Shown: positions 1-64,000 of the stretch, piece by piece
How the letters are laid out: the number at the start of each line of letters is the position of its first letter
Numbering within the stretch: the stretch's first letter is position 1
NCBI RefSeq assembly: GCF_031624495.1
Contig: NZ_JAMQOP010000002.1
Coordinates: forward strand, 558,001-622,000
Length of the DNA stretch: 64,000 nucleotides
Reading direction: 5' to 3'
Origin: Halogeometricum sp. S1BR25-6
Lineage (GTDB): Archaea > Halobacteriota > Halobacteria > Halobacteriales > Haloferacaceae
Made by a program: the position numbers and the translations under genes
The notes under the pieces: model-generated
Seen by the model: the letters and a program-made list of their open reading frames with translations, nothing else
The model's database searches: none
What the model was told of the DNA's origin: nothing

Positions 1-651
1 GACGGCGAACTCAGCGACCTCTCCCGGGAGGCCAAACCCAAGCAGGTGGTCGAGAACTACCTCCGCCTGGTCGAGCGGTTCGTCAAACGGGACGTGCCGC
101 TCTGCGGGTTCGTGAAGAACCCCGCGTCGAAACATCTCGTGAACGCCGTGCGAGAGAGGGGGATGGAGGCACCGTGGACCGACGACACCGCCTTCTTCAC
201 CCGACTGCTCGAACGCCGCGCCGTCGGCAACCGGGGCACCGAGGGGCGGGAGACGGGCGAACTGACGTTCACCAACTGGTTCGTCTCGCGGGGCGGATGC
301 GACCGCACGTTCGCCGCCGGCGGGGACGCGTTCGGACTGGAGCGGAACCTCGACGCCGACCTGTACGAGGTGGCGTTCTTCGTCATCTACGACCCGCGGA
401 CGGACGTGCTCTACCGCGTCGAAGCGCCCGTCGCGTTCGCGCGCGACGAGGACGTGCGCCGCCGCCTCACGACGCAGATGCTGGCGGGCGTCGCCGCGAA
501 CCGCGGGCCGCCGGACGCCGTCGCCAAGGCGGACGAACTGGCGCGGATCAGCGCGCGCGAGAAGGTGGCGCTCAGACGGAAACTGGAGGAGAACCTCGAC
601 TCCGACGCGGTGCGGCAGTACGACGACCTGCGGTGGGCGCCCGGGGAGTGA
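1..651 (+). CDS. nurA: NurA-family 5'-3' nuclease, 5'-truncated by window edge
   Basis: The reading frame is open from base 1, so only the C-terminal 216 residues are in view. The segment matches the C-terminal half of NurA nucleases, which work with the HerA translocase to resect DNA double-strand ends. Visible features are the acidic composition, the stretch RDVPLCGFVKNPASK (a NurA-like core strand and loop) and a helical tail. herA lies about 0.5 kb downstream on the same strand, which is the main support, but a minus-strand gene intervenes, so the two are probably separate transcripts here. The catalytic N-terminal acidic residues are outside the window. Confidence 0.75.
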   Translation, partial: DGELSDLSREAKPKQVVENYLRLVERFVKRDVPLCGFVKNPASKHLVNAVRERGMEAPWTDDTAFFTRLLERRAVGNRGTEGRETGELTFTNWFVSRGGCDRTFAAGGDAFGLERNLDADLYEVAFFVIYDPRTDVLYRVEAPVAFARDEDVRRRLTTQMLAGVAANRGPPDAVAKADELARISAREKVALRRKLEENLDSDAVRQYDDLRWAPGE

Positions 652-687
652 CGGGGCGACGGGAGCGGACCGAACGGGTCCCCGTGG

Positions 688-1029
688 TCAGGCCGCGCCG
701 GGTTCGCTCTTGACGACTTCGATGCGCACGTCGTCGGCGGCGACGCCGACGCGTGCGAACTGCGTCCTGACGTGCTCTTTGGCCGCCGCGAGGGCTTGGT
801 CGCGCGTGTCGAACCCCCGGGGCATCGGCGAGTCGAACGCGACGTTGATGGTCCGACCGTCTATCGTCGTCTCCGACCCGCCGCTCTCGACCTCGTAGAA
901 CTCGTCGCAGACCCAGACGTACGGCGCGTCCTCGTCGGGCGCCCCCTTGTACGACGGCGCGTCCTCGCCGCGCTCGAATATCGTGCCCGTGAGGGTCGTG
1001 CCGCCGCCGTGACCGCGAACCAGAAGCAT
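688..1029 (-). CDS. Conserved haloarchaeal protein between nurA and herA, function unknown
   Basis: A 113-residue acidic soluble protein starting MLLVRGHGGG. I prefer the ATG at 1029 over the longer frame to 1083 because the extra 18 residues are basic and unlike a haloarchaeal N terminus. It contains WVCDEFYEVESGG and a C-terminal alpha/beta segment (TRDQALAAAKEHVRTQF) that reads like a small ferredoxin-like fold; this is inference. I recall a small DUF7113-type family in this position beside herA, but cannot confirm the family name. It is convergent with nurA (37 bp between stops) and divergent from herA (90 bp between starts). Confidence 0.7.
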   Translation of the reverse strand: MLLVRGHGGGTTLTGTIFERGEDAPSYKGAPDEDAPYVWVCDEFYEVESGGSETTIDGRTINVAFDSPMPRGFDTRDQALAAAKEHVRTQFARVGVAADDVRIEVVKSEPGAA

Positions 1030-1088
1030 ATCCTTGCGATACGACCCCGGGCGTGAAAAGACGCGCGGGAGGTTCGGAGCCACGGGTC

Positions 1089-1095
1089 TTTTTAA
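1089..1095 (+). promoter_or_regulatory. TATA-like box of herA
   Basis: TTTTTAA in an otherwise GC-rich divergent gap, about 28 nt upstream of the ATG at 1120; the spacing fits leaderless haloarchaeal transcription. Confidence 0.5.
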
Positions 1096-1119
1096 CCACA
1101 GCCTACCGTGTCGGAGAAC

Positions 1120-2988
1120 ATGTCCGACCTCGGCGACTTCACCGACTTCGAGTCCGGGTCCGACCGTGACTCGTCGTCACAGACGGCTGACGCGTCCGAC
1201 GCCGAACGGGGGGAGAACGGGGAATCCGAGGGCGCGGCGGCCGCGTCCGCGGACGCCGGGTCCGACGCGGCGGACGGGGGGGTCGCCTTCGAGCGGTTCG
1301 ACGTGGCGCCCGCGGGCGAGGACCGCGGCATCGGCGCCGTCTCGGTTTCGCAGGGGCTCCGCGTCGCCGAGGACGGCGACGACACCGCCCTCCGCGCGTT
1401 CGTCACGACGGGCAACCGCGACGACGTGCGCCTCGGCAAGTACCTCCTCGTCCCCTACCCCGACGACGAACTGCTGTTCTGCCGCATCACCGCCCTGGAG
1501 TACGCCCAGGAGTTCCGAACCGACGACGCCACGGAGATTCACGCCCGGCGCGCGATGCGCCGACAGGAGTTCGAAGAGCGCGACTACAAGTTCGTGGCGT
1601 CGCTGGACCCCGTGGCGGTCCTCTTCGAACAAGGGGACGAACTCAAGCGCCGGATGGTCGACCGAGTCCCGAAACCGGGCGCCGTCGTCGCCGAGGCGAC
1701 GGACCCCGAACAGATCAAGACGGGACTGAAGATTCCGGCCGAGGGAGTCTTCTTGGGTCACCTCTCGGTCGGCGGCGAGAAGGTGCGAACGGCGGCGGAA
1801 CCGCCGACCATCGACTACCGCCTCAAGGACGACTACGCCGACGGCGACCCTCTCGTCTTCCGACACACCCTCGTCGCCGGCGGCACCGGGTCGGGGAAGA
1901 CGCACGCCTCGAAGAACCTTCTCCGGCAACTGCTCGATTCGGACCGGACCTACGAGATGGACGACGGGCGCGACGCTCAGATGGCTGTTGTGCAGTTCGA
2001 CCCGCAGGACGAGTACGCTCAGATGCACGACGACAACCCCGAGATGACTGACTCGGTCGCCCGGCGGTACGAACGCGAGGGCGTCGCGCACGGCGGTCAC
2101 GACGACACGGTCTGTCTCGTGCCGAAGGAGGACGGCGTGCCGTACGGCGGCGACAACCACCGCGCCGAACAGGTCGAGTTCACCATCCCGTTCTCGATGG
2201 CGCGCGACCGACCGTGGCTGGTCGCCGGCAGCAGCCTCAACGAAAACCAGTTCCCGGCGCTGAAAGAGCTGCTGCGGCGGTTCTTCCGGGAGTACGGAAA
2301 CGAGGGGACGTACGAGGAGTTCCTGACGTTCCTCGACGACCCGGCGCTGAAAGAGGAACTGCACGAGGCGGGACGCGTCCACGAGGCGACGTACGACGCC
2401 GTGAAACGCCGCGTCCGCGGCGTCCCGAACGGCGTGTTCGACCAGTCGGCCCGCCCCATCACCGAGTTGGACCACCAACTCGTCCGACCGGGCGGTCTGA
2501 CGGTGATTCCGACCTACCACCTCTCGACGAGTCGCGCGAAGGAGATGTTCGTCCTCGCGGTGTCGAGCATGCTCATCGACGACAAACTGTCGAACGCCCC
2601 CCGGTCTGAGAGAATCAAAGAGACGCCCCTCGTTCTCGGGATGGACGAGGCGCACAACTTCCTCGCGGACGCCGACAACGTCCAAGCGAGAAAGGTCGTC
2701 TCGAAATTCACCGAGGCGGCCAAGCAGGGTCGAAAGGAGCGACTCGGCCTCTTTCTCATCACGCAGGACCCGCAGGACGTGGCCGAACCGGTGTTCAAGC
2801 AGGTGAACACGAAACTGGTCTTGAACCTCGGCGACGAGGACGCCATCAAGAGCGTCAACATCCCGCCGAATCTCGAGGACAAGGTGCCGTACATGGAGAA
2901 AGGACAGATGGTGGTTTACTCGCCGGACAACTCCGAACCCGTCGAACTCGTCGGTCTCTCGACGTGCGTGACGAGACACGGCGAGTGA
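1120..2988 (+). CDS. herA: HerA-type ATP-dependent DNA helicase/translocase
   Basis: HerA is the hexameric translocase that partners NurA in double-strand break end resection. From the ATG at 1120 the protein has 622 residues: a very acidic disordered N terminus (about 1-55), a HAS-barrel-like region (about 55-200) and the DUF87 RecA-like core. Walker A is GGTGSGKT (about 254-261) and Walker B ends in DEAH (about 509-512); ITQDPQDV and TKLVLNLGDEDAI follow, typical of the FtsK/HerA fold. A TATA-like TTTTTAA at 1089-1095 sits about 28 nt before this ATG, favouring a leaderless start there over the GTG at 1108. Confidence 0.9.
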   Translation: MSDLGDFTDFESGSDRDSSSQTADASDAERGENGESEGAAAASADAGSDAADGGVAFERFDVAPAGEDRGIGAVSVSQGLRVAEDGDDTALRAFVTTGNRDDVRLGKYLLVPYPDDELLFCRITALEYAQEFRTDDATEIHARRAMRRQEFEERDYKFVASLDPVAVLFEQGDELKRRMVDRVPKPGAVVAEATDPEQIKTGLKIPAEGVFLGHLSVGGEKVRTAAEPPTIDYRLKDDYADGDPLVFRHTLVAGGTGSGKTHASKNLLRQLLDSDRTYEMDDGRDAQMAVVQFDPQDEYAQMHDDNPEMTDSVARRYEREGVAHGGHDDTVCLVPKEDGVPYGGDNHRAEQVEFTIPFSMARDRPWLVAGSSLNENQFPALKELLRRFFREYGNEGTYEEFLTFLDDPALKEELHEAGRVHEATYDAVKRRVRGVPNGVFDQSARPITELDHQLVRPGGLTVIPTYHLSTSRAKEMFVLAVSSMLIDDKLSNAPRSERIKETPLVLGMDEAHNFLADADNVQARKVVSKFTEAAKQGRKERLGLFLITQDPQDVAEPVFKQVNTKLVLNLGDEDAIKSVNIPPNLEDKVPYMEKGQMVVYSPDNSEPVELVGLSTCVTRHGE

Positions 2989-3023
2989 GCGGCGCGGGAG
3001 CGGAGCTTTTTGTCGATTGGTAA

Positions 3024-3038
3024 CATACTAGAAGTATG
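3024..3038. promoter_or_regulatory. Perfect palindrome over the start of the universal stress gene
   Basis: CATACT-AGA-AGTATG, 6-bp arms with a 3-nt spacer. The right arm contains the ATG at 3036. With a TATA-like CTTTTTG about 25 nt upstream it covers the predicted transcription start, the right place for a repressor operator. Confidence 0.5.
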
Positions 3039-3500
3039 ATTCGACACCTACTCATCCCGGTCGACGGGTCGCCGCAGTCCGTCGAAGCGCTCCGGTTCGC
3101 CGCCTCGGAGTGGGGGGACGCCCGCGTCACTCTGTTGCACGTCATCGACCCCGTGAACGGTTCGCGCGCGAGCGCGGTTCCTTCGGGGTCCGAAGAGTGG
3201 TACGACGACGCTCGGGAACGGGCCGAGTCGCTGCTCGAGGAGGCGCGGACGGTGCTTCCCGCCGATGCGACCGTCGAGACGAGAATCGAGGTCGGTCGTC
3301 CCGCGGCGACCATCCTCGACGTGGCGCGGGAGGGGGCGGTGGACCACGTCGTTCTCGGCAGTCACAGCCGCGAGGGCATCTCGCGCATCCTCCTCGGCAG
3401 CGTCGCGGAGGCCGTCGCGCGGCGCTCGCCCGTTCCCGTGACCGTCGCGCGGACGTCGATGGACGACGCCGAACGAGCGGACGGAGTGTCGTCGGCGTAA
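3036..3500 (+). CDS. Universal stress protein (UspA family)
   Basis: A single Usp domain of 154 residues starting MIRHLLIPVDGSPQS, the classic first strand and loop. The nucleotide-binding signature GSHSREGISRILLGSVAEAV (about residues 108-127) matches the G-2x-G-9x-G(S/T) pattern of ATP-binding Usp proteins, so this member probably binds ATP. It stands alone 48 bp after herA. Its start codon overlaps a perfect palindrome (3024-3038) and a T-rich TATA-like box (about 3007-3012) lies 25-30 nt upstream, so it is probably a separately regulated leaderless transcript. Confidence 0.9.
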   Translation: MIRHLLIPVDGSPQSVEALRFAASEWGDARVTLLHVIDPVNGSRASAVPSGSEEWYDDARERAESLLEEARTVLPADATVETRIEVGRPAATILDVAREGAVDHVVLGSHSREGISRILLGSVAEAVARRSPVPVTVARTSMDDAERADGVSSA

Positions 3501-3602
3501 CCGGGTTACGCGCCGCCCACGAGAGGTGCGAGCACGGGGTCGGTGCCGGAGGGCACCGCCGGTGTCGCCCGCCCTTTTCGTCTCGCGAAGAGAGTACTCG
3601 GT

Positions 3603-4295
3603 GTGGAGTACTCCGAAGTCGTCACGTCCCGACGGTCCGTTCACCAGTACGCCGACGAGGACCTGTCTACCGAAGTCGTCGAATCGATATTCGAACGCGT
3701 CCGTCACGCTCCGTCGAGCTACAACCTCCAGCCGTGGGAGTTCCTCGTCCTCACCGAGGACGAGAACCGAGAAGCGCTCCGGGAGGCGGCCAACGGGCAG
3801 GAACACGTCACCGACGCCCCCGTCGCCGTCGTCGTCCTCGGGAACAAAGACCCGGCGGCGCACGCCGAGGCCGTCTTCGACGACTGGGTGGCGAAGGGCT
3901 ACCTCCCGAACAACGACGCACGCGACGCCGTCATGGAGAACGTCGCTGCGATGTCCGAACTGCCCGAAGAGGAGCGGCGGGTCTGGACGGTCCGCTCGAC
4001 CACCATCGCCGCCACGGAACTGATGAACGCCGCGTGGGACGAAGGGGTCGCTACCTGCCCGCTCGGCGGATTCGACGCCGACGCTGTCGTCGAGGCGTTC
4101 GATATCGACGGCGACCAGTACGAACCCGTGATGCTCGTCACCATGGGCTACTCTGCCGACGGGGCGGCCGACGTGGACCGAGAGCGCAAGTACCGCCGCT
4201 CGGTGGACGAAATCGTCCACTACGACGAGTTCGACCCCGTCACGTCGACCGAACTCCCCGATGCGGCCGCCGAAGCGCCCGCTTCCGACGACTGA
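3603..4295 (+). CDS. Nitroreductase-family FMN oxidoreductase
   Basis: A 230-residue protein in the NADPH:FMN nitroreductase fold. From the GTG at 3603 it begins VEYSEVVTSRRSVHQYAD, in which the SRRSVHQY stretch is the FMN-phosphate-binding N terminus, followed by HAPSSYNLQPWEFLVLTED, the second canonical FMN-contact motif. The C-terminal MLVTMGYSADG segment corresponds to the (V)xxGY motif. The frame also extends to a GTG at 3543, but the family N terminus supports 3603. Likely a cytosolic reductase of quinones, nitro or enone compounds; the substrate cannot be read from sequence. It is monocistronic. Confidence 0.88.
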   Translation: MEYSEVVTSRRSVHQYADEDLSTEVVESIFERVRHAPSSYNLQPWEFLVLTEDENREALREAANGQEHVTDAPVAVVVLGNKDPAAHAEAVFDDWVAKGYLPNNDARDAVMENVAAMSELPEEERRVWTVRSTTIAATELMNAAWDEGVATCPLGGFDADAVVEAFDIDGDQYEPVMLVTMGYSADGAADVDRERKYRRSVDEIVHYDEFDPVTSTELPDAAAEAPASDD

Positions 4296-4434
4296 CCGAC
4301 GTCGATTCGCCGTTCCATCACTGTTTTCGGGTCGCCGATCGACCGGGTTCGACCGTACTCGTCGAGTCGAGCGGCGAGACACAAACTTCATCTGATAATT
4401 CACTATCTAAAGAATTTAACTTCGCAACTACAGA

Positions 4435-4476
4435 ACATTCAATAAATAGAGAATGTGCCCGAAAATCTTATTTAAT
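4435..4476 (+). promoter_or_regulatory. Promoter with inverted repeat upstream of small regulator unit
   Basis: An AT-rich island (about 4385-4495) in GC-rich DNA. It contains the inverted repeat ACATTC-N10-GAATGT (4435-4456) followed by a TATA-like TTATTTAAT (4468-4476). The TATA centre is 25 nt before an ATG at 4497, so transcription should begin at that codon. The repeat lies just upstream of the TATA/BRE, a position used by activators or repressors. Confidence 0.5.
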
Positions 4477-4496
4477 GATACGCTAAACGTAGGGCG

Positions 4497-4652
4497 ATGC
4501 CAGAAATCGCGGAGAATCGAACTGGGGGAGCAGTTAGGCGTCGCCGGGGGGCGACTCGCCTGTTTTCGGGCCGCACCGTGGGACCGTGCGGGTCGGAGAA
4601 AAACGAAGGAGCGAACGCGCTCGATACCGTCGTCAGGGGGGAGACCCGATGA
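4497..4652 (+). CDS. Short leaderless ORF (51 codons) coupled to winged-helix gene
   Basis: ATG at 4497 lies 25 nt after a good TATA-like box and opens a 51-codon frame (MPEIAENRTGGAVRRRRGAT...) whose TGA overlaps the downstream regulator's ATG in the sequence ATGA. The peptide is Arg-rich, not acidic as expected of a haloarchaeal protein, so it may act by coupling translation and not as a product. A plain 5' untranslated leader is the alternative. Confidence 0.4.
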   Translation: MPEIAENRTGGAVRRRRGATRLFSGRTVGPCGSEKNEGANALDTVVRGETR

Positions 4653-4933
4653 GCGTCAGCAAGAGCAGGTGGGACGACGTCGGCTACATCATCAGCTCGC
4701 GGTACAGAATTCTCGTCCTCAAACGGCTCATTGAGGGGCCGGCGACGCCGTCGCTCATCGCGGCCGACTCGGGGAGTTCTATCACGCACGTCTCGCGCGC
4801 GCTGCAACAGCTTCGCGAGCAGTCGCACGTGACGCTCTTGGTGTCCGAGGACCGCAAGAAGGGCCGCGTCTACGGAATCACGGACGAGGGGCGGTCCGTG
4901 TGGGAGATGCTCGACACGAAGGACCTCGTGTAA
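4649..4933 (+). CDS. Small winged-helix transcriptional regulator
   Basis: A 94-residue protein starting MSVSKSRWDDVGYIISSRYR. The pattern SSRYRILVLKRLIEGPATPS followed by SSITHVSRALQQL (recognition helix) and a wing with KGRVYGITDEG is a stand-alone MarR/ArsR-like winged helix of the kind common in haloarchaea. There is no sensor domain. Its ATG overlaps the stop of a 51-codon upstream ORF, and an inverted repeat sits upstream of the shared promoter, so autoregulation is possible. A T6 run 15 nt after the stop looks like a terminator. The target genes are not known. Confidence 0.8.
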   Translation: MSVSKSRWDDVGYIISSRYRILVLKRLIEGPATPSLIAADSGSSITHVSRALQQLREQSHVTLLVSEDRKKGRVYGITDEGRSVWEMLDTKDLV

Positions 4934-4947
4934 CGGCCGGTACCACC

Positions 4948-4953
4948 TTTTTT
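4948..4953 (+). terminator. T-run terminator after winged-helix gene
   Basis: TTTTTT shortly after the stop codon, in GC-rich context; haloarchaeal transcripts commonly end at such T tracts without a strong hairpin. Confidence 0.4.
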
Positions 4954-5034
4954 CGCGGTGCGATCTGACGCTCGTTCGACCGAACGCTTCTGAGCCGCGG
5001 GACGGGGTCGGCGGCACCGCCGACTGTTTCAGCG

Positions 5035-5057
5035 GGCGTTAATGGGGCATTAACGCC
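5035..5057. repeat. Perfect 10-bp-arm inverted repeat in intergenic region
   Basis: GGCGTTAATG-GGG-CATTAACGCC, arms perfectly complementary with a 3-nt spacer. It lies about 100 bp after the winged-helix gene and 310 bp before the next ORF. There is no adjacent T-run, so it looks more like a protein-binding site than a terminator. Confidence 0.6.
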
Positions 5058-5370
5058 GGGTTTCGAGCGTCTGGCGGGTTGGACCCGGAGCGGGTTCGGA
5101 AGGTCGTATCACGACGGACAGGCGCGCGAACGGGGACGAAGAGGCTCTCGAAGACGCTCGCCTCTCTCGCCTCTCGGAGGTTCTTCCGGTGTGGGACGCG
5201 GTTGGGAAGGGACCGAGCGGAGGTGGTACTCCGAGGCGACGGCCTCCGACTCGGTCTCGCAGTCCGAGACCGACCTCGAATCGGGCGGCGGCGGAGCGAT
5301 GAGGTGAAGCCGCGGTTTCGCGCCCGTTCCGCGGCGGATAACAAAGCATCGATTGGACGACTAGCGACCA

Positions 5371-5448
5371 ATGGACCGAACCTGTGCGGCCGCGTCGACC
5401 CGACAGACAGAGAACGACCCGACGAACCGGACGGGGGCGGAGAGATGA
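5371..5448 (+). CDS. Short upstream ORF (25 codons) overlapping FG-GAP gene start
   Basis: ATG at 5371 (MDRTCAAASTRQTEND...) runs to a TGA that overlaps the ATG at 5445 as ATGA. A weak TATA-like element lies about 29 nt before it. Same arrangement as at 4497, with weaker promoter support. Confidence 0.3.
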   Translation: MDRTCAAASTRQTENDPTNRTGAER

Positions 5449-6662
5449 GCGACGAGGCCTCTCCGGCCGCCGGCGGCGGGGCGGCGACGGGCGAACTCGC
5501 CGAACCGGGGACGAGCGACACGGAGTTCCGATTCCGACACGAGACCATCGACGCGAACCCGCCGAGCGGTCGCCTGTTCATCTGCCACCCGACGGACCTG
5601 ACGGGCGACGGCCATCCCGACCTCATCGTCGGCGGCATGGGGTCGACGGACGTCTCGACGTTCGTTCCGGGCCTGACGGTCGAACGCTCATCCATCCCGG
5701 GGTACTTCTTCAAGCGTCTCGAAACGGACCTGTTCTGGTACGAGAACTCGACGTGGGAGCGCCACGACATGACCGACGACGACGAACTCCGACTGCTGGG
5801 GAGCACGCTGGTCGATTTCGACGGCGACGGCTCCGAGGACATCGTCGTCGGGCAGGGTCTCGGCTTCGGCGACATCTACTGGTTCGAACGGCCCGCGGAC
5901 CCCCGAAAAGAGTGGACAAAGCGGCTCCTCCGGAGCGACTTCGAGAAGTACCACGACCTCGCCTTCGGCGACGTCGACAACGACGGAAAACCCGAACTGG
6001 TCGGCGTCTCCCAGGAGAGCGAGACGCTGTTCTACTACGACGTCCCCGAGGACCCCCGGCGGACGCCGTGGCCCGCGGAGACGAAGCACGTCATCGAATC
6101 GGGGGTCGACCTCGAAGGCCTCTGCATCGTCGACCTCGACGGCGACGGAGAGAACGAACTCATCGCCGGCACGCACGTCTACCGGCAGACCGATACCGGA
6201 GACTGGGAGCGCGAGACGGTCGTCTCCGGGTGGGACTGGACGCGCGTGGCCGTCGCGGACCTCGACGGCGACGGCGAACTGGAGGTCGTGTTCACGGAGG
6301 GTGACTCACCCCTCCTCGGCAACCATCCGGGGCGCGTCGCGTGGTTCGACCCGCCGAACTGGGAACAGCACACGCTCAGGGACGACATGTACTGCCCGCA
6401 CTCGCTGCAGATTGCGGACTTCACCGGGAACGGTCTGCCCGATATCTACGTCTCGGAGATGGGACTCGGCGTGAACGAGGACCCCCAACACCTCATCTTC
6501 GAGAACCTCGGCGACGGAACGTTCGAGGAGCACGTCATCGCCACCGGCGTCGAGACGCACGAAGCGAAAGTTGTCGACATGACGGGCGACGGGCGACTCG
6601 ACATCGTAGGTAAGTCCTACGAACCGAACGCCCACGTCGACATCTGGTACAACGAATCCTGA
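5445..6662 (+). CDS. FG-GAP/VCBS repeat beta-propeller protein
   Basis: A 405-residue protein built from about seven repeats carrying calcium-loop motifs of the DxDGDG type: DLTGDGHPDLIVGG, DFDGDGSEDIVVG, DVDNDGKPELVG, DLDGDGENELIAG, DLDGDGELEVVF, DFTGNGLPDIYV, DMTGDGRLDIVG. This predicts a seven-bladed calcium-binding propeller of the FG-GAP/VCBS class. I chose the ATG at 5445 because upstream in-frame sequence is basic and non-family-like. No signal peptide is visible, so it is either cytoplasmic or exported by an unrecognised route. It is followed 170 bp later by a sugar-type dehydrogenase; a role in carbohydrate recognition is only inferred. Confidence 0.82.
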   Translation: MSDEASPAAGGGAATGELAEPGTSDTEFRFRHETIDANPPSGRLFICHPTDLTGDGHPDLIVGGMGSTDVSTFVPGLTVERSSIPGYFFKRLETDLFWYENSTWERHDMTDDDELRLLGSTLVDFDGDGSEDIVVGQGLGFGDIYWFERPADPRKEWTKRLLRSDFEKYHDLAFGDVDNDGKPELVGVSQESETLFYYDVPEDPRRTPWPAETKHVIESGVDLEGLCIVDLDGDGENELIAGTHVYRQTDTGDWERETVVSGWDWTRVAVADLDGDGELEVVFTEGDSPLLGNHPGRVAWFDPPNWEQHTLRDDMYCPHSLQIADFTGNGLPDIYVSEMGLGVNEDPQHLIFENLGDGTFEEHVIATGVETHEAKVVDMTGDGRLDIVGKSYEPNAHVDIWYNES

Positions 6663-6834
6663 GCGAACCCGACGCACCGCGGGGCCGACCGAATCGATTG
6701 GCTTGGTCGACTCGGACGACTCGGGCGACCCGCCGCTGATTCTACGAGACGACCCGAGTAGGGGCCGCCGTCCTTCGAAGCGTGGGCGGTTATATCGCTA
6801 CTACTGATACGTCGAGGACACCACGTCCGTGACG

Positions 6835-7983
6835 ATGACGTACGACGTAGCCATCGTCGGCACCGGTCCCGACCCCGAGGACCCGGACACCGACGGCTTC
6901 GCGATGGGGTATCGACACGCATCCGCCTACGACCGACTCGACGACTGTCGACTCGCCGCCTGCGTGGACATCATCCGACCGAACGCGGAGGCGTTCGCGG
7001 AGACGTGGGGTCTCGCGGAGAGCGCCGTCTACGAGGACGTCGAACAGATGCTCCAAGAGGTACGGCCGGACGTCGTGAGCGTCACGGTACCGCCGTCGGT
7101 CCACGCCGACGTGGTCCTCGCGTGCGCCGAGAGCGACTCCGTACAAGCGATACACTGCGAGAAGCCGATGGCGAAGACCTGGGACGACGCGAAGCGGATG
7201 GTCGCCGCCTGCGAGGAGGCGGGCGTCCGACTCACGTTCAACCACCAGCGTCGGTTCGGCCGCCCGTTCCGGGAGGCCAAGCGGTTGCTCGACGACGGCG
7301 CCGTCGGGTCGCTCGAACGGGTCGAGATAGGCGGACCGAACCTCTACGACTTCGGGACCCACCTGTTCGACCTCTGCGGCTACTACACCGACCAGTCCCC
7401 GCCCGAATGGGTTCTCTGCGGCGTCGACTACGGTGAGGAGAACGTTCAGTTCGGCGCGCACAACGAGAACAACGCGATAGCCCAGTGGGGTCACGAGAAC
7501 GGCGTCGTCGGCATCGCCTCGACGGGCGACTACAGCGTCGTCCCCGCCCAGATGCGCCTCGTCGGCGACGACGGCCTTATCGACATCTGTACCGAAGACG
7601 GTCCACCGCTTCGGTACCGGAACGGGTCGACGAACGGGTGGAAATCCGTCGACACCGGCCGCGACGGCGCCCACGGACCGACCGACTCGCTCCCGCAGGT
7701 CGCCGCGCGGAAGGTCGCCGCTCGGCTTCCGTTCGTCTCCGAGGACCGATTCCGGACACCGACGTACATCGAACGAGCCATCGAAGAGGTCGTGACCGCG
7801 CTCGTCGAAGACCGCCCCTCGGAGCTCTCGGGCGAGAACGCCCTCCAGTCCACGGAGCTCATCTTCGGCGCCTGGGAGTCCGCACGGCGTCGAGAGCGGG
7901 TCGCCTTCCCCCTCGAAGTCGACGGAAACGCGCTCGAAGAGATGGTCGAATCGAACGAACTACTCGCGTCCGACGACGCGTAA
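6835..7983 (+). CDS. Gfo/Idh/MocA-family NAD(P)-dependent sugar oxidoreductase
   Basis: 382 residues (GTG at 6829 would add two). The N-terminal Rossmann fold opens with VAIVGTGPDPEDPDTDGFAM, in which the glycine loop carries an acidic insertion before the helix. The family signature CEKPMAKT (Glu-Lys-Pro of the catalytic loop) follows, then FNHQRRFGRPFREAK and the C-terminal alpha/beta domain. These enzymes oxidise or reduce sugars and inositols, often for nucleotide-sugar or polysaccharide metabolism. A TATA-like TTATAT (about 6790-6795) is upstream. A T6 run at 8097-8102 may be the terminator. Confidence 0.87.
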   Translation: MTYDVAIVGTGPDPEDPDTDGFAMGYRHASAYDRLDDCRLAACVDIIRPNAEAFAETWGLAESAVYEDVEQMLQEVRPDVVSVTVPPSVHADVVLACAESDSVQAIHCEKPMAKTWDDAKRMVAACEEAGVRLTFNHQRRFGRPFREAKRLLDDGAVGSLERVEIGGPNLYDFGTHLFDLCGYYTDQSPPEWVLCGVDYGEENVQFGAHNENNAIAQWGHENGVVGIASTGDYSVVPAQMRLVGDDGLIDICTEDGPPLRYRNGSTNGWKSVDTGRDGAHGPTDSLPQVAARKVAARLPFVSEDRFRTPTYIERAIEEVVTALVEDRPSELSGENALQSTELIFGAWESARRRERVAFPLEVDGNALEEMVESNELLASDDA

Positions 7984-8096
7984 TCACGCGGCGTCACAGC
8001 CCGAAAACGGTCGCTTCGGTCGGTCGCCGCTCGTCTCGATTCCGCCTTCGCGCGCGCGACCACCGGAACCGCCCTGACCGAGGACTCTTCTGGTAC

Positions 8097-8102
8097 TTTT
8101 TT
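8097..8102 (+). terminator. T-run, possible terminator after oxidoreductase
   Basis: TTTTTT 114 nt downstream of the oxidoreductase stop, immediately followed by GTAACTAA (8104-8111). Confidence 0.3.
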
Positions 8103-8198
8103 GGTAACTAACCGCCGGTATCTGGTCAGGAGATACCTACTGTTCGCTGCTAAGTATGCAAAAGCGATAATTAAGGTATTCTTGTATTTCTTCCCAGG

Positions 8199-9563
8199 AT
8201 GAGTAGAAAGCTTTCCGATGAGAACGAAACCGAACGGAGCGGCCTCGGGGGGGCCATCAAGAACTGGGTAGGGGGCGGAGACTCGCGTCCGCGGGCGCGA
8301 ACCGCGTCCGCGTCCGATTCCGATTCCGAGGCGGCGAAAGGAGAGAATGACCGAGTCGAAATCGGGCGGCGGTCGTACCTGAAGATGGTCGGCGTCGCCG
8401 CGGCGACGGCCTCTGTCGCGGGGTGCACGGGAACGTCCGACGGCGTCGCGAGCGTCCAACCCCTGTCGGCGTTCGGTTACGGCGGGGCGGCCGTCCTCCA
8501 GCAGGCTTCCTCGCTCGACCTCACCGTGAGCGAGTCCGAGTCGAACGACAGTCAGGCGACCGCGATGGCCGTCGACCTCGGCGCCACCGTGTCGGGTCGG
8601 CTGGCGTCCTCGGAGGTCGACTGGTACGCCGTCGACGCGACGGCGGGACAGGAACTCCTCGTGGACTTCGAGCGAGCCACCGACGCGGGCGTCGTCGCGG
8701 TCATCGTCTACGACGCCGACGGCGGGTGGAGCGACCTCCGGTATCTGGGCACCTCGGGTCCGGTGACGGTTCGGAGCGCCGTCGAGGAGTCGGGAACGTA
8801 CTACGTGCAGGTCATCGACGTCGAGAACGGCGGCGGAGACTACACGCTGGCGGTCTCGGCGGGCGGCGCGGAAACGGAGACGCCCACCGCGACTCCCACG
8901 CCGACTCCGACTCCCACGCCCACCCCGACGGACGGGCAGTCACCCTTCGGCGGGCAAGCGCGGACGCTTCCGGGACAGATCGAGGCCGAACACTTCGACG
9001 CGGGCGGCGCCGGCGTCGCCTACTTCGACACCACGAGCGCGGCGAAAGGCGGCGACTACCGGACGGACGAACTGGTGGACATCGAGAACACGCAGGACGA
9101 CTCCGGGACGTACAACGTCGGGTGGATGCAGGAGGGCGAGTGGTTGGAGTACACTGTCGACGTGACGGCCGCGACGTACGACGTCAAACTTCGCGTCGCC
9201 TCGCCGGTCAGCGGCAAGCGGTTCCGCGTGCTGCTCGACCGGGAGGAACTCGGCGTCGTCGAGGTGCCGAACACCGGTAGCTGGCAGTCCTGGCAGACGG
9301 TGACGATACCGGACGTCGTCCTGTCCGAAGGGCAGGACCAGGTGCTGCGGGTCGAAGTCGTCGACGGGGACGTGAACCTCAACTGGATCGAGTTCACGAG
9401 CAACCAACCGGCTGTCACGCCGACGCCGACTCCTACACCGACTCCCACCCCGACGCCGACCCCCACGCCGACTCCGACTCCCACGCCCTCGCCCTCGCTC
9501 GACGACTACGGGCTACAGGGCTACGGCGAGATGGGATACGGCGGCGTCGAGACGTCGAACTGA
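8199..9563 (+). CDS. Tat-exported lipoprotein with PPC and CBM6-like domains
   Basis: 454 residues. A long acidic N region is followed by the Tat motif GRRSYLKMVGVAAATAS and a lipobox ending in Cys76 (VAGC), so the mature protein is probably lipid-anchored outside the membrane. Next come a bacterial pre-peptidase C-terminal (PPC) domain (about 105-225; NDSQATAMAVDLG, EVDWYAVDATAG), a Thr-Pro linker, a CBM6-like carbohydrate-binding domain (about 255-405; IEAEHFDAGG, EGEWLEYTVDV, LNWIEF), a second longer Thr-Pro linker and a Gly-Tyr tail (YGLQGYGEMGYGG). There is no catalytic domain, so it probably binds surface polysaccharide. A TATA-like GATAATTAAG (about 8167-8176) fits a leaderless start. 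Confidence 0.82.
   Translation: MSRKLSDENETERSGLGGAIKNWVGGGDSRPRARTASASDSDSEAAKGENDRVEIGRRSYLKMVGVAAATASVAGCTGTSDGVASVQPLSAFGYGGAAVLQQASSLDLTVSESESNDSQATAMAVDLGATVSGRLASSEVDWYAVDATAGQELLVDFERATDAGVVAVIVYDADGGWSDLRYLGTSGPVTVRSAVEESGTYYVQVIDVENGGGDYTLAVSAGGAETETPTATPTPTPTPTPTPTDGQSPFGGQARTLPGQIEAEHFDAGGAGVAYFDTTSAAKGGDYRTDELVDIENTQDDSGTYNVGWMQEGEWLEYTVDVTAATYDVKLRVASPVSGKRFRVLLDREELGVVEVPNTGSWQSWQTVTIPDVVLSEGQDQVLRVEVVDGDVNLNWIEFTSNQPAVTPTPTPTPTPTPTPTPTPTPTPTPSPSLDDYGLQGYGEMGYGGVETSN
8879..8938 (+). repeat. Thr-Pro linker repeat 1
   Basis: Short tandem repeats of ACTCC/CACGCC type encoding alternating Thr-Pro between the PPC and CBM6 domains. Confidence 0.7.
9412..9500 (+). repeat. Thr-Pro linker repeat 2
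   Basis: A longer tandem Thr-Pro-coding tract after the CBM6 domain. Such linkers are usually O-glycosylated or extended and may vary in length between strains. Confidence 0.7.
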
Positions 9564-9577
9564 GGACCGACCGGCGG

Positions 9578-10543
9578 TTACTTCGGGACCGACGACCCGG
9601 CGACGAGGCGGTTCGTAGCCTGCGCGAGTCGGTGGGTCGTCCGCCCGCCGAGCGTCACGCCGGCGTACAGGAGGAACGTGGGTTCGAAGGGGTAGTGTTG
9701 AACCGCCTTCAGGAAGAACCGACGGGCCACCTGGTAATTTCTGTCGTTTATCGACGCCGACCCGACGCGGTAGGCCGTCCACCCGAGCATCTTCCGCTCG
9801 AAGAGGGGGCCGTACTCGGCCGCCAGGTCGCGGTATTTCTCCACGAACAGCCCGTAGCTCTCCAGGAGGTTGTCGTAGTCGTCGGAGATGCGGTTGTGCG
9901 CGTCGTACTCGTAGGTGACGAGCGCCTCCCCGATGGGTTCGAACTCGCACTTGGTCGAGAGGGCGACGTACCACTCCAGGTCGGCCCACCGCTTGAACCG
10001 CTCGTCGAACGGCGTCTCCTTGGCGAGGTCCGACCGGACCATCACCGCCGACTGCGTGCCGACGACGTTCCGGCAGAGCACCGCCTTCGTGACGTCCCCG
10101 TCGACCGGGTCGGGGATGACGACGTCGTGGACGCTGCCGTCCATCTCGCCCTTGCGGCCGACGTAGACGAGGCCGACGTCGTCGCCGACGGTTCGGAAGC
10201 GCGCGACCTGCTTCGAGAGCTTCTCGGGGTCCCACCGGTCGTCGTCGTCCAAAAACGCGATGTACTCCCCCGTCGCCGCCTCGACGCCCGTGTTGCGGGC
10301 GGCGTTGGCGCCGCGATTCTCCGAGTGGCGGCGTATCTCGAAGGAGTGCACGTCCGGCGAGACGCCGTCGAGAACCTCGCTCGCCGGTACCTCCGAGCAG
10401 TCGTCGACGACGACGAGTTCGACGGGCGCGTACTCCTGTTCGGAGACGGTTTCCACCGCCGTCCGCAGGTACGCGGGGCGGTCGTAGGTGGTGATGATTA
10501 CCGTGACAAGCGGGTCGTCGGCGTGGGGGTCGGTTCGACTCAT
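9578..10543 (-). CDS. Glycosyltransferase family 2
   Basis: 321 residues from the ATG at 10543. The GT-A fold is marked by VTVIITTYDRPAYLRTAVET (strand 1), VELVVVDDCS, RGANAARNTGVEAATGEY and the nucleotide-sugar/metal-binding AFLDDDDRW (about 97-104). It has no membrane segments, so it is a cytosolic enzyme that would add a sugar to a lipid-linked or protein acceptor at the inner face. It converges with the CBM6 lipoprotein gene (14 bp between stops). The donor and acceptor cannot be told. The longer frame to 10687 is basic and unlikely. Confidence 0.88.
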   Translation of the reverse strand: MSRTDPHADDPLVTVIITTYDRPAYLRTAVETVSEQEYAPVELVVVDDCSEVPASEVLDGVSPDVHSFEIRRHSENRGANAARNTGVEAATGEYIAFLDDDDRWDPEKLSKQVARFRTVGDDVGLVYVGRKGEMDGSVHDVVIPDPVDGDVTKAVLCRNVVGTQSAVMVRSDLAKETPFDERFKRWADLEWYVALSTKCEFEPIGEALVTYEYDAHNRISDDYDNLLESYGLFVEKYRDLAAEYGPLFERKMLGWTAYRVGSASINDRNYQVARRFFLKAVQHYPFEPTFLLYAGVTLGGRTTHRLAQATNRLVAGSSVPK

Positions 10544-10900
10544 CGGGTCACCGGAGGGGCGGGCGTCGCGGGCGCGGTTGCGTGGCGTTCGGTCCGGACA
10601 TCGTTCTCGTCCGTGTCGTCTCCGCGTCCACATACTGTTATGCGTGTTATTACGAGACGAACGACACCGTCGGCCGCCGAGGAACAAAAGACAGCTATTT
10701 TATGCTTGGTTCGGGCAATTAGTTACATTGCTACTAATACTCGAACGCGAGCGGCGGCGGCAGCGAATCCGTTCGGCGGGACGCGATTCGAGGCGAAAAC
10801 CACCGCGGTCGGTCGGATACGGAGCGTATACCTTTACCGGGCGAAGACCTTCAGGACAGCAAACGGCCCTCGTGGTCGGCGGACCCGTGGCTCAGCAACC
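10544..10900. other. Divergent intergenic region, regulatory
   Basis: Between the GT2 gene (minus) and the first beta-helix gene (plus). It has an AT-rich core near 10690-10740 with TTAGTTAC (10719-10726, reverse complement of GTAACTAA) and TTAGT...ACTAA half-sites, and a TATA-like GTATACCTTTA at about 10827-10837. No gene seen. Confidence 0.45.
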
Positions 10901-11005
10901 ATGAACACAGATACAAGACACTCGGCGGCGTTCGACGGGTCGAAGTGCGCGCCGGTCGGGCGAACAGGGACGGGACAGCGAGGAGAGCGGGCGAGAGATG
11001 AGTGA
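10901..11005 (+). CDS. Short upstream ORF (34 codons) overlapping beta-helix gene start
   Basis: ATG at 10901 (MNTDTRHSAAFDGSKCAP...) runs to a TGA 8 nt inside the next gene (ATGAGTGA). No clear TATA-like box precedes it at the leaderless distance, so it may be chance. Confidence 0.25.
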   Translation: MNTDTRHSAAFDGSKCAPVGRTGTGQRGERARDE

Positions 11006-12434
11006 GGATACGGAGCGTCAAGAAGAGACCGAAGCGGACCCCGAAGAGGTCGGCGCGGAGGGAGAGCGGGACGAAGGAGACGAGACGGTAACGCGCCGTG
11101 AGACCATCGTGGCGACGGCCGCGGGAGTCGTCGGTACCGGGACGCTCGCGCTCTCGTATCTCTTCTCGGACGGAGACGACGACCCCGACACGGAGGCGCC
11201 GACGCCGATGTCCCCGACGCCGACCGAGGGCGACGGCGAACAGGTGCCCGAGGGGGAAGACATCCGGGACTACGGGGCGGCAATAGACGGACAGACCAAC
11301 GACGCCCCGGCCATCATGCGCGCGCTTCGGGCGGCCTCTCCCGGCGGGGTCGTCTACCTGCCGCCGGGCGATATCCTCCTCGACGCGCGGGACACCGACT
11401 CCAAGGCCATCCGACTCAACGCCTCGAACCGAAACGTCACGCTCCGGGGCGCCGGACCGGGGGCGGGAGAGACGCGACTGGTCATGGCTCCGGGTCACGA
11501 AGGCGTCCACAGCGCGGTGTACGTCGGCACGAATCCGGGCAACAGTGCCGGGACCGTCCGACTCGAACGTCTCACCATCGTCGGGAACAAGCGGAATCAG
11601 GGGGTCAACCCCGGTTTAGGCATCCGAACGGAGGCCGAGGGCACGCTGGTGATGCGCGACTGCCGCGTCACCTCGTGGCTGAACGCGGGCGTGAAACTGT
11701 CCGGCGGGATGGACGCCGACATCCAGTACTGCGAGTTCAGCAACAACGGACTGCGCGAGAACGGCGGCCACGACGTCTCCCCGAACCAGGACCGCCACCA
11801 GACGGAGACGGTCATCAGGCGGTGTCACTGCCACAACTCGGGCGGGGCGTCCGTCGACGTCGGACAGACCGAGGATATCGAACTGCAGACCGTCCTCATC
11901 GACGAGTGCATCCTGGAGAACAGCCTCGCGTCGCTGAAACTCTCGACGCAGAACAAGCTGACGACCGTCCGCCGGACGCAGATGCTGGGCGGCGACGCGA
12001 CGACGATACCGGTCAAAGTCAACCCGACCGACATCAGCATCGACGACCTTGTCCTCGAAGACGTGCTCATCGACGGCGGGGGGTGGCCGGCCATCGACCT
12101 GCCCTGTCCCGGCCGCCTGCGACTCGACAACGTCGCCATCATGAACGTCGACCAGAACAACCGGCAGCGCGGACAGGACAGAGGGGGAATCTTCACCCGC
12201 GACATCGACTTCCGCGACTCCGGCCGGGTCTCCATCCACAACGTCGGTCAGAACAACGAGAGCATCGCCCTCAACATCGAGGACGGCGGAGGCTCGATAG
12301 CGGAACTCGTCTACGGCAACGTCGCCGGCGTGGGCAAAAGCCAGGGCGTCAACCTGGAGAAGACCACCCGCGGCGAACCGCTGGAACCGGACGTCGTCGC
12401 TCGGAAGAACGTCGGGCCGCGGTCCGCCTCGTGA
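10998..12434 (+). CDS. Secreted or membrane-anchored parallel beta-helix protein (pectate-lyase-like fold), copy 1
   Basis: 478 residues. An acidic N region precedes TRRETIVATAAGVVGTGTLA, a Tat-like twin-Arg plus hydrophobic segment (about 32-55) without a clear cleavage site or lipobox, then a Pro/Thr/Asp linker. The body begins DIRDYGAAIDGQTNDAPAIM and VYLPPGDILL, the standard opening of right-handed beta-helix (pectin-lyase/Pel superfamily) proteins, followed by short repeated coils. No catalytic triad can be assigned. It is a paralogue of the next gene (GGHDVSPNQ, TTIPVKVNPTDISI, IDLPCPGRLRLDNVAI align). Likely acts on or binds an extracellular polysaccharide. Confidence 0.8.
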   Translation: MSEDTERQEETEADPEEVGAEGERDEGDETVTRRETIVATAAGVVGTGTLALSYLFSDGDDDPDTEAPTPMSPTPTEGDGEQVPEGEDIRDYGAAIDGQTNDAPAIMRALRAASPGGVVYLPPGDILLDARDTDSKAIRLNASNRNVTLRGAGPGAGETRLVMAPGHEGVHSAVYVGTNPGNSAGTVRLERLTIVGNKRNQGVNPGLGIRTEAEGTLVMRDCRVTSWLNAGVKLSGGMDADIQYCEFSNNGLRENGGHDVSPNQDRHQTETVIRRCHCHNSGGASVDVGQTEDIELQTVLIDECILENSLASLKLSTQNKLTTVRRTQMLGGDATTIPVKVNPTDISIDDLVLEDVLIDGGGWPAIDLPCPGRLRLDNVAIMNVDQNNRQRGQDRGGIFTRDIDFRDSGRVSIHNVGQNNESIALNIEDGGGSIAELVYGNVAGVGKSQGVNLEKTTRGEPLEPDVVARKNVGPRSAS

Positions 12435-12513
12435 CACTGCCTCCGAGGCCGCCTACGGCCAACGCGCGCGAACGTGGCCGACGCCGCTCCGGCATCTGTT
12501 CGGTATCTACGCG

Positions 12514-12521
12514 GTAACTAA
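12514..12521 (+). promoter_or_regulatory. GTAACTAA motif, third copy in the region
   Basis: Exact GTAACTAA, also at 8104-8111 and, reversed, at 10719-10726; all three are upstream of extracellular-protein genes. Its distance to each gene differs, so it may be a regulator site or coincidence. Confidence 0.25.
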
Positions 12522-12556
12522 AACGCGAGTACTCGTCCACAACTCGCCACCAGCGG

Positions 12557-12576
12557 ACATGTTCAGGATGACATGT
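12557..12576. promoter_or_regulatory. ACATGT-N8-ACATGT element
   Basis: Two palindromic ACATGT hexamers 8 bp apart, containing ATGT-N8-ACAT, the half-site layout described for PadR-family operators. It lies about 145 bp before the second beta-helix gene. Whether a PadR protein binds is untested; two PadR-like genes are near 52 kb. Confidence 0.35.
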
Positions 12577-12719
12577 GGGAAGAAGAGTTATTCACTGAAG
12601 AGGGAACTCGGAGGTATGGACGCAGAACGCGGCGCCACGGGGTGCCTCCAGACGAGAGCGAACGACCGGCGCGAAACCACCCGTCCGGCCGCGGAGCGGA
12701 CCAACTGAGAGTCATTATC

Positions 12720-14045
12720 ATGGTGAAGAAAGTTACAGACTTCGGTGCGGTCGGTGACGGATCGCGCGACGACACGGACGCCATACGGAACGCTGCGGAC
12801 GCCGCGGGGCCCGGCGGGACGGTCTACTTCCCGCCCGGAACGTACCTCGTCGGCTCCGACAGCCGAGTGCCCCTGGCGTACCCCGGCGACGGAAGTTGGG
12901 ACGACCTGACCTGGAAGGGCGCCGGCGCGGACGAGGTCACCATCAAGATGGCCGGCGGCCAGACGAAGGCGCACTTCGTCTTCCTGGTGAAGGGCTCGCA
13001 GTCCCCGCGGAACGTGACGTTCGACGGACTGGCCGTCGACGGCAACAAGGACCAGCAGTCGAACGACAGCGTCGGCCTGTGCGTTCTCACGGAGGCCGAA
13101 GGGTTGTTCAAGATGCACAACTGCCGGCTCATGAACGCGCAGAACGCGAACCTCAAACACTCCGGGCACATGGACTCGGAGATCACCTACTCGCACTTCC
13201 ACAACGCGGGCTACGTCTGGAACGGCGGCCACGGCATCTCTCCCAACCAGACCGCGAAGACGACGACCACTATCCGGAAGTGCCTGTTCACCGACCAGAA
13301 GGGCGCGGACGTCGACGTGGGGCACGCCAAGCCGAAAGACTGGCAGACCGTCCTCATCGAGAACTGCGTGATGCGGGACTCCTACCGGGGGAGTCTCAAG
13401 ATGACGCAGGAGAACGCGAAGACGACCATCCGCAACACAATCATGACGGGGAACTCCGACACCGAAATCCCGGTGAAGGCGAACCCCTCCGACGCGTCCA
13501 TCGGGACCGTCGCCCTCGAGAACTGCATCATCGACGGCGGGAAGTTCCCCGGCATCGACTTTCCCGTCCCCGGTCGCCTCGAACTGAACGAGGTCGCCAT
13601 CAAGAACGTCGGACGGGGCGGCCACCGCGACGGCGCGGGCATCTACACCGACCAGATGGACGTCGTCGGCGGTCGCATCTCCGTTCACGGCACCGATACG
13701 ATGGTCAACTTCACCGACAGCGCGAGCGGGTCCATCGACGAAATCATCCACGAGTCGGGCATCTCCCTGGGCCGCGACCGCGGCATCGTCGGGGCTACGA
13801 CCGTCGGCAGTCCGCTCGCACCGTCCGTCCCGAGCGAGTCTGAGGTGGGTCCCGGAGCGAGCGACGGCGCGGACCCGGGCACCTCGGAGCCGGCGCCGGC
13901 CGACCCCAAGACGTACGGCGGTTACAAGCTCCCCGAACCGGGCACCGTCGACTGGCACGTCCCGCTGAACGAGAACTTCGTCAAAATCGAAGACGACGTG
14001 CTCGAACTCCTCGCGCGGGTGCAGCAGCTCGAAGAACAGCACTGA
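12720..14045 (+). CDS. Parallel beta-helix protein (pectate-lyase-like fold), copy 2, with DWH tail
   Basis: 441 residues from the ATG at 12720, where MVKKVTDFGAVGDGSRDDTD gives the usual beta-helix opening. VYFPPGTYLVGS and repeated coils follow, aligned along their length with the preceding gene (GGHGISPNQ, EIPVKANPSDASI, IDFPVPGRLELNEVAI). Unlike copy 1 it has no signal sequence unless a start further upstream is used (the frame is open to 12573, basic). After a Pro/Ala/Gly linker it ends in GTVDWHVPLNENFVKIEDDV and a short coiled coil (LLARVQQLEEQ), a tail I associate with haloarchaeal surface proteins. Tandem duplication with later divergence is likely. Confidence 0.78.
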   Translation: MVKKVTDFGAVGDGSRDDTDAIRNAADAAGPGGTVYFPPGTYLVGSDSRVPLAYPGDGSWDDLTWKGAGADEVTIKMAGGQTKAHFVFLVKGSQSPRNVTFDGLAVDGNKDQQSNDSVGLCVLTEAEGLFKMHNCRLMNAQNANLKHSGHMDSEITYSHFHNAGYVWNGGHGISPNQTAKTTTTIRKCLFTDQKGADVDVGHAKPKDWQTVLIENCVMRDSYRGSLKMTQENAKTTIRNTIMTGNSDTEIPVKANPSDASIGTVALENCIIDGGKFPGIDFPVPGRLELNEVAIKNVGRGGHRDGAGIYTDQMDVVGGRISVHGTDTMVNFTDSASGSIDEIIHESGISLGRDRGIVGATTVGSPLAPSVPSESEVGPGASDGADPGTSEPAPADPKTYGGYKLPEPGTVDWHVPLNENFVKIEDDVLELLARVQQLEEQH

Positions 14046-14160
14046 ACCGAACAGCTCGACTCTCTTTCTGGCATTCTCCGGCGTCCCGGCGCGCACCGGC
14101 GCTTCAGCGTGCGCGAGCGACCCCGGTCGAGTCGAGTCGACGCGAGCGCGAAACCGACGA

Positions 14161-15069
14161 CTACACCTTGTAGCCGAGGTCTTTGAGGTTCTGTTCGACC
14201 TCGGCCATGTCGATGGCGTCCGACTCAACCGGTGGGTCGGCTCTGATCGTCCGGCGCGGACCGTCGGCGACGACGTGCCACGGAACCGTCACCAGCTTGT
14301 CGGTGAAGATGCCCGGCGGGTGGCCGACCCAGCGGACCGGGAACGGCGTGAGTCGGTCGCCGAGCATCTCGCCGTGGTCCGAACTGATGACGGTCTTGCC
14401 GTCGAGTTCCTCGACGAGCGTCTGGACGTGTTCGAGGACGTACCGGAGGTTCGACCGGTAGGCCTCTCGGACGTCCTCGTAGCTCACGTCGCTCCCGCGG
14501 ACCGTCTCCCGGAGGCCGGTCCTGTCGAGTTCGAACGCGTCGTTGTCGGTGTCGAGGTACGGGTAGTGCGGCTGCATGTAGTGGATGAGGAGCCGCTTGT
14601 TCGGGTACTCGTCCTTCAGGTCGAGCACCGCACGGGTGACCGCTTCGGGACTGGGGACGAACCCGTCGGCGACGTCCCGTTCGACGTCGTGGTACGCGTG
14701 GAGTTCGCAGTTCAACTCGTCCTGTAGCTGGAGGTACCAGCGGTTCCCGGAGATGTACACCACGTCGTGGAGCCGCTTGTCCTTGAAGTTCCCGTGGACG
14801 AACTGCTTGCTCGCGCTGCCGCGGGACTGCCGCGTCTCGGGGGTGCCCGCGAACGGCGTCATCTCGGCGTAGGTGTCCGCCCGGCAGGCGTCGAGGAGGA
14901 TGAGGTTATCCCAGTCCTCCTCGAAGACGTCCGTCCCCCTCGTGTTGTACTGGCTGTCGCCCGTGTAATCGTAGTACGCTCGGTTGAGTCCGAGTCCGAC
15001 CAACCCGGGGTCCCGGAAGGCGCGGGTGAGCAGTTCCGGGTTCTCCCGGATGCGGTCCCAGAGTATCAT
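14161..15069 (-). CDS. Sulfatase/alkaline-phosphatase-superfamily hydrolase, short form 1
   Basis: 302 residues. WDNLILLDACRADTYAEM gives the first metal-binding Asp of the superfamily, SSDHGEMLGDR the distal Asp-His pair, and HYMQPHYPYLDTD a conserved central motif. The nucleophile position is probably in SRGSASKQFV, conserved with the next gene, and not a formylglycine Cys. Such short cytosolic or peripheral members may act as phosphodiesterases or phosphotransferases on glycans instead of sulfatases. The C terminus ends LKDLGYKV, like the other two in this region. Its ATG overlaps the stop of a 49-codon ORF (15066-15215). Confidence 0.82.
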   Translation of the reverse strand: MILWDRIRENPELLTRAFRDPGLVGLGLNRAYYDYTGDSQYNTRGTDVFEEDWDNLILLDACRADTYAEMTPFAGTPETRQSRGSASKQFVHGNFKDKRLHDVVYISGNRWYLQLQDELNCELHAYHDVERDVADGFVPSPEAVTRAVLDLKDEYPNKRLLIHYMQPHYPYLDTDNDAFELDRTGLRETVRGSDVSYEDVREAYRSNLRYVLEHVQTLVEELDGKTVISSDHGEMLGDRLTPFPVRWVGHPPGIFTDKLVTVPWHVVADGPRRTIRADPPVESDAIDMAEVEQNLKDLGYKV

Positions 15070-15215
15070 TGGCGGCTCCCGTCGGTCGGGGTTCGGCTCT
15101 CAATCGGTGCCGGCTCTCGAACGGCCGTCGGTGCCGTCGCCGCCGCGACCGGTTGTCCGCGAGTCACGTGGGAGGCGGCGACGAGCGAGCGTTCACGGGG
15201 AATGGAGAGCGCCAT
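15066..15215 (-). CDS. Short leaderless ORF (49 codons) coupled to sulfatase-fold gene
   Basis: ATG at 15215 (MALSIPRERSLVAASHV...) lies 27 nt after a TATA-like CTTTTAG (15239-15245, minus). The TGA overlaps the ATG of the sulfatase-fold gene as ATGA. Composition is Arg/Pro/Ala-rich. Probably a translated leader; a coding role is unproven. Confidence 0.4.
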   Translation of the reverse strand: MALSIPRERSLVAASHVTRGQPVAAATAPTAVREPAPIESRTPTDGSRQ

Positions 15216-15238
15216 GGTACGAAGAACCCTCCCGGCGC

Positions 15239-15245
15239 CTAAAAG
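15239..15245 (-). promoter_or_regulatory. TATA-like box for sulfatase-fold gene 1
   Basis: CTTTTAG on the minus strand, centre 27 nt before the ATG of the short ORF at 15215. Confidence 0.4.
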
Positions 15246-15351
15246 TATGGAGCCCCTCACCGGTCGGTGGCCGTCGCCACCGGTGCCGCATACATTTCTG
15301 TGAAACGATAGTTTCGCGGCCGGAGGCGATTGGATTCGGATTTGTACGCTC

Positions 15352-15361
15352 CATAACTATA
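15352..15361 (+). promoter_or_regulatory. TATA-like box for sulfatase-fold gene 2
   Basis: ATAACTATAT, about 30 nt before the ATG at 15390; leaderless start likely. With the minus-strand box at 15239-15245 this forms a divergent promoter pair. Confidence 0.5.
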
Positions 15362-15389
15362 TCCGCTATCCGTCGTACCCTGTAGCCAC

Positions 15390-16382
15390 ATGCACACCGA
15401 CATCCGAGCGTGGCTCAGAGAGTTCCCCTCGGAAGTCAAAGGCGGGAGCAGTCCGAAACAAGCCCTGTTGAAATCCCTCCGCGGTGCGTTCAACGGACCG
15501 TACTTCTCGCTCACGACTCGATATCCGCTCGGAACGAACATCTACGAACGGGAGTGGGACCTCCTCATCGTCCTCGACGCCTGTCGACTGGACGCCCTCC
15601 GCGCGGTGGCCCCCGAGTACGACTACATCGAACTGGTCAGTTCCATCTGGTCGGTCGGCAGCGCCTCCCACGAGTGGATCTGCAAGACGTTCACCAACGA
15701 GTACCGCTCGGAGATAGAGAACACGTCGCTCGTCACGACGAACCCGTTCGTCCCGCAGACGTTCGACGACCGCGTGTTCCCGCCGAAGGCGTACGCCGTC
15801 CCGTTCATGTGGGCGGACTGGGACGTCGTCGAGAAGTCGACGTTCCAGAACCTCCTGCAGATACACCGGCACGACTACGATGAGTACTTCACCGCGCCCC
15901 CGCCGGAGGTGGTCACCGACTACGCCATCCAGATGGCGCGCGAGGACCCCGCAGAGCGGATGGTGCTTCACTACTTCCAACCGCACACGCCGTACATCTC
16001 GGAGGCCCACCGCGAGAAACGGACGCTGACGCCGTTAGAAGACGACCCGTGGCGGGAGATGATGCAGGGACGGGCGACCAAGGAGGAAGCGTGGGAACTG
16101 TACATGGACAACCTGCGCTTCGTTCTCGACGACATCGAAAGGCTCCTACAGAATATCGACGCCAAGCGCGTCGTCATCACGGCCGACCACGGCGACCTGT
16201 TCGGCGAGATGGGCGGCTACGGCCACCCCGAAGGGTTCGTCCACCCCGACCTGAAGCGCGTCCCGTGGGCCCTCGCCACCGGCACCGACACCGGCGACGT
16301 CGTCCCGGACGTGGACACGGCCAGACAGACCGACGCGGACTACGACGTCCAGGAGCGATTAGAGAAACTCGGGTACCTGTAA
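15390..16382 (+). CDS. Sulfatase/alkaline-phosphatase-superfamily hydrolase, short form 2
   Basis: 330 residues, paralogous to the divergent gene at 14161-15069. REWDLLIVLDACRLDALRAV carries the first metal ligand, WSVGSASHEWICKTF the presumed nucleophile loop, LHYFQPHTPYISEAH the central motif, and VVITADHGDLFGEMGGYGHP the distal Asp-His site. The C terminus ends LEKLGYL. No signal peptide or membrane segment is seen, so it probably acts in the cytoplasm or at the membrane face. Substrate unknown; a role in phosphate- or sulfate-substituted glycan synthesis is inferred from the glycosyltransferases around it. Confidence 0.82.
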   Translation: MHTDIRAWLREFPSEVKGGSSPKQALLKSLRGAFNGPYFSLTTRYPLGTNIYEREWDLLIVLDACRLDALRAVAPEYDYIELVSSIWSVGSASHEWICKTFTNEYRSEIENTSLVTTNPFVPQTFDDRVFPPKAYAVPFMWADWDVVEKSTFQNLLQIHRHDYDEYFTAPPPEVVTDYAIQMAREDPAERMVLHYFQPHTPYISEAHREKRTLTPLEDDPWREMMQGRATKEEAWELYMDNLRFVLDDIERLLQNIDAKRVVITADHGDLFGEMGGYGHPEGFVHPDLKRVPWALATGTDTGDVVPDVDTARQTDADYDVQERLEKLGYL

Positions 16383-16745
16383 CCGACCCGCGTCCCACTC
16401 GTCTCTTCAGTTTCCTCCCGTTCGACCGGAGGGCAAAAGGCCACCGACTGAACCCGCCCGGAAGACAGCGGCGCGCTGCGACCGCTCAGCGTCGGCAGAG
16501 TTCCCCAGAACGAGTAGTGGAGGAGAACAGAGCCCAATCGACGCCGGGGCGGTCTCTCACCGAACTGAGAACGCGGAGCGGTGCGTCGTCGGAGCGTAAC
16601 TCGCCGGAACGGAGTCTCCCCGGTCGGCGGGAGTGCACCGGCGCCAGCGTTCGTCTGTATCCGTTCTGCGCCGGTACCGGCGCCGAGGACGGCGGCGATG
16701 GAATCGAGAGAAGAGAACGGCGCCCCCGCGTGACATCGAGCGGGG
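16383..16745. other. Convergent intergenic gap without a gene
   Basis: 363 bp between two converging sulfatase-fold genes. GC-rich, with no plausible haloarchaeal coding frame, no strong hairpin and no T-run that I could pick out. Confidence 0.5.
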
Positions 16746-18170
16746 TCAGTCCATCACGTAACCGAGGTCGGAGAGCTGTTTCTTCATCGCGTCCGACATC
16801 TCCCGCTGCTCGGCGTTTCGCTCGCCGCGGCCGAGTCGCTCGGAGAACGTCTCGAAGAACTCGCGGTGCTCGTCGGCGACGTCCGGGTTGTCGGCCGAGA
16901 CGTCGGTGTCCTCGTCGTCGAGGTTGTACAGTTCGTCGCCGCGGTCCCCGCGGAGCCACTTGTAGTCGTCGCTGCGGACGGCGTGAACCAGCCCCGATTG
17001 GAATCGGTCGAGGTCCGCGTCCGGGTTGTGCTTTCTGACCTGCTCGACGGCCGTCTCGTACGTCTCGTTGCCGCGTTGGCTGAGCGCGTACGTCCGCGTC
17101 TCCTCTCTCGGGTCGATTCCCTGCAGTTCCGACAGCGTCTCGTCGGACGCCCCGGCCTCCTCGAGGAGCATCTGCATCACGTCGATGTGCTGGACGAGAG
17201 CGTCCTCGGGGACGTCCGTGACGGACGGGAGGCCGTGGACGACGGTGGGCACGTTGACCAGCCCATCGTGCAGCGAGAACTGGTGGCCGATCACCCCGTG
17301 CTCGCCCAACAGGTCGCCGTGGTCGCCGGTGACGACGAAGACGGTCGGACCCATGTCGAGCGACTGGATGTGGTCGTAGAGGTCGCCCACCTGGTGGTCC
17401 GCGTAGGCGAGGACGCCGTCGTACATCGCGTCGATGGCCTCCTTCTCCGCGGGCGAGAAGTCACAGCCGTTGGCTATCTCGCGGTAGTAGTTCATGCTCC
17501 GGTCGAACGCGACGTCGGCGGCCTCCTCGGTGGACATCTCGATGTCGTCGGTGAAGGCGTCGCGGTACGGCAGCGGCGGGATGTACGGCAGGTGCGCACC
17601 CTGCGTGTGCACGAACATGAAGAACGGCTCGTCCGACCCGCCGTAGTCGCTGATGCGTCGTTTCGCCAACTCCGTGGCGATGAACTCGGGGCGGTGTCGG
17701 CTGGCGTCGGTCGTAAAGCCCGCGGAGTGCTTCCGGATGCCGAGGAGGTACTTCAGCAGTATCTTCGGCCCGGCGGTCTGCAGGAGGTTGGACTTGTCCA
17801 TCCAGGTGAAATCCTGAAAGCCGCGGTCGAGCCCCGTCGACTCGCTGCAGTAGGCGTTCTGCGAGAGGCCGACCGTCCGGTAGCCCAAGTCGGCGAACCG
17901 CTCCGGAATCGTCGTGATGCCCTCGGGCAGCACGTCGTTCCAGAGGCCGGTGCCGTGGTGGGAGGGGTACGTCCCCGTGAGGATGGAGGAGTCGGACGGG
18001 AGCGACCACATGGCGTGCGAGACGCAGTTGGTGAGCGCCCTGCTGGTAGGGCCGTCCGCGATGCGCCGCATGTTCGGCGTCGTGTCGCGGTGGTACCCCG
18101 CCAGCGAGGTCCGGTCCGCCCGGATGCTGTCCAGGTTCAGCCAGACGATGTTTGGGCGAGTGTTGGTCAT
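16746..18170 (-). CDS. Sulfatase-family hydrolase, long form
   Basis: 474 residues. PNIVWLNLDSIRADRTSLAG is the sulfatase N-terminal metal site, though the second Asp of the usual pair is Ser. MWSLPSDSSILTGTYPSHHG aligns with the nucleophile signature (C/S)-x-P-x-R, with Ser as candidate nucleophile but Asp in place of Arg, so a formylglycine-type sulfatase is doubtful. VFVVTGDHGDLLGEHGVIGH is the distal metal site. The C terminus ends LSDLGYVMD, shared in outline with the two short forms. No signal peptide. A TATA-like AAAATAAAG about 34 nt upstream fits near-leaderless transcription. Confidence 0.85.
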   Translation of the reverse strand: MTNTRPNIVWLNLDSIRADRTSLAGYHRDTTPNMRRIADGPTSRALTNCVSHAMWSLPSDSSILTGTYPSHHGTGLWNDVLPEGITTIPERFADLGYRTVGLSQNAYCSESTGLDRGFQDFTWMDKSNLLQTAGPKILLKYLLGIRKHSAGFTTDASRHRPEFIATELAKRRISDYGGSDEPFFMFVHTQGAHLPYIPPLPYRDAFTDDIEMSTEEAADVAFDRSMNYYREIANGCDFSPAEKEAIDAMYDGVLAYADHQVGDLYDHIQSLDMGPTVFVVTGDHGDLLGEHGVIGHQFSLHDGLVNVPTVVHGLPSVTDVPEDALVQHIDVMQMLLEEAGASDETLSELQGIDPREETRTYALSQRGNETYETAVEQVRKHNPDADLDRFQSGLVHAVRSDDYKWLRGDRGDELYNLDDEDTDVSADNPDVADEHREFFETFSERLGRGERNAEQREMSDAMKKQLSDLGYVMD

Positions 18171-18359
18171 TGATCTACCGTATCGATGCGTTCGGTGGCT
18201 TTATTTTTGCAGTGCATAAGCGAACTCGTGAAGCGAAGCCGTCTCCTAACTCCGCGCAGAGGGCGTTTCCGAACGGTTTCGACCGGGTCGGAGATGGCGC
18301 GGCGGTGGAAGGCTGACGGGCGGCCTCTGTCTCTCGGTGCGGCGCGTCCGGCGGTCGGC

Positions 18360-20120
18360 TCACAGGTACGTGTCGAACCAGTACTCCAGCGACGTGATGT
18401 GGGCGATGACCGGCGAGAGGTTCTCCCCCCGCTGGTGGCGCGTCCAGAGGTCGGAGAGGTCGTCGGCGAACACGTCGCGTTCGGCCGCCTGCCGCAGGTG
18501 CGTCTCGGCCCAGTCGGCCAGGTCGGTGTCCATCCGGAGCCAGATGTCCGAGAGCTGTCCGTTTCCGTACGTCTGCTCCGACCGGAGTCGTCCGAGGCCC
18601 ACGTTAGCGACGAAGCCGAGGACGTGCGCCGGGTAGGGGTACTTCGGCGGCAGCTTCGTGCGCTCGTAGGTGATGTCGGCGAGTTCCGGCGCGACGCGCT
18701 TGGTCATCCCGAGTTTCGCCCGCGAGGTACCCATCGGAATCTTCGTCGTGAACGGGAACGTTCCCTTGCGGTACTTCGTCGGGATGCGCGCGCACCACTC
18801 CAGGAAGTCGCCGTCGGTGTAGACGACCCTGTCGCCGCCGACGTCGCGGATGATGGCGTTCGAGGCCATCGCACAGCGGTTGTAGTAGTTCTTGAAGTGG
18901 ATGTCCAACACCTTGTGGTGGAACGCGTTCTCGTCGCTCTCCTCGGCCTCGTGCCGGAACGTCTTGACGGGGTCGACGCTGACGGCGAGGCAGTCCTCGA
19001 CGAGGCCGATGTCGAGAGCGGCCTCGCTGGCAATCTGCGACTCGACCGCCGAGTTGTACTGGGTGAAGTGCGACTGGAGGAGGTGGTCGCCCAACAGCGA
19101 CCCCTCGACGCCCTCCATGAACACGCTGGAGTCTTCGATGTCGTAAGAGCCCGAGAGGTTCTTCGTGATGTGCCAGGCGACCATCCCGCCGCAGACGTCG
19201 ACGAGTCGCTCGATGCGCTCGGGCGACGGCAGCAGGTCCAACTCGGTGAGTTCCATGTCGAGGCGGTCGGCCACCTCGCGGGCGATTTCGATGTTGTCGC
19301 CCGTCGGCGGGTTCGCGTCGTACGTGTACGCCGACAGCGTCTCGAACTCGTGGTCCCCCGAGGCCGCCGACTTACACAGCGCGGAACTCGTGTTTCGGCT
19401 GTCCAGTCCGCCGGAGAGCCAGATGCTCGCCTCCGAGGGGAGCGTCGAGGCGGTCCGGTCGACGGCCGTCCTGAAGCGCGAGGCGAGTTCGTCGAGGTAC
19501 GCGCTTCCGGGTTCGGCCTCGTCGTACCGCGGCTTCCAGTAGCGCTCGCCGCGCCACTCGCCGTCCTCGAACTCGTACACCGTCGCGGGCCGGGCCGTCG
19601 ACACCTCGGAGACGAGCGTCCGCGTGCCCCAGAGCAGGCCCATCAACAGGAAGTCGGAGACGGCCTGTTCGTCTATCGTGGGGTCGTCGACGAACGGAAG
19701 GCACGCCGCGACCGACGTCGAGAACGCCGGTCGACCGTCTGCGAGGAAGCACGAACGCGCCCCCAGTTTGTCCGTGACGACGAGGAGGCGGTCCGCGTCG
19801 TCGTCGACGCCCACGAGGAGGAACGTGCCGTCGGTCCGTTCCGCGGCGGCCACGGGGTCTTCGAAGAAGTCGTCGACGAGTTCCTCGTCGTCCGTCTCGC
19901 GCCACTCGCGCGCGGTGACCGCGCCGTAGACGAACAGCGTCCGGTCGCCGTCGACGAGCGTTCGGACGCCCTTCGCGTCCGAGACGGGGAGGCGGGCGTA
20001 GATGGAGGTGGTCTCCCGCTCGGTCCGCGTTTCGGTTTCGTCGGCGACGCCGTGGACGGGGGTTTCGTCGGCCGCGTCCTCACAGTCCGCGAGCGAGGGG
20101 CTTCCAACCAATCCTGACAT
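18360..20120 (-). CDS. Asparagine-synthase-like amidotransferase/ligase lacking the glutaminase cysteine
   Basis: 586 residues. The C-terminal ATP-pyrophosphatase domain is clear from SIWLSGGLDSRNTSSAL (PP-loop SGGLDS, about 233-240) and VYTDGDFLEWCARIPTKYR. The N-terminal glutaminase-like domain starts MSGLVGSP, so the invariant Cys2 of class II amidotransferases is Ser here; glutamine hydrolysis is therefore unlikely and the protein may use ammonia or another amine, or form a different bond. Such proteins often occur in polysaccharide clusters. I start at 20120 because TATTTGAATA (20141-20150, minus) sits 26 nt upstream, giving a leaderless ATG. Confidence 0.83.
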   Translation of the reverse strand: MSGLVGSPSLADCEDAADETPVHGVADETETRTERETTSIYARLPVSDAKGVRTLVDGDRTLFVYGAVTAREWRETDDEELVDDFFEDPVAAAERTDGTFLLVGVDDDADRLLVVTDKLGARSCFLADGRPAFSTSVAACLPFVDDPTIDEQAVSDFLLMGLLWGTRTLVSEVSTARPATVYEFEDGEWRGERYWKPRYDEAEPGSAYLDELASRFRTAVDRTASTLPSEASIWLSGGLDSRNTSSALCKSAASGDHEFETLSAYTYDANPPTGDNIEIAREVADRLDMELTELDLLPSPERIERLVDVCGGMVAWHITKNLSGSYDIEDSSVFMEGVEGSLLGDHLLQSHFTQYNSAVESQIASEAALDIGLVEDCLAVSVDPVKTFRHEAEESDENAFHHKVLDIHFKNYYNRCAMASNAIIRDVGGDRVVYTDGDFLEWCARIPTKYRKGTFPFTTKIPMGTSRAKLGMTKRVAPELADITYERTKLPPKYPYPAHVLGFVANVGLGRLRSEQTYGNGQLSDIWLRMDTDLADWAETHLRQAAERDVFADDLSDLWTRHQRGENLSPVIAHITSLEYWFDTYL

Positions 20121-20140
20121 GTAGCGTACTTCAGTTATGT

Positions 20141-20150
20141 TATTCAAATA
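20141..20150 (-). promoter_or_regulatory. TATA-like box of asparagine-synthase-like gene
   Basis: TATTTGAATA on the minus strand, 26 nt before the ATG at 20120. Confidence 0.5.
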
Positions 20151-20323
20151 GTTACTCACCCGCTATCCGCCTGTCGCGCTCGAAGCGGGGGGAGAGAGGA
20201 CCCGTCACCGGGTCGGTTGCGGCGTCTCGCACGTCGGCCGCCACCAGTGCGCGCTCGGACGTGTCGTCGATTCGAGAGAATGGCCGCCCGCGGCGTCTCG
20301 TCCCGGCGTTCGTTCAGTAGGTG

Positions 20324-20333
20324 TGATATAACT
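20324..20333 (+). promoter_or_regulatory. TATA-like box of the GT4/GT operon
   Basis: ATATAACTTA about 30 nt before the ATG at 20362. Confidence 0.45.
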
Positions 20334-20361
20334 TAGGCCGGATTCTACCCACGATACCGTA

Positions 20362-21546
20362 ATGACTCACAGCGTTCTGGCGAGCGCAGTCAACCATCCG
20401 GACGCCATCAATCCGTACATCGGACTGTTCAACCAGCGGATCGTCCAGTCGCTCATGCGGCGCGGGATGGACGTCGACGTCGTCTCACCGCGGCCGTTCG
20501 CGCCGCCCGTCGGTCCCCACTCGGAGTACTCGATGCTCCCCACCGTCGAGGAGTGGGACGGCTACGGCGTCCACCACCCGCGTTTCTTCTACCTGCTGCC
20601 GAAACGCCTGTTCTACGGGCGGGCCGGCGACTCCTTCGCCAAGCGCGTCCCGCGGTACGTCGAGAAGACGTTCGACGTCCCCGACGTCGTCCACGCCTGC
20701 CACATCTACCTCGACGGCTACGGCATGGTCGACTACTGCGAGCGACACGACGTCCCCCTGTTCGTCGTCTCGCACGGCCACTTCATGAACGAGTACGACG
20801 AGTTGGCCGACGACGTCCGCGAGAAGGTCGACGAGACGCTCGACGCCGCGGAGAAGGTGCTCTGCGTCAGCGACGCCCTCGCGGAGAAGGCCGCGCGGCG
20901 CGTCCCCCGTTCGAAAGTCGAAGTGGTCCCCATCGGGGCGACTCCCTCCCGGTACCCCGTCGAGCGGAAGGCGGAACTCCGCGAGGAACTCGGCATCGAC
21001 CCGGACGCGACGGTGGCGCTGTTCGTCGGGGAGTTCTCCGAGCGGAAGGGCATCCCCGAACTGGCCGACGTCCTCCCGGACCTCGACCTCCCGAACACCG
21101 AGTTCGTCTTCGTCGGGCACGGCGGCGACGAGGAGTGGACGCTCCGGCGCGCCCTCACGTCGAGTCGGTTCTCGGGCCGTCACGTGTACACCGGAATCAC
21201 CTCGCTGGCGCTGCGCCGGTGGCTGGCCGTCGCGGACGTGCTCGTCCTCCCCAGTCACGCCGAGGGGCGACCGACCGTCATCTACGAGGCGATGGCATCG
21301 GAGACGGCCGTGCTCTCGACGACCGTCGGGGGCATCCCCGAACAGGTCGAAGACGGCGAGACGGGCGTGTTGATCCCGCCGGGCGACACCGACGCGCTCC
21401 GCGAGGCGCTGACCGAATTGGCCGGCGACCGGGAGCGACTGTTGGAGATGGGACGGAAGGGACGCGAGCGCCTCCTCGAACAGGGGTGGACGTGGGACGA
21501 CCACGCCGAGCGAGTGTACCGACTCCACCGCGAGGCGCTGGAATGA
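20362..21546 (+). CDS. Glycosyltransferase family 4 (GT-B)
   Basis: 394 residues. The N-terminal half opens SVLASAVNHPDAINPYIGLF and includes DVVHACHIYLDGYG; the C-terminal nucleotide-sugar domain has ATVALFVGEFSERKGIPELA, EFVFVGHGGDEEW, LRRWLAVADVLVLPSHAEGR and EGRPTVIYEAMASETAVLST, the E-x7-E signature of retaining GT4 enzymes. Cytosolic or peripheral at the inner membrane face. It is the first gene of a two-gene operon: its TGA overlaps the ATG of the next glycosyltransferase (ATGA at 21543-21546). Confidence 0.9.
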   Translation: MTHSVLASAVNHPDAINPYIGLFNQRIVQSLMRRGMDVDVVSPRPFAPPVGPHSEYSMLPTVEEWDGYGVHHPRFFYLLPKRLFYGRAGDSFAKRVPRYVEKTFDVPDVVHACHIYLDGYGMVDYCERHDVPLFVVSHGHFMNEYDELADDVREKVDETLDAAEKVLCVSDALAEKAARRVPRSKVEVVPIGATPSRYPVERKAELREELGIDPDATVALFVGEFSERKGIPELADVLPDLDLPNTEFVFVGHGGDEEWTLRRALTSSRFSGRHVYTGITSLALRRWLAVADVLVLPSHAEGRPTVIYEAMASETAVLSTTVGGIPEQVEDGETGVLIPPGDTDALREALTELAGDRERLLEMGRKGRERLLEQGWTWDDHAERVYRLHREALE

Positions 21547-22646
21547 CCGACGCGCTCCGCATCGCGGCGGTGACCGCGCACCGCTCCCACGAGGTGGCCG
21601 AACCGCTGGCGTTAGCCGACGGGACGGTCGAACTCGTCGACATCGACGCCTCCGACGGCTTCCTCGAACGGAACCTGAACACGGTCACCCAACTGCTCGA
21701 ACTGACCAGCGATCCGAAACCGGACGCCGTGCTGTCGGACTGTCTCGGACTGCTCGGCTTCCTCATCGCCGCCATCTGCGTCCTCCGGGGCGTCCCGTTC
21801 GTCTTCCGCTTCAAAGGTAACCACTGGCAGGGGTTAGAGGAGATATACCGAACGGGACGGGACGACGGTCTCGCGACGAAGCTTCGGTACTACCTCACCT
21901 ACGCCCTCGACGAGGCTATCTACCGGTCGGCTCGCGGCTACGTCGTCGTTTCCGCGGAGTTGAAAGACGTCGTCGTCGAGCGAACCGGCTGTCGGCCGGA
22001 GCAGGTGCACGTCGTCCACGTCCCCCTCGTCCCCGACCGGGAAGACGGGTCGGCGCGGGCGGCCAGAGAGCGGTTCGGAATCGAGGAGGAGACGGTGCTC
22101 CTAACGGTGACGAACCTCAAGTATCCCAGCAAGTACGACGGCGTCCGCACCATCGTCGAGGGGATGGAGTCGGTGCTCGCCGACCACGACGACGTTGCCT
22201 ACGTCGTCGCCGGCGGGGGGTCCTACCTCGAAGACGTGCGCGCGGCGGTCGACGCCGTCGCCGACCCGGCCGTCCGCGACCGCATCTACGTGCTCGGCTT
22301 CGTGGAGGGCGTCGCGGACCTCTACGCCCTCGCGGACGCCTTCGTCTACGTCTCGCACATCGACGGCTATCCGCGGTCGGTGCTCGAAGCCCAGCAGTCC
22401 GCGCTTCCGGCGATGGTCAACGCCGCTCACGGGATGGTCGAACAGGTCGAGGACGGCGAGACCGGGGTCGTCTTGGAGGAGGCGACGTCCGAACAGGTGG
22501 CGGCGCAGGTGACGCGACTGCTGGACGACGGCGACCGCACGCGCCTCGGCGAGAACGCCCGGACGCGGGTCCGGGCCGAGAACGACCCGGAGACCATCGG
22601 TCACCAACTCGTTGCGGCCATCGACGCCATCGTCTCCGGTCGGTAG
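21543..22646 (+). CDS. Glycosyltransferase family 4-like (GT-B)
   Basis: 367 residues translated from the ATG overlapping the previous stop. The acceptor half has a hydrophobic LLGFLIAAICVLRGVPFVF stretch that may touch the membrane; the donor half shows TVLLTVTNLKYPSKYDGVRT, VAYVVAGGGSYLEDV, RIYVLGFVEGVADLYALADA and DGYPRSVLEAQQSALPAMVN, a slightly divergent E-x7-E motif. Together with the preceding gene it would add successive sugars to a common acceptor. Donor sugar unknown. Confidence 0.88.
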   Translation: MTDALRIAAVTAHRSHEVAEPLALADGTVELVDIDASDGFLERNLNTVTQLLELTSDPKPDAVLSDCLGLLGFLIAAICVLRGVPFVFRFKGNHWQGLEEIYRTGRDDGLATKLRYYLTYALDEAIYRSARGYVVVSAELKDVVVERTGCRPEQVHVVHVPLVPDREDGSARAARERFGIEEETVLLTVTNLKYPSKYDGVRTIVEGMESVLADHDDVAYVVAGGGSYLEDVRAAVDAVADPAVRDRIYVLGFVEGVADLYALADAFVYVSHIDGYPRSVLEAQQSALPAMVNAAHGMVEQVEDGETGVVLEEATSEQVAAQVTRLLDDGDRTRLGENARTRVRAENDPETIGHQLVAAIDAIVSGR

Positions 22647-23403
22647 GCTCGGACCGGCGGACGCGGCGGCTTCTGACTCGAAACCGAAACTCTTCTTTCG
22701 GCAGTCTGGCGGTTCGACGGCTGAGCGGACGCGGCGCAGACCGTCTACACCGCGCTCTCCCATCCCCTCGCGTCTCCGCGGCGAAACGGGTCACTCGCAT
22801 TACTTCCAGCGGCCCGCAGAGCGGAAGCCCGCAGGGGACGCATCGGTCGGTATCGACACGTCGTACCGGCCGTCAATATAGTCCGAGTGTTCCGACGGTA
22901 ATCGAGTTCGCGCGCCGCCGTCACGCCGTTGTCGTACCGTCATTCGACACTCAGTGGAACGAACAACACCGAGGCACGGCGCCGCCGTCGCGCAGCGACG
23001 TGTCTCCCGCAGCATCCGAACGCGGATGCCGTCCCGCGGTATGGCTCCCTCCTGTGAAGGGGCTGTTCGTCCGCTCGTGGGAGGACGTCGCCGGCCCGCG
23101 TCGGTGCGGCGGTGCTTCGGACCTCGGTCGCATCGCTCGGAAGTCGGGGGGAATGCGAGCGGCGAGAGAAGCGAGCGACGGCCCCGTGCCCCGGGTCGCG
23201 GGCCGCCGGCCGACTGCGTGCACTCCCGAGAGTACGTTCCGCGGTCACGGCGCGACCGCCGCCGCTATCGTCTCGGCGTCGCGTCGCACTGCGGTCCACT
23301 AAGGAAACGCGTCGGTCCTCGGAGGCGGAGTGCGATGACAGAAGAACGCCGAGCGTCGAAGAACAGGGTCGGGGAGCGACCGGCGAGGGTCGCCGCCGTC
23401 GGC
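22647..23403. other. 757-bp intergenic region without a convincing gene
   Basis: The two flanking genes converge. I see a hairpin GCATCCG-AACG-CGGATGC (23012-23029) and a minus-strand run at about 22800-22905 reading YIDGRYDVSIPTDASPAG before a stop, which has haloarchaeal-looking codons and could be the remnant of a gene end. Nothing else is supported; composition is GC-rich throughout. Confidence 0.4.
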
Positions 23404-25236
23404 CTACGCGGTCACCGTGCTGTTGACGAGGTAGGTGTCGTAGCCGCCGTTGGCGTAGACGTGTGACACCGACCCGTCGCGTTCGAGGCGCGCGTAGTCG
23501 GTGTCGTTGAACTGCCAGAACTGGCGGTAGTCGGGGTACATCTCCTCGTAGAAGATGCGCCCGCTCCGCGTGACGACCATGTACCGGTCCTCCTCGTAGC
23601 TGGCTCCGAGCGTGTCGTGCTCGGTGTAATTGAAGTGTGGTGGCGGTCCGACGGTGGTGCTGGCCGGGATGACTTCGTCTTCGGTGTAGCCCGCCGTTCC
23701 GTACAGCGCGTCGCGGAACCGGCGGAGGTTGATGCCGTACTGTATCGTCGGGTTATCGGGCTCTCTGAACTCCAGCGTCCAGTCGGCGCCGTCGAGTTCG
23801 GCGCTCGTCACCTGGTGGTTCCGCTCGATGGCGTACGGCGAGTAGTAGAGTCCGAACGTGCTGATGACGACGAGACACGCCAGCACGACGTAGCAGCCGA
23901 CTTGGACGACGCGCTTGCCGCCGGTACCCACCGAACGGTAGAGCGCGTAGAACAGCGACCCGACGAGCAGCGCGGCGAAGATTCGGGCGAGCATGAGGGG
24001 TCGACCGAACCCGACCACGAGGTCCATGATCAAGAACGGGACCGCGAGGCCGGCGAACAGCACGAATCCGCCGAGGAACGTCGTCCGGAAGATGTCGAGG
24101 TCGCGGCGGCGCTCCGGCGAGGAGAGGGTCCAGAGCGCGTAGAGTCCCGCGAGCGAGAGCAGGATGGCCGACATCCCGTACTTGACGACCCCGATTTGGA
24201 CGAGGTCGATCAGCGCGGGACTGGCCTCCGAGACGGTGGAACTGTAGGAGTCGAGCGTGGACGTCCCGCTCTCGGTGGCGACGAACGTCTGGATGACCGT
24301 CTGTATCTTTCCGGTCACCTGCGTGAAGTCGAGGTACCACGCGGCGAACATCCCGAGCGCGAGGTGGGCGATGGGCGTCGCGCCGACCGCGCTGCGCCAC
24401 TCGACGGACCGACCGGAGTCGCGGGTCAGGAGCCCCTGGTCGTGGACGAACTTCGCCGCGGTGTAGACGCCGAAGACGAACAGGAGAAACAGCGTCGTCA
24501 GCGGGTGGTAGACGACCATCGCCGCTGCGGTGACGACGAGTGCGACCCGCACCGCCGTCGACCGGGTCTGCTGCTCTTTGAAGAACAGATAGAGGACGAA
24601 CGGGACGAGCAGGACGCTCTGCGGGAACGGCGAGGGGTTCACATGCGCCGTCCCGCCGATGAGTAGGGTCACGAACGGCAGCGACAGGAATGCGCGCGTC
24701 CTGTCGTACACCGTCGACACCAGGGCGAACGACGCCACGAGCGAGAACAGCGAGATGACGACGGCGACCGAGTTGATGAGGTGGATCGGTTCGACGCCGC
24801 TCGCGTACGAGAAGCTCAACACGAGGAAGTGCAGGTTCGGGTAGATGTCCTGCTGACCGGCGACGCCGGTGGCTTGGATGGTGACGATCTGACCCACGTG
24901 GGTCAGCACGTCGCCGCGCCCGAACACCGGGTAGCCGCGGAAGTACGGGAGCAGCAGCAGCAGCGCTTCGACGACCAGAATCAACAGCAGGCCGAGTCGC
25001 CACGCCCCGCTGTCGGACTCCCCCCCGAAGACGCGTTCGAGGACGGCATAGTGGCCGATGAGAAGCGCGAGCACCGCCAGCGCCCAGAAGTACCACGGGT
25101 ACGCCTCGTAGATGGACATCTCGTAGGCGCTCGCCGACGGCGTCGAGAACAGGATGTACGTCAGCGCGACGACGAGTGCGAACCCGGCCGTCACGACCCA
25201 TCCGGTGTCCGGTCCGCGGACCGACGACGCGCTCAT
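23404..25236 (-). CDS. Polytopic membrane protein, GT-C-like glycosyltransferase candidate
   Basis: 610 residues with about 12 hydrophobic segments between residues 15 and 450, then an extracytoplasmic C-terminal domain of about 150 residues. The first large loop (YPVFGRGDVLTHVGQIVTIQ, then DIYPNLHFLV) has the acidic and His residues expected of the first loop in GT-C transferases that use lipid-linked sugars. I do not recognise the exact family. Its start overlaps a 24-codon ORF, which itself begins 12 nt after the DUF1616 gene, so it is the second main gene of an operon. Likely role: transfer or polymerisation of sugars on the outer face (inference). Confidence 0.68.
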   Translation of the reverse strand: MSASSVRGPDTGWVVTAGFALVVALTYILFSTPSASAYEMSIYEAYPWYFWALAVLALLIGHYAVLERVFGGESDSGAWRLGLLLILVVEALLLLLPYFRGYPVFGRGDVLTHVGQIVTIQATGVAGQQDIYPNLHFLVLSFSYASGVEPIHLINSVAVVISLFSLVASFALVSTVYDRTRAFLSLPFVTLLIGGTAHVNPSPFPQSVLLVPFVLYLFFKEQQTRSTAVRVALVVTAAAMVVYHPLTTLFLLFVFGVYTAAKFVHDQGLLTRDSGRSVEWRSAVGATPIAHLALGMFAAWYLDFTQVTGKIQTVIQTFVATESGTSTLDSYSSTVSEASPALIDLVQIGVVKYGMSAILLSLAGLYALWTLSSPERRRDLDIFRTTFLGGFVLFAGLAVPFLIMDLVVGFGRPLMLARIFAALLVGSLFYALYRSVGTGGKRVVQVGCYVVLACLVVISTFGLYYSPYAIERNHQVTSAELDGADWTLEFREPDNPTIQYGINLRRFRDALYGTAGYTEDEVIPASTTVGPPPHFNYTEHDTLGASYEEDRYMVVTRSGRIFYEEMYPDYRQFWQFNDTDYARLERDGSVSHVYANGGYDTYLVNSTVTA

Positions 25237-25307
25237 CGCTCGGCCCCCCTGGTGGTCGGGCGGTCGGTCGGAAGGCGGTTCAGTCGGTCGAGTGCGTTGT
25301 CGTTCAT
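25233..25307 (-). CDS. Tiny ORF (24 codons) bridging two membrane-protein genes
   Basis: Minus-strand ATG at 25307 (MNDNALDRLNRLPTDRPTTR...) lies 11 nt after the DUF1616 stop and ends in a TGA that overlaps the next gene's ATG (ATGA). It fills the whole gap and could carry ribosomes across it. Whether the peptide is functional is unknown. Confidence 0.35.
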   Translation of the reverse strand: MNDNALDRLNRLPTDRPTTRGAER

Positions 25308-25318
25308 TGTTCGAGAGT

Positions 25319-26317
25319 TCAGGACGCCGTCGCGTTCACCCACACGTGGGTCGAGCGGTACGCGTTCTCCTCCGTCGGGTTCTCCGGCGGCGACCCCTGG
25401 TACAGGAGGAAAATGAGCCGGAGGTGCTCGCCGGTCACCGACGAACGGGACGTGAGTTCACGCTGCCCGCGGAACGTCTGGCCCGCTTGCAGCGTCGTGG
25501 AGAACCGCTCGAGTTCGCTCTCCGCGGCGACGCGGCGCTCGCCGTCGACCGTTTCCATCCGCTGCAGTTCCGTGACGACGGAGTATTCGACGGTTCGCTC
25601 CTCCTGGTTCCCGATACCGACGTAGATGGACCGGGGTTCGGTGGGGCTGAGTTGCGACGGGAACTGGTCGGCGACGAGCGTACCGTTCTCGCCGTTGTCG
25701 GTCAGCAAGTAGAGTTCGGTGTAGCGCTCCCCGTTCTGCGGTTCCGCGAGCGTCGCGCCGGCGAGTCCGGCCGACGCGAGGAGGAACACGGCGATCACGA
25801 GGTGCGTCTTCGGAAGGGAGCCGATACCCCCGGACCCGCCCGTAACCCGGGCGAGGGGGAGTCGGAACCGCTCGCGGGACGGGACTCTCGCGCGTCGGAC
25901 GGCCGCGACGACGAGACTGACGGCGACGACGACGAAGAGTCCGACGAGCACGGAGATCCGCGTGATTCCAAACTCGGTGAAGTTCAACCCAAGCACGACC
26001 AGCGGGGTGGCCATCAGGCTCAGTCCGACGGCGAGTGCCGCCCGTTCCGCCGCGGTAACCGTCGGATGGTGCACGCGGAGGGTCTCGGGGGACGGCGACC
26101 GCGCGGGGAAGAGCGCGGCGGTGATCGCGTATCCGGGAAGCACGAGTACGTACAGTGCGCCGAGGACGACTGTGACCGGAGCGAGGAGCGCGGAGGGGCC
26201 GACCGCCACCGCGAGGCCGAGGGCGACGACGGCGAGGACGGCGGCGACCGCGAGGTCGAGGAACGCCGCCGCGGCGCTCGCCTCCGGCGCCTGCTCTCCG
26301 AGGGAGCGACTTACCAT
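25319..26317 (-). CDS. DUF1616 membrane protein
   Basis: 332 residues. The N-terminal half has four hydrophobic segments, including LYVLVLPGYAITAALFPARS, the characteristic DUF1616 sequence, and ERAALAVGLSLMATPLVVLG. After a fifth segment (about 175-195) the C-terminal half is extracytoplasmic and beta-rich (ERYTELYLLTDNGENG, RSIYVGIGNQEERTVEYSVV). DUF1616 proteins are found in archaeal surface-glycan and S-layer gene clusters, with no known biochemical function. A minus-strand TATA-like CTTTTAGA about 25-30 nt upstream indicates a leaderless first gene of an operon with the GT-C-like gene. Confidence 0.82.
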   Translation of the reverse strand: MVSRSLGEQAPEASAAAAFLDLAVAAVLAVVALGLAVAVGPSALLAPVTVVLGALYVLVLPGYAITAALFPARSPSPETLRVHHPTVTAAERAALAVGLSLMATPLVVLGLNFTEFGITRISVLVGLFVVVAVSLVVAAVRRARVPSRERFRLPLARVTGGSGGIGSLPKTHLVIAVFLLASAGLAGATLAEPQNGERYTELYLLTDNGENGTLVADQFPSQLSPTEPRSIYVGIGNQEERTVEYSVVTELQRMETVDGERRVAAESELERFSTTLQAGQTFRGQRELTSRSSVTGEHLRLIFLLYQGSPPENPTEENAYRSTHVWVNATAS

Positions 26318-26429
26318 AGCTGGAGAATGTACCTGCTCGGTCTAAAAGCATCGCTCGGTAGGAGGGGGCTAACGCCCCCGGAAGCCGGCTTCGAGAGGGC
26401 GGACGCGACGGGTGTGGGGAAGGACGGGG

Positions 26430-27203
26430 TCACTCTTCTATCGTCCGACGTCGTCCGGCGTACGCCGCCGCCCGGCCGTCGCGCGCGTACTTCAGGTAGC
26501 CGTGGATGAGCCCCACCGACCGGGCGACCTGACTGGTCGCCTCGAACAGCGTCTTCCGCGGTGAGTCGCCGAGATAGTTCGTCGGGAGGAGAATCTGCGT
26601 GAGGAGTCGCAAGCGGACGTTCTCCCCCCGGATGAGGTAGTACGGGACGGCCTCCCGACCGTGCCGGTAGGCCTTGCCGTAGTAATCCCACAGCGAGTCC
26701 GCAAACGGGTGGGCGACGACGAGGTCCGGGTCGTACCAGAACTCGTACTTCTCGGAGACGCGGTTCGCGAGTTCGGTCTCCTCGTGGCCGTAGGGGAGAC
26801 GTTCGTCGAACCCGCCCACGTCCTCCAGCACGGAGCGTCGGACGGCCATGTTACAGCCGACGACGACGTCTGTCGCGTGGCCCTCCTCGCCCTGGTCGTA
26901 CTGCGAGGAGAGTCCGCGGGTGATCTCCGCGCCGGTGTCGATGATTCGACCGGTCACGGCCGGGTGTTCGTCCAAGAGCGCGGACACCCGGTCGAAGTAG
27001 CCCGGTTGCGGGTCGGAGTCGTCGTCGAGGAACACCAGTTTGTCGGCGTTCGCCCGCCGGATACCCTCGTTTCTGGCTGCCGATGCCGTCGCGTCGCCGC
27101 GGAGGATGATTTCCCCTTCGACGGACGCGGCTTCGAGCTGTTCCTCCCAACCGAACGTCGGATCGGTTTCGAGCGTCGGGATGATGATTGAGATATCTAC
27201 CAT
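26430..27203 (-). CDS. Glycosyltransferase family 2
   Basis: 257 residues from the ATG at 27203 (MVDISIIIPTLETDPTFGWE). Donor-binding features are GDATASAARNEGIRRANADK and VFLDDDSDPQPGYFDRV with the DxD-type motif, followed by VVGCNMAVRRSVLEDVGGFD and LPYGHEETELANRV, the GT2 acceptor/catalytic region. Alternative in-frame starts are the ATG at 27215 and a GTG at 27284, the latter about 19 nt after a TATA-like TCTATAAC, so an N-terminally extended leaderless form is possible. Soluble enzyme of the inner face; substrate unknown. Confidence 0.87.
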   Translation of the reverse strand: MVDISIIIPTLETDPTFGWEEQLEAASVEGEIILRGDATASAARNEGIRRANADKLVFLDDDSDPQPGYFDRVSALLDEHPAVTGRIIDTGAEITRGLSSQYDQGEEGHATDVVVGCNMAVRRSVLEDVGGFDERLPYGHEETELANRVSEKYEFWYDPDLVVAHPFADSLWDYYGKAYRHGREAVPYYLIRGENVRLRLLTQILLPTNYLGDSPRKTLFEATSQVARSVGLIHGYLKYARDGRAAAYAGRRRTIEE

Positions 27204-27392
27204 GTCTGCCTCCATCGGCGCGGCGAATCGCCGCGCGTGACCGCGACGTCGGATCGCGGCCGGGTTCTGGTCGTAGGGTGGCACAGATGCGGCATTGTTA
27301 TAGACGGCATACGTCCGCGAACGGGGGTCCGGGGCCGTCTGGAGGCCGTCGTCCGAACCGGACGCGGGTCGGAGTCAGAGTCGGAGCCGGAG

Positions 27393-29309
27393 TCAGGAGA
27401 GTCGGTCCAAATCCGGAAGCGAGCGGTCGGTCCCGTCGAGCGATAGCGCGCGCGGGTCGGCGCCGTCGCGTTCGAGCGCGACGGTCTCGTAGGGGCGCTT
27501 CGAGAGCAGGAAGCCGAACGAGACGTCCGCGCCGGACGAGCGGAGCGTAACCGACGGTCGTTCGACTTCGGTCAGGAACGACGGGAAGTACGGGCTGGTC
27601 CCGACGGTCGTCTCCGCCGCCTCCAGCGAGTACAGATAGGCGAGCGGGTCCGCGTCGCCGTCGGTTCGGAACCCGAGACCGGCCGCGCCGGTGTCCGCCG
27701 CGCCGTCGACGGCGACGTCGGGGTCGACGTGGAGCCGACTGCGGACCGGGCGGGCCTCGTCCGCGGTGACCCGGTCCCAGACCAGCCACCAGTCGTCGGC
27801 GGCGTAGATTCGGCGGCGGTGGGCGTAGGCGTCGTTGCCGACCCGCCGGTAGGCGCCGTCGAAGGCGGTCACGCCGTCGACGACGCCGTGGCGCACCCTC
27901 GGGTCGAAGCGCCGGCCCATCAGATAGCTCCCCGCGATGTCTATCGGTTCGACGTCGCCGTACTGGACCGTGTTGTGAGCGGCGACGCTCCGCGTGTGCT
28001 GTCGCCTGTCGGTGGGCGCGTACTCGTACGTCCCGGTGTCCGTCAGAACCGACCGCCCGTCAACCCACAGCAGGACGGAGAACTGGTCGTTGTGCGAGTG
28101 CGCCGGGAGGTGCGGGGGACCGATTCCCCCGGCGTCGACGAGGAGTGCGTCGTCGCCGCGTCCGAGCCAGTAGTAGCCGGAGTCCGGCATCGCCGTCGTC
28201 GCCGACGGACCGGGGTCGACGCCGACCGCGCTCGCGTAACGGAGACACGCTCGAAGCGACAGCGACTCGCCGTGGACGGAGTCGTTGAGGAGGGGGAGCC
28301 TCCGGTCCGGCGGCGCGATGGCGCGCAGGAACGCGGTTCCCCGCTCGGCGGCCGCTCGAATCTCCGATGGAGGGGTCCGCCCGTATCTCCGGAGGAGGTC
28401 GAGCGCGGTCAGATACCGCGTCAGCGTGAGTACGTGGTACATCGGACTCAACTCGAAGTGGCCGCCGTCGGCCAGGAACTGGTCGGCGGCGTCGACCAGC
28501 ACCTCCACGCCGGCGTCGACCCACGGGTCGCCGGCGTCGTCCACCAGCAGTCCCGCGACCACGAGCGCGATGCCGTTCTCGATGAGGTGGTTCCCGCCGA
28601 TATCGTGCTCGACGTGGTTCGAGAGGAACGAGGCGTTTCGGTACAGGAGGCGCTGTAAACGCGCTGCGAGCGCCGGGTGCCGCTCGTCGGCTCCGAGCCA
28701 CGCGTAGTACCGCGCGGCGTTCAGGAGCCGAAACGAGACGGAGTGGGGGGTCCACGCGCGTCGGAGGTACGCCTCGGTCCCGATGTTCGTGCTCTCGTCG
28801 GCTTGCCAGTCGGCGAGCCAACGGGGGAACGTCTCGGTGGCGGCCGGGCAGTCGGTCGGGTCGTCGTGTCCGAGATACGCCCCCCGGAGGAACTCGAAGC
28901 CGTGGAACTTCAGCGCCCAGAGCGCCGGCGGTTCGTACACCGCCTCGTCGTGCCAGCCGACTCCGTCGGGTCCCTCGACGCGAATCGTGCGGTCGAGGAA
29001 GGTGGCCTCGCCGTCCGTCGCCTCGGCCGCGCGGGCGCGAAACGCCGAACGGTCCGCACCCGAGAGGCTCCGGCGCAGCACCGTCGTGTTCGCCCGGAGG
29101 GGGCCCGGCGTGCACGAGAGGTCGTCGGGGACCCGCCGGTCGTATCGGGCGTCGAAGTCGACCGGCAGCGCCGGCACGACGGCGTGTCTGAGCTTCCGGT
29201 CGGCGACGCCGGCAAGCTGTCTGGGTTTCATGTTCGACACCGTCCGGAACAGCAGCGACAGCGTCCGCACGTCCGCGAACCGGCGCGACGAGGAGCCGTC
29301 GCCGCTCAC
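27393..29309 (-). CDS. Heparinase II/III-family polysaccharide lyase-like protein
   Basis: 638 residues. The N-terminal part is an alpha/alpha-toroid (EFLRGAYLGHDD, FRLLNAARYYAWLGADERHP, HDIGGNHLIENGIALVVAGL), and the C-terminal part is the beta-sandwich heparinase II/III domain with HLPAHSHNDQFSVLLWVDGR followed by TDTGTYEYAP, the conserved H-x-H-x-D region. Similar proteins occur next to glycosyltransferases in many polysaccharide clusters and may cleave or edit the polymer. No signal peptide is visible, which is odd for a lyase acting outside. Its start overlaps the stop of the GT4 gene upstream by 4 nt. Confidence 0.85.
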   Translation of the reverse strand: MSGDGSSSRRFADVRTLSLLFRTVSNMKPRQLAGVADRKLRHAVVPALPVDFDARYDRRVPDDLSCTPGPLRANTTVLRRSLSGADRSAFRARAAEATDGEATFLDRTIRVEGPDGVGWHDEAVYEPPALWALKFHGFEFLRGAYLGHDDPTDCPAATETFPRWLADWQADESTNIGTEAYLRRAWTPHSVSFRLLNAARYYAWLGADERHPALAARLQRLLYRNASFLSNHVEHDIGGNHLIENGIALVVAGLLVDDAGDPWVDAGVEVLVDAADQFLADGGHFELSPMYHVLTLTRYLTALDLLRRYGRTPPSEIRAAAERGTAFLRAIAPPDRRLPLLNDSVHGESLSLRACLRYASAVGVDPGPSATTAMPDSGYYWLGRGDDALLVDAGGIGPPHLPAHSHNDQFSVLLWVDGRSVLTDTGTYEYAPTDRRQHTRSVAAHNTVQYGDVEPIDIAGSYLMGRRFDPRVRHGVVDGVTAFDGAYRRVGNDAYAHRRRIYAADDWWLVWDRVTADEARPVRSRLHVDPDVAVDGAADTGAAGLGFRTDGDADPLAYLYSLEAAETTVGTSPYFPSFLTEVERPSVTLRSSGADVSFGFLLSKRPYETVALERDGADPRALSLDGTDRSLPDLDRLS

Positions 29310-30649
29310 GACAGATCACGGCTCGCCGCCGGCGCGGAACCGTCGGCCGGCCCGCGCCTCCCGATGAGCTGCCTGACGTTGTCGTCCAACCGCTCGGCGA
29401 TGCGGCGGCGGTCGTACCGCGTCCGAACGAACTCGTGCCCGCGGGCGCCCATCTCGGTGCGCAGTTTTTCGTCTTCGAGCAGCCTGTCGAACGCGGCGGC
29501 GATCTGATCCGGGTCGTTGTCGACGTGGATGCCGCCGCCGGACTCCTCGACGAACCGTCGGAGCTCGCCGCAGCCGGTGACGACGATGGGGAGTCCGCAG
29601 CCGAAGTACTCGTACACCTTCGTCGGCATGGCGTAGGCGAGTTCCTCGTCCCTGACGAGCGGCGCGATGCCGATGTCCGCCTTCGAGAGGAGCTTCGGTA
29701 CCTCCTCGCGCGGGACGGGGTCGACGAACGTCACTCGGTCCTCGAGGGACTCCTCCTCGACGAGTCGTCTGAGCTGCGGAACGGTGTCGCCTCCGCCGAC
29801 GAGTTTGAGTTCCGCGTCGTTCTCGAGCCGGTTCATCGCCCGGATGCAGGCGGGGAGGTCCTGCGCGTGGCCGATGTTCCCGACGTAGACGATGACCGGG
29901 CGCTCGTCCGACGACGCGCCCGTCGAATCGGCCGCCTCGGTCGAGTCCGAGCCGCCGGTGGAAACGGAGATGGTCTCCGAGGCGCTCTTCGACCCGACTT
30001 CGACGCCGAAGCGGGACATGTCGACGCCGTTGGGGACGACGAGAATCTTCTCGGCCAATTCATCGCCGTACTGGTCGCACAGTTCCTCGCCGAGCATCTC
30101 CGTCGTCACCGCGATGCGGTCGCCGCGATGCAGTACCCGGCGCTGGAACGCCCTGCTCGCCCGTTCCAGAACCCCGCCCTCCTCGATGAACCCGAGGGAG
30201 ACGGAGGCGTCGATCCAGAGGTCCCGAACGTCGACGACCCAGCGGGTGCCGGCGAACGAGGGAACGAACCCCGCTATCCCGGTGAAGATGGGCGGTGTGG
30301 TCGTGAGGACCACGTCGTACCGACGGGCGTTGAACAGCAGCCACAGCGTCGCGTGGAACGCGAACGTGATGTAGTACGCTAACCGGGAGAGGGCGTGGGG
30401 GTCGGACTCGGTCGGCTGCCAGCTCCATAGTTGGCGGACGGTCACCCCCTCCATCTCCTGCGTCTCGCTTCGGCTCCACCGCTGCTCGAACTCCCCGTGG
30501 GGGAAACTCGGCGGAGGGGCGAGGACGTCGACGTCCCAGCCCATCCGCTGGAGGTTCGTGGTCATGTCCCGCATCCGCGAGGCGTGGCCGCTCGTGTCCG
30601 GCGGGAACTGCTGAGAGACGACGACGATGCGGTCGCGCGAATCAGCCAT
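29306..30649 (-). CDS. Glycosyltransferase family 4, WbuB-like
   Basis: 447 residues. The N-terminal half starts RIVVVSQQFPPDTSGHASRM and has RWVVDVRDLWIDASVSLGFI, typical of the WbuB/CapM-like subgroup. The donor domain has VIVYVGNIGHAQDLPACIRA, KLVGGGDTVPQLRRLVEEES and PTKVYEYFGCGLPIVVTGCG with the E-x7-E-type motif. An unusual Ser/Thr/Asp-rich insertion (about residues 225-250) separates the two halves. It is the first gene of an operon with the heparinase-like gene (4-nt overlap). A 37-codon ORF (30642-30755) overlaps its start by 8 nt. Confidence 0.88.
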   Translation of the reverse strand: MADSRDRIVVVSQQFPPDTSGHASRMRDMTTNLQRMGWDVDVLAPPPSFPHGEFEQRWSRSETQEMEGVTVRQLWSWQPTESDPHALSRLAYYITFAFHATLWLLFNARRYDVVLTTTPPIFTGIAGFVPSFAGTRWVVDVRDLWIDASVSLGFIEEGGVLERASRAFQRRVLHRGDRIAVTTEMLGEELCDQYGDELAEKILVVPNGVDMSRFGVEVGSKSASETISVSTGGSDSTEAADSTGASSDERPVIVYVGNIGHAQDLPACIRAMNRLENDAELKLVGGGDTVPQLRRLVEEESLEDRVTFVDPVPREEVPKLLSKADIGIAPLVRDEELAYAMPTKVYEYFGCGLPIVVTGCGELRRFVEESGGGIHVDNDPDQIAAAFDRLLEDEKLRTEMGARGHEFVRTRYDRRRIAERLDDNVRQLIGRRGPADGSAPAASRDLS

Positions 30650-30755
30650 CGTCGAGTGTCTCCGTTCCGCGCCCGCCGACGCGGCTCTGTGTGAAACTGC
30701 CGCGCACGAAGCGCGACGGAGGCCTCCCCGCGTCTCGGGAGAGTCTTCTGTTCAT
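30642..30755 (-). CDS. Short upstream ORF (37 codons) overlapping GT4 start
   Basis: Minus-strand ATG at 30755 (MNRRLSRDAGRPPSRFVRGS...) follows a TATA-like AATCATA (30771-30777) by about 19 nt and ends in a TGA 8 nt inside the GT4 gene. Strongly basic. Possible translated leader. Confidence 0.33.
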   Translation of the reverse strand: MNRRLSRDAGRPPSRFVRGSFTQSRVGGRGTETLDDG

Positions 30756-30960
30756 GGATGGAGTATGCGATATGATTCGGGTTTGTTAATTCGCTCCTAC
30801 TATGCATTTTTCCCGAATGTTCGCGTAGTAGGTAGCCGTTAGTCGGCCTTCGGGTGGTGTCGAGACGCTCGCTCGGTATCCGGAGGTACGACCGTTACGG
30901 ACCCGGTTCTTCTGTTTTACGAGTCGTTCAGTTCGGGTTTACACTAATTAACTAACTGGC

Positions 30961-30966
30961 TAAAAT
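30961..30966 (+). promoter_or_regulatory. TATA-like box upstream of flippase unit
   Basis: TAAAAT centred 21 nt before an ATG at 30984, in an AT-rich patch that also holds TTAACTAACT. Confidence 0.4.
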
Positions 30967-30983
30967 CACAACTGACGGGAAAC

Positions 30984-31154
30984 ATGAACGAGAGAGTGCG
31001 AGTCGGTCGCGTGTCGAAATCACCTCCGTGTCGCCTCTACGCGGGTGCAGACGGCTCGCGGGCGTCGAGCGGCCGGGACCGGAGCGTCCGCGGTCGGTGG
31101 CGCGGGGACGGTCGCCGGGGCGAAACCGACAGACAGAATAGAGTGTCCGGGTAG
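30984..31154 (+). CDS. Short leaderless ORF (56 codons) abutting flippase gene
   Basis: ATG at 30984 (MNERVRVGRVSKSPPCRLYA...) runs open for 56 codons to a TAG that directly abuts the flippase ATG (TAG-ATG, zero gap). A TATA-like box lies about 21 nt upstream. The peptide is very Arg-rich. Best read as a translated leader coupled to the flippase. Confidence 0.38.
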   Translation: MNERVRVGRVSKSPPCRLYAGADGSRASSGRDRSVRGRWRGDGRRGETDRQNRVSG

Positions 31155-32675
31155 ATGCCGAACATCATCGACCGGCTGCGAAACGCGTTCGTCCGGCTCA
31201 AGCAGGTACTCACGCCCGGCGGGACGCTCAAAGAACGGGCCATCACCGGTGGAATCTGGGCGACCGCGCTCAACGTCTCAGGGAGGGTCTTCCAGCTCCT
31301 GACAGCGATTCTGCTCGCCCGGCTTCTCACGCCGGAAGCGTTCGGTATCGTCGCCATCGGGATGTTGGTCATCATCGGTCTCGAACGCTTCTCGAAACTC
31401 GGCCTCGACGAGGCGCTCATCTACAACCAGGAGTCGAACGTCGACCCGTACCTCGACACCGCCTGGATAATGAACGCGGTTCGGGGCGCCGTCCTCGCGG
31501 GGCTGCTCTACCTCAGCGCCCCCTTCATCGGCCGCTTCTACAGCGAATCGGTCGTCGTGGATATCCTCCCGGTGATGGCGCTCGGACCGCTCGTCCTCGG
31601 GCTTCGGAACCCGGCGATACTCTACTTCCGGAAGGACCTGGTCTTCCACAAGGAGTTCGTGTACGACGTGGGCGGGGAGGCGGCGTACTTCATCGCCGCG
31701 TTCGCGTACGCCCTCTGGAGTCCGACGGCGTGGGCGCTCGTCTTCGGCTACCTCGCTCGGAACGTCATTCGGACGCTCTTGTCCTACGTCCTCCACGGCT
31801 ACCGGCCGGGGCCGCGCTTCGACGTCGAACGCGCCCGCGAGATGTTCGACTACGGGAAGTGGATCACGGGCGCGAGCATCACCAACTACATCCGGAACGA
31901 GGGGGACGACCACTTCGTCGGCTGGCTCCTCGCAGCGAGTTCGCTCGGGTTCTACCAGATGGCCTACCGGCTCTCCAACGCGCCCGCGACGGAGGTGACG
32001 CACGTCATCTCGACGGTCTCCTTCCCGGCCTACTCGGAGATACAGGGCGACTTAGACCGGCTCAGACCGGCGTTCTACAAGACGGTGCGCATCTCCTCGT
32101 TCCTGGCCGCGCCGATGGCCATCGGTATCGCCATGGTCGCGCCGACGTTCGTCGAAGCCGTCCTCGGCGAGCAGTGGATGCCGATGGTCGTTCCGATGCA
32201 GATTCTCGCCGTCTACGGGATGATACGCGGGTTCGTCTCCGCGTACGGGTCGGTCTGGCAGGCGACCGGCCACCCCGACTACCTGGTGAAGCTCCAACTC
32301 GTCGCCATCGTCTTCATGGCGATTCCCATCTACCCGGCGACGGTGGCGTACGGTCTCACCGGTACCGCGTTCGTCATCACCGCGGTCTACGCGGTGATCA
32401 TGTTCCCCCTCGACACCTACCTGGCGGCGAAGTCCGTCGAGGCCGACTTCAAACGGCTGCTGCTGGAGTTCGTCTACCCCCTGCCCGCGGCGGCGTTCAT
32501 GGGTGCCACCGTCTACTGGACCCGACAGGTCGTGACGTCGGTTCCGGCGTTCGTCGAACTGATCGTCCTCGTCCTCGTCGGCGTGATAACGTACACCGTG
32601 GCCGTCGTGGCGCTCGACTCGCGCATCAACTGGAACATCCTCCACGACATCAAAGACATCCGCGACATGATCTGA
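31155..32675 (+). CDS. Polysaccharide/lipid-linked oligosaccharide flippase (Wzx/MOP family)
   Basis: 506 residues with about 12-14 hydrophobic segments. The N terminus GGIWATALNVSGRVFQLLTA and LARLLTPEAFGIVAIGMLVI is the hallmark of the polysaccharide-synthesis (PST) branch of the MOP exporters, and EFVYDVGGEAAYFIAAF, GWLLAASSLGFYQMAYRLSN fit the second half. It would flip undecaprenyl- or dolichyl-linked glycans built by the nearby glycosyltransferases across the membrane. Single gene with its own promoter region; preceded without gap by a short basic ORF. Confidence 0.9.
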   Translation: MPNIIDRLRNAFVRLKQVLTPGGTLKERAITGGIWATALNVSGRVFQLLTAILLARLLTPEAFGIVAIGMLVIIGLERFSKLGLDEALIYNQESNVDPYLDTAWIMNAVRGAVLAGLLYLSAPFIGRFYSESVVVDILPVMALGPLVLGLRNPAILYFRKDLVFHKEFVYDVGGEAAYFIAAFAYALWSPTAWALVFGYLARNVIRTLLSYVLHGYRPGPRFDVERAREMFDYGKWITGASITNYIRNEGDDHFVGWLLAASSLGFYQMAYRLSNAPATEVTHVISTVSFPAYSEIQGDLDRLRPAFYKTVRISSFLAAPMAIGIAMVAPTFVEAVLGEQWMPMVVPMQILAVYGMIRGFVSAYGSVWQATGHPDYLVKLQLVAIVFMAIPIYPATVAYGLTGTAFVITAVYAVIMFPLDTYLAAKSVEADFKRLLLEFVYPLPAAAFMGATVYWTRQVVTSVPAFVELIVLVLVGVITYTVAVVALDSRINWNILHDIKDIRDMI

Positions 32676-32768
32676 AAACCCCCTTCCGGCACAAATTCAT
32701 GACAGTCGAAATATTAAACACCGATCGATACGAACGTCCGCACGAACGAAGACCGACAACGAGACACA

Positions 32769-33134
32769 ATGCACGAGAACACCACGTCTGAGGGGAACGA
32801 GGCCGAGCGAGTCGCGCCCGACGGTTCGGGAAGCTACCGCGCGTCGACACCGCAGCGACAGCAGTGGTCCGACGGCGGGGAGCGGTTCCGCATCTTCGCC
32901 GTCGCGCAGGCGGCGATGATGATACTGCTCGGGGTGGCCCTGTTCGCCTTGGAGATGTGGACGCCGGAGTTCTACTTCGTCGTCTCCTTCCTCGGTCTCC
33001 TCGTCGTCCGGACCCTCCTCGCGCCAACCGACCGTATCCCGGTTTGGTGGAGCCGCCTCAACTGGGTCGTACGCGCCGGGTTCGTCGTCTTCGGGTATCT
33101 GGTTCTCCGACAGCTTCCCGTGCTGCTGCCCTGA
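32769..33134 (+). CDS. Small two- to three-helix membrane protein, unknown function
   Basis: 121 residues: a charged cytoplasmic N region (about 1-40) then hydrophobic segments at about 43-62 (IFAVAQAAMMILLGVALFA), 66-84 (EFYFVVSFLGLLVVRTLL) and 98-117 (VVRAGFVVFGYLVLRQLPVL). I do not recognise a family. A TATA-like ATATTAAAC at about 32709-32717 is upstream with a short leader. It lies just after the flippase gene and could be an accessory of export, but this is only position. Confidence 0.7.
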   Translation: MHENTTSEGNEAERVAPDGSGSYRASTPQRQQWSDGGERFRIFAVAQAAMMILLGVALFALEMWTPEFYFVVSFLGLLVVRTLLAPTDRIPVWWSRLNWVVRAGFVVFGYLVLRQLPVLLP

Positions 33135-33642
33135 CCGCGGCGTCGTTCTCACCGCTATCGTCCCCTCTCGTTTTCACTGCAGCTTCTCGGGTTCTCGAAC
33201 GGTCCTCGACCGTCAAGCGACCGTCGTCGACGGTCACGAGTGACGAACGTCGGGTGGACCCTCGGGCAGTCCAACATCCGATGTGGATACCCGTTCGTGC
33301 GAAGTGAACGGGACGTAACCGTCGGCTTCATCTCTCGCCGTCGGTTCCGCGTGAGTCTGGCCCACTTGGTTCCACGAACGTCCTTCCCGGTGGTGCAGGA
33401 ACCGCTCCTTACGGGGTCGAAAGGGCCTATGGGAGGGAGCGTGCGTGCCCGTCCATCATCTCGACCGGCGAAGTGCTCATTCGTTCGACGGGGTTCGACT
33501 CCGAAACGAGTCGTTAGGAATATTCCGTGAGACGGTATGTCACCGGCAGACTCGGAGGGAAACGTGATACTACCCCGGCTTTAATTCGGACCGGCGTCTT
33601 TTGAGTTGTATAACAATATAGACTCTCCACATGTGTCCTTGT
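33135..33642. other. Intergenic region with promoter at its 3' end
   Basis: About 500 bp without a convincing gene; a plus-strand frame at 33240-33530 is basic and has no haloarchaeal look. The last 50 bp are AT-rich, with TTGT-ATA-ACAA (33606-33616) and AATATA (33616-33621) as a TATA-like element. Confidence 0.45.
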
Positions 33643-33702
33643 ATGAGGTTTCCGAACTCACGGACCGCCTTCCAGCAGAGAATCTATAGTACCCAGATAT
33701 GA
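33643..33702 (+). CDS. Short leaderless ORF (19 codons) coupled to HPr-kinase-like gene
   Basis: ATG at 33643 (MRFPNSRTAFQQRIYSTQI) sits 25 nt after the AATATA box and ends in a TGA overlapping the next ATG as ATGA. The promoter spacing makes this one of the better-supported examples of the leader ORFs. Confidence 0.4.
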   Translation: MRFPNSRTAFQQRIYSTQI

Positions 33703-34835
33703 GTAAACATTACTACGAGTTCTTCGACGGTCTGTTGGTCGAGGTAAGCGGCTCCGGCGGACGGACGGACGACCAGTTCAGGAAGATGTACGGCCACTTC
33801 CGGGTGTCGTCGCCGACGCGCGAACCCGACATGGTCATCGAGGAGACGACGAAGGACGTCGACCCCGACGTCGTCCTCGGCGACCCGAGCGACTACTACG
33901 GGTGGACGGGCGAGCAGTTCGTGGTGCGCAACGGCTCCTCGTTCATGGCGGTCACGCCCGGGTGGGACCACATCCAGGTCACGCCGGGATTCGAGCCCTT
34001 CTACGCCATCTACCCGATGGAGTTCGAGATACGCAAGCGGATGGTCGAGCAAGGCAGGGCGCTCGTGCACGCCTCCGGAATTCAATTAGACGGGGAGACG
34101 ACGCTGTTCCCTGCGTGGCGCGGGGCCGGCAAGACGAACACGCTGCTCTCACTGCTCCGCGAGGGCGCGAACTTCCTCTCGGACGACCGACTCTGGGTCG
34201 GCGCGGACGGGGAAGCGTTCGGCTACCCGCTGGGTGTGAACCTCCAGCCCTACAACATCGAGTCGTTCTCCGAGGTGGAACTCACGCACGACTCGCTGAA
34301 GGACCGACTCCGCCACGAGGTCCATGAGTACGTCGACGACCGGTTCGGCGGCGCGAGCCAACTGCCGGCGACGGCGCTGCTCTACTTGAACGGAAAGTTC
34401 CTCTCGGACGACGGCCGCGACTTCACCGACGTCGGCTCGCTGTACTCCACGGCGGAGTACGTCGAGCAGGCTTCGGTCGACAACATCGTGTTCCTGCAGG
34501 CGGCGCCCAACAACGACCACATCACCAGCGAACCGCTCTCGACGGAGGAGGCGATGAAGGGAATCAGCTCCATCTGCAACTTCGAGTGGGACGGCCGGCT
34601 CAGAGAGTACTTCCACGCCTACGATTCCCTGGTCGACGACGGCGACATGGTCGAATCACTGGACGAGGTCGTCCGACGCGAGCGCGAGGTGTTCGAGGAA
34701 CTGTTCGAAGATGTCGGAACGTACCGCGCTCGAATCCCGCGGGAGCGCGACTGGACCGAGCACGGACTCGACGACGAAGTCGTCGAGATGGTCGAGTCGC
34801 TCGAACCCCGGAGAGCCGTCGAGGCGTCCGACTAG
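33699..34835 (+). CDS. P-loop protein resembling HPr kinase C-terminal domain
   Basis: 378 residues, soluble. A P-loop FPAWRGAGKTNTLLSLLREG (A-x4-GKT, about 139-146) follows GRALVHASGIQLDGETTLF, the strand-loop arrangement of HPr kinase/PckA-like domains, and NFLSDDRLWVGADGEAFGYP supplies the downstream acidic residues. The N-terminal 120 residues and acidic C terminus are not recognised. HprK-like proteins without HPr occur with asparagine-synthase-like genes in peptide and surface-polymer clusters, where they may phosphorylate a small molecule or peptide; the asparagine-synthase-like gene here is 14 kb away. Function is not assigned. Confidence 0.68.
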   Translation: MSKHYYEFFDGLLVEVSGSGGRTDDQFRKMYGHFRVSSPTREPDMVIEETTKDVDPDVVLGDPSDYYGWTGEQFVVRNGSSFMAVTPGWDHIQVTPGFEPFYAIYPMEFEIRKRMVEQGRALVHASGIQLDGETTLFPAWRGAGKTNTLLSLLREGANFLSDDRLWVGADGEAFGYPLGVNLQPYNIESFSEVELTHDSLKDRLRHEVHEYVDDRFGGASQLPATALLYLNGKFLSDDGRDFTDVGSLYSTAEYVEQASVDNIVFLQAAPNNDHITSEPLSTEEAMKGISSICNFEWDGRLREYFHAYDSLVDDGDMVESLDEVVRREREVFEELFEDVGTYRARIPRERDWTEHGLDDEVVEMVESLEPRRAVEASD

Positions 34836-35094
34836 CCGACGGAACCCGAGAACCGAACGCTGGTCCGGGACGGTATCCGGGGACGGCGTTCGGCGTGACC
34901 GGCCGACACGCACGTATCGGAGATCCGGATTCTAAACGATAGAATATGTCAGTTAGGGAGACGTATTTTTCTCGGGTTCGGTCGGGCCGACGGATGGGAC
35001 ACCGATTAACCCAAAGCGCCGATTCGGCGCCGTTTACTTAACTCATATATAACTATCCATCAACGAAGAGTTACATCCGAAGTAAGAACCGCCC
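34836..35094. other. AT-rich intergenic region before phosphoesterase unit
   Basis: Contains ATATATAAC (35045-35053) and surrounding AT-rich sequence, likely promoter elements of the phosphoesterase-cohesin operon. No gene seen. Confidence 0.45.
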
Positions 35095-35238
35095 ATGAGT
35101 CGAGTATCAACGAGTCCCTACAGTGGTTACGGCGCGCGGACGAATCCGCGGGAGCGGTCCCGCGCGGCGTGTCGACACATCGGAACACAGATGGCGACCC
35201 GCCGGGGAGAGCCGCGACGACATCGCGTGGTAACATGA
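35095..35238 (+). CDS. Short upstream ORF (47 codons) coupled to phosphoesterase gene
   Basis: ATG at 35095 (MSRVSTSPYSGYGARTNPRE...) runs to a TGA overlapping the phosphoesterase ATG as ATGA. Eleven Arg and almost no acidic residues, unlike a haloarchaeal protein. The best TATA-like box is about 45 nt upstream, so it would have a short leader. Confidence 0.33.
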   Translation: MSRVSTSPYSGYGARTNPRERSRAACRHIGTQMATRRGEPRRHRVVT

Positions 35239-36440
35239 CGGCCGACCCCGAGGCGACGGGGTGGTCGGGTCCGACGAGACGAACCGTTTTGCGGGCGTTG
35301 GGTACGGGTGCGACGCTGGCGGGGATCGGCGCGACGGCCGGGGCCGCTCAGAGTTCGGAGCCGTGGACGGTCGTCGCCCTCCCGGACACCCAATACTACG
35401 CCGAAGACGGGACGTCGTATCCGCGGGACCAAGCCGAGTGGGTCGTCGACAACGTCGGCGGAGAGAACATCGTCCACGTCAGCCACCTTGGCGACGTGGT
35501 CGAGAACGGCGACGACGAGGCGGAGTGGGAACACATGGCGGAGGCGCTCGCACCCCTCGACGGCGCCGTCTCCTTCTCGACGCTTCCCGGCAACCACGAC
35601 TGGGCGTCGCTGGGAGACCGCACCTCGTCCATCGAGAACTACCGACAGTACTTCGGGGCGTCCCAGAACGCGGGACCGGACGACCTCAACAGCTACCAAC
35701 TGTTCTCCGCGGGCGGGTACGACTTCCTCCACCTCGCCTTGGAGTGGGAGATACCGGGAGACATCGACGACTCCTCGACCGCGTTGGGGTGGGCGCAGAG
35801 CATCCTCGAGCAGTACCCCGACCGACCGACCATCATCAGCACGCACTCGTACCTCCGGGACTCCCCGCAGCGTCGGACCCTGCAGGTACAGGAAGAGAAC
35901 GGCATCGGAACCGAGGGTCAAACGGTCTGGGAGGAACTCATCGCGCCGAACTCGCAGGTGTTCATGGTGCTGTGCGGCCACTGGCACAGAGACGACGGCG
36001 AAGCCGACCAAGTCTCCTCGAACGACGACGGCGAGGACGTGTACGAACTGCTGTCGAACTTCCAGGACCGCGACAACGGCGGGTACGGACTGCTCCGGCA
36101 GATTCGGTTCCAACCCGGCGGCGGGAGCGGAGACGACCCCGACCGCATTCAAATCCAGACGTACTCGCCGAGCGAGGACGAATACCTCGAAGACGGGGAC
36201 AGCGAGTTCGGCTTCGACCTCGACTTCGACGCCCGCTTCGGGTCCGCTTCGGACGGACCGCTCGCGGGCGACGCCGACGGCGACGGCGACGTGGACGGTG
36301 ACGACGTCGAGGCAATCCAGCGTTCGATCGCCGGCGAGGACGTCGACATCGACTCGGAGGCCGCGGACGTCGACGACGACGGCGATATAGACATCGGCGA
36401 TGCGATTCGCACGCGGAACATCAGCGAGGAAGGACAATGA
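35235..36440 (+). CDS. Tat-exported calcineurin-like phosphoesterase with C-terminal dockerin
   Basis: 401 residues. TRRTVLRALGTGATLAGIGA is a Tat signal with likely cleavage after AGAA (about 38). The metallophosphoesterase motifs follow in order: LPDTQYY, SHLGDVVENG, LPGNHDW, STHSY and LCGHWHRD, so the two-metal site is complete. The C terminus (about 345-395) has two calcium-binding repeats, DADGDGDVDGDDVEAI and DVDDDGDIDIGDAI, the signature of a type I dockerin. The next gene, overlapping by 4 nt, encodes a cohesin. The enzyme is therefore probably docked at the cell surface, acting on phosphoester or phosphodiester substrates outside. Confidence 0.87.
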   Translation: MTADPEATGWSGPTRRTVLRALGTGATLAGIGATAGAAQSSEPWTVVALPDTQYYAEDGTSYPRDQAEWVVDNVGGENIVHVSHLGDVVENGDDEAEWEHMAEALAPLDGAVSFSTLPGNHDWASLGDRTSSIENYRQYFGASQNAGPDDLNSYQLFSAGGYDFLHLALEWEIPGDIDDSSTALGWAQSILEQYPDRPTIISTHSYLRDSPQRRTLQVQEENGIGTEGQTVWEELIAPNSQVFMVLCGHWHRDDGEADQVSSNDDGEDVYELLSNFQDRDNGGYGLLRQIRFQPGGGSGDDPDRIQIQTYSPSEDEYLEDGDSEFGFDLDFDARFGSASDGPLAGDADGDGDVDGDDVEAIQRSIAGEDVDIDSEAADVDDDGDIDIGDAIRTRNISEEGQ

Positions 36441-37825
36441 ACGGCGCGAACAGGGTTCTGGCGCTCGGATGCGTGCTCGTACTACTCGTCGGCCTTCCGG
36501 CCGGCGCGGCCTCGGTCGGGGCGCAGACCGCCTCCGCGATCAGCGTCGGCGAGGAGGTCACGACGTCGCCGGACGGTACCCTCACCGCGGAACCGGGTGA
36601 GACCGTCACGGTGAGCGTCTGGGCGGACGCCACGGACGTGAGCGGCTATCAGACGACGCTCACCTACGACCCCGACGTCGTCCAAGTGACGGACGTCTCG
36701 GGGAGCGACGACTTCGGCGACCCGGTCGCAAACGTCGACAACGAAGGAGGCAGCGTCGCGTTCAACCAGATTCGCGGGTCGAACACCGACGGTCCCGTGC
36801 TGGCCGAGATAACGCTCGAAGTAACCGGCGAGGCCGGCGAGAGCGCGGCGCTCTCGTTCGACGAGTCCGAGACGAAGTTCGCGTCCGCCGACGGCGAGAC
36901 GTTCGTCCCGGAGACGTTCAACGACGTGACCGTGAGCGTCGAGGCGGCCGAGACCGAGACGCCGACTGCGACCGAGACTGAAACGGAAACGGAGACAGAG
37001 ACAGAAACCGCGACCGAGACGGAGACGGCCACCGAAACCGCGACAGAGACGGCAACGGAAACTGAGACCGAGTCAGAGACGGCTACGGAGACCGAGACGG
37101 CAACGGAAACTGAGACGGAAAACGAGACGGAGACTGAAATCGAGACGGAGACTGAAACGGCTACAGAGACCGAGACCGAAACGGAAACAGAAACTGAAAC
37201 TGAGACCCCGATTCCGGCCGAAGAGGACGACGACAGCAGTAGCAGCGACGACGACGATGACGACGACAGTAGCAGCAGCAGTAGCGGCGGAGGAGGCGGC
37301 TACTCGGCGGACGAACCGGAGTTTTCCGTCGAGTCGGTCGAACTCAACGCGACGAACGGGAGCGTCGGGGACGCGGTGCTCGTCTCGGCGCTCGTCGAGA
37401 ACTCCGGCGACGCCGACGGCGAGTTCGACGCGCGACTGTACGTCGACGGTAACGAGACGGAGTACAGCCGAGCCGTCGAGATAGACGAGGGGGAGAGCCG
37501 CAGGGTGAACTTCTCTATCACCTTCGACACCCCCGGCACGTACGCGCTCGGCGTCAACTCCATCGCCGCCGGCACCGTGACCGTCGCGGCGAACGAGACG
37601 ACGGCGACTGCGACGGCCACCGCGACGCCGGAGTCGACGGCCACGCCGACGGCGGCGTCCGCGACGGAGACGGAGGAGACGGCGGCGCCCGCGACGGAGG
37701 TCAGCACGGAATCCGGCTCCGGCGGCACGGAGACGAGCGGCTCCACGCCCGGATTCGGGTTCGTCGTCTCGATCGCGGCGATGAGCCTACTGGTCTGTTG
37801 GCTCACGCTGCGACGCGAAGTGTAG
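36437..37825 (+). CDS. Cohesin-CARDB surface protein with PGF-CTERM anchor (scaffold)
   Basis: 462 residues. A Sec signal peptide (LALGCVLVLLVGLPAGAASV) is followed by a cohesin-like domain (about 33-167; GETVTVSVWADATDVSGYQT, LTYDPDVVQVTDVSG, GSVAFNQIRGSN), a long Thr-Glu repeat, an Asp/Ser/Gly stretch, a CARDB-type domain (about 288-385; DAVLVSALVENSGDADGEFD), a Thr/Ala linker, and STPGFGFVVSIAAMSLLVCW plus a basic end, the PGF-CTERM signal processed by archaeosortase A. It should be lipid-anchored through an S-layer-spanning stalk and hold dockerin-bearing partners such as the product of the overlapping upstream gene. Confidence 0.85.
   Translation: MNGANRVLALGCVLVLLVGLPAGAASVGAQTASAISVGEEVTTSPDGTLTAEPGETVTVSVWADATDVSGYQTTLTYDPDVVQVTDVSGSDDFGDPVANVDNEGGSVAFNQIRGSNTDGPVLAEITLEVTGEAGESAALSFDESETKFASADGETFVPETFNDVTVSVEAAETETPTATETETETETETETATETETATETATETATETETESETATETETATETETENETETEIETETETATETETETETETETETPIPAEEDDDSSSSDDDDDDDSSSSSSGGGGGYSADEPEFSVESVELNATNGSVGDAVLVSALVENSGDADGEFDARLYVDGNETEYSRAVEIDEGESRRVNFSITFDTPGTYALGVNSIAAGTVTVAANETTATATATATPESTATPTAASATETEETAAPATEVSTESGSGGTETSGSTPGFGFVVSIAAMSLLVCWLTLRREV
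36955..37210 (+). repeat. Thr-Glu-coding tandem repeat
   Basis: About 250 bp of GAGAC/GAAAC-type repeats encoding alternating Thr-Glu, the stalk of the cohesin protein. Copy number may vary between strains. Confidence 0.75.
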
Positions 37826-38297
37826 CGTAACAGCCTCCCCGAGCCGAACTCTTTTGCGGTCCGCCGACTCCGTGCGCTCGTATTCGTACGCTACATGGTA
37901 TGTACCCGCACGTACGTCTGCCATCGAACCGCCTACGGGCGGGGGCGGGACGGCACCGTCGGGCCGGCGACCGACCTCAGTCGTCCAGCAGCGACTCCTC
38001 GTCGCGACGCTGTCGACGATGACGTTCCCGTCGGGTCGCTCGGCGATCCAGAACAGCTTATACGCGTCGACGGCGCGTCCGAACGACACCTCGGGGGGGT
38101 CCCCAGCGCGAACTCCCGCATCGTCCACTCGAAGACGGTGCTCCGAACGCGTTCGTCGCAGTCGTGTAAACGGGTACCCTACCAAACGAATCTGCCAGAA
38201 GTGTATCGAAATAAAGATTGCGTCTAGTTCGTGTACTCGTCGACGACGGCCGCGACCGGTCGAGTAGGCGCTGTGAGCGGGTGCTGAGTCAGCATTT
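37826..38297. other. Convergent region between cohesin gene and KaiC-like gene
   Basis: Apart from the possible frameshifted small gene (37940-38121) I see no intact gene. A minus-strand TTTATTT element (about 38208-38214) could be a promoter for that remnant. Confidence 0.4.
37940..38121 (-). pseudogene. Possible small gene broken by frameshift at a G7/C7 tract
   Basis: On the minus strand ATG at 38121 opens MREFALGTPP, then at a C7 tract (38093-38099) the convincing frame shifts by one to EVSFGRAVDAYKLFWIAERP and DGNVIVDSV. One extra C would join them. Further on, a third frame reads DEESLLDD and stops. The acidic, aromatic core looks like real haloarchaeal coding, but no intact frame exists as given. 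Pseudogene, sequencing error, slippage or chance cannot be separated here. Confidence 0.3.
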
Positions 38298-39560
38298 TCA
38301 GAAGATGTTCGCCTGCCGGTAGACGCTGATACCGTCGCTCGTGAGTTCGTACGGCTTCGTCTCGCGGGAGTGGTTGGCGTCCCGTATCTTCTGGATTTCG
38401 ATGGCGAGTCGCGTCTCGCGGAAGTCGCTCGGGCGGACGTACTGGAGGACGAACACGGCGTCGGCGAGGTACTCGACGAGTCCGTGCCGGGAGGCGTAGG
38501 GGTTGCTCTCCTTCGCCTCGGAGGTGAGAAGCGTCGTCACACCCGCCTGCTTCAGCGCACGAGCGAAGTCGAACACCTGACTCCGGCGTTCGGACGGGTG
38601 GTCGTACATCATCTCCAGGAGCGAGACGGAGTCGAGGACGAGGCGCTGAGCGCCGAACTCCGAGACGAGGCGCGGGAGGTCGTTCTGGATACTGGCGAGG
38701 CTGTTGGCCATCTCGACGGGGTCGAGGTCGATGACGGCGAGTCGGTCCGCCTCGGCGTGTTCGCGGAACGCCCACCCCTTCTCCTCGGCGGTGTCGAAGA
38801 TGCGCTGTCGGCTCTCCTCCAGCGTGATGTAGACGGCCTTCTCGCCGTCTTCGAGCGCTCGATTGAGGAACTGGAGGCCGAACGTCGTCTTGCCCGTCCC
38901 GGCCGACCCGATGGCGACCATGAGCGACCGGGTGGGGACGCCGCCCAGAATCATCTCGTCGAGGCCGTCGATGCCGATGTCGAGGCGGTCGATGTCGGAC
39001 TCGAACGCCTCTTCGTCGAACCCGTCCTCGCCGCCCGTTCGGCCGAACCCGGCGTCCGGACCGTCGGGTCCCGGCGCGCTCTCCATCGCCGCCGCGAAGT
39101 CGTCCGCCGGGTCGCCGAACTCCGGTGCACTCTCCATCGCCGCCGCGAAATCGTCGGGGAACGGGTCGTAGTTGTCGTCGTCCGCCCCGGCAGTGCCCCG
39201 CTTCCGTTCGTCCGGCGACCCGCCGCGGACGCCGCCGAACGGGTCGGTGTCGTCGGCGCGAGCGACGCCGGTCCGGTCGGTCGTCGACGCCGCGTCGTCC
39301 GACGGTGCGCCGACGTCGAACCCGAACGCGTCGTCGACGTCCGAGTCCGCGCCGAACGCGCGGTCGGTGTCCTCGCCGGTCGCGCTGTCCGGTCCGTCGG
39401 TCGGTTCCGCCTCCTCGGAGTCCGCGTCCGGTCTCGCGCCGTCGGTTTCGTCCGGGTCCGTCTCAGTTTCGTCCGTCTCAGTCTCGGTATCGGCCTCGGT
39501 GTCGACGTCGGACTCGCCGTCCGCGAACGCACGCTCGAACCAGTCGTCGTCGCTGCTCAC
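38298..39560 (-). CDS. KaiC-like RecA-superfamily ATPase with long acidic N-terminal region
   Basis: 420 residues from a GTG at 39560. The first 195 residues are low-complexity and highly acidic, with an internal repeat (DDFAAAMESAP twice, about 17 residues apart). The C-terminal KaiC/RadA-like domain starts IDRLDIGIDGLDEMILGGVP, Walker A GSAGTGKTTFGLQFLNRALE (about 217), KAVYITLEESRQRIFD and RLVLDSVSLLEMMYDHP (Walker B). Single-domain KaiC homologues in haloarchaea are thought to act in signalling or gene control, not in a circadian oscillator. The last residues FRETRLAIEIQKIRDANHS correspond to the family C terminus. Stand-alone gene. Confidence 0.85.
   Translation of the reverse strand: MSSDDDWFERAFADGESDVDTEADTETETDETETDPDETDGARPDADSEEAEPTDGPDSATGEDTDRAFGADSDVDDAFGFDVGAPSDDAASTTDRTGVARADDTDPFGGVRGGSPDERKRGTAGADDDNYDPFPDDFAAAMESAPEFGDPADDFAAAMESAPGPDGPDAGFGRTGGEDGFDEEAFESDIDRLDIGIDGLDEMILGGVPTRSLMVAIGSAGTGKTTFGLQFLNRALEDGEKAVYITLEESRQRIFDTAEEKGWAFREHAEADRLAVIDLDPVEMANSLASIQNDLPRLVSEFGAQRLVLDSVSLLEMMYDHPSERRSQVFDFARALKQAGVTTLLTSEAKESNPYASRHGLVEYLADAVFVLQYVRPSDFRETRLAIEIQKIRDANHSRETKPYELTSDGISVYRQANIF
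39075..39165 (-). repeat. Internal direct repeat in KaiC-like gene
   Basis: Two nearly identical copies of the segment encoding DDFAAAMESAP, about 51 bp apart, in the disordered N-terminal region. Confidence 0.65.
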
Positions 39561-39768
39561 GCGTTGCCCCCCCGGTCGTCGTGTCGTGTCGCGCGCGAAC
39601 GCGAAGCGGTCGATTCCATCGCAGTCGTGAGATAGATAGTCGCCGGTATGTATGAATGTTACCCGTACCGACTGGTTCGTCCGGCCGTCGCCGAACGAGG
39701 AGTCGAATCCGGAGAGAATCGGGTGACGGTGGGCTTTTGGCCGGCGAGAGCGAACCCGAGAGACGAGC

Positions 39769-40593
39769 ATGCAGGTGGCCATCGTCGCACAACGGGGGAA
39801 CGACCGGGCCGCGCGGTTGGCCGAGGACCTCCGGGAGCGACTCGACGAAGCGGGCGTCGACGTGCGCGTCGACGCGGACACGGCGGAAACGCTCGGCGTC
39901 GCGGGCCACGACGTCGAGACGTTCGAGTCCGCCGACCTCGCGGTGAGCATCGGGGGCGACGGCACGTTCCTGTTCGCCGCGCGCGGCGCGGGCGGGACGC
40001 CCATCCTCGGGGTCAACCTCGGCGAGGTCGGGTTCCTGAACGCCGTCGGCCCCGAGGAGGCCGTCGAGGCGGTGCTGGCCGAGGTCGACCAGTTCCGACG
40101 AGGGGAGTCGCTCGCGGCCCGAGAGGTGCCGCGCATCGCCGCCGGCGGGGACGGGTGGACCGAACGCCCCGCGATGAACGAGGTGGTCGTGCAGGGACCG
40201 CGGCGGGGGCACGGCGGCGGCGTCGACGTCGAGGTGCGCGTCGACGGCTCGCTGTACAGCGACGGGCGCGCGGACGGCATCCTCGTGGCGACGCCGACCG
40301 GGAGCACGGCGTACAACCTCAGCGAACGCGGACCGCTGGTGCACCCGAGCGTCGGCGGCCTCGTCGTCAACGAGATGGTCGCCGAGGACGGGATGCCGCC
40401 GCTGGTCGTCTCGCCGGACGCGGAGGTGACAATCTCCGTGGCCGGCGCCGAGGAGGCGGTCGTCGTCACCGACGGCAGACGGCGGAAGTACCTGACGCCG
40501 CCGGCCGAGGTGACCGTCGCCTCCGCGGACGCCCCCGTCCGCCTCGCGGGGTCGCCCTCCGACTTCTTCGAGGCGCTCGGAAAGCTCGACTAG
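39769..40593 (+). CDS. nadK: NAD kinase
   Basis: 274 residues. Phosphorylates NAD to NADP in the cytosol. The active-site GGDGT motif is present in [15 protein letters not shown] (about 62-66), followed by [27 protein letters not shown] (conserved NE pair), and [20 protein letters not shown], the NAD-binding glycine-rich loop. The length is usual for archaeal NadK. It is divergent from the KaiC-like gene and converges with the NAD(P)-binding protein gene. Confidence 0.93.
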
Positions 40594-40606
40594 ACGGGTC
40601 GACCGG

Positions 40607-41419
40607 TCAGTCCGCGGACTCGCTCTCCTCGACGGCGTCGTCCGGGACGCTCCCGGACGCGGACCGTCGCTCGGCGGCCGACGCCGTTGAAGCGCTATCG
40701 CCCGACGCGGAGTCCATCCGCCAGTCCACCTCGACGACGCCCTCGGGGTTGCCGCGGAGGCCCCGCCGGGCGACCACCTCGAACGTCCTGTTCTCCGCCG
40801 CCGGCGTGAACAGCGAGGCGACGCAGAGTCCCGCCACGTCGGCGCGGGGGACGGACCCCGAGACGGTGTCGCCGCCCTCGCCGACGACCACGTCGCCCGT
40901 CGCGTCGGCGTTCGTCAGGCCGCCGGGTCGGAGAATCGTATACGCGAGGCCCGACTCGCGGAGGTGCGTCTCGGCGCGGGCCTTCGCCGAGAGGACGCCG
41001 AGACCGCGGAGGAGGAGGCGGAGACCGAACGTCATCCCGGACGTGGAGTCGCCGACGCCGATGGAGGAGACGAGGACGAACCGCGCGACGCCGGCGTCGC
41101 GCGCGGCGTCGACGAGGTTCTCGACTCCCCGGCCGTCGGCGTGGTCGCCGGTGAGAGACCCCAGACCGAGCGAGGACGCGAGCGCGCAAACGACGGCGTC
41201 GCAGCCCTCGACGGCGCGGGCGGCGTCCTCCGAGGAGAGGGCGTCGCCGACGACTACCTCGTCGGCTCCCCGTTTCCGGAGCGTCGACTCCGCCTCGGCG
41301 GACCGCGTCAGCGCGCGGACGGTCACGTCGGCGTCGAGCGACCGGAGCGTCTCGAGCACGCGCCGACCCGTCCCGCCCGTCGCGCCAGCGACTAGCACCC
41401 GGCCGCTCGAAAATGTCAT
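40607..41419 (-). CDS. NAD(P)-binding Rossmann protein (NmrA/SDR atypical type)
   Basis: 270 residues from the ATG at 41419. GRVLVAGATGGTGRRVLETL is the dinucleotide-binding loop (GxTGxxG, about 12-18), then VVCALASSLGLGS, FVLVSSIGVGD (third motif, lacking the catalytic Tyr-x3-Lys of classic SDRs) and YTILRPGGLTNADATGDVVV, as in atypical NAD(P)H-binding proteins related to NmrA and complex I subunit NDUFA9-like proteins. A Ser/Ala-rich acidic C-terminal tail is added. Function is not certain: redox sensing or a reductase. Confidence 0.83.
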   Translation of the reverse strand: MTFSSGRVLVAGATGGTGRRVLETLRSLDADVTVRALTRSAEAESTLRKRGADEVVVGDALSSEDAARAVEGCDAVVCALASSLGLGSLTGDHADGRGVENLVDAARDAGVARFVLVSSIGVGDSTSGMTFGLRLLLRGLGVLSAKARAETHLRESGLAYTILRPGGLTNADATGDVVVGEGGDTVSGSVPRADVAGLCVASLFTPAAENRTFEVVARRGLRGNPEGVVEVDWRMDSASGDSASTASAAERRSASGSVPDDAVEESESAD

Positions 41420-41592
41420 GCGGTATCGTGGCCTCCGAGCGCACATAACGGTTCGTTCGGCGGACAAAATCTGCGCTCGAAGGGAATCCCAGTCTGCGGT
41501 CGAAGCGGAGCGAACGCACCGAAGGATGGAGACGAACGAAGCGGAGACGAGACGGGAGACGGGTTCGCCGCGGTGTGCGGTGCGCCGCGTCG

Positions 41593-44829
<3,237 letters not shown>

Positions 44830-45047
44830 CGTGGAAACGAAGTCAGCACATCGTAATAAGCCCGGCGAATTACTACGAGATGCGAAACTGAGTTTCGAAT
44901 ATCGTAGAGAGGCCGCGACGCGGCCGAATCGACGCCCTCGCGGGACGAGACGCGCCGCTGGCCGGTGTGAGAGAGAATGACAGGGGAGAAGGTCGTACCG
45001 CGGTCCGGTTCGGGTCTCCGGTTCGGTTCGAGGTGGGTCGTCCGCGC
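44830..45047. other. Intergenic region upstream of carB
   Basis: About 218 bp holding the carB promoter region; near the start codon, AT-richer sequence such as CGTAATAAGCC (44850-44860) may include the TATA element. No gene. Confidence 0.35.
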
Positions 45048-45581
45048 CTACGCGTAGACGTCGTCCTCGGACAGGTCGCGTTGCGCGCGGTACTGTTCGA
45101 CGAACTCGCCTACGTCGAAATCGAGCATCTTCGTCTCGAAGTTCGAGATGGCCGCGTCGTCCTCGGCGTGAGAGACCGCGTGTTCCATCAGTTCGACGAC
45201 GAGTTCGACGATTATCTCGTGGAGGCGGCGCGAGTCGAAGTCGGTCACCCAGATGATGCCCGCGCCGACGTCGCCGTCGTCGCTCACGTCCGCGGAGACG
45301 ACCTTCTGGGGGAACTCTTCGAGAACGATACCCATCAGATGCGCCGTGCCGAACTCGGGCATCTCCTCGCTCGTCGTCTCGACGGCCTCCTGAAGCACCT
45401 CGACGAGGAAGTCGGGCAGGAAGCGCTCCGGCGGGTGCACGTCCATCACCACGGCGTGTGCCTCGCCGCACGGGCAGTCGAACTCCCGGAGGCCGAGGTC
45501 GAGGCTTCGGACCGACTTCGTCTCCCCGCAGGGGAGTTCGAGGTCCTCACCACCGCCGCCCGGGACGCGCGGTTGTGCCAT
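45048..45581 (-). CDS. Conserved haloarchaeal protein with CxC motif (DUF5815-like)
   Basis: 177 residues, acidic and soluble. The N terminus MAQPRVPGGG leads to LELPCGETKSVRSLDLGLRE and FDCPCGEAHAVVMDVHPPER, a Cys-x-Cys motif plus an earlier Cys that may bind a metal such as zinc. The rest is helical (FLPDFLVEVLQEAVET, HEIIVELVVELMEHAVSHAE). I recall the family as DUF5815, but cannot check. It is an isolated gene with no functional context from neighbours. Confidence 0.75.
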   Translation of the reverse strand: MAQPRVPGGGGEDLELPCGETKSVRSLDLGLREFDCPCGEAHAVVMDVHPPERFLPDFLVEVLQEAVETTSEEMPEFGTAHLMGIVLEEFPQKVVSADVSDDGDVGAGIIWVTDFDSRRLHEIIVELVVELMEHAVSHAEDDAAISNFETKMLDFDVGEFVEQYRAQRDLSEDDVYA

Positions 45582-45708
45582 GCGCCGTCGTTGTCGTCGC
45601 GGTGGGTTAAACGTCGCGTTCGCGTTCGTGTTCTCGCGCTCGCGCCCGCGTCCGCACGATGTCGCGCGAGCGGGTGGGAAGGATGCGGCCGGCGCCTCGG
45701 GTCCGCGG

Positions 45709-45960
45709 TCAGTCCCGCGAGGTGGTCCACAGCAGCGGACCGATGATGACCAGCGCGATGCCGAGGAACAGGTAGTGAATCGGAACCAGCGACTGCGGCG
45801 TCAGGAGGAAGATGACGCCGAACGCCATGGTGTTGAGGGCGACCACCTTCGCGGATTTCAACGGTAGCGCGCCCAGCGTCGCCAAGATGAAAACGAGCAA
45901 CAGCGCCTGCCCGACGTTGTATTCCAGCAGGAAGCTGTCGATGAGCTGTAGGGGGAGCAT
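45709..45960 (-). CDS. Small three-helix membrane protein
   Basis: 83 residues, nearly all hydrophobic: about 15-32 (NVGQALLLVFILATLGALPL), 37-54 (KVVALNTMAFGVIFLLTPQS) and 60-77 (VPIHYLFLGIALVIIGPLLW). I recognise the general type found throughout haloarchaea but no family with known function. It lies 69 bp from the next small membrane gene upstream (46030-46287) on the same strand, so the two may be co-transcribed. Confidence 0.72.
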   Translation of the reverse strand: MLPLQLIDSFLLEYNVGQALLLVFILATLGALPLKSAKVVALNTMAFGVIFLLTPQSLVPIHYLFLGIALVIIGPLLWTTSRD

Positions 45961-46029
45961 CCTTACCGCGAGATTCGGCGCGAATCGAGTATTAAAGTTC
46001 CGTTCTCTCCGGCCGAGCGGACGCCGGCG

Positions 46030-46287
46030 TCACCTGTCGCCGGGGCCGGTGATGTCCATCGGCCGAATCCAGCCGTACCAGACGATGAACACCATTCCGC
46101 CGTAGCCGAGCACGAACACGATACGACCGATACCGTTGTAGCCGAGTTCGCCGAGGAACCGTCGGACGATGCCCGTCCCGGCGATACCGACGAACAGCAC
46201 CGCCAAGAGGAGCAGTTTGTCGCGCGTGAGTTCGAACATGCTCGACGACTCCCCGTCGTCCCGAACGGGAGCCTCGTCTTGACCCAT
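46030..46287 (-). CDS. Small two-helix membrane protein
   Basis: 85 residues: an acidic N region (MGQDEAPVRDDGESSSMFEL), a first hydrophobic segment about 25-40 (LLLLAVLFVGIAGTGIVRRF) and a second about 50-72 (GRIVFVLGYGGMVFIVWYGW). Product function unknown. Together with the following small membrane gene it may form a two-gene unit. Confidence 0.7.
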   Translation of the reverse strand: MGQDEAPVRDDGESSSMFELTRDKLLLLAVLFVGIAGTGIVRRFLGELGYNGIGRIVFVLGYGGMVFIVWYGWIRPMDITGPGDR

Positions 46288-46451
46288 ACGCCCGCTCGGG
46301 ACCGCACGACCCTGAATCGCTCGGTTCCGCGCCGCCCGTCGCCGCTCGCTCCACCCGCTCTCGGTCCTCCCCGACGGCCGACGGGTTCCGGTACGGCGCT
46401 CGTTGCCACGGCCGGGGAGCGCTTTTCACCGTCCGCGGAGACGGTGGAGGC

Positions 46452-47693
46452 GTGCACCTGCGTCAGTTACCGGAGGACCACCGCGACGCCTTCCGCGGGA
46501 TGGTGAACTACGCCTTCCGACCGGAGGACGGACCGGACTGGGAGGACCGCGACCGCGAGGACCCCGACCTGTTCACCCCGCTTGGCTTCTACGACGCGCC
46601 GCCGGACCCCGACCCCGACCCCGACTCCGTACCCGACGTTTCGACCCTCCGCAGCGTCTGCGGCAGCTACGACTTCACCGTCCGCGTGCGCGGCGAGTGG
46701 CGGTCGATGCCCGGCGTCTCCGCCGTCGCCTCCCCGCCGGAGGGGCGCCGACAGGGAACCGTCGGCGCCATGCTCGATGCCCTCCTGACCCGCTACCGGG
46801 AGGAAGGGGCGGCGTTCTCGACGCTGTGGCCGTTCGAGTATCCGTTCTACCGCCGACTGGGCTGGGCGACCTGCTGTAACCACGCGGAGGCGACGCTCCC
46901 GCCCGGGCAACTCGCCGACGTCGTCCCCGACCCGCGCGGGGAGTTCCGTCGGCTGACCCTCGACGAGGACCTTTCGGCGGTGCGCGCGGTTCACGAGGCG
47001 TGGGCGACGGAGTCGCTGGCGGTCCGCCGGACCGAGGGCTGGTGGCGCGAGCGCGTTTTCCGCGGGTGGCAAACGGACCCCTACGTCTTCGGCTGGTTCG
47101 ACGGGGAGGAGTCGCTCCGGGGCTATCTCGTCTACACCATCGACGAGGACGACGGCGACGGGCGGACGATGCGCGTGTGGGAACGCGCCGCCGCCGACGA
47201 CGAGGCGCGCGGCCACCTGCTGCGGTTCTGCCGCGACCACGACTCGCAGGTCGAATCGGTGACGTTCCGCACCCTCCCCGAGTGGGCGCGCCCCATCGAC
47301 GAACTGCCCGACCCGCGGGCGGCGACGCTGGAGGTGAAACCCGGACCGATGGTCCGCGTCGTTGACGTTGCGGAGGCGCTCTCGACGCTGTCGTACGACG
47401 CGCGCGAGTCCGTCGTCCTCGACGTCGACGACGACCGCTGCGCGTGGAACGACGGGACGTTCGAACTCCGCGTGGACGCCGCGGGCGCGCACGTGCGTCG
47501 CCTCGACGGCGGCGCGGCCGAGGCGCCGGACGCCGAACTCGACATCGGCGCGCTCTCGCAGTTGACTGTCGGGGCGCGCGACGCCGCCGAACTCGAACGG
47601 GCCGGTGACCTGACCGTCGCGGACGCGTCGGTTCGGGCGACGCTGGACGCGTTGTTCCCGCGCGAACGGGCGTTCCTCAGAGAAGGGTTCTGA
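46452..47693 (+). CDS. Eis-like GNAT N-acetyltransferase with SCP2-like C-terminal domain
   Basis: 413 residues from a GTG at 46452 (MHLRQLPEDHRDAFRGMVNY). The first GNAT domain has VSAVASPPEGRRQGTVGAML, the acetyl-CoA-binding (Q/R)-x-x-G-x-(G/A) motif, and FEYPFYRRLGWATCCNHAEA, typical of the Eis/DUF4111-type family. The second GNAT-like half lies at about 165-290 and the SCP2-like domain at about 290-413 (GTFELRVDAAGAHVRRLDGG, LSQLTVGARDAAELERAGDL). The three-domain layout matches Eis proteins, which acetylate amines. Acceptor unknown. It ends 3 nt before the antiporter gene, so the two are probably co-transcribed. Confidence 0.85.
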   Translation: MHLRQLPEDHRDAFRGMVNYAFRPEDGPDWEDRDREDPDLFTPLGFYDAPPDPDPDPDSVPDVSTLRSVCGSYDFTVRVRGEWRSMPGVSAVASPPEGRRQGTVGAMLDALLTRYREEGAAFSTLWPFEYPFYRRLGWATCCNHAEATLPPGQLADVVPDPRGEFRRLTLDEDLSAVRAVHEAWATESLAVRRTEGWWRERVFRGWQTDPYVFGWFDGEESLRGYLVYTIDEDDGDGRTMRVWERAAADDEARGHLLRFCRDHDSQVESVTFRTLPEWARPIDELPDPRAATLEVKPGPMVRVVDVAEALSTLSYDARESVVLDVDDDRCAWNDGTFELRVDAAGAHVRRLDGGAAEAPDAELDIGALSQLTVGARDAAELERAGDLTVADASVRATLDALFPRERAFLREGF

Positions 47694-47696
47694 ACG

Positions 47697-48734
47697 ATGG
47701 CGGTCACGACGTTCACGTTGGCGCTGTACCTCGGGGCCGCCGTCGTCGGCGCGGGACTCGCGTTCCGGGGCGGCGAACTGCTGGTCGAGGCGGCCGACAG
47801 CCTCGGCGCGTACTACCGGCTTCCGCCCGTCGTGCAGGGGGCCGTCGTCGCGGCCGTCGGGTCGAGTTTCCCCGAACTGTCGAGCACGGTCATCGCCGCC
47901 GCGCGGTACGGCGCGTTCGACATCGGCGTCGGCGCAGTCGTCGGGTCGGCGGTGTTCAACATCCTCGTCATCCCGGCCGTCTCCGCGCTGGCGGGCGAGG
48001 GGTCGCTCGCGTCGAACCGCGACCTGGTGTTCAAGGAGGCGCAGTTCTACCTGCTCTCCGTCGCGGTGGTGTTTCTGGTGTTCACGCTGGCGGTCCTCTA
48101 CGACGGGACGCCCGACGGCGACCCGTTCACCGGGACGATGACGCCCGCCCTCGGCGCCGTCCCCCTCGTTCTGTACGGCCTCTATCTCTTCATCCAGTAC
48201 ACCGACACCGTCGAACACCGACTGGACTCGCCGTTCAACGTCGACCCGGACGCCGTGAACGTCGGACGCGAGTGGATGCGATTGCTCGCCTCCCTCGCGG
48301 TCATCGTCGTCTCCGCGGAGTTGCTCGTCCGCGCCGCCATCGGCTTCGGGAACGCCTTTGGCACGTCGACGTTCCTGTGGGGACTCACCGTCGTCGCCGC
48401 CGGGACGAGCCTTCCCGACACGTTCGTCAGCGTCGTCGCCGCGCGCCGCGGCAACGCCGACGTGAGCCTCGCGAACGTCCTCGGCAGCAACATCTTCGCG
48501 CTGTTGGTCGTCCTCCCCGCCGGCGTCTTCGCCGCCGGGCGGGCGACGGTGTCGCTCTCGGAGGTGGTGCCCATGATGGGCTTTCTCGTCGCCGCGTCGG
48601 TGGCGTTCTTCGCCGTCCTCCGGACGGACATGCGTCTCTCCCACCGCGAGGCGTACCTCCTCGTCGGCCTCTACGGCGTGTTCCTCGTCTGGTTGGTCGC
48701 CGAGAGCCTCGGCGTCACCTCGTTCATCGGATAA
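47697..48734 (+). CDS. Na+/Ca2+ antiporter (CaCA superfamily)
   Basis: 345 residues with about ten hydrophobic segments arranged as two inverted halves. The signature alpha repeats are VVAAVGSSFPELSSTVIAAA and GTSLPDTFVSVVAARRGNAD, each with the G-(S/T)-S-x-P-(E/D) core that binds the cations; VGSAVFNILVIPAVSAL and LGSNIFALLVVLPAGVF follow them. The Asp in place of Glu in the second half is a natural variant. It is likely to extrude Ca2+ using the sodium gradient, important at high salt. The gene starts 3 nt after the acetyltransferase stop. Confidence 0.92.
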   Translation: MAVTTFTLALYLGAAVVGAGLAFRGGELLVEAADSLGAYYRLPPVVQGAVVAAVGSSFPELSSTVIAAARYGAFDIGVGAVVGSAVFNILVIPAVSALAGEGSLASNRDLVFKEAQFYLLSVAVVFLVFTLAVLYDGTPDGDPFTGTMTPALGAVPLVLYGLYLFIQYTDTVEHRLDSPFNVDPDAVNVGREWMRLLASLAVIVVSAELLVRAAIGFGNAFGTSTFLWGLTVVAAGTSLPDTFVSVVAARRGNADVSLANVLGSNIFALLVVLPAGVFAAGRATVSLSEVVPMMGFLVAASVAFFAVLRTDMRLSHREAYLLVGLYGVFLVWLVAESLGVTSFIG

Positions 48735-48748
48735 GGGAGGCAGAATCG

Positions 48749-48754
48749 AAAAAA
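48749..48754 (-). terminator. T6 run after the aIF1 gene
   Basis: On the minus strand TTTTTT about 40 nt past the stop of the SUI1 gene; likely its terminator. Confidence 0.4.
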
Positions 48755-48794
48755 CAGCTCGAACGTCCGTCGGCATCGGTCGCCGCGGACCGCT

Positions 48795-49100
48795 CTAGGT
48801 CTGCACGTCGTAGCCCATCTCGCGGAGGATGTCGCCGATACGGCCGGTGTGGTCGCCCTGCAACTCGACCGAGTCGTCCTCGACGGTTCCGCCGCACGCG
48901 AGTTTGCTCTTCAACCGCGAGGCCACGTCCCGCAGGTCTTCCTTCGAGAGGTCGAAGCCGCTGACGACGGTGACGGCTTTCCCGTAGCGGCGGGTGTCGA
49001 CGTGGACCGAGAGCTGCTGTTGGGATTTCGAGAGGTCCTGGTCGATACCGAGCTCCTCGGGGAGTCCGGCGATGGATGACAGGTCGTCGTTGTTTGCCAC
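48795..49100 (-). CDS. Translation initiation factor aIF1 (SUI1 family)
   Basis: 101 residues from a GTG at 49100. Start-codon discrimination factor that acts on the small ribosomal subunit. The family core KAVTVVSGFDLSKEDLRDVA, SRLKSKLACGGTVEDDSVEL and QGDHTGRIGDILREMGYD is complete, matching the SUI1/eIF1 (YciH) signature. The length equals that of other archaeal homologues. It runs 77 bp downstream of a small gene for a possible DNA-binding protein on the same strand. Confidence 0.92.
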   Translation of the reverse strand: MANNDDLSSIAGLPEELGIDQDLSKSQQQLSVHVDTRRYGKAVTVVSGFDLSKEDLRDVASRLKSKLACGGTVEDDSVELQGDHTGRIGDILREMGYDVQT

Positions 49101-49176
49101 GCTCTCCCTACGCGCCGCGCGGATATACCCGTTCGCCCGCCGTGCGCGCGACGCGAACGACCGCGGTCGGGTCGTT

Positions 49177-49338
49177 TCAGTCGCCCGGGTGGTTGCCGCG
49201 GCCGTACCGCGCGACCATCTTCCACATCGCCTTGTCGAGGTCGCCGCCCTCCGCCTCGGAGACGGAGACGAGCTGTCTGTACAGGCTGTCTGAGACGCGT
49301 ATCTCGGGCATCGACCCGTGTACGACGTTCTCACACAT
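49177..49338 (-). CDS. Small ribbon-helix-helix-like protein (53 residues)
   Basis: ATG at 49338 gives MCENVVHGSMPEIRVSDSLY, then RQLVSVSEAEGGDLDKAMWK and MVARYGRGNHPGD. The pattern of a short beta strand (PEIRVSD) followed by two helices resembles the small haloarchaeal ribbon-helix-helix proteins and antitoxin-like DNA-binding proteins. Composition is acidic with a haloarchaeal codon pattern, unlike the overlapping frame that reads basic. No toxin gene is adjacent. It precedes aIF1 on the same strand and may be co-transcribed. Confidence 0.7.
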   Translation of the reverse strand: MCENVVHGSMPEIRVSDSLYRQLVSVSEAEGGDLDKAMWKMVARYGRGNHPGD

Positions 49339-49572
49339 AATACTACTGTGATACGGAACAGAGTAAATAACGAGGTTCGGTCGGCTGCGTCCGAGTCGTT
49401 CGCGCGTGGAACCGACAGACGGAGCCGAGGTACGGACGGTCGGCGAACGAGTGGATGCCTCCGGGAAGCCCCGGATGGAGCATTCGGCTTATCAAGAGGC
49501 GGTTCTGTTTCACGAGACCCCCCCCCTCAAATGACAAATTTTACCCCTCCTAATCGGCGTTATCATAGTTAG

Positions 49573-49580
49573 AATAATAC
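49573..49580 (+). promoter_or_regulatory. TATA-like box of PRTase-HAD gene
   Basis: AATAATAC with its centre 29 nt before the GTG at 49606; the segment around it (49540-49605) is AT-rich in a GC-rich genome. Confidence 0.5.
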
Positions 49581-49605
49581 GGTCAAACCCTCTGAACATT
49601 GTATA

Positions 49606-50601
49606 GTGAACTACAGAAGTGTGGCCGAGTTGAACAGAGGGGCGCGCCGACTCTCGCACGGGGTTCCGCGTGGGGTGGACCTCGTCGTCGGCATTCCGCG
49701 GAGCGGTCTGCTCGCCGCGAACCTGCTCTGTTTGAATCTCGACGTGCCGATGACCGACGTAGAGGGGTTGTGCGAGGAGCGTGTACTCCAGACCGGCCAC
49801 CGACACGAGGGCGAGGTGTCGTTCGACGACGTAGAGCGGGTGCTCGTCGTCGACGACTCGGTGGACTCGGGGCGGCAGATGCGGGAGACGAAGGCGCAGT
49901 TGGCCGAGAAGAACCTCGACTTCGACATCGAGTACGCCGCGGTGTACATCTCCTCGAAGGGACACCAGTTCGTCGACTACTGGGTCGAGGTGGTCGACAA
50001 GCCGCGCGTGTTCGAGTGGAACGTGATGCATCACCCCGACCTGAAACACTCCTGCGTCGACATCGACGGGATTCTCTGCCGCGACCCGACGCGCGAGGAG
50101 AACGACGACGGGTCGCGCTACCGCGAGTTCCTGCGGACCGTCGAACCGCGCGTCGTTCCCACAGAGACCATCGGGTGGCTGGTGACGTGCCGGTTGGAGA
50201 AGTACCGCGAGGAGACGGAGGCGTGGCTGAACGAACACGGCGTCGAGTACGAGAACCTGGTGATGATGGATCACCCCTCGAAGGAGGCCCGACAGCGGGC
50301 GGGGAACCACGCCGAGTACAAGGCGGACGTCTACCGGAACACGGATACGAAGCTGTTCATCGAGAGTTCGCCGAGACAGGCGGGCGTCATCTGCGAGCGC
50401 TCGAAACAGCCCGTGCTCTGCTACGAGACGAACGAACTGATGAAACCGGGCTGCGTCGACCGCATTCAGAACAAGAGCACCGACTACGTCACGCAGTTCA
50501 GCGAGGACCCGGTCGCCTTCTCGCTGAAAGCGAGTAAGTATGTGCTCTCGGAGAGCTACTACACGGCGAGTCGGATGATGCAGACGCACCTGCGGAAGTA
50601 G
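49606..50601 (+). CDS. Phosphoribosyltransferase-HAD fusion protein
   Basis: 331 residues, GTG start with a TATA-like box at leaderless distance. The N-terminal PRTase domain (about 1-130) has VDLVVGIPRSGLLAANLLCL and the PRPP-binding loop VERVLVVDDSVDSGRQMRET. The C-terminal HAD-like domain (about 145-300) has SCVDIDGILCRDPTREENDD with the DxD nucleophile pair, LVTCRLEKYREETEAWLNEH and TKLFIESSPRQAGVICERSK. Such fusions occur near polysaccharide genes in bacteria and archaea. It may remove a phosphate or transfer a phosphoribosyl group; neither substrate can be assigned. Possible nucleotide-sugar or glycan role. Confidence 0.83.
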   Translation: MNYRSVAELNRGARRLSHGVPRGVDLVVGIPRSGLLAANLLCLNLDVPMTDVEGLCEERVLQTGHRHEGEVSFDDVERVLVVDDSVDSGRQMRETKAQLAEKNLDFDIEYAAVYISSKGHQFVDYWVEVVDKPRVFEWNVMHHPDLKHSCVDIDGILCRDPTREENDDGSRYREFLRTVEPRVVPTETIGWLVTCRLEKYREETEAWLNEHGVEYENLVMMDHPSKEARQRAGNHAEYKADVYRNTDTKLFIESSPRQAGVICERSKQPVLCYETNELMKPGCVDRIQNKSTDYVTQFSEDPVAFSLKASKYVLSESYYTASRMMQTHLRK

Positions 50602-50755
50602 TCGCGGCTTCGGGGCGGCCGGCGCTCTCCGCGGACCGTCCCGGCGTGGGGAACCCACACACTTCTGCGCGCGTCTCTCGACGTTCCGCTACCCGAAGGG
50701 ACGCCGTGTCGCCGGAGCGTCGCGTCGAGGCACGATGAGAGAGACGCGAGCGTGT

Positions 50756-51160
50756 TCACTCCTCACCAGTTCGCATCGGCGCCGGGCCTCTCTCCTCGTC
50801 CGGCACCTCGAACGGGAGCGTCGACGCGAGTCGCGCCGCGACGTCGGAACTGAGAACGCCGGCCATCTGCATCGCCTCGTCCTCGTAGTCGTCCAGTTCG
50901 AGGACGCTCCGAAAGAACCACGAGAGCGTCACGTACGTCTCGTGGAGATCCGCCGCAACGTCCCGACCGCGCCCCGTGAGTTCGACTCCCTCGTACGGTT
51001 CGTAGTCGACCAGCCCCTCCTCGTCGAAGCGGTGGAACGCCTCGATGGCCGTCGCCGACGTGCGGCCGACGAGTTCGGCGACCCGACCGGGGGCGACGGG
51101 CGGTCGTCGCCGGTGTTCGACGATATATAGCGCGAGGAGGTACTGCGAGCGTTCGCTCAT
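50756..51160 (-). CDS. DtxR-family metal-dependent transcriptional repressor
   Basis: 134 residues. The N-terminal winged helix has SQYLLALYIVEHRRRPPVAP, GRVAELVGRTSATAIEAFHR and YEPYEGVELTGRGRDVAADL, the DtxR/SirR/MntR layout; the dimerisation domain has SWFFRSVLELDDYEDEAMQM and AGVLSSDVAARLASTLPF. The SH3-like third domain is absent, as in MntR-like and haloarchaeal SirR/Idr proteins. It would sense Fe or Mn and regulate metal uptake. Its own promoter carries a perfect TTTAGG-GATA-CCTAAA site between TATA and start, pointing to autoregulation. Confidence 0.85.
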   Translation of the reverse strand: MSERSQYLLALYIVEHRRRPPVAPGRVAELVGRTSATAIEAFHRFDEEGLVDYEPYEGVELTGRGRDVAADLHETYVTLSWFFRSVLELDDYEDEAMQMAGVLSSDVAARLASTLPFEVPDEERGPAPMRTGEE

Positions 51161-51204
51161 CCGCGACCCGTCAGCACCTCCCGATCCGCGCTCGCTCTCG
51201 CCAT
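51157..51204 (-). CDS. Short leaderless ORF (15 codons) coupled to DtxR-family gene
   Basis: Minus-strand ATG at 51204 (MARASADREVLTGRG) lies 25 nt after a TATA-like CTATTATG (51225-51232) and its TGA overlaps the regulator's ATG as ATGA. Too short to be a protein of its own; likely a leader for coupling. Confidence 0.38.
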   Translation of the reverse strand: MARASADREVLTGRG

Positions 51205-51207
51205 ACG

Positions 51208-51259
51208 TTTAGGGATACCTAAAACATAATAGATGCTTCGGTTTTTAGGTACACCGAAA
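51208..51259. promoter_or_regulatory. Two DtxR-type operators with the promoter of the DtxR-family gene
   Basis: TTTAGG-GATA-CCTAAA (51208-51223) is a perfect inverted repeat lying between the minus-strand TATA-like box (51225-51232) and the predicted start at 51204. TTTAGG-TACA-CCGAAA (51244-51259) is a second, one-mismatch copy, its centre 36 bp away, upstream of the TATA. Half-sites TTAGG match the DtxR/IdeR operator class. Occupation of the first site would block transcription. Confidence 0.7.
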
Positions 51260-51406
51260 TCAGCCGCTACATCGCGGTCGAGAGGTCGGTACACCGCTTT
51301 TGCGGGTCAGAGCAGTTCGAAGAGTAGAGTACGGCGGCGTCGCTCGCTGTTACGGAACCGCTATCCGAAGAAGAGACTGGTATCTCGTCGGTGTGAGTAC
51401 AACGAA

Positions 51407-51438
51407 GTTAGGTGGCTGGGGAGTTCTCAGCCCCTAAC
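51407..51438. other. Stem-loop between DtxR-family gene and tRNA gene
   Basis: GTTAGG-N-GGCTG pairs with CAGCC-CCTAAC around a 9-nt loop (one bulge). A second imperfect hairpin (GGACGG/CCGTCC) follows at about 51442-51460. Either could be a trailer or terminator of the minus-strand tRNA transcript. The TTAGG/CCTAA half-sites recall the DtxR operators 150 bp away. Confidence 0.35.
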
Positions 51439-51470
51439 GCGGGACGGCCAAAGACCGTCCGCGCAGTGGA

Positions 51471-51544
51471 TGGGCCAACGCGGATTTGAACCGCGGACCT
51501 CCCGGTTATCAGCCGAGCGCTCAACCTGACTGAGCTATTGGCCC
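51471..51544 (-). tRNA. tRNA-Ile (anticodon GAU)
   Basis: On the minus strand, GGGCCAATAGCTCAGTCAGG begins the cloverleaf. The acceptor stem pairs GGGCCAA with TTGGCCC; the anticodon stem is CTCGG/CCGGG with loop CTGATAA (anticodon GAT); the T arm is CCGCGGTTCAAATCCGCG. Discriminator A, no encoded CCA, no intron seen. A minus-strand TATA-like TTAAAC at 51578-51583 is a fitting promoter. Confidence 0.95.
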
Positions 51545-52021
51545 AGGTGAGCGCATTCAGTCGTTGTTCGAGGATTCGTTTAAGAGTTTCTTTTCGAGAC
51601 GGCTCCGTCGAGTGATAGACACCGGCAAATCGCCGCGGGAAGCCGCGGACGCCGTCGATGTGTGGATTCCGTCGGAGAGCAGAATGTGGAGGAGCCGGTA
51701 GAACAGTTTTCGGCTCGTGCAGTACTATTTGAGTGTATCTCGGGCATATACGAGGTCAGTACAGAGGATAAAGACCTATAAGTAGGGTAAATAGTTTTGG
51801 AACAATTTAAATAATACCATAGTAGATATAGTATATCTACTCACCATTCTTTTCGAGATATACTCGTCAAACTAGGGTGAGAAGCCTCGTACATAGATGC
51901 GCTTCCCGACGTCGCCTCGAGAGCGCGCCGGTCGCGACGCCGTTACTAGTCATATAATAAGATAGTATGCCCATAGATACTCTCCATACTTATTTGTCGT
52001 ACAGCGGAGAATGGACCACCG
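51545..52021. other. AT-rich intergenic region before PadR-like genes
   Basis: About 480 bp without a gene. The part from about 51730 to 51860 is strikingly AT-rich for this genome and contains the palindrome at 51821-51841. Near the end, AGTAT-N8-ATACT (51964-51981) and TATA-like CTTATTTG (about 51989-51996) form the promoter of the first PadR-like gene. The low G+C suggests a foreign or regulatory segment. Confidence 0.5.
51821..51841. repeat. Perfect 21-bp palindrome in AT-rich intergenic DNA
   Basis: AGTAGATATA-G-TATATCTACT, 10-bp arms with a 1-nt centre. It is about 180 bp before the first PadR-like gene and could be a strong operator for a dimeric regulator. Confidence 0.6.
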
Positions 52022-52318
52022 ATGACAGACGACGTGTTCGAGTTGACGGGCTTTCAGCGAGACGTCCTCACCGTAATCGCGGGACTGGAGAAACCATCCG
52101 GCCAGACCGTCAAAGAGGAGATCGAAAAGGAGATCGACGAGGTGAACCACGGCCGTCTCTATCCGAACCTCGACGCACTCGTCGAGAACGGACTGGTGGA
52201 GAAGGGACAACTCGACCGGCGGACCAACTACTACGCGCTCTCGGAAACCGGTCGTGAGGCCCTCGAAAACCGCCGCCAGTGGGAGAACGAAACCGTCCCC
52301 GGTCTCACCGAGGACTGA
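52022..52318 (+). CDS. PadR-like winged-helix regulator, copy 1
   Basis: 98 residues. ELTGFQRDVLTVIAGLEKPS, GQTVKEEIEKEIDEVNHGRL and YPNLDALVENGLVEKGQLDR form the winged helix of PadR proteins (the GRLYPNLD stretch is the recognition helix), and RRTNYYALSETGREALENRR the wing and C-terminal helix. No large dimerisation domain, so it is a PadR subfamily 1-type minimal protein common in haloarchaea and their viruses. It has a TATA-like box about 30 nt before the ATG. A near-identical second copy begins 412 bp downstream. Confidence 0.87.
   Translation: MTDDVFELTGFQRDVLTVIAGLEKPSGQTVKEEIEKEIDEVNHGRLYPNLDALVENGLVEKGQLDRRTNYYALSETGREALENRRQWENETVPGLTED
52100..52275 (+). repeat. Direct repeat shared with 52512-52687 (PadR-like genes)
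   Basis: Offset 412 bp. Segments 52100-52164 and about 52179-52275 match the second copy exactly, with only about five differences in between, whereas the first 78 nt of the genes differ at about 17 sites. This is a mosaic expected from gene conversion. Confidence 0.75.
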
Positions 52319-52401
52319 GAAGGCTTCGGCCACCGACCGGTCCCCGGTGGCGCACTTCGTTCTCACGAACACTACATTCTTTCAACTAGAATATTAGTCG
52401 G

Positions 52402-52410
52402 ATATATATG
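52402..52410 (+). promoter_or_regulatory. TATA-like box of PadR-like gene 2
   Basis: ATATATATG about 25-30 nt before the ATG at 52434; the imperfect palindrome at 52385-52398 lies just upstream in the position of a BRE or operator. Confidence 0.5.
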
Positions 52411-52433
52411 TTCGTCGCGAGAAGAGATGCTCG

Positions 52434-52730
52434 ATGACGAACGAGATGTTCGAGTTGACCGGGTTCCAGCGGGACCTGCTGACGGTAATCGCGGGACTGG
52501 AGAAGCCGTCGGGCCAGACCGTCAAAGAGGAGATCGAAAAGGAGATCGACGAGGTGAACCACGGCCGTCTCTATCCAAACCTCGACGTGGTCGTCGAGAA
52601 CGGACTGGTGGAGAAGGGACAACTCGACCGGCGGACCAACTACTACGCGCTCTCGGAAACCGGTCGTGAGGCCCTCGAAAACCGCCGTCGGTGGGAGAAC
52701 GAAACCGTCCCGACGCTCGCCGACCAGTAG
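52434..52730 (+). CDS. PadR-like winged-helix regulator, copy 2
   Basis: 98 residues, same length as copy 1 with no indels. The middle and C-terminal parts are almost identical to copy 1 even at the nucleotide level, while the first 78 nt differ at about one site in five, mostly silent. The promoter is distinct: ATATATATG at 52402-52410 about 25 nt before the ATG, with ACTA-N6-TAGT (52385-52398) just upstream. Both copies could bind related operators, perhaps as heterodimers. Likely DNA-binding repressor; targets unknown. Confidence 0.87.
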   Translation: MTNEMFELTGFQRDLLTVIAGLEKPSGQTVKEEIEKEIDEVNHGRLYPNLDVVVENGLVEKGQLDRRTNYYALSETGREALENRRRWENETVPTLADQ

Positions 52731-53183
52731 GTCACGCCGCGTCCGGTGGGACCGGCGTGCAATGAGACTCTATACGTCGTCGAACGGTCTCGGCCGGTAC
52801 CTGTGAGGGGCCCAGTCACTCGTGAGCGACCCAGTTACAGACATATATCCGTAATGGGAACGGTTGGCACGCCGTCGAGGATCGTCGCGCCGGACGAACG
52901 CACATCGCGTTCGACCGAGAGAATATCCGATATCAGACCACTCTGTCTCTCGACGTCGTTCGATTACCGCTGTTCGATCTCATCGGTGAGGCCCCGTCAC
53001 TCTATACGAAGAGATACCGTCAATCTAGCAAAATATGTAGATTTTATTGGCTGTTATACGCGTTAGAATTGCGGAGGGTAGATTCGAATCTTCTAATACA
53101 CTCGTGAGAGGCTCACCTGAATGTTCAAGCCGCTCGAAATAGAACCATCTGCGGAGAGAACGGAAACGAAATTACGTCGAGCG
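52731..53183. other. Intergenic region after PadR-like genes
   Basis: About 450 bp with a lower G+C at 52990-53110 (for example AAAATATGTAGATTTTATTG). I find no gene that looks real; a plus-strand frame of 106 codons at 52746-53066 is basic and lacks any recognisable motif. It may hold remnant mobile or regulatory DNA. Confidence 0.4.
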
Positions 53184-53693
53184 TCAGGAGTTGTCGTCGT
53201 CCGGCCGGCCGTAGTTCTCGGGGTCGAGGTTGACGACGTCGTCGTCGGGGAACCCGCCGACCCAGACGTCGCCCGAGAAGAACCCCCCGGTCTGTTTTTC
53301 GAGGTACGGACGGACGACGAAGCGTTTCAGCGCCTCGCGGAGCGGGTAGCGCGTCACCGGGAGCGCTAAGACGAACCCGAGGAGGTCGGTGACCACGCCG
53401 GGCGTGAGGAGAAACGCACCCGCGGCGATGAGCAGGCCGCCGTCCAGCAGTTCGTTCGTCGGTAACGCGCCCGTCGCGACCTTCTGCTGGAGTTTCGAGA
53501 GGGTGTGACGGCCCTCGGCGCGAACGAGGAGCATCCCGACGAGACCGGTCAGAACGACCAGAAGCACCGTCGATGTGAACCCGATGAACCCGGACAGCGG
53601 AATCAACAGCAGCGTGTCCAAGAGCGGAATCGCGAGGAGTGCCGCGATGACCCAGCGCGTCTGCATACCCTCCTCTTTTCGGTCGTCGTTCAT
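53184..53693 (-). CDS. FxsA-family membrane protein
   Basis: 169 residues (ATG at 53666 is an alternative, giving 160). Four hydrophobic segments: WVIAALLAIPLLDTLLLIPL, FTSTVLLVVLTGLVGMLLVR, LDGGLLIAAGAFLLTPGVVT and LLGFVLALPVTRYPLREALK, the order and the LLTPG sequence typical of FxsA (suppressor of F exclusion of phage T7). The acidic C-terminal tail includes DPENYGRPDDDNS. In bacteria FxsA influences phage T7 exclusion; the archaeal role is unknown. Confidence 0.85.
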   Translation of the reverse strand: MNDDRKEEGMQTRWVIAALLAIPLLDTLLLIPLSGFIGFTSTVLLVVLTGLVGMLLVRAEGRHTLSKLQQKVATGALPTNELLDGGLLIAAGAFLLTPGVVTDLLGFVLALPVTRYPLREALKRFVVRPYLEKQTGGFFSGDVWVGGFPDDDVVNLDPENYGRPDDDNS

Positions 53694-53765
53694 AGCCCTT
53701 GTGTCCTGCGAGGGTCGTCAGCCCCGGGAGTCCGGCGTCCCGCGCCGCCCGTTTCGGTGGCGCGG

Positions 53766-54158
53766 TCAGTCGAAGTCTTCGGGGCGAGCTAACTCGAGAT
53801 ACGGGAGGAAGCGACCGACCGCGTCGGTCGCCGTTATCTCTCGCGCCTCGCGGTCGTACGAGAGGATGCCGCTGTCTTCGAGTCGTGGGAGGTGCGCGTG
53901 GTCGAGCGAGACGGTGACCCGTGCGATTTCGTCGCTCGGAACGTCGCCGATGTCCTCGTCTCGCTCCCACGTCGCGATGCGCCTCGCTAACTCCTCGCGC
54001 CCGACGGGGTCGTCCACCTCCACGAGGAAGTAGAGGACGAAGCGGCGACGGCGGTTACTGAGTATCTGAAAGACGGTGTCGAGCGAGGGCTCGCCGCCGT
54101 CCGTCTGGACGTGGTTCGGATTCCGGATTCGAGTCTCTCTGTAGAGTTCTGGTCTCAT
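53766..54158 (-). CDS. Haloarchaeal winged-helix protein (DUF7344-like)
   Basis: 130 residues. SLDTVFQILSNRRRRFVLYF is the opening of the short haloarchaeal winged-helix family (DUF7344-like). It is followed by DPVGREELARRIATWERD, DEIARVTVSLDHAHLPRLED (recognition region) and SGILSYDREAREITATDAVG (wing). Family members are DNA-binding regulators whose targets are mostly unknown. It is oriented opposite to the PadR genes and next to a HalOD1 gene, both on the minus strand. Confidence 0.82.
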   Translation of the reverse strand: MRPELYRETRIRNPNHVQTDGGEPSLDTVFQILSNRRRRFVLYFLVEVDDPVGREELARRIATWERDEDIGDVPSDEIARVTVSLDHAHLPRLEDSGILSYDREAREITATDAVGRFLPYLELARPEDFD

Positions 54159-54297
54159 GTTCGAAAGGGCAACGGGACACCCGACTACCCGGACGTAGCA
54201 CGGGGTGCCTAAAACATCTTCTGACGGGCGACCCGTCGTTCTGCCGAGAGGACGCTCCTCCGCGGCGGTGAAAGCGACGGCGACGGCGGCCGGCCGG

Positions 54298-54639
54298 TCA
54301 GGACGACCGGCGCTCGAACGTCACCTCTCCGGCGACGACGGTCACTCGACAGCCGCCGAGCGGAAACGTCAACGGCCCGGCCGAGACGTCCTCGCTGACG
54401 CTCGCGCGCACCAGCGTCTCGAAGGCGTCCCCGTCGATAGTCCGGTAGGCCGGGTCGATGCCGTCGGTCGTCGCGCCCTCGATATCCGCGACGGCGAGGA
54501 CGATGTCCACGAGGAGTTCGTGCGCGGACTCGGCGTCGTATCTCGCTCGGTGCATCCCCATCTGCTCGTCGTATCGGAAGTCGTCGATCGTTCTGAACGG
54601 AATCGACGACCCGTTTCCATCCCCAGTGTCGGCTGACAT
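54298..54639 (-). CDS. HalOD1 output-domain protein
   Basis: 113 residues from the ATG at 54639. The HalOD1 domain is present: LLVDIVLAVADIEGATTDGI, DPAYRTIDGDAFETLVRASV and LTFPLGGCRVTVVAGEVTFE. HalOD1 is a haloarchaeal output domain often found in signalling proteins or alone; its biochemical function is not known to me. The frame runs upstream to 54705 with a non-haloarchaeal sequence (Cys and aromatic-rich), so the ATG at 54639 is preferred. Confidence 0.82.
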   Translation of the reverse strand: MSADTGDGNGSSIPFRTIDDFRYDEQMGMHRARYDAESAHELLVDIVLAVADIEGATTDGIDPAYRTIDGDAFETLVRASVSEDVSAGPLTFPLGGCRVTVVAGEVTFERRSS

Positions 54640-54801
54640 GCTTCTTCGTGCGTCGTAATGGACGAACACACAAATATACGTCGGGACACCGGACAAAATT
54701 TGCACGTTTGTTCAGTTCAGAAAAAGATTCGACCGGTGAGAGCCATTTCATAGCTGTGAATAGTGACCGGGCTGGTCACGACCTGCCGCACGGAACGACC
54801 G

Positions 54802-55563
54802 TCAGAAGACGGTGGCGAACTCCGCGTCGGATTTGTACCGCTCGAACAGGTCTTCGGCCCACTCGTAGAGGTCGGGGTTCGACGACTCGACGAACGGCGT
54901 CCGCTCGCCGCCGGCACCGTGTGCGGTCATCGCTACGCAGTCGTCGAAGACGAACAGTTCGAACGGGCAGTCGTCACAGATGAGCACCTCCAAGTCGCCG
55001 TTCCGTATCGCCTCGCGCGCTTCCGAACCGTAGTCGTCGAACAGGATGTCGACGACGCGCCTGTCGAAGACCGCTTCGACGCTCGCGCCCCGCCGCGCCT
55101 GCCGACAGCAGATATCGACGTACACCGGGGAGACGACGGCCGAGAAGGTGCGGAGCGACTCGGATTCTCTCATCAGGTCGGAGACGCGCTTGACGGCGAA
55201 ATGCGTCTGTCCGCGGTTCGGCGAAGTGACTGCGGCGTCCGAGAGGGCGCCGATGGGAAACGCCACGTCGGCCGCATCGGAGTCGACGGCGTTGAGAAAC
55301 GGCGAGAGGCGGTCGGCGATGTCGAGGTCGCGTCGGCACTCGGACAGACAGCGGACCGCGACGCGGCCGAACGAGGTCAGCTCGAACTCGCCGGCGCGCT
55401 TGCGGATCATCCCCAGCGACGCGAGGGCGTTCGTGGCCCGGTGGACGGTGGACCGCGAGAAGGAGAGCCGTTCCTCCAGACTCCCCGCGCTCTGTGACCC
55501 GTCTCGGAGGGCTTCGAGGATGGGGAGGCGCTTGACTACCTCGACGAAGTCGTCGTCGTCCAT
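54802..55563 (-). CDS. FilR1-type winged-helix regulator (COG4742-like)
   Basis: 253 residues from the ATG at 55563. The N-terminal winged helix VKRLPILEALRDGSQSAGSL, EERLSFSRSTVHRATNALAS, LGMIRKRAGEFELTSFGRVA is followed by a middle domain of about 150 residues with SLRTFSAVVSPVYVDICCRQ and ASVEAVFDRRVVDILFDDYG, and DCPFELFVFDDCVAMTAHGA, matching predicted archaeal regulators of the FilR1/COG4742 type. The middle domain probably senses a ligand. It is next to a DUF1059 gene on the same strand (58 bp apart). Confidence 0.82.
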   Translation of the reverse strand: MDDDDFVEVVKRLPILEALRDGSQSAGSLEERLSFSRSTVHRATNALASLGMIRKRAGEFELTSFGRVAVRCLSECRRDLDIADRLSPFLNAVDSDAADVAFPIGALSDAAVTSPNRGQTHFAVKRVSDLMRESESLRTFSAVVSPVYVDICCRQARRGASVEAVFDRRVVDILFDDYGSEAREAIRNGDLEVLICDDCPFELFVFDDCVAMTAHGAGGERTPFVESSNPDLYEWAEDLFERYKSDAEFATVF

Positions 55564-55621
55564 GTGGGAGGTGTGGGTTCGGAGTCGCGGTCGGACACGC
55601 GGCGCACCGAGAGCGCGCGCA

Positions 55622-55780
55622 TCAGACGTGTTCGATCTCCGCTTCGATAGTATCGCCGTCGAGAGAGATGTCGTGCGTGAACCGCGCATGTTCTTGGACC
55701 AGGTGGACGACCTCCTCGTCGCTGTCGGCGCGGATCATGAAGCTACACCCGTCTTGGAAGCACTCGAACTGAGAGGGCAT
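55622..55780 (-). CDS. Small DUF1059 protein (52 residues)
   Basis: ATG at 55780 gives MPSQFECFQDGCSFMIRADS, DEEVVHLVQEHARFTHDISL and a short tail. The DUF1059 family has the Cys-x(5-6)-Cys start and HAxxxH-like helix, here FECFQDGCSFM and QEHARFTH, which could bind a metal. Codon use is haloarchaeal and acidic. The start is the only ATG in this frame. It lies upstream of the FilR1-type regulator, possibly in one unit. Confidence 0.78.
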   Translation of the reverse strand: MPSQFECFQDGCSFMIRADSDEEVVHLVQEHARFTHDISLDGDTIEAEIEHV

Positions 55781-55979
55781 GTTCGCCGTACAGTATCACT
55801 CGCCTTGTCTTAAAACACACCGCAACGGGAACTAACGCTCCGGCGCGACTGTTCCGTTTCGGACTGTATCTCCGTCGCGGAGCGACCCTGCGGCCTCGCA
55901 TCGCGTACCGCGCGGTATTGTGCTCCGAACCGAGTGACACCTCGAAGGGCTTACCCCCGGCCGCCGCCCACGTGGAGAC

Positions 55980-57620
55980 ATGACGGACGACGAGACGCGC
56001 GTCGAGTGGCGCGAGTGGGGCCCGGAGGCGTTCGAGGAGGCCGAGGCGGCCGAAAAGCCGCTGTTGCTCTCGCTCACGGCGACGTGGTGTGACGGCTGTC
56101 ACGAGATGGACGTCGAAACGTACGGCGAACCGCGCATCGCCGCGAACGTGAACGACGACTTCGTCCCCGTCCGCGTCGACGTGGACCGCCACCCGCGCGT
56201 CCGGGAGCGCTACAACATGGGCGGGTTCCCCTCGACGGTGTTCTGCACGCCCGCGGGCGAACTCATCACCGGCGCGATGTACCTCGGTCCCGACGGGATG
56301 CGGCAGGTGCTGAACCGCGTGCGGCAGACGTGGACCGAGAAGGGCGTCGAGGCGGGACGTATCCCCCGCGCCCTCGCCGGCGACCCGACTCCCTCGGGAC
56401 CGGTCGACACCCACATCGAAGAGCACCTCGCGGGCCAACTCGACGAGAAGTACGACGACCGGTTCGCCGGGTGGGGCGACGGGGCGAAGTTCCCGATGCC
56501 GCGGACGATAGAGTTCGCCCTCAAGCGCTCGAACCGGCAGGCCGTCGAGACGCTCCGGACGATAGGTGAGACGCTGTTCGACGACGTGGCCGGCGGGTTC
56601 TTCCGCTACGCCGACGGCCGCGACTGGTCGGAGCCTCACCGCGAGAAACTGCTCGACGCGAACGCCGCCCTCGTCCGCGCGTTCGCCAACGGCTACCTCT
56701 ACACCGGCGACGACGCCCTCCTCGACCCGGCGGAGCGAACCCGCGGGTTCCTCGTGGACCGACTCTGGAACGGCGCCGCGTTCGGCGGGAGCGTCGGCCC
56801 CGGCGACGACGACTACCACGACGGCGACGCCGCCGAACGCGCCGAAGAGGCCGGCCCGCGCCGCGACCTGACCGCCTACGCGGGCGCGAACGCCCTCGCC
56901 GCCGACGCGCTCCTGACGCTCACGGCGTACACCGACGACGAGGACGCCCGCGACTACGCGGCGCGGACGCTGGATTACCTCGCGGACCGCCTCGTCGACG
57001 ACGGCGTCGTGACGCACTTCGAGGCGAGCGAGGAGTCGGGCGAAACGCTCCTCTTAGAGGACCACGCGCGGGCCGTCGCCGCGTTCGTCCGCGCCCGACA
57101 GGTGCTCGGCGACGAACGGTACCTCGACCGGGCGCGCGACGTCGCGGACGCGGCCGTCGACGAACTGCGGTCGGACGACGGCGCGTTCCGCGACGGCCCG
57201 GCGTCCGGACTCGGCCTCCTCGACCGGCCGCTCCGCCCCCTCGACGCGAACGTCGAGATGGCGGACGCCTTAGTCGACCTCTCGGCGGCCACCGGCGAAG
57301 GGGGGTACGAGGAGGCGGCCCGCGGGGCTATCGGCGCCTTCGCGGGCGCGTGGGACCGCATCGGCGTGCAAATCGCCGGTTACGGGTCGGTCGCCGCTCG
57401 GTTGACGCGCCCGACGCTGACCCTCGCCGTCGGCGCGCCCGCGGGGTCGGACCTCCACCGCGCCGCCCTCCGGGTCGCCGACCACGAAAAGGTCGTCCTC
57501 CCCGGCGCCGACGGCGTCTCGCCCGACGAGGCCGTCGTCCGCGTCGGAGAGCGAGAACGGGCGGCGACCACGCCGGAGCAGTTGATGGCTGCCGTCTCCG
57601 ACCTCACCGACGACGTCTGA
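55980..57620 (+). CDS. Thioredoxin-like DUF255 protein (YyaL/spermatogenesis-associated 20 type)
   Basis: 546 residues. The N-terminal thioredoxin-like domain (about 1-130) has KPLLLSLTATWCDGCHEMDV with the CDGC redox site and MGGFPSTVFCTPAGELITGA. The remainder is an alpha/alpha barrel of the six-hairpin glycosidase type (FPMPRTIEFALKRSNRQAVE, GGFFRYADGRDWSEPHREKL, DANAALVRAFANGYLYTGDD). Family members are usually about 650-700 residues, so this one is short. Role unknown: possible redox-linked protein folding or carbohydrate handling. Monocistronic. Confidence 0.87.
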   Translation: MTDDETRVEWREWGPEAFEEAEAAEKPLLLSLTATWCDGCHEMDVETYGEPRIAANVNDDFVPVRVDVDRHPRVRERYNMGGFPSTVFCTPAGELITGAMYLGPDGMRQVLNRVRQTWTEKGVEAGRIPRALAGDPTPSGPVDTHIEEHLAGQLDEKYDDRFAGWGDGAKFPMPRTIEFALKRSNRQAVETLRTIGETLFDDVAGGFFRYADGRDWSEPHREKLLDANAALVRAFANGYLYTGDDALLDPAERTRGFLVDRLWNGAAFGGSVGPGDDDYHDGDAAERAEEAGPRRDLTAYAGANALAADALLTLTAYTDDEDARDYAARTLDYLADRLVDDGVVTHFEASEESGETLLLEDHARAVAAFVRARQVLGDERYLDRARDVADAAVDELRSDDGAFRDGPASGLGLLDRPLRPLDANVEMADALVDLSAATGEGGYEEAARGAIGAFAGAWDRIGVQIAGYGSVAARLTRPTLTLAVGAPAGSDLHRAALRVADHEKVVLPGADGVSPDEAVVRVGERERAATTPEQLMAAVSDLTDDV

Positions 57621-57705
57621 ACCGTCGGAAGCGCGGACTGCGGGTGAACTACGGACCGGTGTAAACCTCCGATTTGTTTTTACCGGTGGAGAGTGTGTGA
57701 GGGGT

Positions 57706-58530
57706 ATGGCCAGCCTCCGGGACCTCGGATTGTCGGAGTACGAGGCGCGCGCGTATCGCTCGCTGCTGCGGACGGGTGCGACAACGGCAAAAGAGTTGTC
57801 GCGCGCTAGCGACGTGCCGATGGGCCGCATCTACGACGTCCTGAACAGCCTCGAACAGCACAGCCTCGTGCGAAGTCAGGCCGCCAGTCGGCCCAAGAAG
57901 TACGTCGCCGTCGAACCGGACACGGCGTTGGACCGCCTGCTGGAAACGAAGCGGCGGGAGTTGGCCGAGAAGGCCGAACAGTACGAGTCGGTCGTCGACG
58001 ACCTGACGAACGAACTGGAAACCGCAGAGCCGGTTCAGGGGCAGTTTTGGACCGCCGCGGTCGGCATGGACGAGTCGGTGGACCTGCTCCTCGAACGCCT
58101 CTCGGCGGCCGACGAGTCGCTCGTCATCGTCGCCGGGGCGCTCTCGCCGCAGTTCGACCTCGGACGCGTCGGCGAACTCGTCACCGGCGAGTTGGAGGCC
58201 GCCTTGGACCGCGGCGTCGAGGTGTCGGTGCTGATGTCGCCCGAGATGGTCTCCTCGCTCCCGCGGAGCGTCGGCCAGCGCTACGTGGAACGACTCGAAG
58301 ACCACCCCCGGTTCGAGGTACGGACGACCGAACAGCTTCCGGGGACGTTCAACCTCATCGACGACGTGGAGGTGTGCATCGAGGTTCCCAACCCGCTGGA
58401 CCCCGGCGAGGCATTCGCGATGATCGACCTGAAGGACGCCGACTTCGCCACCGACATCCGGGAGATGTTCGACCCGCGCTGGGCGGACGCCGACGTGCTG
58501 TCGCTCTCGACGGTCGACGCCGACGACTGA
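57706..58530 (+). CDS. TrmB-family transcriptional regulator
   Basis: 274 residues from the ATG at 57706 (an in-frame GTG at 57697 would add three). The N-terminal HTH (LRDLGLSEYEARAYRSLLRT, TTAKELSRASDVPMGRIYDV, NSLEQHSLVRSQAASRPKKY) is of the TrmB type, and a coiled coil (RRELAEKAEQYESVVDDLTN) leads to a sensor domain (about 100-260; SLVIVAGALSPQFDLGRVG). TrmB regulators respond to sugars or redox state and control sugar transport or metabolism in archaea. A TATA-like GATTTGTTTTTA (57671-57682) is about 25-30 nt upstream. Targets unknown. Confidence 0.87.
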   Translation: MASLRDLGLSEYEARAYRSLLRTGATTAKELSRASDVPMGRIYDVLNSLEQHSLVRSQAASRPKKYVAVEPDTALDRLLETKRRELAEKAEQYESVVDDLTNELETAEPVQGQFWTAAVGMDESVDLLLERLSAADESLVIVAGALSPQFDLGRVGELVTGELEAALDRGVEVSVLMSPEMVSSLPRSVGQRYVERLEDHPRFEVRTTEQLPGTFNLIDDVEVCIEVPNPLDPGEAFAMIDLKDADFATDIREMFDPRWADADVLSLSTVDADD

Positions 58531-58703
58531 CGCCGATGCTGGGGACTTAACGAACTGCTAAGCGGACCCTATCGGCGGCTAAATCGCCCGTCCTCGGTCC
58601 GCTCGCTCCCGTACTTCGAGTCTCAGAATCAATAGTTTCGACCTCGTGTGCTACTCCGTCACACTACAACGTTTAGATGAAGATATTTTGATATAGTCAG
58701 TCC

Positions 58704-59711
58704 ATGACAATATGGGCGGGTGTCGTGGGAATCAAACACATACTATCTATGAGTTCAAACTTGGGAGTGGGCAACGGGGAATCGTCCGTCCCGCGGGCGA
58801 TGATTCACAAGAAGATCCTGGACGCCGCCGAGTCGCAACCGAGCGCGTCGGTCGAGCAGGTCGCCGCCGCCGTCAACGGAGCGTCCGCCGACCTCGTCGA
58901 ACGCGTCTTCGAGGAGTACGGCGATCCCGCCGAGAGCGAGGGGACGACCGGCGGTTCGGATCACGACGCGACCGAGGAGCGAGCGCAGATGGACCGCGCA
59001 GAAACGAACGGGGACGCGAGCGAAGTCGACAGACAGGGCGCCGACGAACCGAACGACCCGCCGACGCTGACGATGAAGCAACGGGAGGCGCTCCGAGCGA
59101 TCCGAGTCTCGCCCGAGGCGACGCAGAGCGAACTCGCCGAGCAGTTCGGGGTGACCCAGTCTACGATCAACAACCGCCTCAACACCATCGAGGGGTTCGA
59201 CTGGAAGCGCCGACGAGCGTTCGCGGAGGCCGCACTCGGCGACGAGACGGGACCCGAGGGCGAGGCGGCGCGCGAACGGACCGACGGCGCGGGCGCCGGA
59301 AGCGGAAACGGAGTCGGAGACGAAGGCGGAAACGCGGAGAGAACCGACGGGGACGTCGCGATGGACCCGAGCGTCGATGGGACCGGAGCGACGGAGACGG
59401 AGGCGAGGGGTGCGGAGAGAGAACCCGACGACGGGGTCGAATCGGATGCGGGGTCGGAGGCCGTCGACGACCTCGACCCGAGACGGGAGGTGCTGACCCG
59501 CCTCGACGACCTCGCCGCGCAGGTGGCTGCCCTGGAGCGGCGACTCGACGACGCCCCGTCCGCGGGCGGTCGCGACGGCGAATCGTCGGTGTTCGACGAA
59601 CCGGACCTCGCCTGTAAGGTCGTCCGCGCCTGCTTCGACGCGCCGGACATCACGGAGACCGAAGAGGATAGAATACTGCGGGCGGTCATCGCGTCCGGCG
59701 GGCGGGCGTAG
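58704..59711 (+). CDS. Acidic winged-helix protein with long disordered linker
   Basis: 335 residues from the ATG at 58704 or 320 from the ATG at 58749 (MSSNLGVGNGESSV). A helical N-terminal segment (MIHKKILDAAESQPSASVEQ) precedes a winged helix (about 110-160; TMKQREALRAIRVSPEATQS, ELAEQFGVTQSTINNRLNTI), then a long Gly/Glu/Asp/Arg linker (about 165-260) and a short coiled coil (VLTRLDDLAAQVAALERRLD). The HTH is of the MarR/IclR type. Probably a DNA-binding regulator; no ligand domain is visible. TATA-like ATATTTTGATA at 58682-58692. Confidence 0.75.
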   Translation: MTIWAGVVGIKHILSMSSNLGVGNGESSVPRAMIHKKILDAAESQPSASVEQVAAAVNGASADLVERVFEEYGDPAESEGTTGGSDHDATEERAQMDRAETNGDASEVDRQGADEPNDPPTLTMKQREALRAIRVSPEATQSELAEQFGVTQSTINNRLNTIEGFDWKRRRAFAEAALGDETGPEGEAARERTDGAGAGSGNGVGDEGGNAERTDGDVAMDPSVDGTGATETEARGAEREPDDGVESDAGSEAVDDLDPRREVLTRLDDLAAQVAALERRLDDAPSAGGRDGESSVFDEPDLACKVVRACFDAPDITETEEDRILRAVIASGGRA

Positions 59712-59739
59712 CGGGACGGCCCGCCGGCGCGGAGCGAAA

Positions 59740-60678
59740 CTACGAGCGGTCGGCGGTCGCTACTTCGTCGCGGAGTTCGCCGAGGGGGGTAACGCGCTCC
59801 GCGTGGGCGTTGTGCTGGTGGATGGACTCGTCGTTCGACTGCTTCATGTGAACCACGGCGTCGTCGGCGAGGTGGTCGAACTCCTCGACGACCTGTTCGG
59901 CCATCGAGCGAACGCAGTCCTCGACGAACTTCGCGTCGGCGTGGGCGTGGTAGGTCATGTGGTCTTCGTCGGGGCGCTTGGCGAGGTTGTAGATGCGCGC
60001 GGACATCGAATCGCGGGCGACGTCGACGAGGTCGATGAGGTCGACGTCGGGCGACCCGTTGGTCTCGATGGTTAGCGTCGCGTGTCCCCGCTGTGAGTGT
60101 CCCGGTTGCGGAACCTGTTCTAAGAACTCCTCGACGGTGTCGTCGTCGACGTCCAGGTCGCGGAGCACGTCGCGGGCGCGGGAGGCGGACATCCCCTGCG
60201 AGCACGGACAGACCGTCATGCCGACGACTTCCGCGCCGATCTCCTCGCGGGTGCCCTCGTCGGTGGCGACGGCGCTGGCGATGATGTTTGTCGTGCTCTG
60301 CGTCGGGAGATTCGACGCCGGCGTCTCCTCTTTGAGGACGAGTTCGGCGGTCATCCGCACCTCGGCCTTCGAGGTGTAGTCGTGTTTGGCGAGGAGTCGT
60401 TCGGCCGCGTCGCCGCACATGTCCTCGACGCGGTAGGTCGGTTCGGCGACGGCCGCTTCGAGCACCTCGTCGATGACCTGCATGTTGCGGCTCATGTCGA
60501 TTCCCTTCCGACCGCTCGGCAGGTCGACGAACACCTCGAACTCCGCCATCAGAATCAGCGGTCGCTTCCCGTCGCGGGCGATTTTGACGAGTTTGTCGAC
60601 GCCCGTCACTCCCACCTGACTCAGTCCGACGGTGACGTCGGGTTGGCTTGCCTGAACGTCAGGCAACTGGTGACTCAT
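59740..60678 (-). CDS. mptA: GTP cyclohydrolase MptA
   Basis: 312 residues from the ATG at 60678. MptA catalyses the first step of archaeal methanopterin/tetrahydrofolate-type pterin synthesis, converting GTP to a cyclic phosphate. The family core is present: [40 protein letters not shown] with the metal-binding Cys pair, [15 protein letters not shown] (conserved His residues) and [20 protein letters not shown]. The length is typical. The convergent winged-helix gene (29 bp between stops) is unrelated. Confidence 0.92.
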
Positions 60679-60777
60679 CGTACCAACGGTAGGTACCGCC
60701 TCGATTAACGCTTTCGCTACGGGAACTCCTCTCACACGAGAATTCGACCGATAGGAGGCGTCTCCGCGGCGTCGGGT

Positions 60778-61194
60778 TCAGGGCCAGTCGTCCCGCGTCT
60801 CCGACTCGAAGGGGTCGTCTTCCTCCTCGTCGCCGGCCAGCGCCCAGTCGGCCGCCTCGGAAGCCTGTTCGAGCGGAAGGTACTCCCACTCCATCTCCTC
60901 GGCCAGCGCGCGGTCCTCCTCGGAGGTACCGACGAACACGTGCCGGTCGGTGTCGAACTGGCGCTTCACGTTCTCCAGGCTCTCCTTGACGCCGCGAGGC
61001 CCCGAGAAGAAGTCCTGACGGACGCGGTGTTTCCGGGTGAAGTTCGTGACGACGTAGGTGGGCTTCTCGCTCACCACGCCGACGTACTCCGTCCACTGTC
61101 GTGCGTCGTTGAATACGGCGGTCGGGTCGGCGAGCGCCTTCAGCGCCTCCAACTCGAACGCCAGCGTCATGTCTGTCGAGCCGCCTCCGTCCAT
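60778..61194 (-). CDS. Conserved haloarchaeal protein (DUF7124-like)
   Basis: 138 residues from the ATG at 61194 (MDGGGSTDMTLAFELEALKA), which fits related haloarchaeal proteins that begin with a short acidic N terminus before TLAFELEALK. The middle contains VVTNFTRKHRVRQDFFSGPR and GVKESLENVKRQFDTDRHVF, and the C terminus is very acidic (DEEEDDPFESETRDDWP). Function unknown; the Arg/Lys/Phe-rich centre could contact nucleic acid. I recall the family as DUF7124, unconfirmed. It is 100 bp upstream of the MptA gene on the same strand. Confidence 0.72.
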   Translation of the reverse strand: MDGGGSTDMTLAFELEALKALADPTAVFNDARQWTEYVGVVSEKPTYVVTNFTRKHRVRQDFFSGPRGVKESLENVKRQFDTDRHVFVGTSEEDRALAEEMEWEYLPLEQASEAADWALAGDEEEDDPFESETRDDWP

Positions 61195-61336
61195 GGAGGA
61201 ACGTGGTCGCGTGGGACGCAAAACCGCTTCGATTCCGCCCACGCCGTCGAACGATCCGCGAGGAATCCGAGTCGGGGGGTAGTCGACCGTGTCCGTGCGA
61301 GCGACGAACCGCGAGAACGGAGAGAGTCGGTCGGCG

Positions 61337-61573
61337 TCAGCGGACGACGTAGTAGTCGGTGAAGCGGACGACGTCGCCGGGCGCGAGGTCGGGCACCCGA
61401 ACGGTGGAATCCAGTCCGGCGGCGGCCTCGGCGACGGCCCGTCGCCCGCGTTCCGAGAGTTGGTCGTAGTGTCGGACCGTCGCGTCCGCGTCGATGTCCG
61501 CGGGATTCGTTCGGACGACGTTCACGCCGTCGGTTGACGCCTCCCCCTGCGCGCCGCGTGCGGTTCGTGACAT
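61337..61573 (-). CDS. Small acidic haloarchaeal protein (78 residues)
   Basis: MSRTARGAQGEASTDGVNVV, then RTNPADIDADATVRHYDQLS, ERGRRAVAEAAAGLDSTVRV and PDLAPGDVVRFTDYYVVR. A short alpha/beta protein ending in a strand-turn-strand (GDVVRFTDYYVV), possibly an OB-like or swapped-hairpin element. I do not recognise the family. Codon use is haloarchaeal. It is unlikely to be a shadow since no other frame here is plausible. Confidence 0.62.
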   Translation of the reverse strand: MSRTARGAQGEASTDGVNVVRTNPADIDADATVRHYDQLSERGRRAVAEAAAGLDSTVRVPDLAPGDVVRFTDYYVVR

Positions 61574-61765
61574 GGGGTAACAAACAACACGATGTCTGAT
61601 AAAGATTGGGGAACCAGCGAGAGACTCAGGTCGGGGCTGAACGGAAACGGGGCGTTCAGGCGTGCTCTCCGTCGAGCGCGACGAACGGTCGAGAAAGCGG
61701 GGACGGGGCCGTACCGCCGGGTCGGGACGAGTCCGACCGAATCGAACCGCGAGGGGGGGTCGGCG

Positions 61766-63010
61766 TTACTCGGCGGTCGCCTCTTCGAGGTCGAGGTCCT
61801 CGATGTCGAACTCCTCCTGCATCAGCACGTCCTTCTGGTCGGCGACGACGCGCTCTTCGCGCATGAGCTTCTTGTACTTCGACTGCGGCGCGAGGTCCCC
61901 GATGAGGACGCCGCCGCATATCTTCCCGTCCTTGAACGCGAGGCGCCGCCACTCGGTGTCGGAGTGTTTCGCCTCCGCCTCGTCGTCGCCCAGCGTCGGA
62001 TGGCCGAACGAGAGGAACGGGAAGTCGAAGTGCGTGATGGAGTACGAGGAGACCCAGCGGAACTCCTCGGACTCGTAGTCGACCATGTTCTTCGCGGCGA
62101 TGGTGCCCTGTTCCTTCGCGGAGCCCCACGCGCCGTTCTGCGCGCGTTCGCCGAGGATGACGTCGTGGAACTGCGTGATGTCGCCGGCGGCGAACACGTC
62201 GTCGTGGTTCGTCCGCATGTACTCGTCGACGACGATGCCGTCGTCGACTTCGATGTCGGTACCCTGCAGAATCTCGGTGTTGAAGTCGAGGCCGATGGCG
62301 ATGCCGACGAAGTCGGCGTCGTACTCGTCGCCGTTCGGGTCGACGGCCGTCGTCACGTTGTTGTCTTCGTCCACCTCGAAGTGGTCGACGCCGGAGTCGA
62401 AGACGGGTTCGACGTTACGCTCCCGGAGCGCGTCGTGGATTATCTCACCGCCCTCCCGCGAGAGCGCGTAGCGCCACCAGCAGTTCCCGCGCATGAGGTA
62501 CTTGCCCTCGACGTCCTGCGCGGCGGTGATGGCCGCGAGGTCGATGCCGAGTAGCCCGGCGCCGACGATGACGGAACTATCGGCTTCCTCCATGTGCGAG
62601 CGGATCTTGCGGGCGTCCTGGAACGTCCAGAAGTGGTGGACGCCCTCGGCGTCCGAGTTGTCGACGGGCAACTGCGTCGGCGTGCCCCCCACGGAGACGA
62701 GCAGTTTGTCCCACGAGAGCGTCTCGCCTTCGTGCGTCTCGATGGTGTGGCCCTCGGGGTCCACGTCGGTGACGAGCGTGTTCATCTTCAGTTCGATGTC
62801 GCGTTCGTCGTACCACTCGGGGTCGTGGATGGAGATGGGCGCCTCGGGGAGTTTGCCCTTGGCGAACTCCTTGATGAGGATGCGGTTGTACAGGGCCTCG
62901 CCCTCGTCGGTCACGACGGTGATGTCGGCGTCTGGTTCCTCCTCGCGGAGGGTTTCGGCGGCGGAACTCCCCGCGATACCGTCGCCGATGATGACGTACG
63001 ACTGAGTCAT
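61766..63010 (-). CDS. FAD-dependent pyridine nucleotide-disulfide oxidoreductase (rubredoxin/nitrite reductase-like)
   Basis: 414 residues. The FAD-binding opening is TQSYVIIGDGIAGSSAAETL (GDGIAG, about 9-14), the NAD(P)-binding loop SSVIVGAGLLGIDLAAITAA (GAGLLG), and the distal FAD motif HDDVFAAGDITQFHDVILGE. The C-terminal domain (about 320-400; FRWVSSYSITHFDFPFLSFG) fits rubredoxin-NAD(P) reductase/nitrite-reductase-like flavoproteins. No CxxxxC disulfide is visible. Reduces a small redox protein or a sulfur/nitrogen compound; the partner is unknown. Stand-alone gene. Confidence 0.88.
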   Translation of the reverse strand: MTQSYVIIGDGIAGSSAAETLREEEPDADITVVTDEGEALYNRILIKEFAKGKLPEAPISIHDPEWYDERDIELKMNTLVTDVDPEGHTIETHEGETLSWDKLLVSVGGTPTQLPVDNSDAEGVHHFWTFQDARKIRSHMEEADSSVIVGAGLLGIDLAAITAAQDVEGKYLMRGNCWWRYALSREGGEIIHDALRERNVEPVFDSGVDHFEVDEDNNVTTAVDPNGDEYDADFVGIAIGLDFNTEILQGTDIEVDDGIVVDEYMRTNHDDVFAAGDITQFHDVILGERAQNGAWGSAKEQGTIAAKNMVDYESEEFRWVSSYSITHFDFPFLSFGHPTLGDDEAEAKHSDTEWRRLAFKDGKICGGVLIGDLAPQSKYKKLMREERVVADQKDVLMQEEFDIEDLDLEEATAE

Positions 63011-63246
63011 ACGCGGAAGCTTCGACGCCGGGGTTAATGTGAATTGCTATCCACATCATCCATCGTGTGCCTTGGGGGAGGGACAATTCACGTTCGCGCG
63101 CGCCCGTCGGGTTCGCGTTCGTCCACCGTCCGCTTCGCTCGCCGTTCGAGGAACCGCAGCGTCGGTCGGACCGAGCGAGGTTGTACGCGCCGGCCGCCTC
63201 CGGTACGCGCACCCTTGAAGTCCGTCCGGTCCCAATCGACGGACAG

Positions 63247-63852
63247 ATGAAGCTCAGACAGAACATCCGTCACTTCGCCGCGAAGAAGGCGCTGACGATG
63301 CCCGTCGTCGGCGACATCGCCACGGAGAAACTGGTCGACCTGCACGTGCGGGTGTTCGGCGAGAAGGCGGACCCCGCACACCGCGAGGAGCGCGAACCGC
63401 ACCTGGAGGCGTTCTTCGACTGCACGTTCGACACCTACGTCGCCGCCCTCGAGGAGGGATACACCGAGGCGGAGGCGCGGGAGATAACCCACGTGCAGGC
63501 CAACTTCGACTTCTACAACCACGGCTGGACGGAGATGATGGAGTTCCCGGCCGACGAACTCGAAGCCCACTACGAGCGCTACGAGAAGTTCTTCCGCCGC
63601 TACGGTATCGACATCGCGAACCCGCTCGGCGACTTCCGCACGCGCGAGGTGCCGGAGGCACCGTCGACGCCCGAGCGACTGGAGGACCCCGAACACCCCC
63701 ACGCGGAGGGCGGGTTCGCCGACGACGTGTACGTCGAGGACGAGGACGGCGAGGTGCGCGTCGGCGGGCAGGAGGAACCCCGCGACGTGGACGTGAACGC
63801 CGCGCCGGGAATGCGCGACGCCGACGCCGACGCGGACGAGAGCGAAGCGTAG
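63247..63852 (+). CDS. Conserved haloarchaeal protein (DUF6149-like)
   Basis: 201 residues from the ATG at 63247 (MKLRQNIRHFAAKKALTMPV). The body is helical with REEREPHLEAFFDCTFDTYV, YTEAEAREITHVQANFDFYN and HGWTEMMEFPADELEAHYER; the last 60 residues are acidic and disordered (GGFADDVYVEDEDGEVRVGG). The basic N-terminal helix could bind membrane or nucleic acid. I recall it as DUF6149, restricted to Halobacteria; function unknown. It is followed 55 bp later by the converging end of a membrane-protein gene. Confidence 0.75.
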   Translation: MKLRQNIRHFAAKKALTMPVVGDIATEKLVDLHVRVFGEKADPAHREEREPHLEAFFDCTFDTYVAALEEGYTEAEAREITHVQANFDFYNHGWTEMMEFPADELEAHYERYEKFFRRYGIDIANPLGDFRTREVPEAPSTPERLEDPEHPHAEGGFADDVYVEDEDGEVRVGGQEEPRDVDVNAAPGMRDADADADESEA

Positions 63853-63906
63853 AGGCGGCCGGGAGTCGCCGAACGGTCCAACGAAATCGAGTCGGACGGG
63901 GAGCGC

Positions 63907-64000
63907 TCAGCCGAGCGTCCACGGGAGAAACAGACCGACGACGGCCGCAGTCCCCGCCGAGAGGAGGAACTGTCGGTCTGCGCGAACGCGACCAATCCGA
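63907..64000 (-). CDS. C-terminal end of a membrane-protein gene, 5'-truncated by window edge
   Basis: On the minus strand the last 30 codons read RIGRVRADRQFLLSAGTAAV, then VGLFLPWTLG and a TGA. The stretch FLLSAGTAAVVGLFLPWTL is a typical last membrane helix. The rest of the gene lies beyond the window, so no family can be named. Confidence 0.55.
   Translation of the reverse strand, partial: RIGRVRADRQFLLSAGTAAVVGLFLPWTLG

Follow-up and report, generated by a model that had tools for sequence, protein, structure and literature searches.

Tail-bearing sulfatase-fold proteins of a haloarchaeal polysaccharide cluster as probable cytoplasmic glycan sulfotransferases

Three sulfatase-fold genes in a polysaccharide-synthesis cluster

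The window analyzed here, a 64,000-nucleotide stretch of Halogeometricum sp. S1BR25-6 (contig NZ_JAMQOP010000002.1, positions 558,001 to 622,000), contains a polysaccharide-synthesis cluster (5079 to 32675, no strand assigned) that encodes an FG-GAP protein, a Gfo/Idh protein, a CBM protein, a GT2, two beta-helix proteins, an Asn-synthase-like protein, and GT4s, as well as a 610-amino-acid protein without a Pfam match, a DUF1616 protein, a further GT2, a heparinase II/III protein, a GT4, and a flippase. Inside this cluster lie three ORFs, at the positions already given by the first-pass annotation: short form A (302 amino acids; 14161 to 15069, minus strand), which matches no Pfam family above cut-off and is predicted to be a cytoplasmic sulfatase-fold sulfotransferase; short form B (330 amino acids; 15390 to 16382, plus strand); and long form C (474 amino acids; 16746 to 18170, minus strand). 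The translations bore out that all three end in LxxLGY, as LKDLGYKV in A (LKDLGY at residues 295 to 300; 14170 to 14187, minus strand), LEKLGYL in B (LEKLGY at residues 324 to 329; 16359 to 16376, plus strand), and LSDLGYVMD in C (LSDLGY at residues 466 to 471; 16758 to 16775, minus strand), where it overlaps a predicted helix (residues 460 to 468) behind a low-confidence linker.

Neither a signal peptide nor a multi-pass membrane domain was seen in the translations of A, B, or C, as the first reading had also held, and since the ORF bounds place an in-frame stop 10 to 11 codons upstream of every ATG, no signal peptide has been overlooked. The idea that the short forms have a transmembrane helix was rejected as well: among 106 short-form rows, 95 were long enough to score, and in none of these did the N-terminal part contain a 19-residue stretch with a mean hydropathy of at least 1.6, while 5 attained 1.0.

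The cluster is partly syntenic with a matching polysaccharide cluster on Haloarcula hispanica pHH400, in which A, B, and C are all kept (HAH_RS18110, HAH_RS18100, and HAH_RS18095, respectively 64%, 65%, and 60% identical). The exopolysaccharide of H. hispanica reportedly contains 26% sulfate by weight, but the genes shown to make it, according to the available part of that report, are chromosomal (PMC5467301). No ORF for an oligosaccharyltransferase of the WWD[YWH]G type was found in the window.

Fold and relatives

C matches Pfam Sulfatase (PF00884) with 110.5 bits (1.3e-31), while A (16.3 bits) and B (17.4 bits) stay below the cut-off of 25 bits; A and B are 27% identical over 292 aligned columns (2e-27). 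AlphaFold2 (AF2) models of B and C had mean pLDDT values of 93 and 91, and their PDB fold matches include sulfatases and EptA; with A placed by its alignment with B, all three are, as modeled, members of the alkaline-phosphatase-superfamily fold. For the short model, EptA was the best PDB match (Z 15.0, rmsd 3.4, 212 aligned), tied with a sulfatase (Z 14.4), whereas the long model reached Z 31 to 37 against sulfatases and phosphonate monoester hydrolases, with PbgA/YejM among these matches. No canonical PAPS sulfotransferase was among the listed fold-search matches, which says nothing against such a relation.

Short-form relatives were present in 167 of 195 genomes, with up to 14 match rows per genome. 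A plasmid search with B gave 47 records, and among the matches listed (40) all were haloarchaeal, 35 being annotated as hypothetical protein and 2 as LTA synthase family protein. In viral contigs, query A2 led to 14 loci, while B alone, L006, and L003 found no relatives, and the alignment of long forms contained no segment of sufficient conservation to serve as a query; a phage search with one viral-contig relative as query gave no match.

Active sites

The first-pass annotation had proposed atypical nucleophile motifs, SLPSDSS in the long form and GSAS(K/H) in the short forms. The departure from a formylglycine (FGly) site stood: where sulfatases have C/S-x-P-x-R, C has SLPSD (residues 56 to 60), A has SRGSA, and B has SVGSA, and a conserved FGly site elsewhere in the three proteins was looked for and not seen. 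GSAS is indeed shared (A84 to A87, B90 to B93), but the nucleophile had to be moved. GSAS aligns with P-S-D-S of the long form, and its position 92 (the A of GSAS in B) is variable; the near-invariant Ser precedes GSAS by two residues (S-x-G-S-A-S) and aligns with C Ser56. The candidate nucleophiles, placed from alignment and predicted secondary structure and with positions in A and B computed from the ORFs, are thus Ser82 in A (14824 to 14826, minus strand), Ser88 in B (15651 to 15653, plus strand), and Ser56 in C, at the FGly position (18003 to 18005, minus strand). The predicted structures frame two of these residues, B Ser88 lying between strand 82 to 87 and helix 93 to 100 and C Ser56 being the first residue of helix 56 to 65. 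Of 106 aligned short relatives, 104 have Ser in this column and 2 have Thr; of 31 aligned long relatives, 25 have Thr and 6 have Ser. Every aligned relative thus keeps Ser or Thr.

The distal DHG site is kept in all three, as had been noted: residues 231 to 233 in A (14371 to 14379, minus strand), 266 to 268 in B (16185 to 16193, plus strand), and 283 to 285 in C (17316 to 17324, minus strand). EptA and LtaS have a Ser/Thr nucleophile and one Asp-His metal site, and A, B, and C appear, from alignment and models, to share that arrangement. EptA and LtaS are also membrane anchored, with an extracytoplasmic catalytic domain; A, B, and C have no such N-terminal membrane domain.

Distribution of the LxxLGY tail

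A wider search for the tail found it at the end of 80 of 87 coding-like sulfatase-fold ORFs compared with 5 of 1,628 other coding-like ORFs. The count covered the window, L172, and 78 named contig loci, 76 of them haloarchaeal by record title, with one each from Heimdallarchaeota and Thermoplasmata. The tail is thus shared far beyond chance, and LGY is kept in orthologues. In a census of 160 rows (taken near short-form genes, from top Pfam hits, or by hand from one match list, leaving aside 9 truncated sequences and 1 whose nucleophile column holds His), with the nucleophile class assigned by alignment column, 99 of 105 Ser/Thr-class rows had the tail, against 0 of 55 FGly-class rows. Nearly all haloarchaeal sulfatase-fold proteins of the Ser/Thr class therefore carry the tail. 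However, a tree of the 160 rows needs one change of nucleophile class and four tail changes, with a single independent pair; the two traits go together through one split, so this contrast is not replicated evidence. L104, one of the six tail-less Ser/Thr rows, looks frameshifted, and the next ORF bears the tail.

Among ORFs of at least 60 amino acids in three whole genomes (G000, G131, and G011), there were 30 tail bearers: 25 of the alkaline-phosphatase superfamily, 3 CysD-like proteins, 1 APS kinase, and 1 Arg-rich ORF that is probably spurious. The first-pass view of a tail common to the three proteins holds, but the tail is not special to them, being found nearly throughout the Ser/Thr class, on CysD-like proteins, and on some APS kinases.

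Characterized relatives

The only experimentally characterized relatives found were Agl30 (VNG1056C) and Agl31 (VNG1057C) of Halobacterium salinarum, reported, in the available part of the source, as alkaline-phosphatase-superfamily glycan sulfotransferases (PMC11980604). Their loss removes most glycan sulfate, with basal sulfation persisting, and their expression in Haloferax volcanii leads to a gain of glycan sulfation; Agl30, without an InterPro family, sat in the membrane fraction, while Agl31, of the arylsulfatase family, was cytosolic (PMC11980604). By analogy with Agl30, a membrane-skimming N terminus of the short forms is possible. The published cloning primers translate to HLEDLGYL and LEELGYT ahead of a StrepII tag; both enzymes were active despite the tag that follows, so the tail does not have to end freely. 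One of three frames of the primer for VNG1063H, for which no role in N-glycan sulfation is reported in the text available, reads KELGYIE (PMC11980604). The Agl30/Agl31 primer pattern matched in 0 of 392 genomes, and the likeness to A, B, and C (superfamily, glycan gene cluster, and LGY tail) is by description and tail. The two sets also differ: Agl30 and Agl31 act on an N-linked tetrasaccharide and belong to an aglB cluster, whereas the genes for A, B, and C belong to a cluster for polysaccharide synthesis. Agl7 of Hfx. volcanii offers a further parallel, contributing, in the part of the report available, to the sulfation of a lipid-linked hexose (PMC3871713).

The tail on putative sulfate-activation proteins

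All complete CysD-like copies that were read (31 and 19 in two sets, short or other-frame ORFs omitted) end in LRDLGYM or LRELGYM. The haloarchaeal end is RLRDLGYM, while bacterial CysD on two plasmids ends in RSSGYL and KREGYF. NCBIfam CysD models match these haloarchaeal proteins below cut-off, and their activity is putative; CysD, the small subunit of sulfate adenylyltransferase, resembles A, B, and C at the C terminus only, with an unrelated PP-loop fold and chemistry. A CysD-like protein was found in 112 of 117 haloarchaeal genomes and an APS kinase (PF01583, E of 1e-10 or better) in 6 of 117, and 6 of the 7 APS kinase copies found had no tail. At a looser limit of 0.001, the genome of S1BR25-6 gave one partial PF01583 match (21.5 bits against a family cut-off of 21.1) and the Hfx. 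volcanii control also matched, so that a divergent APS kinase is possible. In glycan clusters L102, L123, and L324, sulfate-activation genes stand alongside tail-bearing enzymes.

Since the motif also ends CysD-like proteins and a few APS kinases, we propose that the tail docks to a sulfate-activation partner. That it docks to something shared is plausible, and it may bring sulfotransferases to sulfate-activating partners. Alternatively, the tail might have nothing to do with sulfation and might instead cap the catalytic domain within the same molecule or act as a general tag for stability or degradation. This view of the tail fits any enzyme role, and we give it appreciable, if minority, weight. 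The tail helix of C (pLDDT of about 83 behind a linker of about 55) is compatible with self-packing, tags behind the tail are tolerated in Agl30 and Agl31, and type I phosphodiesterase-like and small RHH-like proteins, without a known role in sulfation, also bear it. Yet the tail occurs on unrelated folds, and a cap need not be common to CysD; moreover, apart from the one spurious-looking ORF, the bearers outside the alkaline-phosphatase superfamily in the three genomes were CysD-like or APS kinase.

Probable sulfotransferases

By analogy with Agl30 and Agl31, sulfate transfer is the most likely activity of A, B, and C. We put at roughly two in three the probability of the full reading, in which they are cytoplasmic glycan sulfotransferases of the sulfatase/alkaline-phosphatase fold serving the secreted polysaccharide of the cluster, with the mechanism and docking tail proposed here. 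For the three proteins themselves, this reading draws on sequence, conservation, predicted fold, synteny, and tail distribution, and, through relatives, on sulfation by Agl30 and Agl31 (PMC11980604, available in part); metal, donor, covalent intermediate, and docking are the parts that we infer.

The first-pass annotation had suggested phosphodiesterases or phosphotransferases acting on glycan precursors, of which the glycan is probably right and the chemistry probably not. Such LtaS/EptA/OpgB-like enzymes would use the Ser to add phospho-alcohol groups to glycan precursors or remove them, consistent with the shared nucleophile and single Asp-His site, the top rank of EptA for the short model, and the two LTA synthase annotations among the plasmid matches listed. 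We nevertheless consider this unlikely: EptA and LtaS work outside the membrane and A, B, and C have no export signal, EptA and sulfatases tie as matches of the short model, the tail is common to CysD-like proteins and APS kinase, and the characterized haloarchaeal relatives, tail included, add sulfate (PMC11980604, available in part). Sulfatases that use an unusual, unmodified Ser to hydrolyze sulfate esters as the polysaccharide is turned over, as the public annotation (sulfatase), the Pfam match, and the structural matches of C would have it, are very improbable given the absence of C/S-x-P-x-R, the lack of a signal peptide, the Ser/Thr kept in relatives, and the presence in the same genome of separate FGly-type paralogs (L002 and L003), tail-less like all 55 FGly-type rows.

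In the sulfotransferase reading, the beta-1 Asp (A60, B63, C14) would bind a divalent metal together with the Asp-His pair (A231 and A232, B266 and B267, C283 and C284) and the nucleophile. The metal would activate the Ser hydroxyl (A82, B88, C56), which would take a sulfuryl group from APS or PAPS and hand it over to a sugar hydroxyl. In sulfatases, the second hydroxyl of formylglycine expels the sulfate, hence hydrolysis; a Ser or Thr in its place would favor transfer. The flexible linker and LxxLGY helix might tether the enzyme to its sulfate-activation partner.

In a bolder version, which strikes us as rather doubtful, LxxLGY would serve an archaeal sulfation complex as its own docking tag, one tail on unrelated folds (CysD-like proteins, APS kinase, and sulfotransferases) that would place the sulfotransferases at the source of activated sulfate. 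Given the counts for APS kinase (6/117), CysD-like proteins (112/117), and short forms (167/195), most haloarchaea might, in this version, sulfate glycans straight from APS, without PAPS; the PF01583 matches at the looser limit lowered our estimate of its probability slightly.

If the sulfotransferase reading is true, many tailed haloarchaeal proteins now labeled sulfatase or hypothetical would add sulfate rather than remove it, and the family label would be inverted. The tail would then offer a simple sequence test for reannotation and for finding partners, and the sulfate donor in archaea without a clear APS kinase would become a testable question.

Three sulfatase-fold genes in a polysaccharide cluster

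The first-pass annotation had placed three sulfatase-fold ORFs here, and all were recovered: A (14161 to 15069, minus strand), B (15390 to 16382, plus strand) and C (16746 to 18170, minus strand). Each contains a single DHG and a C-terminal LxxLGY motif (the tail), reading LKDLGYKV, LEKLGYL and LSDLGYVMD, respectively. The proposed lack of an export signal also stands; an in-frame stop lies 10 to 11 codons upstream of every ATG, so no signal peptide was missed. The long form, C, matches Pfam Sulfatase (110.5 bits), while the short forms, A and B, score under its cut-off yet match each other at 2e-27. We favor the reading that all three are predicted cytoplasmic glycan sulfotransferases.

Encoded around them are glycosyltransferases, a flippase, a Gfo/Idh oxidoreductase, an asparagine-synthase-like protein (18360 to 20159; weak PF00733 match), heparinase II/III, DUF1616 and two related, pectate-lyase-like beta-helix proteins (10998 to 12434 and 12573 to 14045) that adjoin the predicted sulfotransferase genes and are related to a GH28-related protein of the Haloarcula hispanica plasmid pHH400 (48% and 39% identical). 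Much of the cluster is kept on this plasmid, with counterparts of A (64% identity), B (65%), C (60%), a GT2, two GT4s, another glycosyltransferase, a heparinase/alginate-lyase-like protein, the flippase, DUF1616, a 610-aa protein and an FG-GAP protein; C and B are convergent neighbors at both sites. Among the 18 pHH400 genes compared, none matched the Gfo/Idh oxidoreductase, the asparagine-synthase-like protein or the glycosyltransferase at 21543 to 22646. H. hispanica exopolysaccharide (EPS) is reported to be 26% sulfate by weight (PMC5467301), sulfated glucuronic acid has been proposed for it (PMC9091367), and the genes demonstrated to make it are chromosomal, so that the sulfated EPS supports the plasmid cluster's role by analogy, not as proof. 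Elsewhere in the window, two adjacent 98-aa ORFs (52022 to 52318 and 52434 to 52730; 87 of 98 residues identical) represent a recent duplication.

Active sites without a formylglycine motif

Conservation was read from the A-B alignment and then from alignments of 17 and 106 short forms. Invariant or nearly so (B numbering; counts among the 106 rows in parentheses) are D63 (106), R66, D68, S88 (Ser in 104, Thr in 2), N118, H194, P198, H199 (105), Y238, D266 (106), H267 (106), H279 (105), VPW291-293 and the tail (Y329, 102). The AF2 prediction for B has a mean pLDDT of 93 and sets S88 between strand 82-87 and helix 93-100; the nucleophile of this superfamily usually sits between such a strand and helix. 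In the prediction for C (mean pLDDT, 91), S56 is the first residue of helix 56-65; of the three HMMER alignments shown, two (4upl and 7oz8) pair it with the first residue of C/S-x-P/S-x-R and the third (4upi) with a residue written A in the motif stretch. The S56 column of 31 aligned long forms holds Thr in 25 and Ser in 6, and none has Arg at the last position of the formylglycine motif (C/S-x-P-x-R). This motif is missing from A, B and C, in line with the atypical active sites first suggested. The accompanying suggestion that GSAS is the short-form nucleophile motif did not hold: GSAS corresponds to PSDS of C, the near-invariant serine is S88, and the placement of S88 and S56 by alignment and model argues against GSAS itself.

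The model of C matched sulfatases, phosphonate monoester hydrolases and PbgA/YejM at Z 31 to 37. For B, EptA (Z 15.0) and sulfatases (14.4 and below) were tied, so fold alone does not decide between sulfate and phosphate chemistry.

Characterized and uncharacterized relatives

Two alkaline-phosphatase-superfamily proteins of Hbt. salinarum are reported to add sulfate to its N-linked glycan (PMC11980604): Agl30 (VNG1056C), located in the membrane, and Agl31 (VNG1057C), which is cytosolic. Sulfate was lost on deletion, the double mutant keeping a basal level, and Hfx. volcanii gained sulfate when the proteins were expressed there. No role was found for a third such protein, VNG1063H. The paper's reverse cloning primers, with the frame set by the StrepII tag, give the ends HLEDLGYL (1056) and LEELGYT (1057), and a 1063 primer gives KELGYIE in one of three frames. 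Agl30 and Agl31 resemble A, B and C in their LGY tail, as read from these primers. "LGY" does not occur in that paper as a whole word, nor is the tail mentioned in the sections examined; a search of open-access PMC for LGY with sulfatase-like and sulfotransferase found no paper containing it. Hfx. volcanii Agl7 is reported to contribute to lipid-linked hexose sulfation (PMC3871713).

B has relatives in most genomes of the order (167 of 195 at E 1e-6 or better); some stand in tandem, and a single genome gave as many as 14 match rows (one gene may give more than one). Among the matches listed, 35 of 40 plasmid relatives are annotated "hypothetical protein." The best 80 of 200 matches include a Heimdallarchaeota MAG and a Thermoplasmata MAG, and 14 viral-collection contigs carry members. 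Five short forms from that collection (L129, L130, L131, L135 and L137) stop close to the VPW motif and lack both linker and tail, so members without a tail exist.

Distribution of the LGY tail

Across 78 named contig loci, the window and locus L172, LxxLGY or LxxMGY at most three residues from the end closes 80 of the 87 coding-like ORFs with a sulfatase fold and 5 of 1,628 others, three of these being RHH-like and two alkaline-phosphatase-like (by reading and Pfam). Among 170 nonredundant long rows (9 truncated rows and 1 with His set aside), the tail was present in 99 of 105 with Ser/Thr and in 0 of 55 with formylglycine-type Cys, a contrast that amounts to a single split on the tree.

Whole-genome patterns (ORFs of at least 60 aa) allowed one or two residues after Tyr in the window's own genome, G000, and one in G131 and G011, and so did not cover C, which has three. 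G000 yielded 14 tail ORFs: 11 of the alkaline-phosphatase superfamily, 2 CysD-like (resembling the small subunit of sulfate adenylyltransferase) and 1 Arg-rich and probably spurious. G131 yielded 12 (11 alkaline-phosphatase superfamily, 1 CysD-like), and G011 yielded 4 (3 alkaline-phosphatase superfamily, 1 APS kinase by PF01583). In this census, sulfatase-fold proteins were assigned by own HMMs or PF00884. Phosphodiesterase-like proteins were assigned by Pfam in G000 and by sequence reading in G131; CysD-like ones were assigned by PF01507 plus a subthreshold NCBIfam CysD match and by reading, respectively.

Small ribbon-helix-helix-like (RHH-like) proteins with the tail were seen at L057:4268-4600 (RHH_1 slightly below cut-off), L068:16099-16320 and L102:5070-5315 (no family), and L081:3912-4301, L086:4720-5331 and L111:5210-5539 (by reading). 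They possibly belong to, or regulate, the sulfation machinery. The proposal that the tail docks onto a sulfate-activating partner leaves RHH-like and phosphodiesterase-like tail bearers unexplained unless they are part of the same complex.

The tail on CysD-like proteins and APS kinases

Nearly all genomes searched in the order (112 of 117) encode a CysD-like protein. In one set of copies read, all 31 complete ones end in LRDLGYM or LRELGYM (one further ORF, in L283, is partial), as do 19 copies of a second set (20 regions, 1 truncated). G000 carries two in tandem, 58% identical (G000:C1:1147283-1149354; L262:9284-11358), and inspection of their 19-kb neighborhood showed no CysN. CysD-like proteins of two Desulfolutivibrio plasmids end in LRCLGYL and LRALGYM, and bacterial CysD ends in RLRSSGYL (Skermanella) and KKKREGYF (Sinorhizobium); judging from these four bacterial sequences, CysD in general may end in G-Y and one further residue, and the predicted sulfotransferases would resemble it in this respect.

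Seven APS kinase copies were found in 117 genomes, one with the tail (L297) and six without, and contig L123 encodes another tailed one, scoring over the TIGR00455 cut-off. The L123 cluster combines it with two short forms, glycosyltransferases and a tailed phosphodiesterase-like protein; that of L102 holds a tailed RHH-like protein, a phosphodiesterase, a tailed CysD-like protein, glycosyltransferases and a short form without the LGY ending; and that of L324 holds two tailed Ser/Thr sulfatase-fold proteins and a tailed APS kinase (glycosyltransferases were assigned by reading only). The L324 cluster also includes an ORF (L324:8294-9172; end LTELGYVQDSSW) resembling canonical PAPS sulfotransferases by its PKSGTN motif.

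Possible sulfate donor and proposed mechanism

With an E limit of 1e-10, APS kinase turned up in 6 of the 117 genomes, G000 not among them. At 0.001, G000 gave a single partial match (21.5 bits, cut-off 21.1; model positions 2 to 54 of 152), and the Haloferax volcanii control was positive at this limit but negative at 1e-10. As the sulfate donor, APS deserves serious consideration; a divergent or unrecognized enzyme making PAPS is possible. Sulfatases achieve hydrolysis with a formylglycine hydrate: once it has attacked sulfate, the second hydroxyl of the hydrate drives the sulfate out. Replacement of Cys by Ser traps the sulfo-enzyme. Since the serine traps this intermediate, a natural Ser/Thr enzyme given APS or PAPS would form a sulfo-enzyme, which a sugar hydroxyl could then discharge.

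Follow-up and report, generated by a model that had tools for sequence, protein, structure and literature searches.

Two overlapping genes on the forward strand of Halogeometricum sp. S1BR25-6 encode a phosphoesterase that ends in a dockerin (gene 1, positions 35,235 to 36,440 of the window, i.e., of the whole stretch of 64,000 nucleotides that was analyzed) and a cohesin protein with a candidate surface anchor (gene 2, positions 36,437 to 37,825). With a probability of about three in four, we regard them as a dedicated one-to-one tether, extracellular and calcium dependent, that would keep the phosphoesterase at the cell surface; its binding, its anchoring, and the substrate of the enzyme are points that we infer. 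The two-gene finding itself is confirmed and is stronger than first stated. Since the same two-gene order recurs at 22 loci and a second copy is present on another contig of this genome (C3), the pair is not a product of chance.

Relatives were sought with the catalytic domain of gene 1 only (alignment A1), the dockerin being left out to avoid bias. A cohesin gene was located immediately downstream and on the same strand at 22 of the 22 haloarchaeal loci of the enzyme with a dockerin, in answer to the initial concern that the two might never be linked in homologues, whereas no cohesin was present near any of the eight dockerin-less homologues within the stretch examined. The naive probability of such a split is about 2e-7, a value that serves as a guide only because the loci are not independent. 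Three genomes harbor both forms of the enzyme, with and without the dockerin. The overlap of the genes is exactly 4 bases in 17 of 20 measured pairs, the window included (ATGA at 36,437 to 36,440, in which the stop codon of gene 1 overlaps the start codon of gene 2), and the remaining gaps are 0, 2, and 6. Among the named hosts are Halogeometricum pallidum, four Haloarcula species (H. sebkhae, H. argentinensis, H. japonica, and H. salina), Halorubrum, Halogranum rubrum, Halogranum amylolyticum, and Halobellus. Within 292 genomes of the class, cohesins were detected in 117 and dockerins in 137, and both were found in 72 (55 expected). A mirror-tree analysis revealed a weak co-divergence of dockerin and cohesin beyond that of the catalytic domain (partial r of 0.20; permutation p of 0.02).

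The product of gene 1 comprises 401 amino acids, and its start agrees with that of the H. pallidum orthologue; a possible TATA box of the two-gene operon (ATATATAA, 35,045 to 35,052) was read by eye. The sequence-only reading had recognized a complete calcineurin-type phosphoesterase with a Tat signal, and both elements were recovered. The putative Tat signal peptide (35,235 to 35,340) contains the motif TRRTVLR, whose RR is kept in homologues, and matches the TAT_signal_seq profile weakly (E = 0.28). The catalytic domain (35,361 to 36,239) scores 38.1 bits with PF00149 (cut-off, 21.5; E = 2.9e-9) and possesses the full set of metallophosphoesterase motifs (PDTQ, GD, GNHD, TTHSYL, and GHWH), the core residues of which are invariant or nearly so across 14 homologues; the first motif reads D-x-Q, not D-x-H. 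An AlphaFold model of the window protein has a mean pLDDT of 84.3, with the catalytic domain mostly above 85, and Foldseek assigned it to the metallophosphoesterase superfamily, with Lmo2642, GpdQ, and purple acid phosphatases as the best matches. This fold comparison indicates the general superfamily and no substrate, and searching the PDB by profile with this domain yielded no match.

The C terminus of gene 1 is a type I dockerin (36,267 to 36,422) with two calcium loops (36,270 to 36,305 and 36,366 to 36,401), in agreement with the two dockerin-type repeats that had been noticed there. With the Dockerin_1 profile (PF00404; cut-off, 22.9 bits), the last 60 residues alone reach 24.5 bits, a scan of the genome gave 23.6 bits, and the whole protein remains below the cut-off at 19.8 bits. 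Both loops are complete, with Asp at positions 1, 3, 5, 9, and 12, and the ligands at these positions (Asp/Asn) are conserved in 18 homologous sequences. The recognition positions 10 and 11 are occupied by G-D in loop 1 and by I-G in loop 2; judged by known type I dockerins, such unlike residues argue against a symmetric dual binding mode.

Gene 2 encodes 462 amino acids with a putative Sec signal, a cohesin, a stalk, a CARDB domain, and a PGF-CTERM-like tail. Its cohesin domain (residues 33 to 170; 36,533 to 36,946) scores 40.1 bits with PF00963 when isolated (E = 5.3e-10; cut-off, 24.1) and goes undetected when the whole protein is scanned against Pfam, probably because of the biased composition of the Thr/Glu repeat stalk (36,947 to 37,210). 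The CARDB domain lies at 37,316 to 37,558 (PF07705; E = 6.5e-8), and the putative archaeosortase sorting tail at 37,733 to 37,822 reaches 23.6 bits with TIGR04126, slightly under the cut-off of 24.5. The tail of the H. pallidum orthologue exceeds that cut-off (27.2 bits), and several homologues of gene 2 give no match; the same genome encodes archaeosortase A (TIGR04125; 348.9 bits). The DNA of the H. pallidum orthologue retains the stalk, a CARDB-like region, and the anchor, with one ambiguous base in the repeat region. Hence, of the architecture initially described, the signal peptide, cohesin, Thr-Glu stalk, and CARDB domain stand, and the PGF-CTERM anchor is more cautiously termed PGF-CTERM-like. 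The designation as a scaffold had to be given up: gene 2 contains a single cohesin, and its product is therefore a monovalent anchor, neither a scaffoldin nor a cellulosome.

Gene 1 and gene 2 of Halobellus inordinatus (L048) are located in one frame, with one TGA and two codons between them. This stop was read through for modeling, which resulted in a chain of dockerin, signal peptide, and cohesin that joins the products of two genes and thus places the partners artificially within one molecule. The AlphaFold model has a mean pLDDT of 86.9 and a pTM of 0.78; residues 62 to 78 form a disordered link between two well-folded domains, and the pLDDT of the cohesin is above 95 over most of the domain. 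In a Foldseek comparison with the PDB, almost all matches were cohesins; cohesins or cohesin-like modules filled ranks 1 to 49, among them the archaeal structure 2xdh, and the matches included OlpC and OlpA complexes. The cohesin fold, on which the original proposal depended, is thus a confident prediction of a nine-stranded jelly roll for the pair, made with the Halobellus homologue rather than with the window protein. By a hand estimate (136 of 225 residues in the cohesin; d0 of 5.6 Å), an unplaced dockerin would limit the pTM to about 0.62, and the higher value of 0.78 argues for a confident placement of dockerin and cohesin relative to each other. Docking of the two is therefore a prediction, for which the model is an indication and not a proof.

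Under the preferred reading of a one-to-one tether, the phosphoesterase would be exported via Tat and the cohesin protein via Sec, and the latter would then be fixed to the surface on its stalk by the archaeosortase-type C terminus. Docking would have to occur outside the cell, because the sequences of the two genes indicate different export signals, of the Tat type in gene 1 and of the Sec type in gene 2. In the calcium-containing brine, the dockerin would plug into the cohesin, the enzyme would be retained at the tip of the stalk, and its most likely action would be to remove or cut phosphate esters in polysaccharide at the surface or outside the cell. An extracellular phosphoesterase docked onto an anchored stalk, as envisaged by the sequence-only reading, is supported by the linkage rule and the predicted folds, with the binding as a prediction from the single-chain model and from that rule.

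A search for further dockerin proteins in this genome, as proposed at the outset, returned a second phosphoesterase, a PKD protein, and an FG-GAP-like protein, so that profile searches count four dockerins and two cohesins in total. Both cohesins directly adjoin dockerin phosphoesterases, i.e., in the window and on contig C3. The cohesin gene of the C3 pair (L007, 9,427 to 9,948) has its stop directly after the cohesin domain and has lost the stalk and CARDB domain, and a remnant of the anchor or sorting tail is readable behind two in-frame TAG codons. This loss, like the tail score of the window protein slightly under its cut-off, counts against the tether. The existence of the PKD protein (C4) and the FG-GAP-like protein (C5) would be compatible with a cohesin that serves as a hub for other dockerins, as an anchor that holds several proteins in an open multi-enzyme system. 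We consider such an arrangement unlikely, since one cohesin per anchor accommodates one partner at once and since the C4 and C5 dockerins differ in sequence: when the profile of the pair's own dockerin was run against L008 and L009, both remained unmatched. Independently of this question, the C-terminal part of the PKD protein (L008, 9,628 to 11,592) resembles a divergent cohesin and is directly followed by the dockerin in one chain.

The same two dockerin proteins, beside neither of which a linked cohesin gene was found, might also be cited for a different role of the domain, namely, as a calcium-stabilized cap or a substrate-binding module that does not bind the cohesin, the two genes being simply co-regulated surface genes. 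Haloarchaeal dockerins have been treated as substrate-binding in the literature (PMC10963439, PMC13260240), and 65 of the 137 genomes with dockerins were without any detected cohesin. Nevertheless, the restriction of the dockerin to enzymes with an adjacent cohesin (22/22 versus 0/8) and the confident cohesin fold would both be unexpected for an unrelated function and make this explanation decidedly improbable. A linkage due solely to the vertical descent of an ancient gene pair whose products do not interact physically is very improbable. It is true that most loci belong to related families of one order and that the three domains diverge in strong correlation. However, the kinase-like gene described below has changed its position relative to the pair three or more times, with the dockerin and cohesin genes remaining adjacent in the same order; the dockerin-less homologues are also without a cohesin; and a second family, of cohesin-dockerin proteins (often with a subtilase) followed by a small anchored cohesin, shows the arrangement again.

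The tether that we favor is accompanied by a third gene (33,699 to 34,835) for an HprK-related P-loop kinase-like protein of 378 amino acids, which is assigned to the module by its HprK_rel_B matches, motifs, and adjacency and in which no signal peptide was seen. The NCBIfam model HprK_rel_B (TIGR04355) matches 16 of 16 homologues over the P-loop region (best E value, 2.7e-8), in every case far below the equivalog cut-off of 200 bits. With a score of 30.1 bits over residues 114 to 184 and an alignment of the core only, membership in HprK-related kinase B was rejected; no Pfam family covers the gene. Its family shows the invariant motifs FPAWRxxGKTNTL and DDRLWV and has the P-loop and the paired-Asp motif region in common with HprK-related kinases A and B and FomB. 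The kinase-like gene adjoins the pair at 19 of the 22 dockerin loci in four arrangements. It is located upstream in Haloarcula, Halogeometricum, and others and downstream in G081, in both cases with the orientation of the pair; in Halogranum it is divergent, and in Halorubrum 48-1-W and Halobellus captivus it lies downstream and is convergent. It is missing at the two second copies, is reduced to a fragment in Halorubrum rubrum (G171), and also adjoins one dockerin-less enzyme. With 14 of the 15 dockerin-enzyme genomes and only three others among all 292, it is almost confined to genomes with the dockerin-cohesin pair (Fisher p of about 4e-20, a guide only given the relatedness of the genomes). 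The context suggests that this cytoplasmic HprK-like kinase probably acts in the same pathway as the pair. It may, as a guess from the linkage, make a phosphorylated product handled by the enzyme, e.g., a molecule that would be processed later by the phosphoesterase.

Genes for polysaccharide metabolism (GT2, heparinase II/III, GT1/4, and flippase) occupy 26.4 to 32.7 kb of the window. The proposed position beside a polysaccharide region thus applies here and in some lineages (Halogeometricum, Halogranum, and Halorubrum). In Haloarcula, the trio of kinase, enzyme, and cohesin is instead surrounded by unrelated genes without a polysaccharide cluster, which weakens this part of the carbohydrate context. 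A dockerin-less phosphoesterase homologue (L145, 5,253 to 8,117) has an N-terminal stretch that appears GH16-like by eye. Together with the CBM96 domains of several homologues, it points to a carbohydrate substrate, and with the polysaccharide clusters included, carbohydrate is the likeliest context for the enzyme. The C3 copy has sugar ABC-transporter-like genes in its vicinity, in view of which glycerophosphodiester uptake was considered. This idea was rejected: the transporter ATPase family was present at three loci only, and the main copies have no ABC-transporter-like neighbor that would speak for uptake as a general function. In another dockerin-less homologue, the dockerin is replaced by an INWWATG-type domain of about 62 residues (L141, 7,690 to 7,884), which gave no significant Pfam match. 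The domain is also present in very large proteins of haloarchaea (L008, 11,667 to 18,518) and was detected in 8 of 116 genomes. We tentatively propose, at somewhat less than even odds, that the three genes constitute an undescribed module, in which kinase and surface phosphoesterase would act at opposite ends of a single pathway for a phospho-glycan or another surface phosphoester, the latter held by a private archaeosortase-fixed dockerin-cohesin tether.

The pair resembles the bacterial cellulosome (Clostridium thermocellum, Acetivibrio) in the cohesin fold, the two-loop type I dockerin, the conserved calcium-loop ligands, and the distribution of dockerin on the enzyme and cohesin on the anchored protein. 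It differs in having one cohesin per anchor without a scaffoldin or a cellulose-binding module on the anchor, a phosphoesterase instead of a glycoside hydrolase, and a PGF-CTERM-like instead of an SLH or LPXTG anchor. No multi-cohesin scaffoldin was found in this genome, whose two cohesins are encoded one per gene, and no dockerin-bearing plant-wall glycoside hydrolase was among its four dockerin proteins. Single-cohesin anchoring proteins of the OlpC/ScaE type in cellulosomal bacteria are surface-fixed and monovalent and hold one dockerin protein, which is how the present pair would work, but their anchors and enzymes are different, and we know of no case in which such a cohesin and its partner form a two-gene operon. 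The non-cellulosomal cohesin of Archaeoglobus fulgidus (PDB 2xdh) is archaeal and matches the modeled fold but stems from a different lineage.

The existence of cohesins and dockerins in archaea has been on record since 1999. Binding of archaeal cohesin-dockerin pairs has been reported in work cited by PMC9012536, and the function and pairings of these domains have been left open in the literature (PMC9012536, PMC5244752). The ANME repertoires presented there likewise comprise archaeal dockerin and cohesin proteins with proposed surface roles, but they consist of many proteins of unknown pairing and include multi-cohesin scaffold-like proteins, whereas linkage here pairs one enzyme with one anchor. 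A description of the present operon was not found in the literature searched; an earlier mention of haloarchaeal pairs in the survey of Peer et al. 2009 is possible. With respect to higher valency, two genomes of one genus (G043 and G208) contain 13 to 14 cohesins and 7 to 14 dockerins, many of which lie close together in a single region where individual open frames encode several cohesins, and these clusters are possibly a true archaeal scaffoldin system.

The operon studied here names a partner for the dockerin and identifies the enzyme and the likely anchor route, and the hosts of the module (Haloarcula, Halorubrum, Halogeometricum, Halogranum, and Halobellus) are culturable, so that the role of an archaeal cohesin-dockerin system becomes directly testable. 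The pair also questions the present annotation of haloarchaeal dockerins as substrate-binding domains and adds a kinase-like gene whose presence tracks it almost perfectly. At least 10 other haloarchaeal loci (including L053, L057, L058, L045, L055, L052, and L054) show a second arrangement, in which the gene for a protein with both cohesin and dockerin (two of three scanned cases also have a subtilase domain) precedes a smaller gene for a cohesin with a hydrophobic C-terminal anchor. The combination of an enzyme and an anchored cohesin may thus be a general display device of haloarchaea; if true, the subtilase family would make the pair of dockerin enzyme and anchored cohesin a general means of enzyme display in these organisms.
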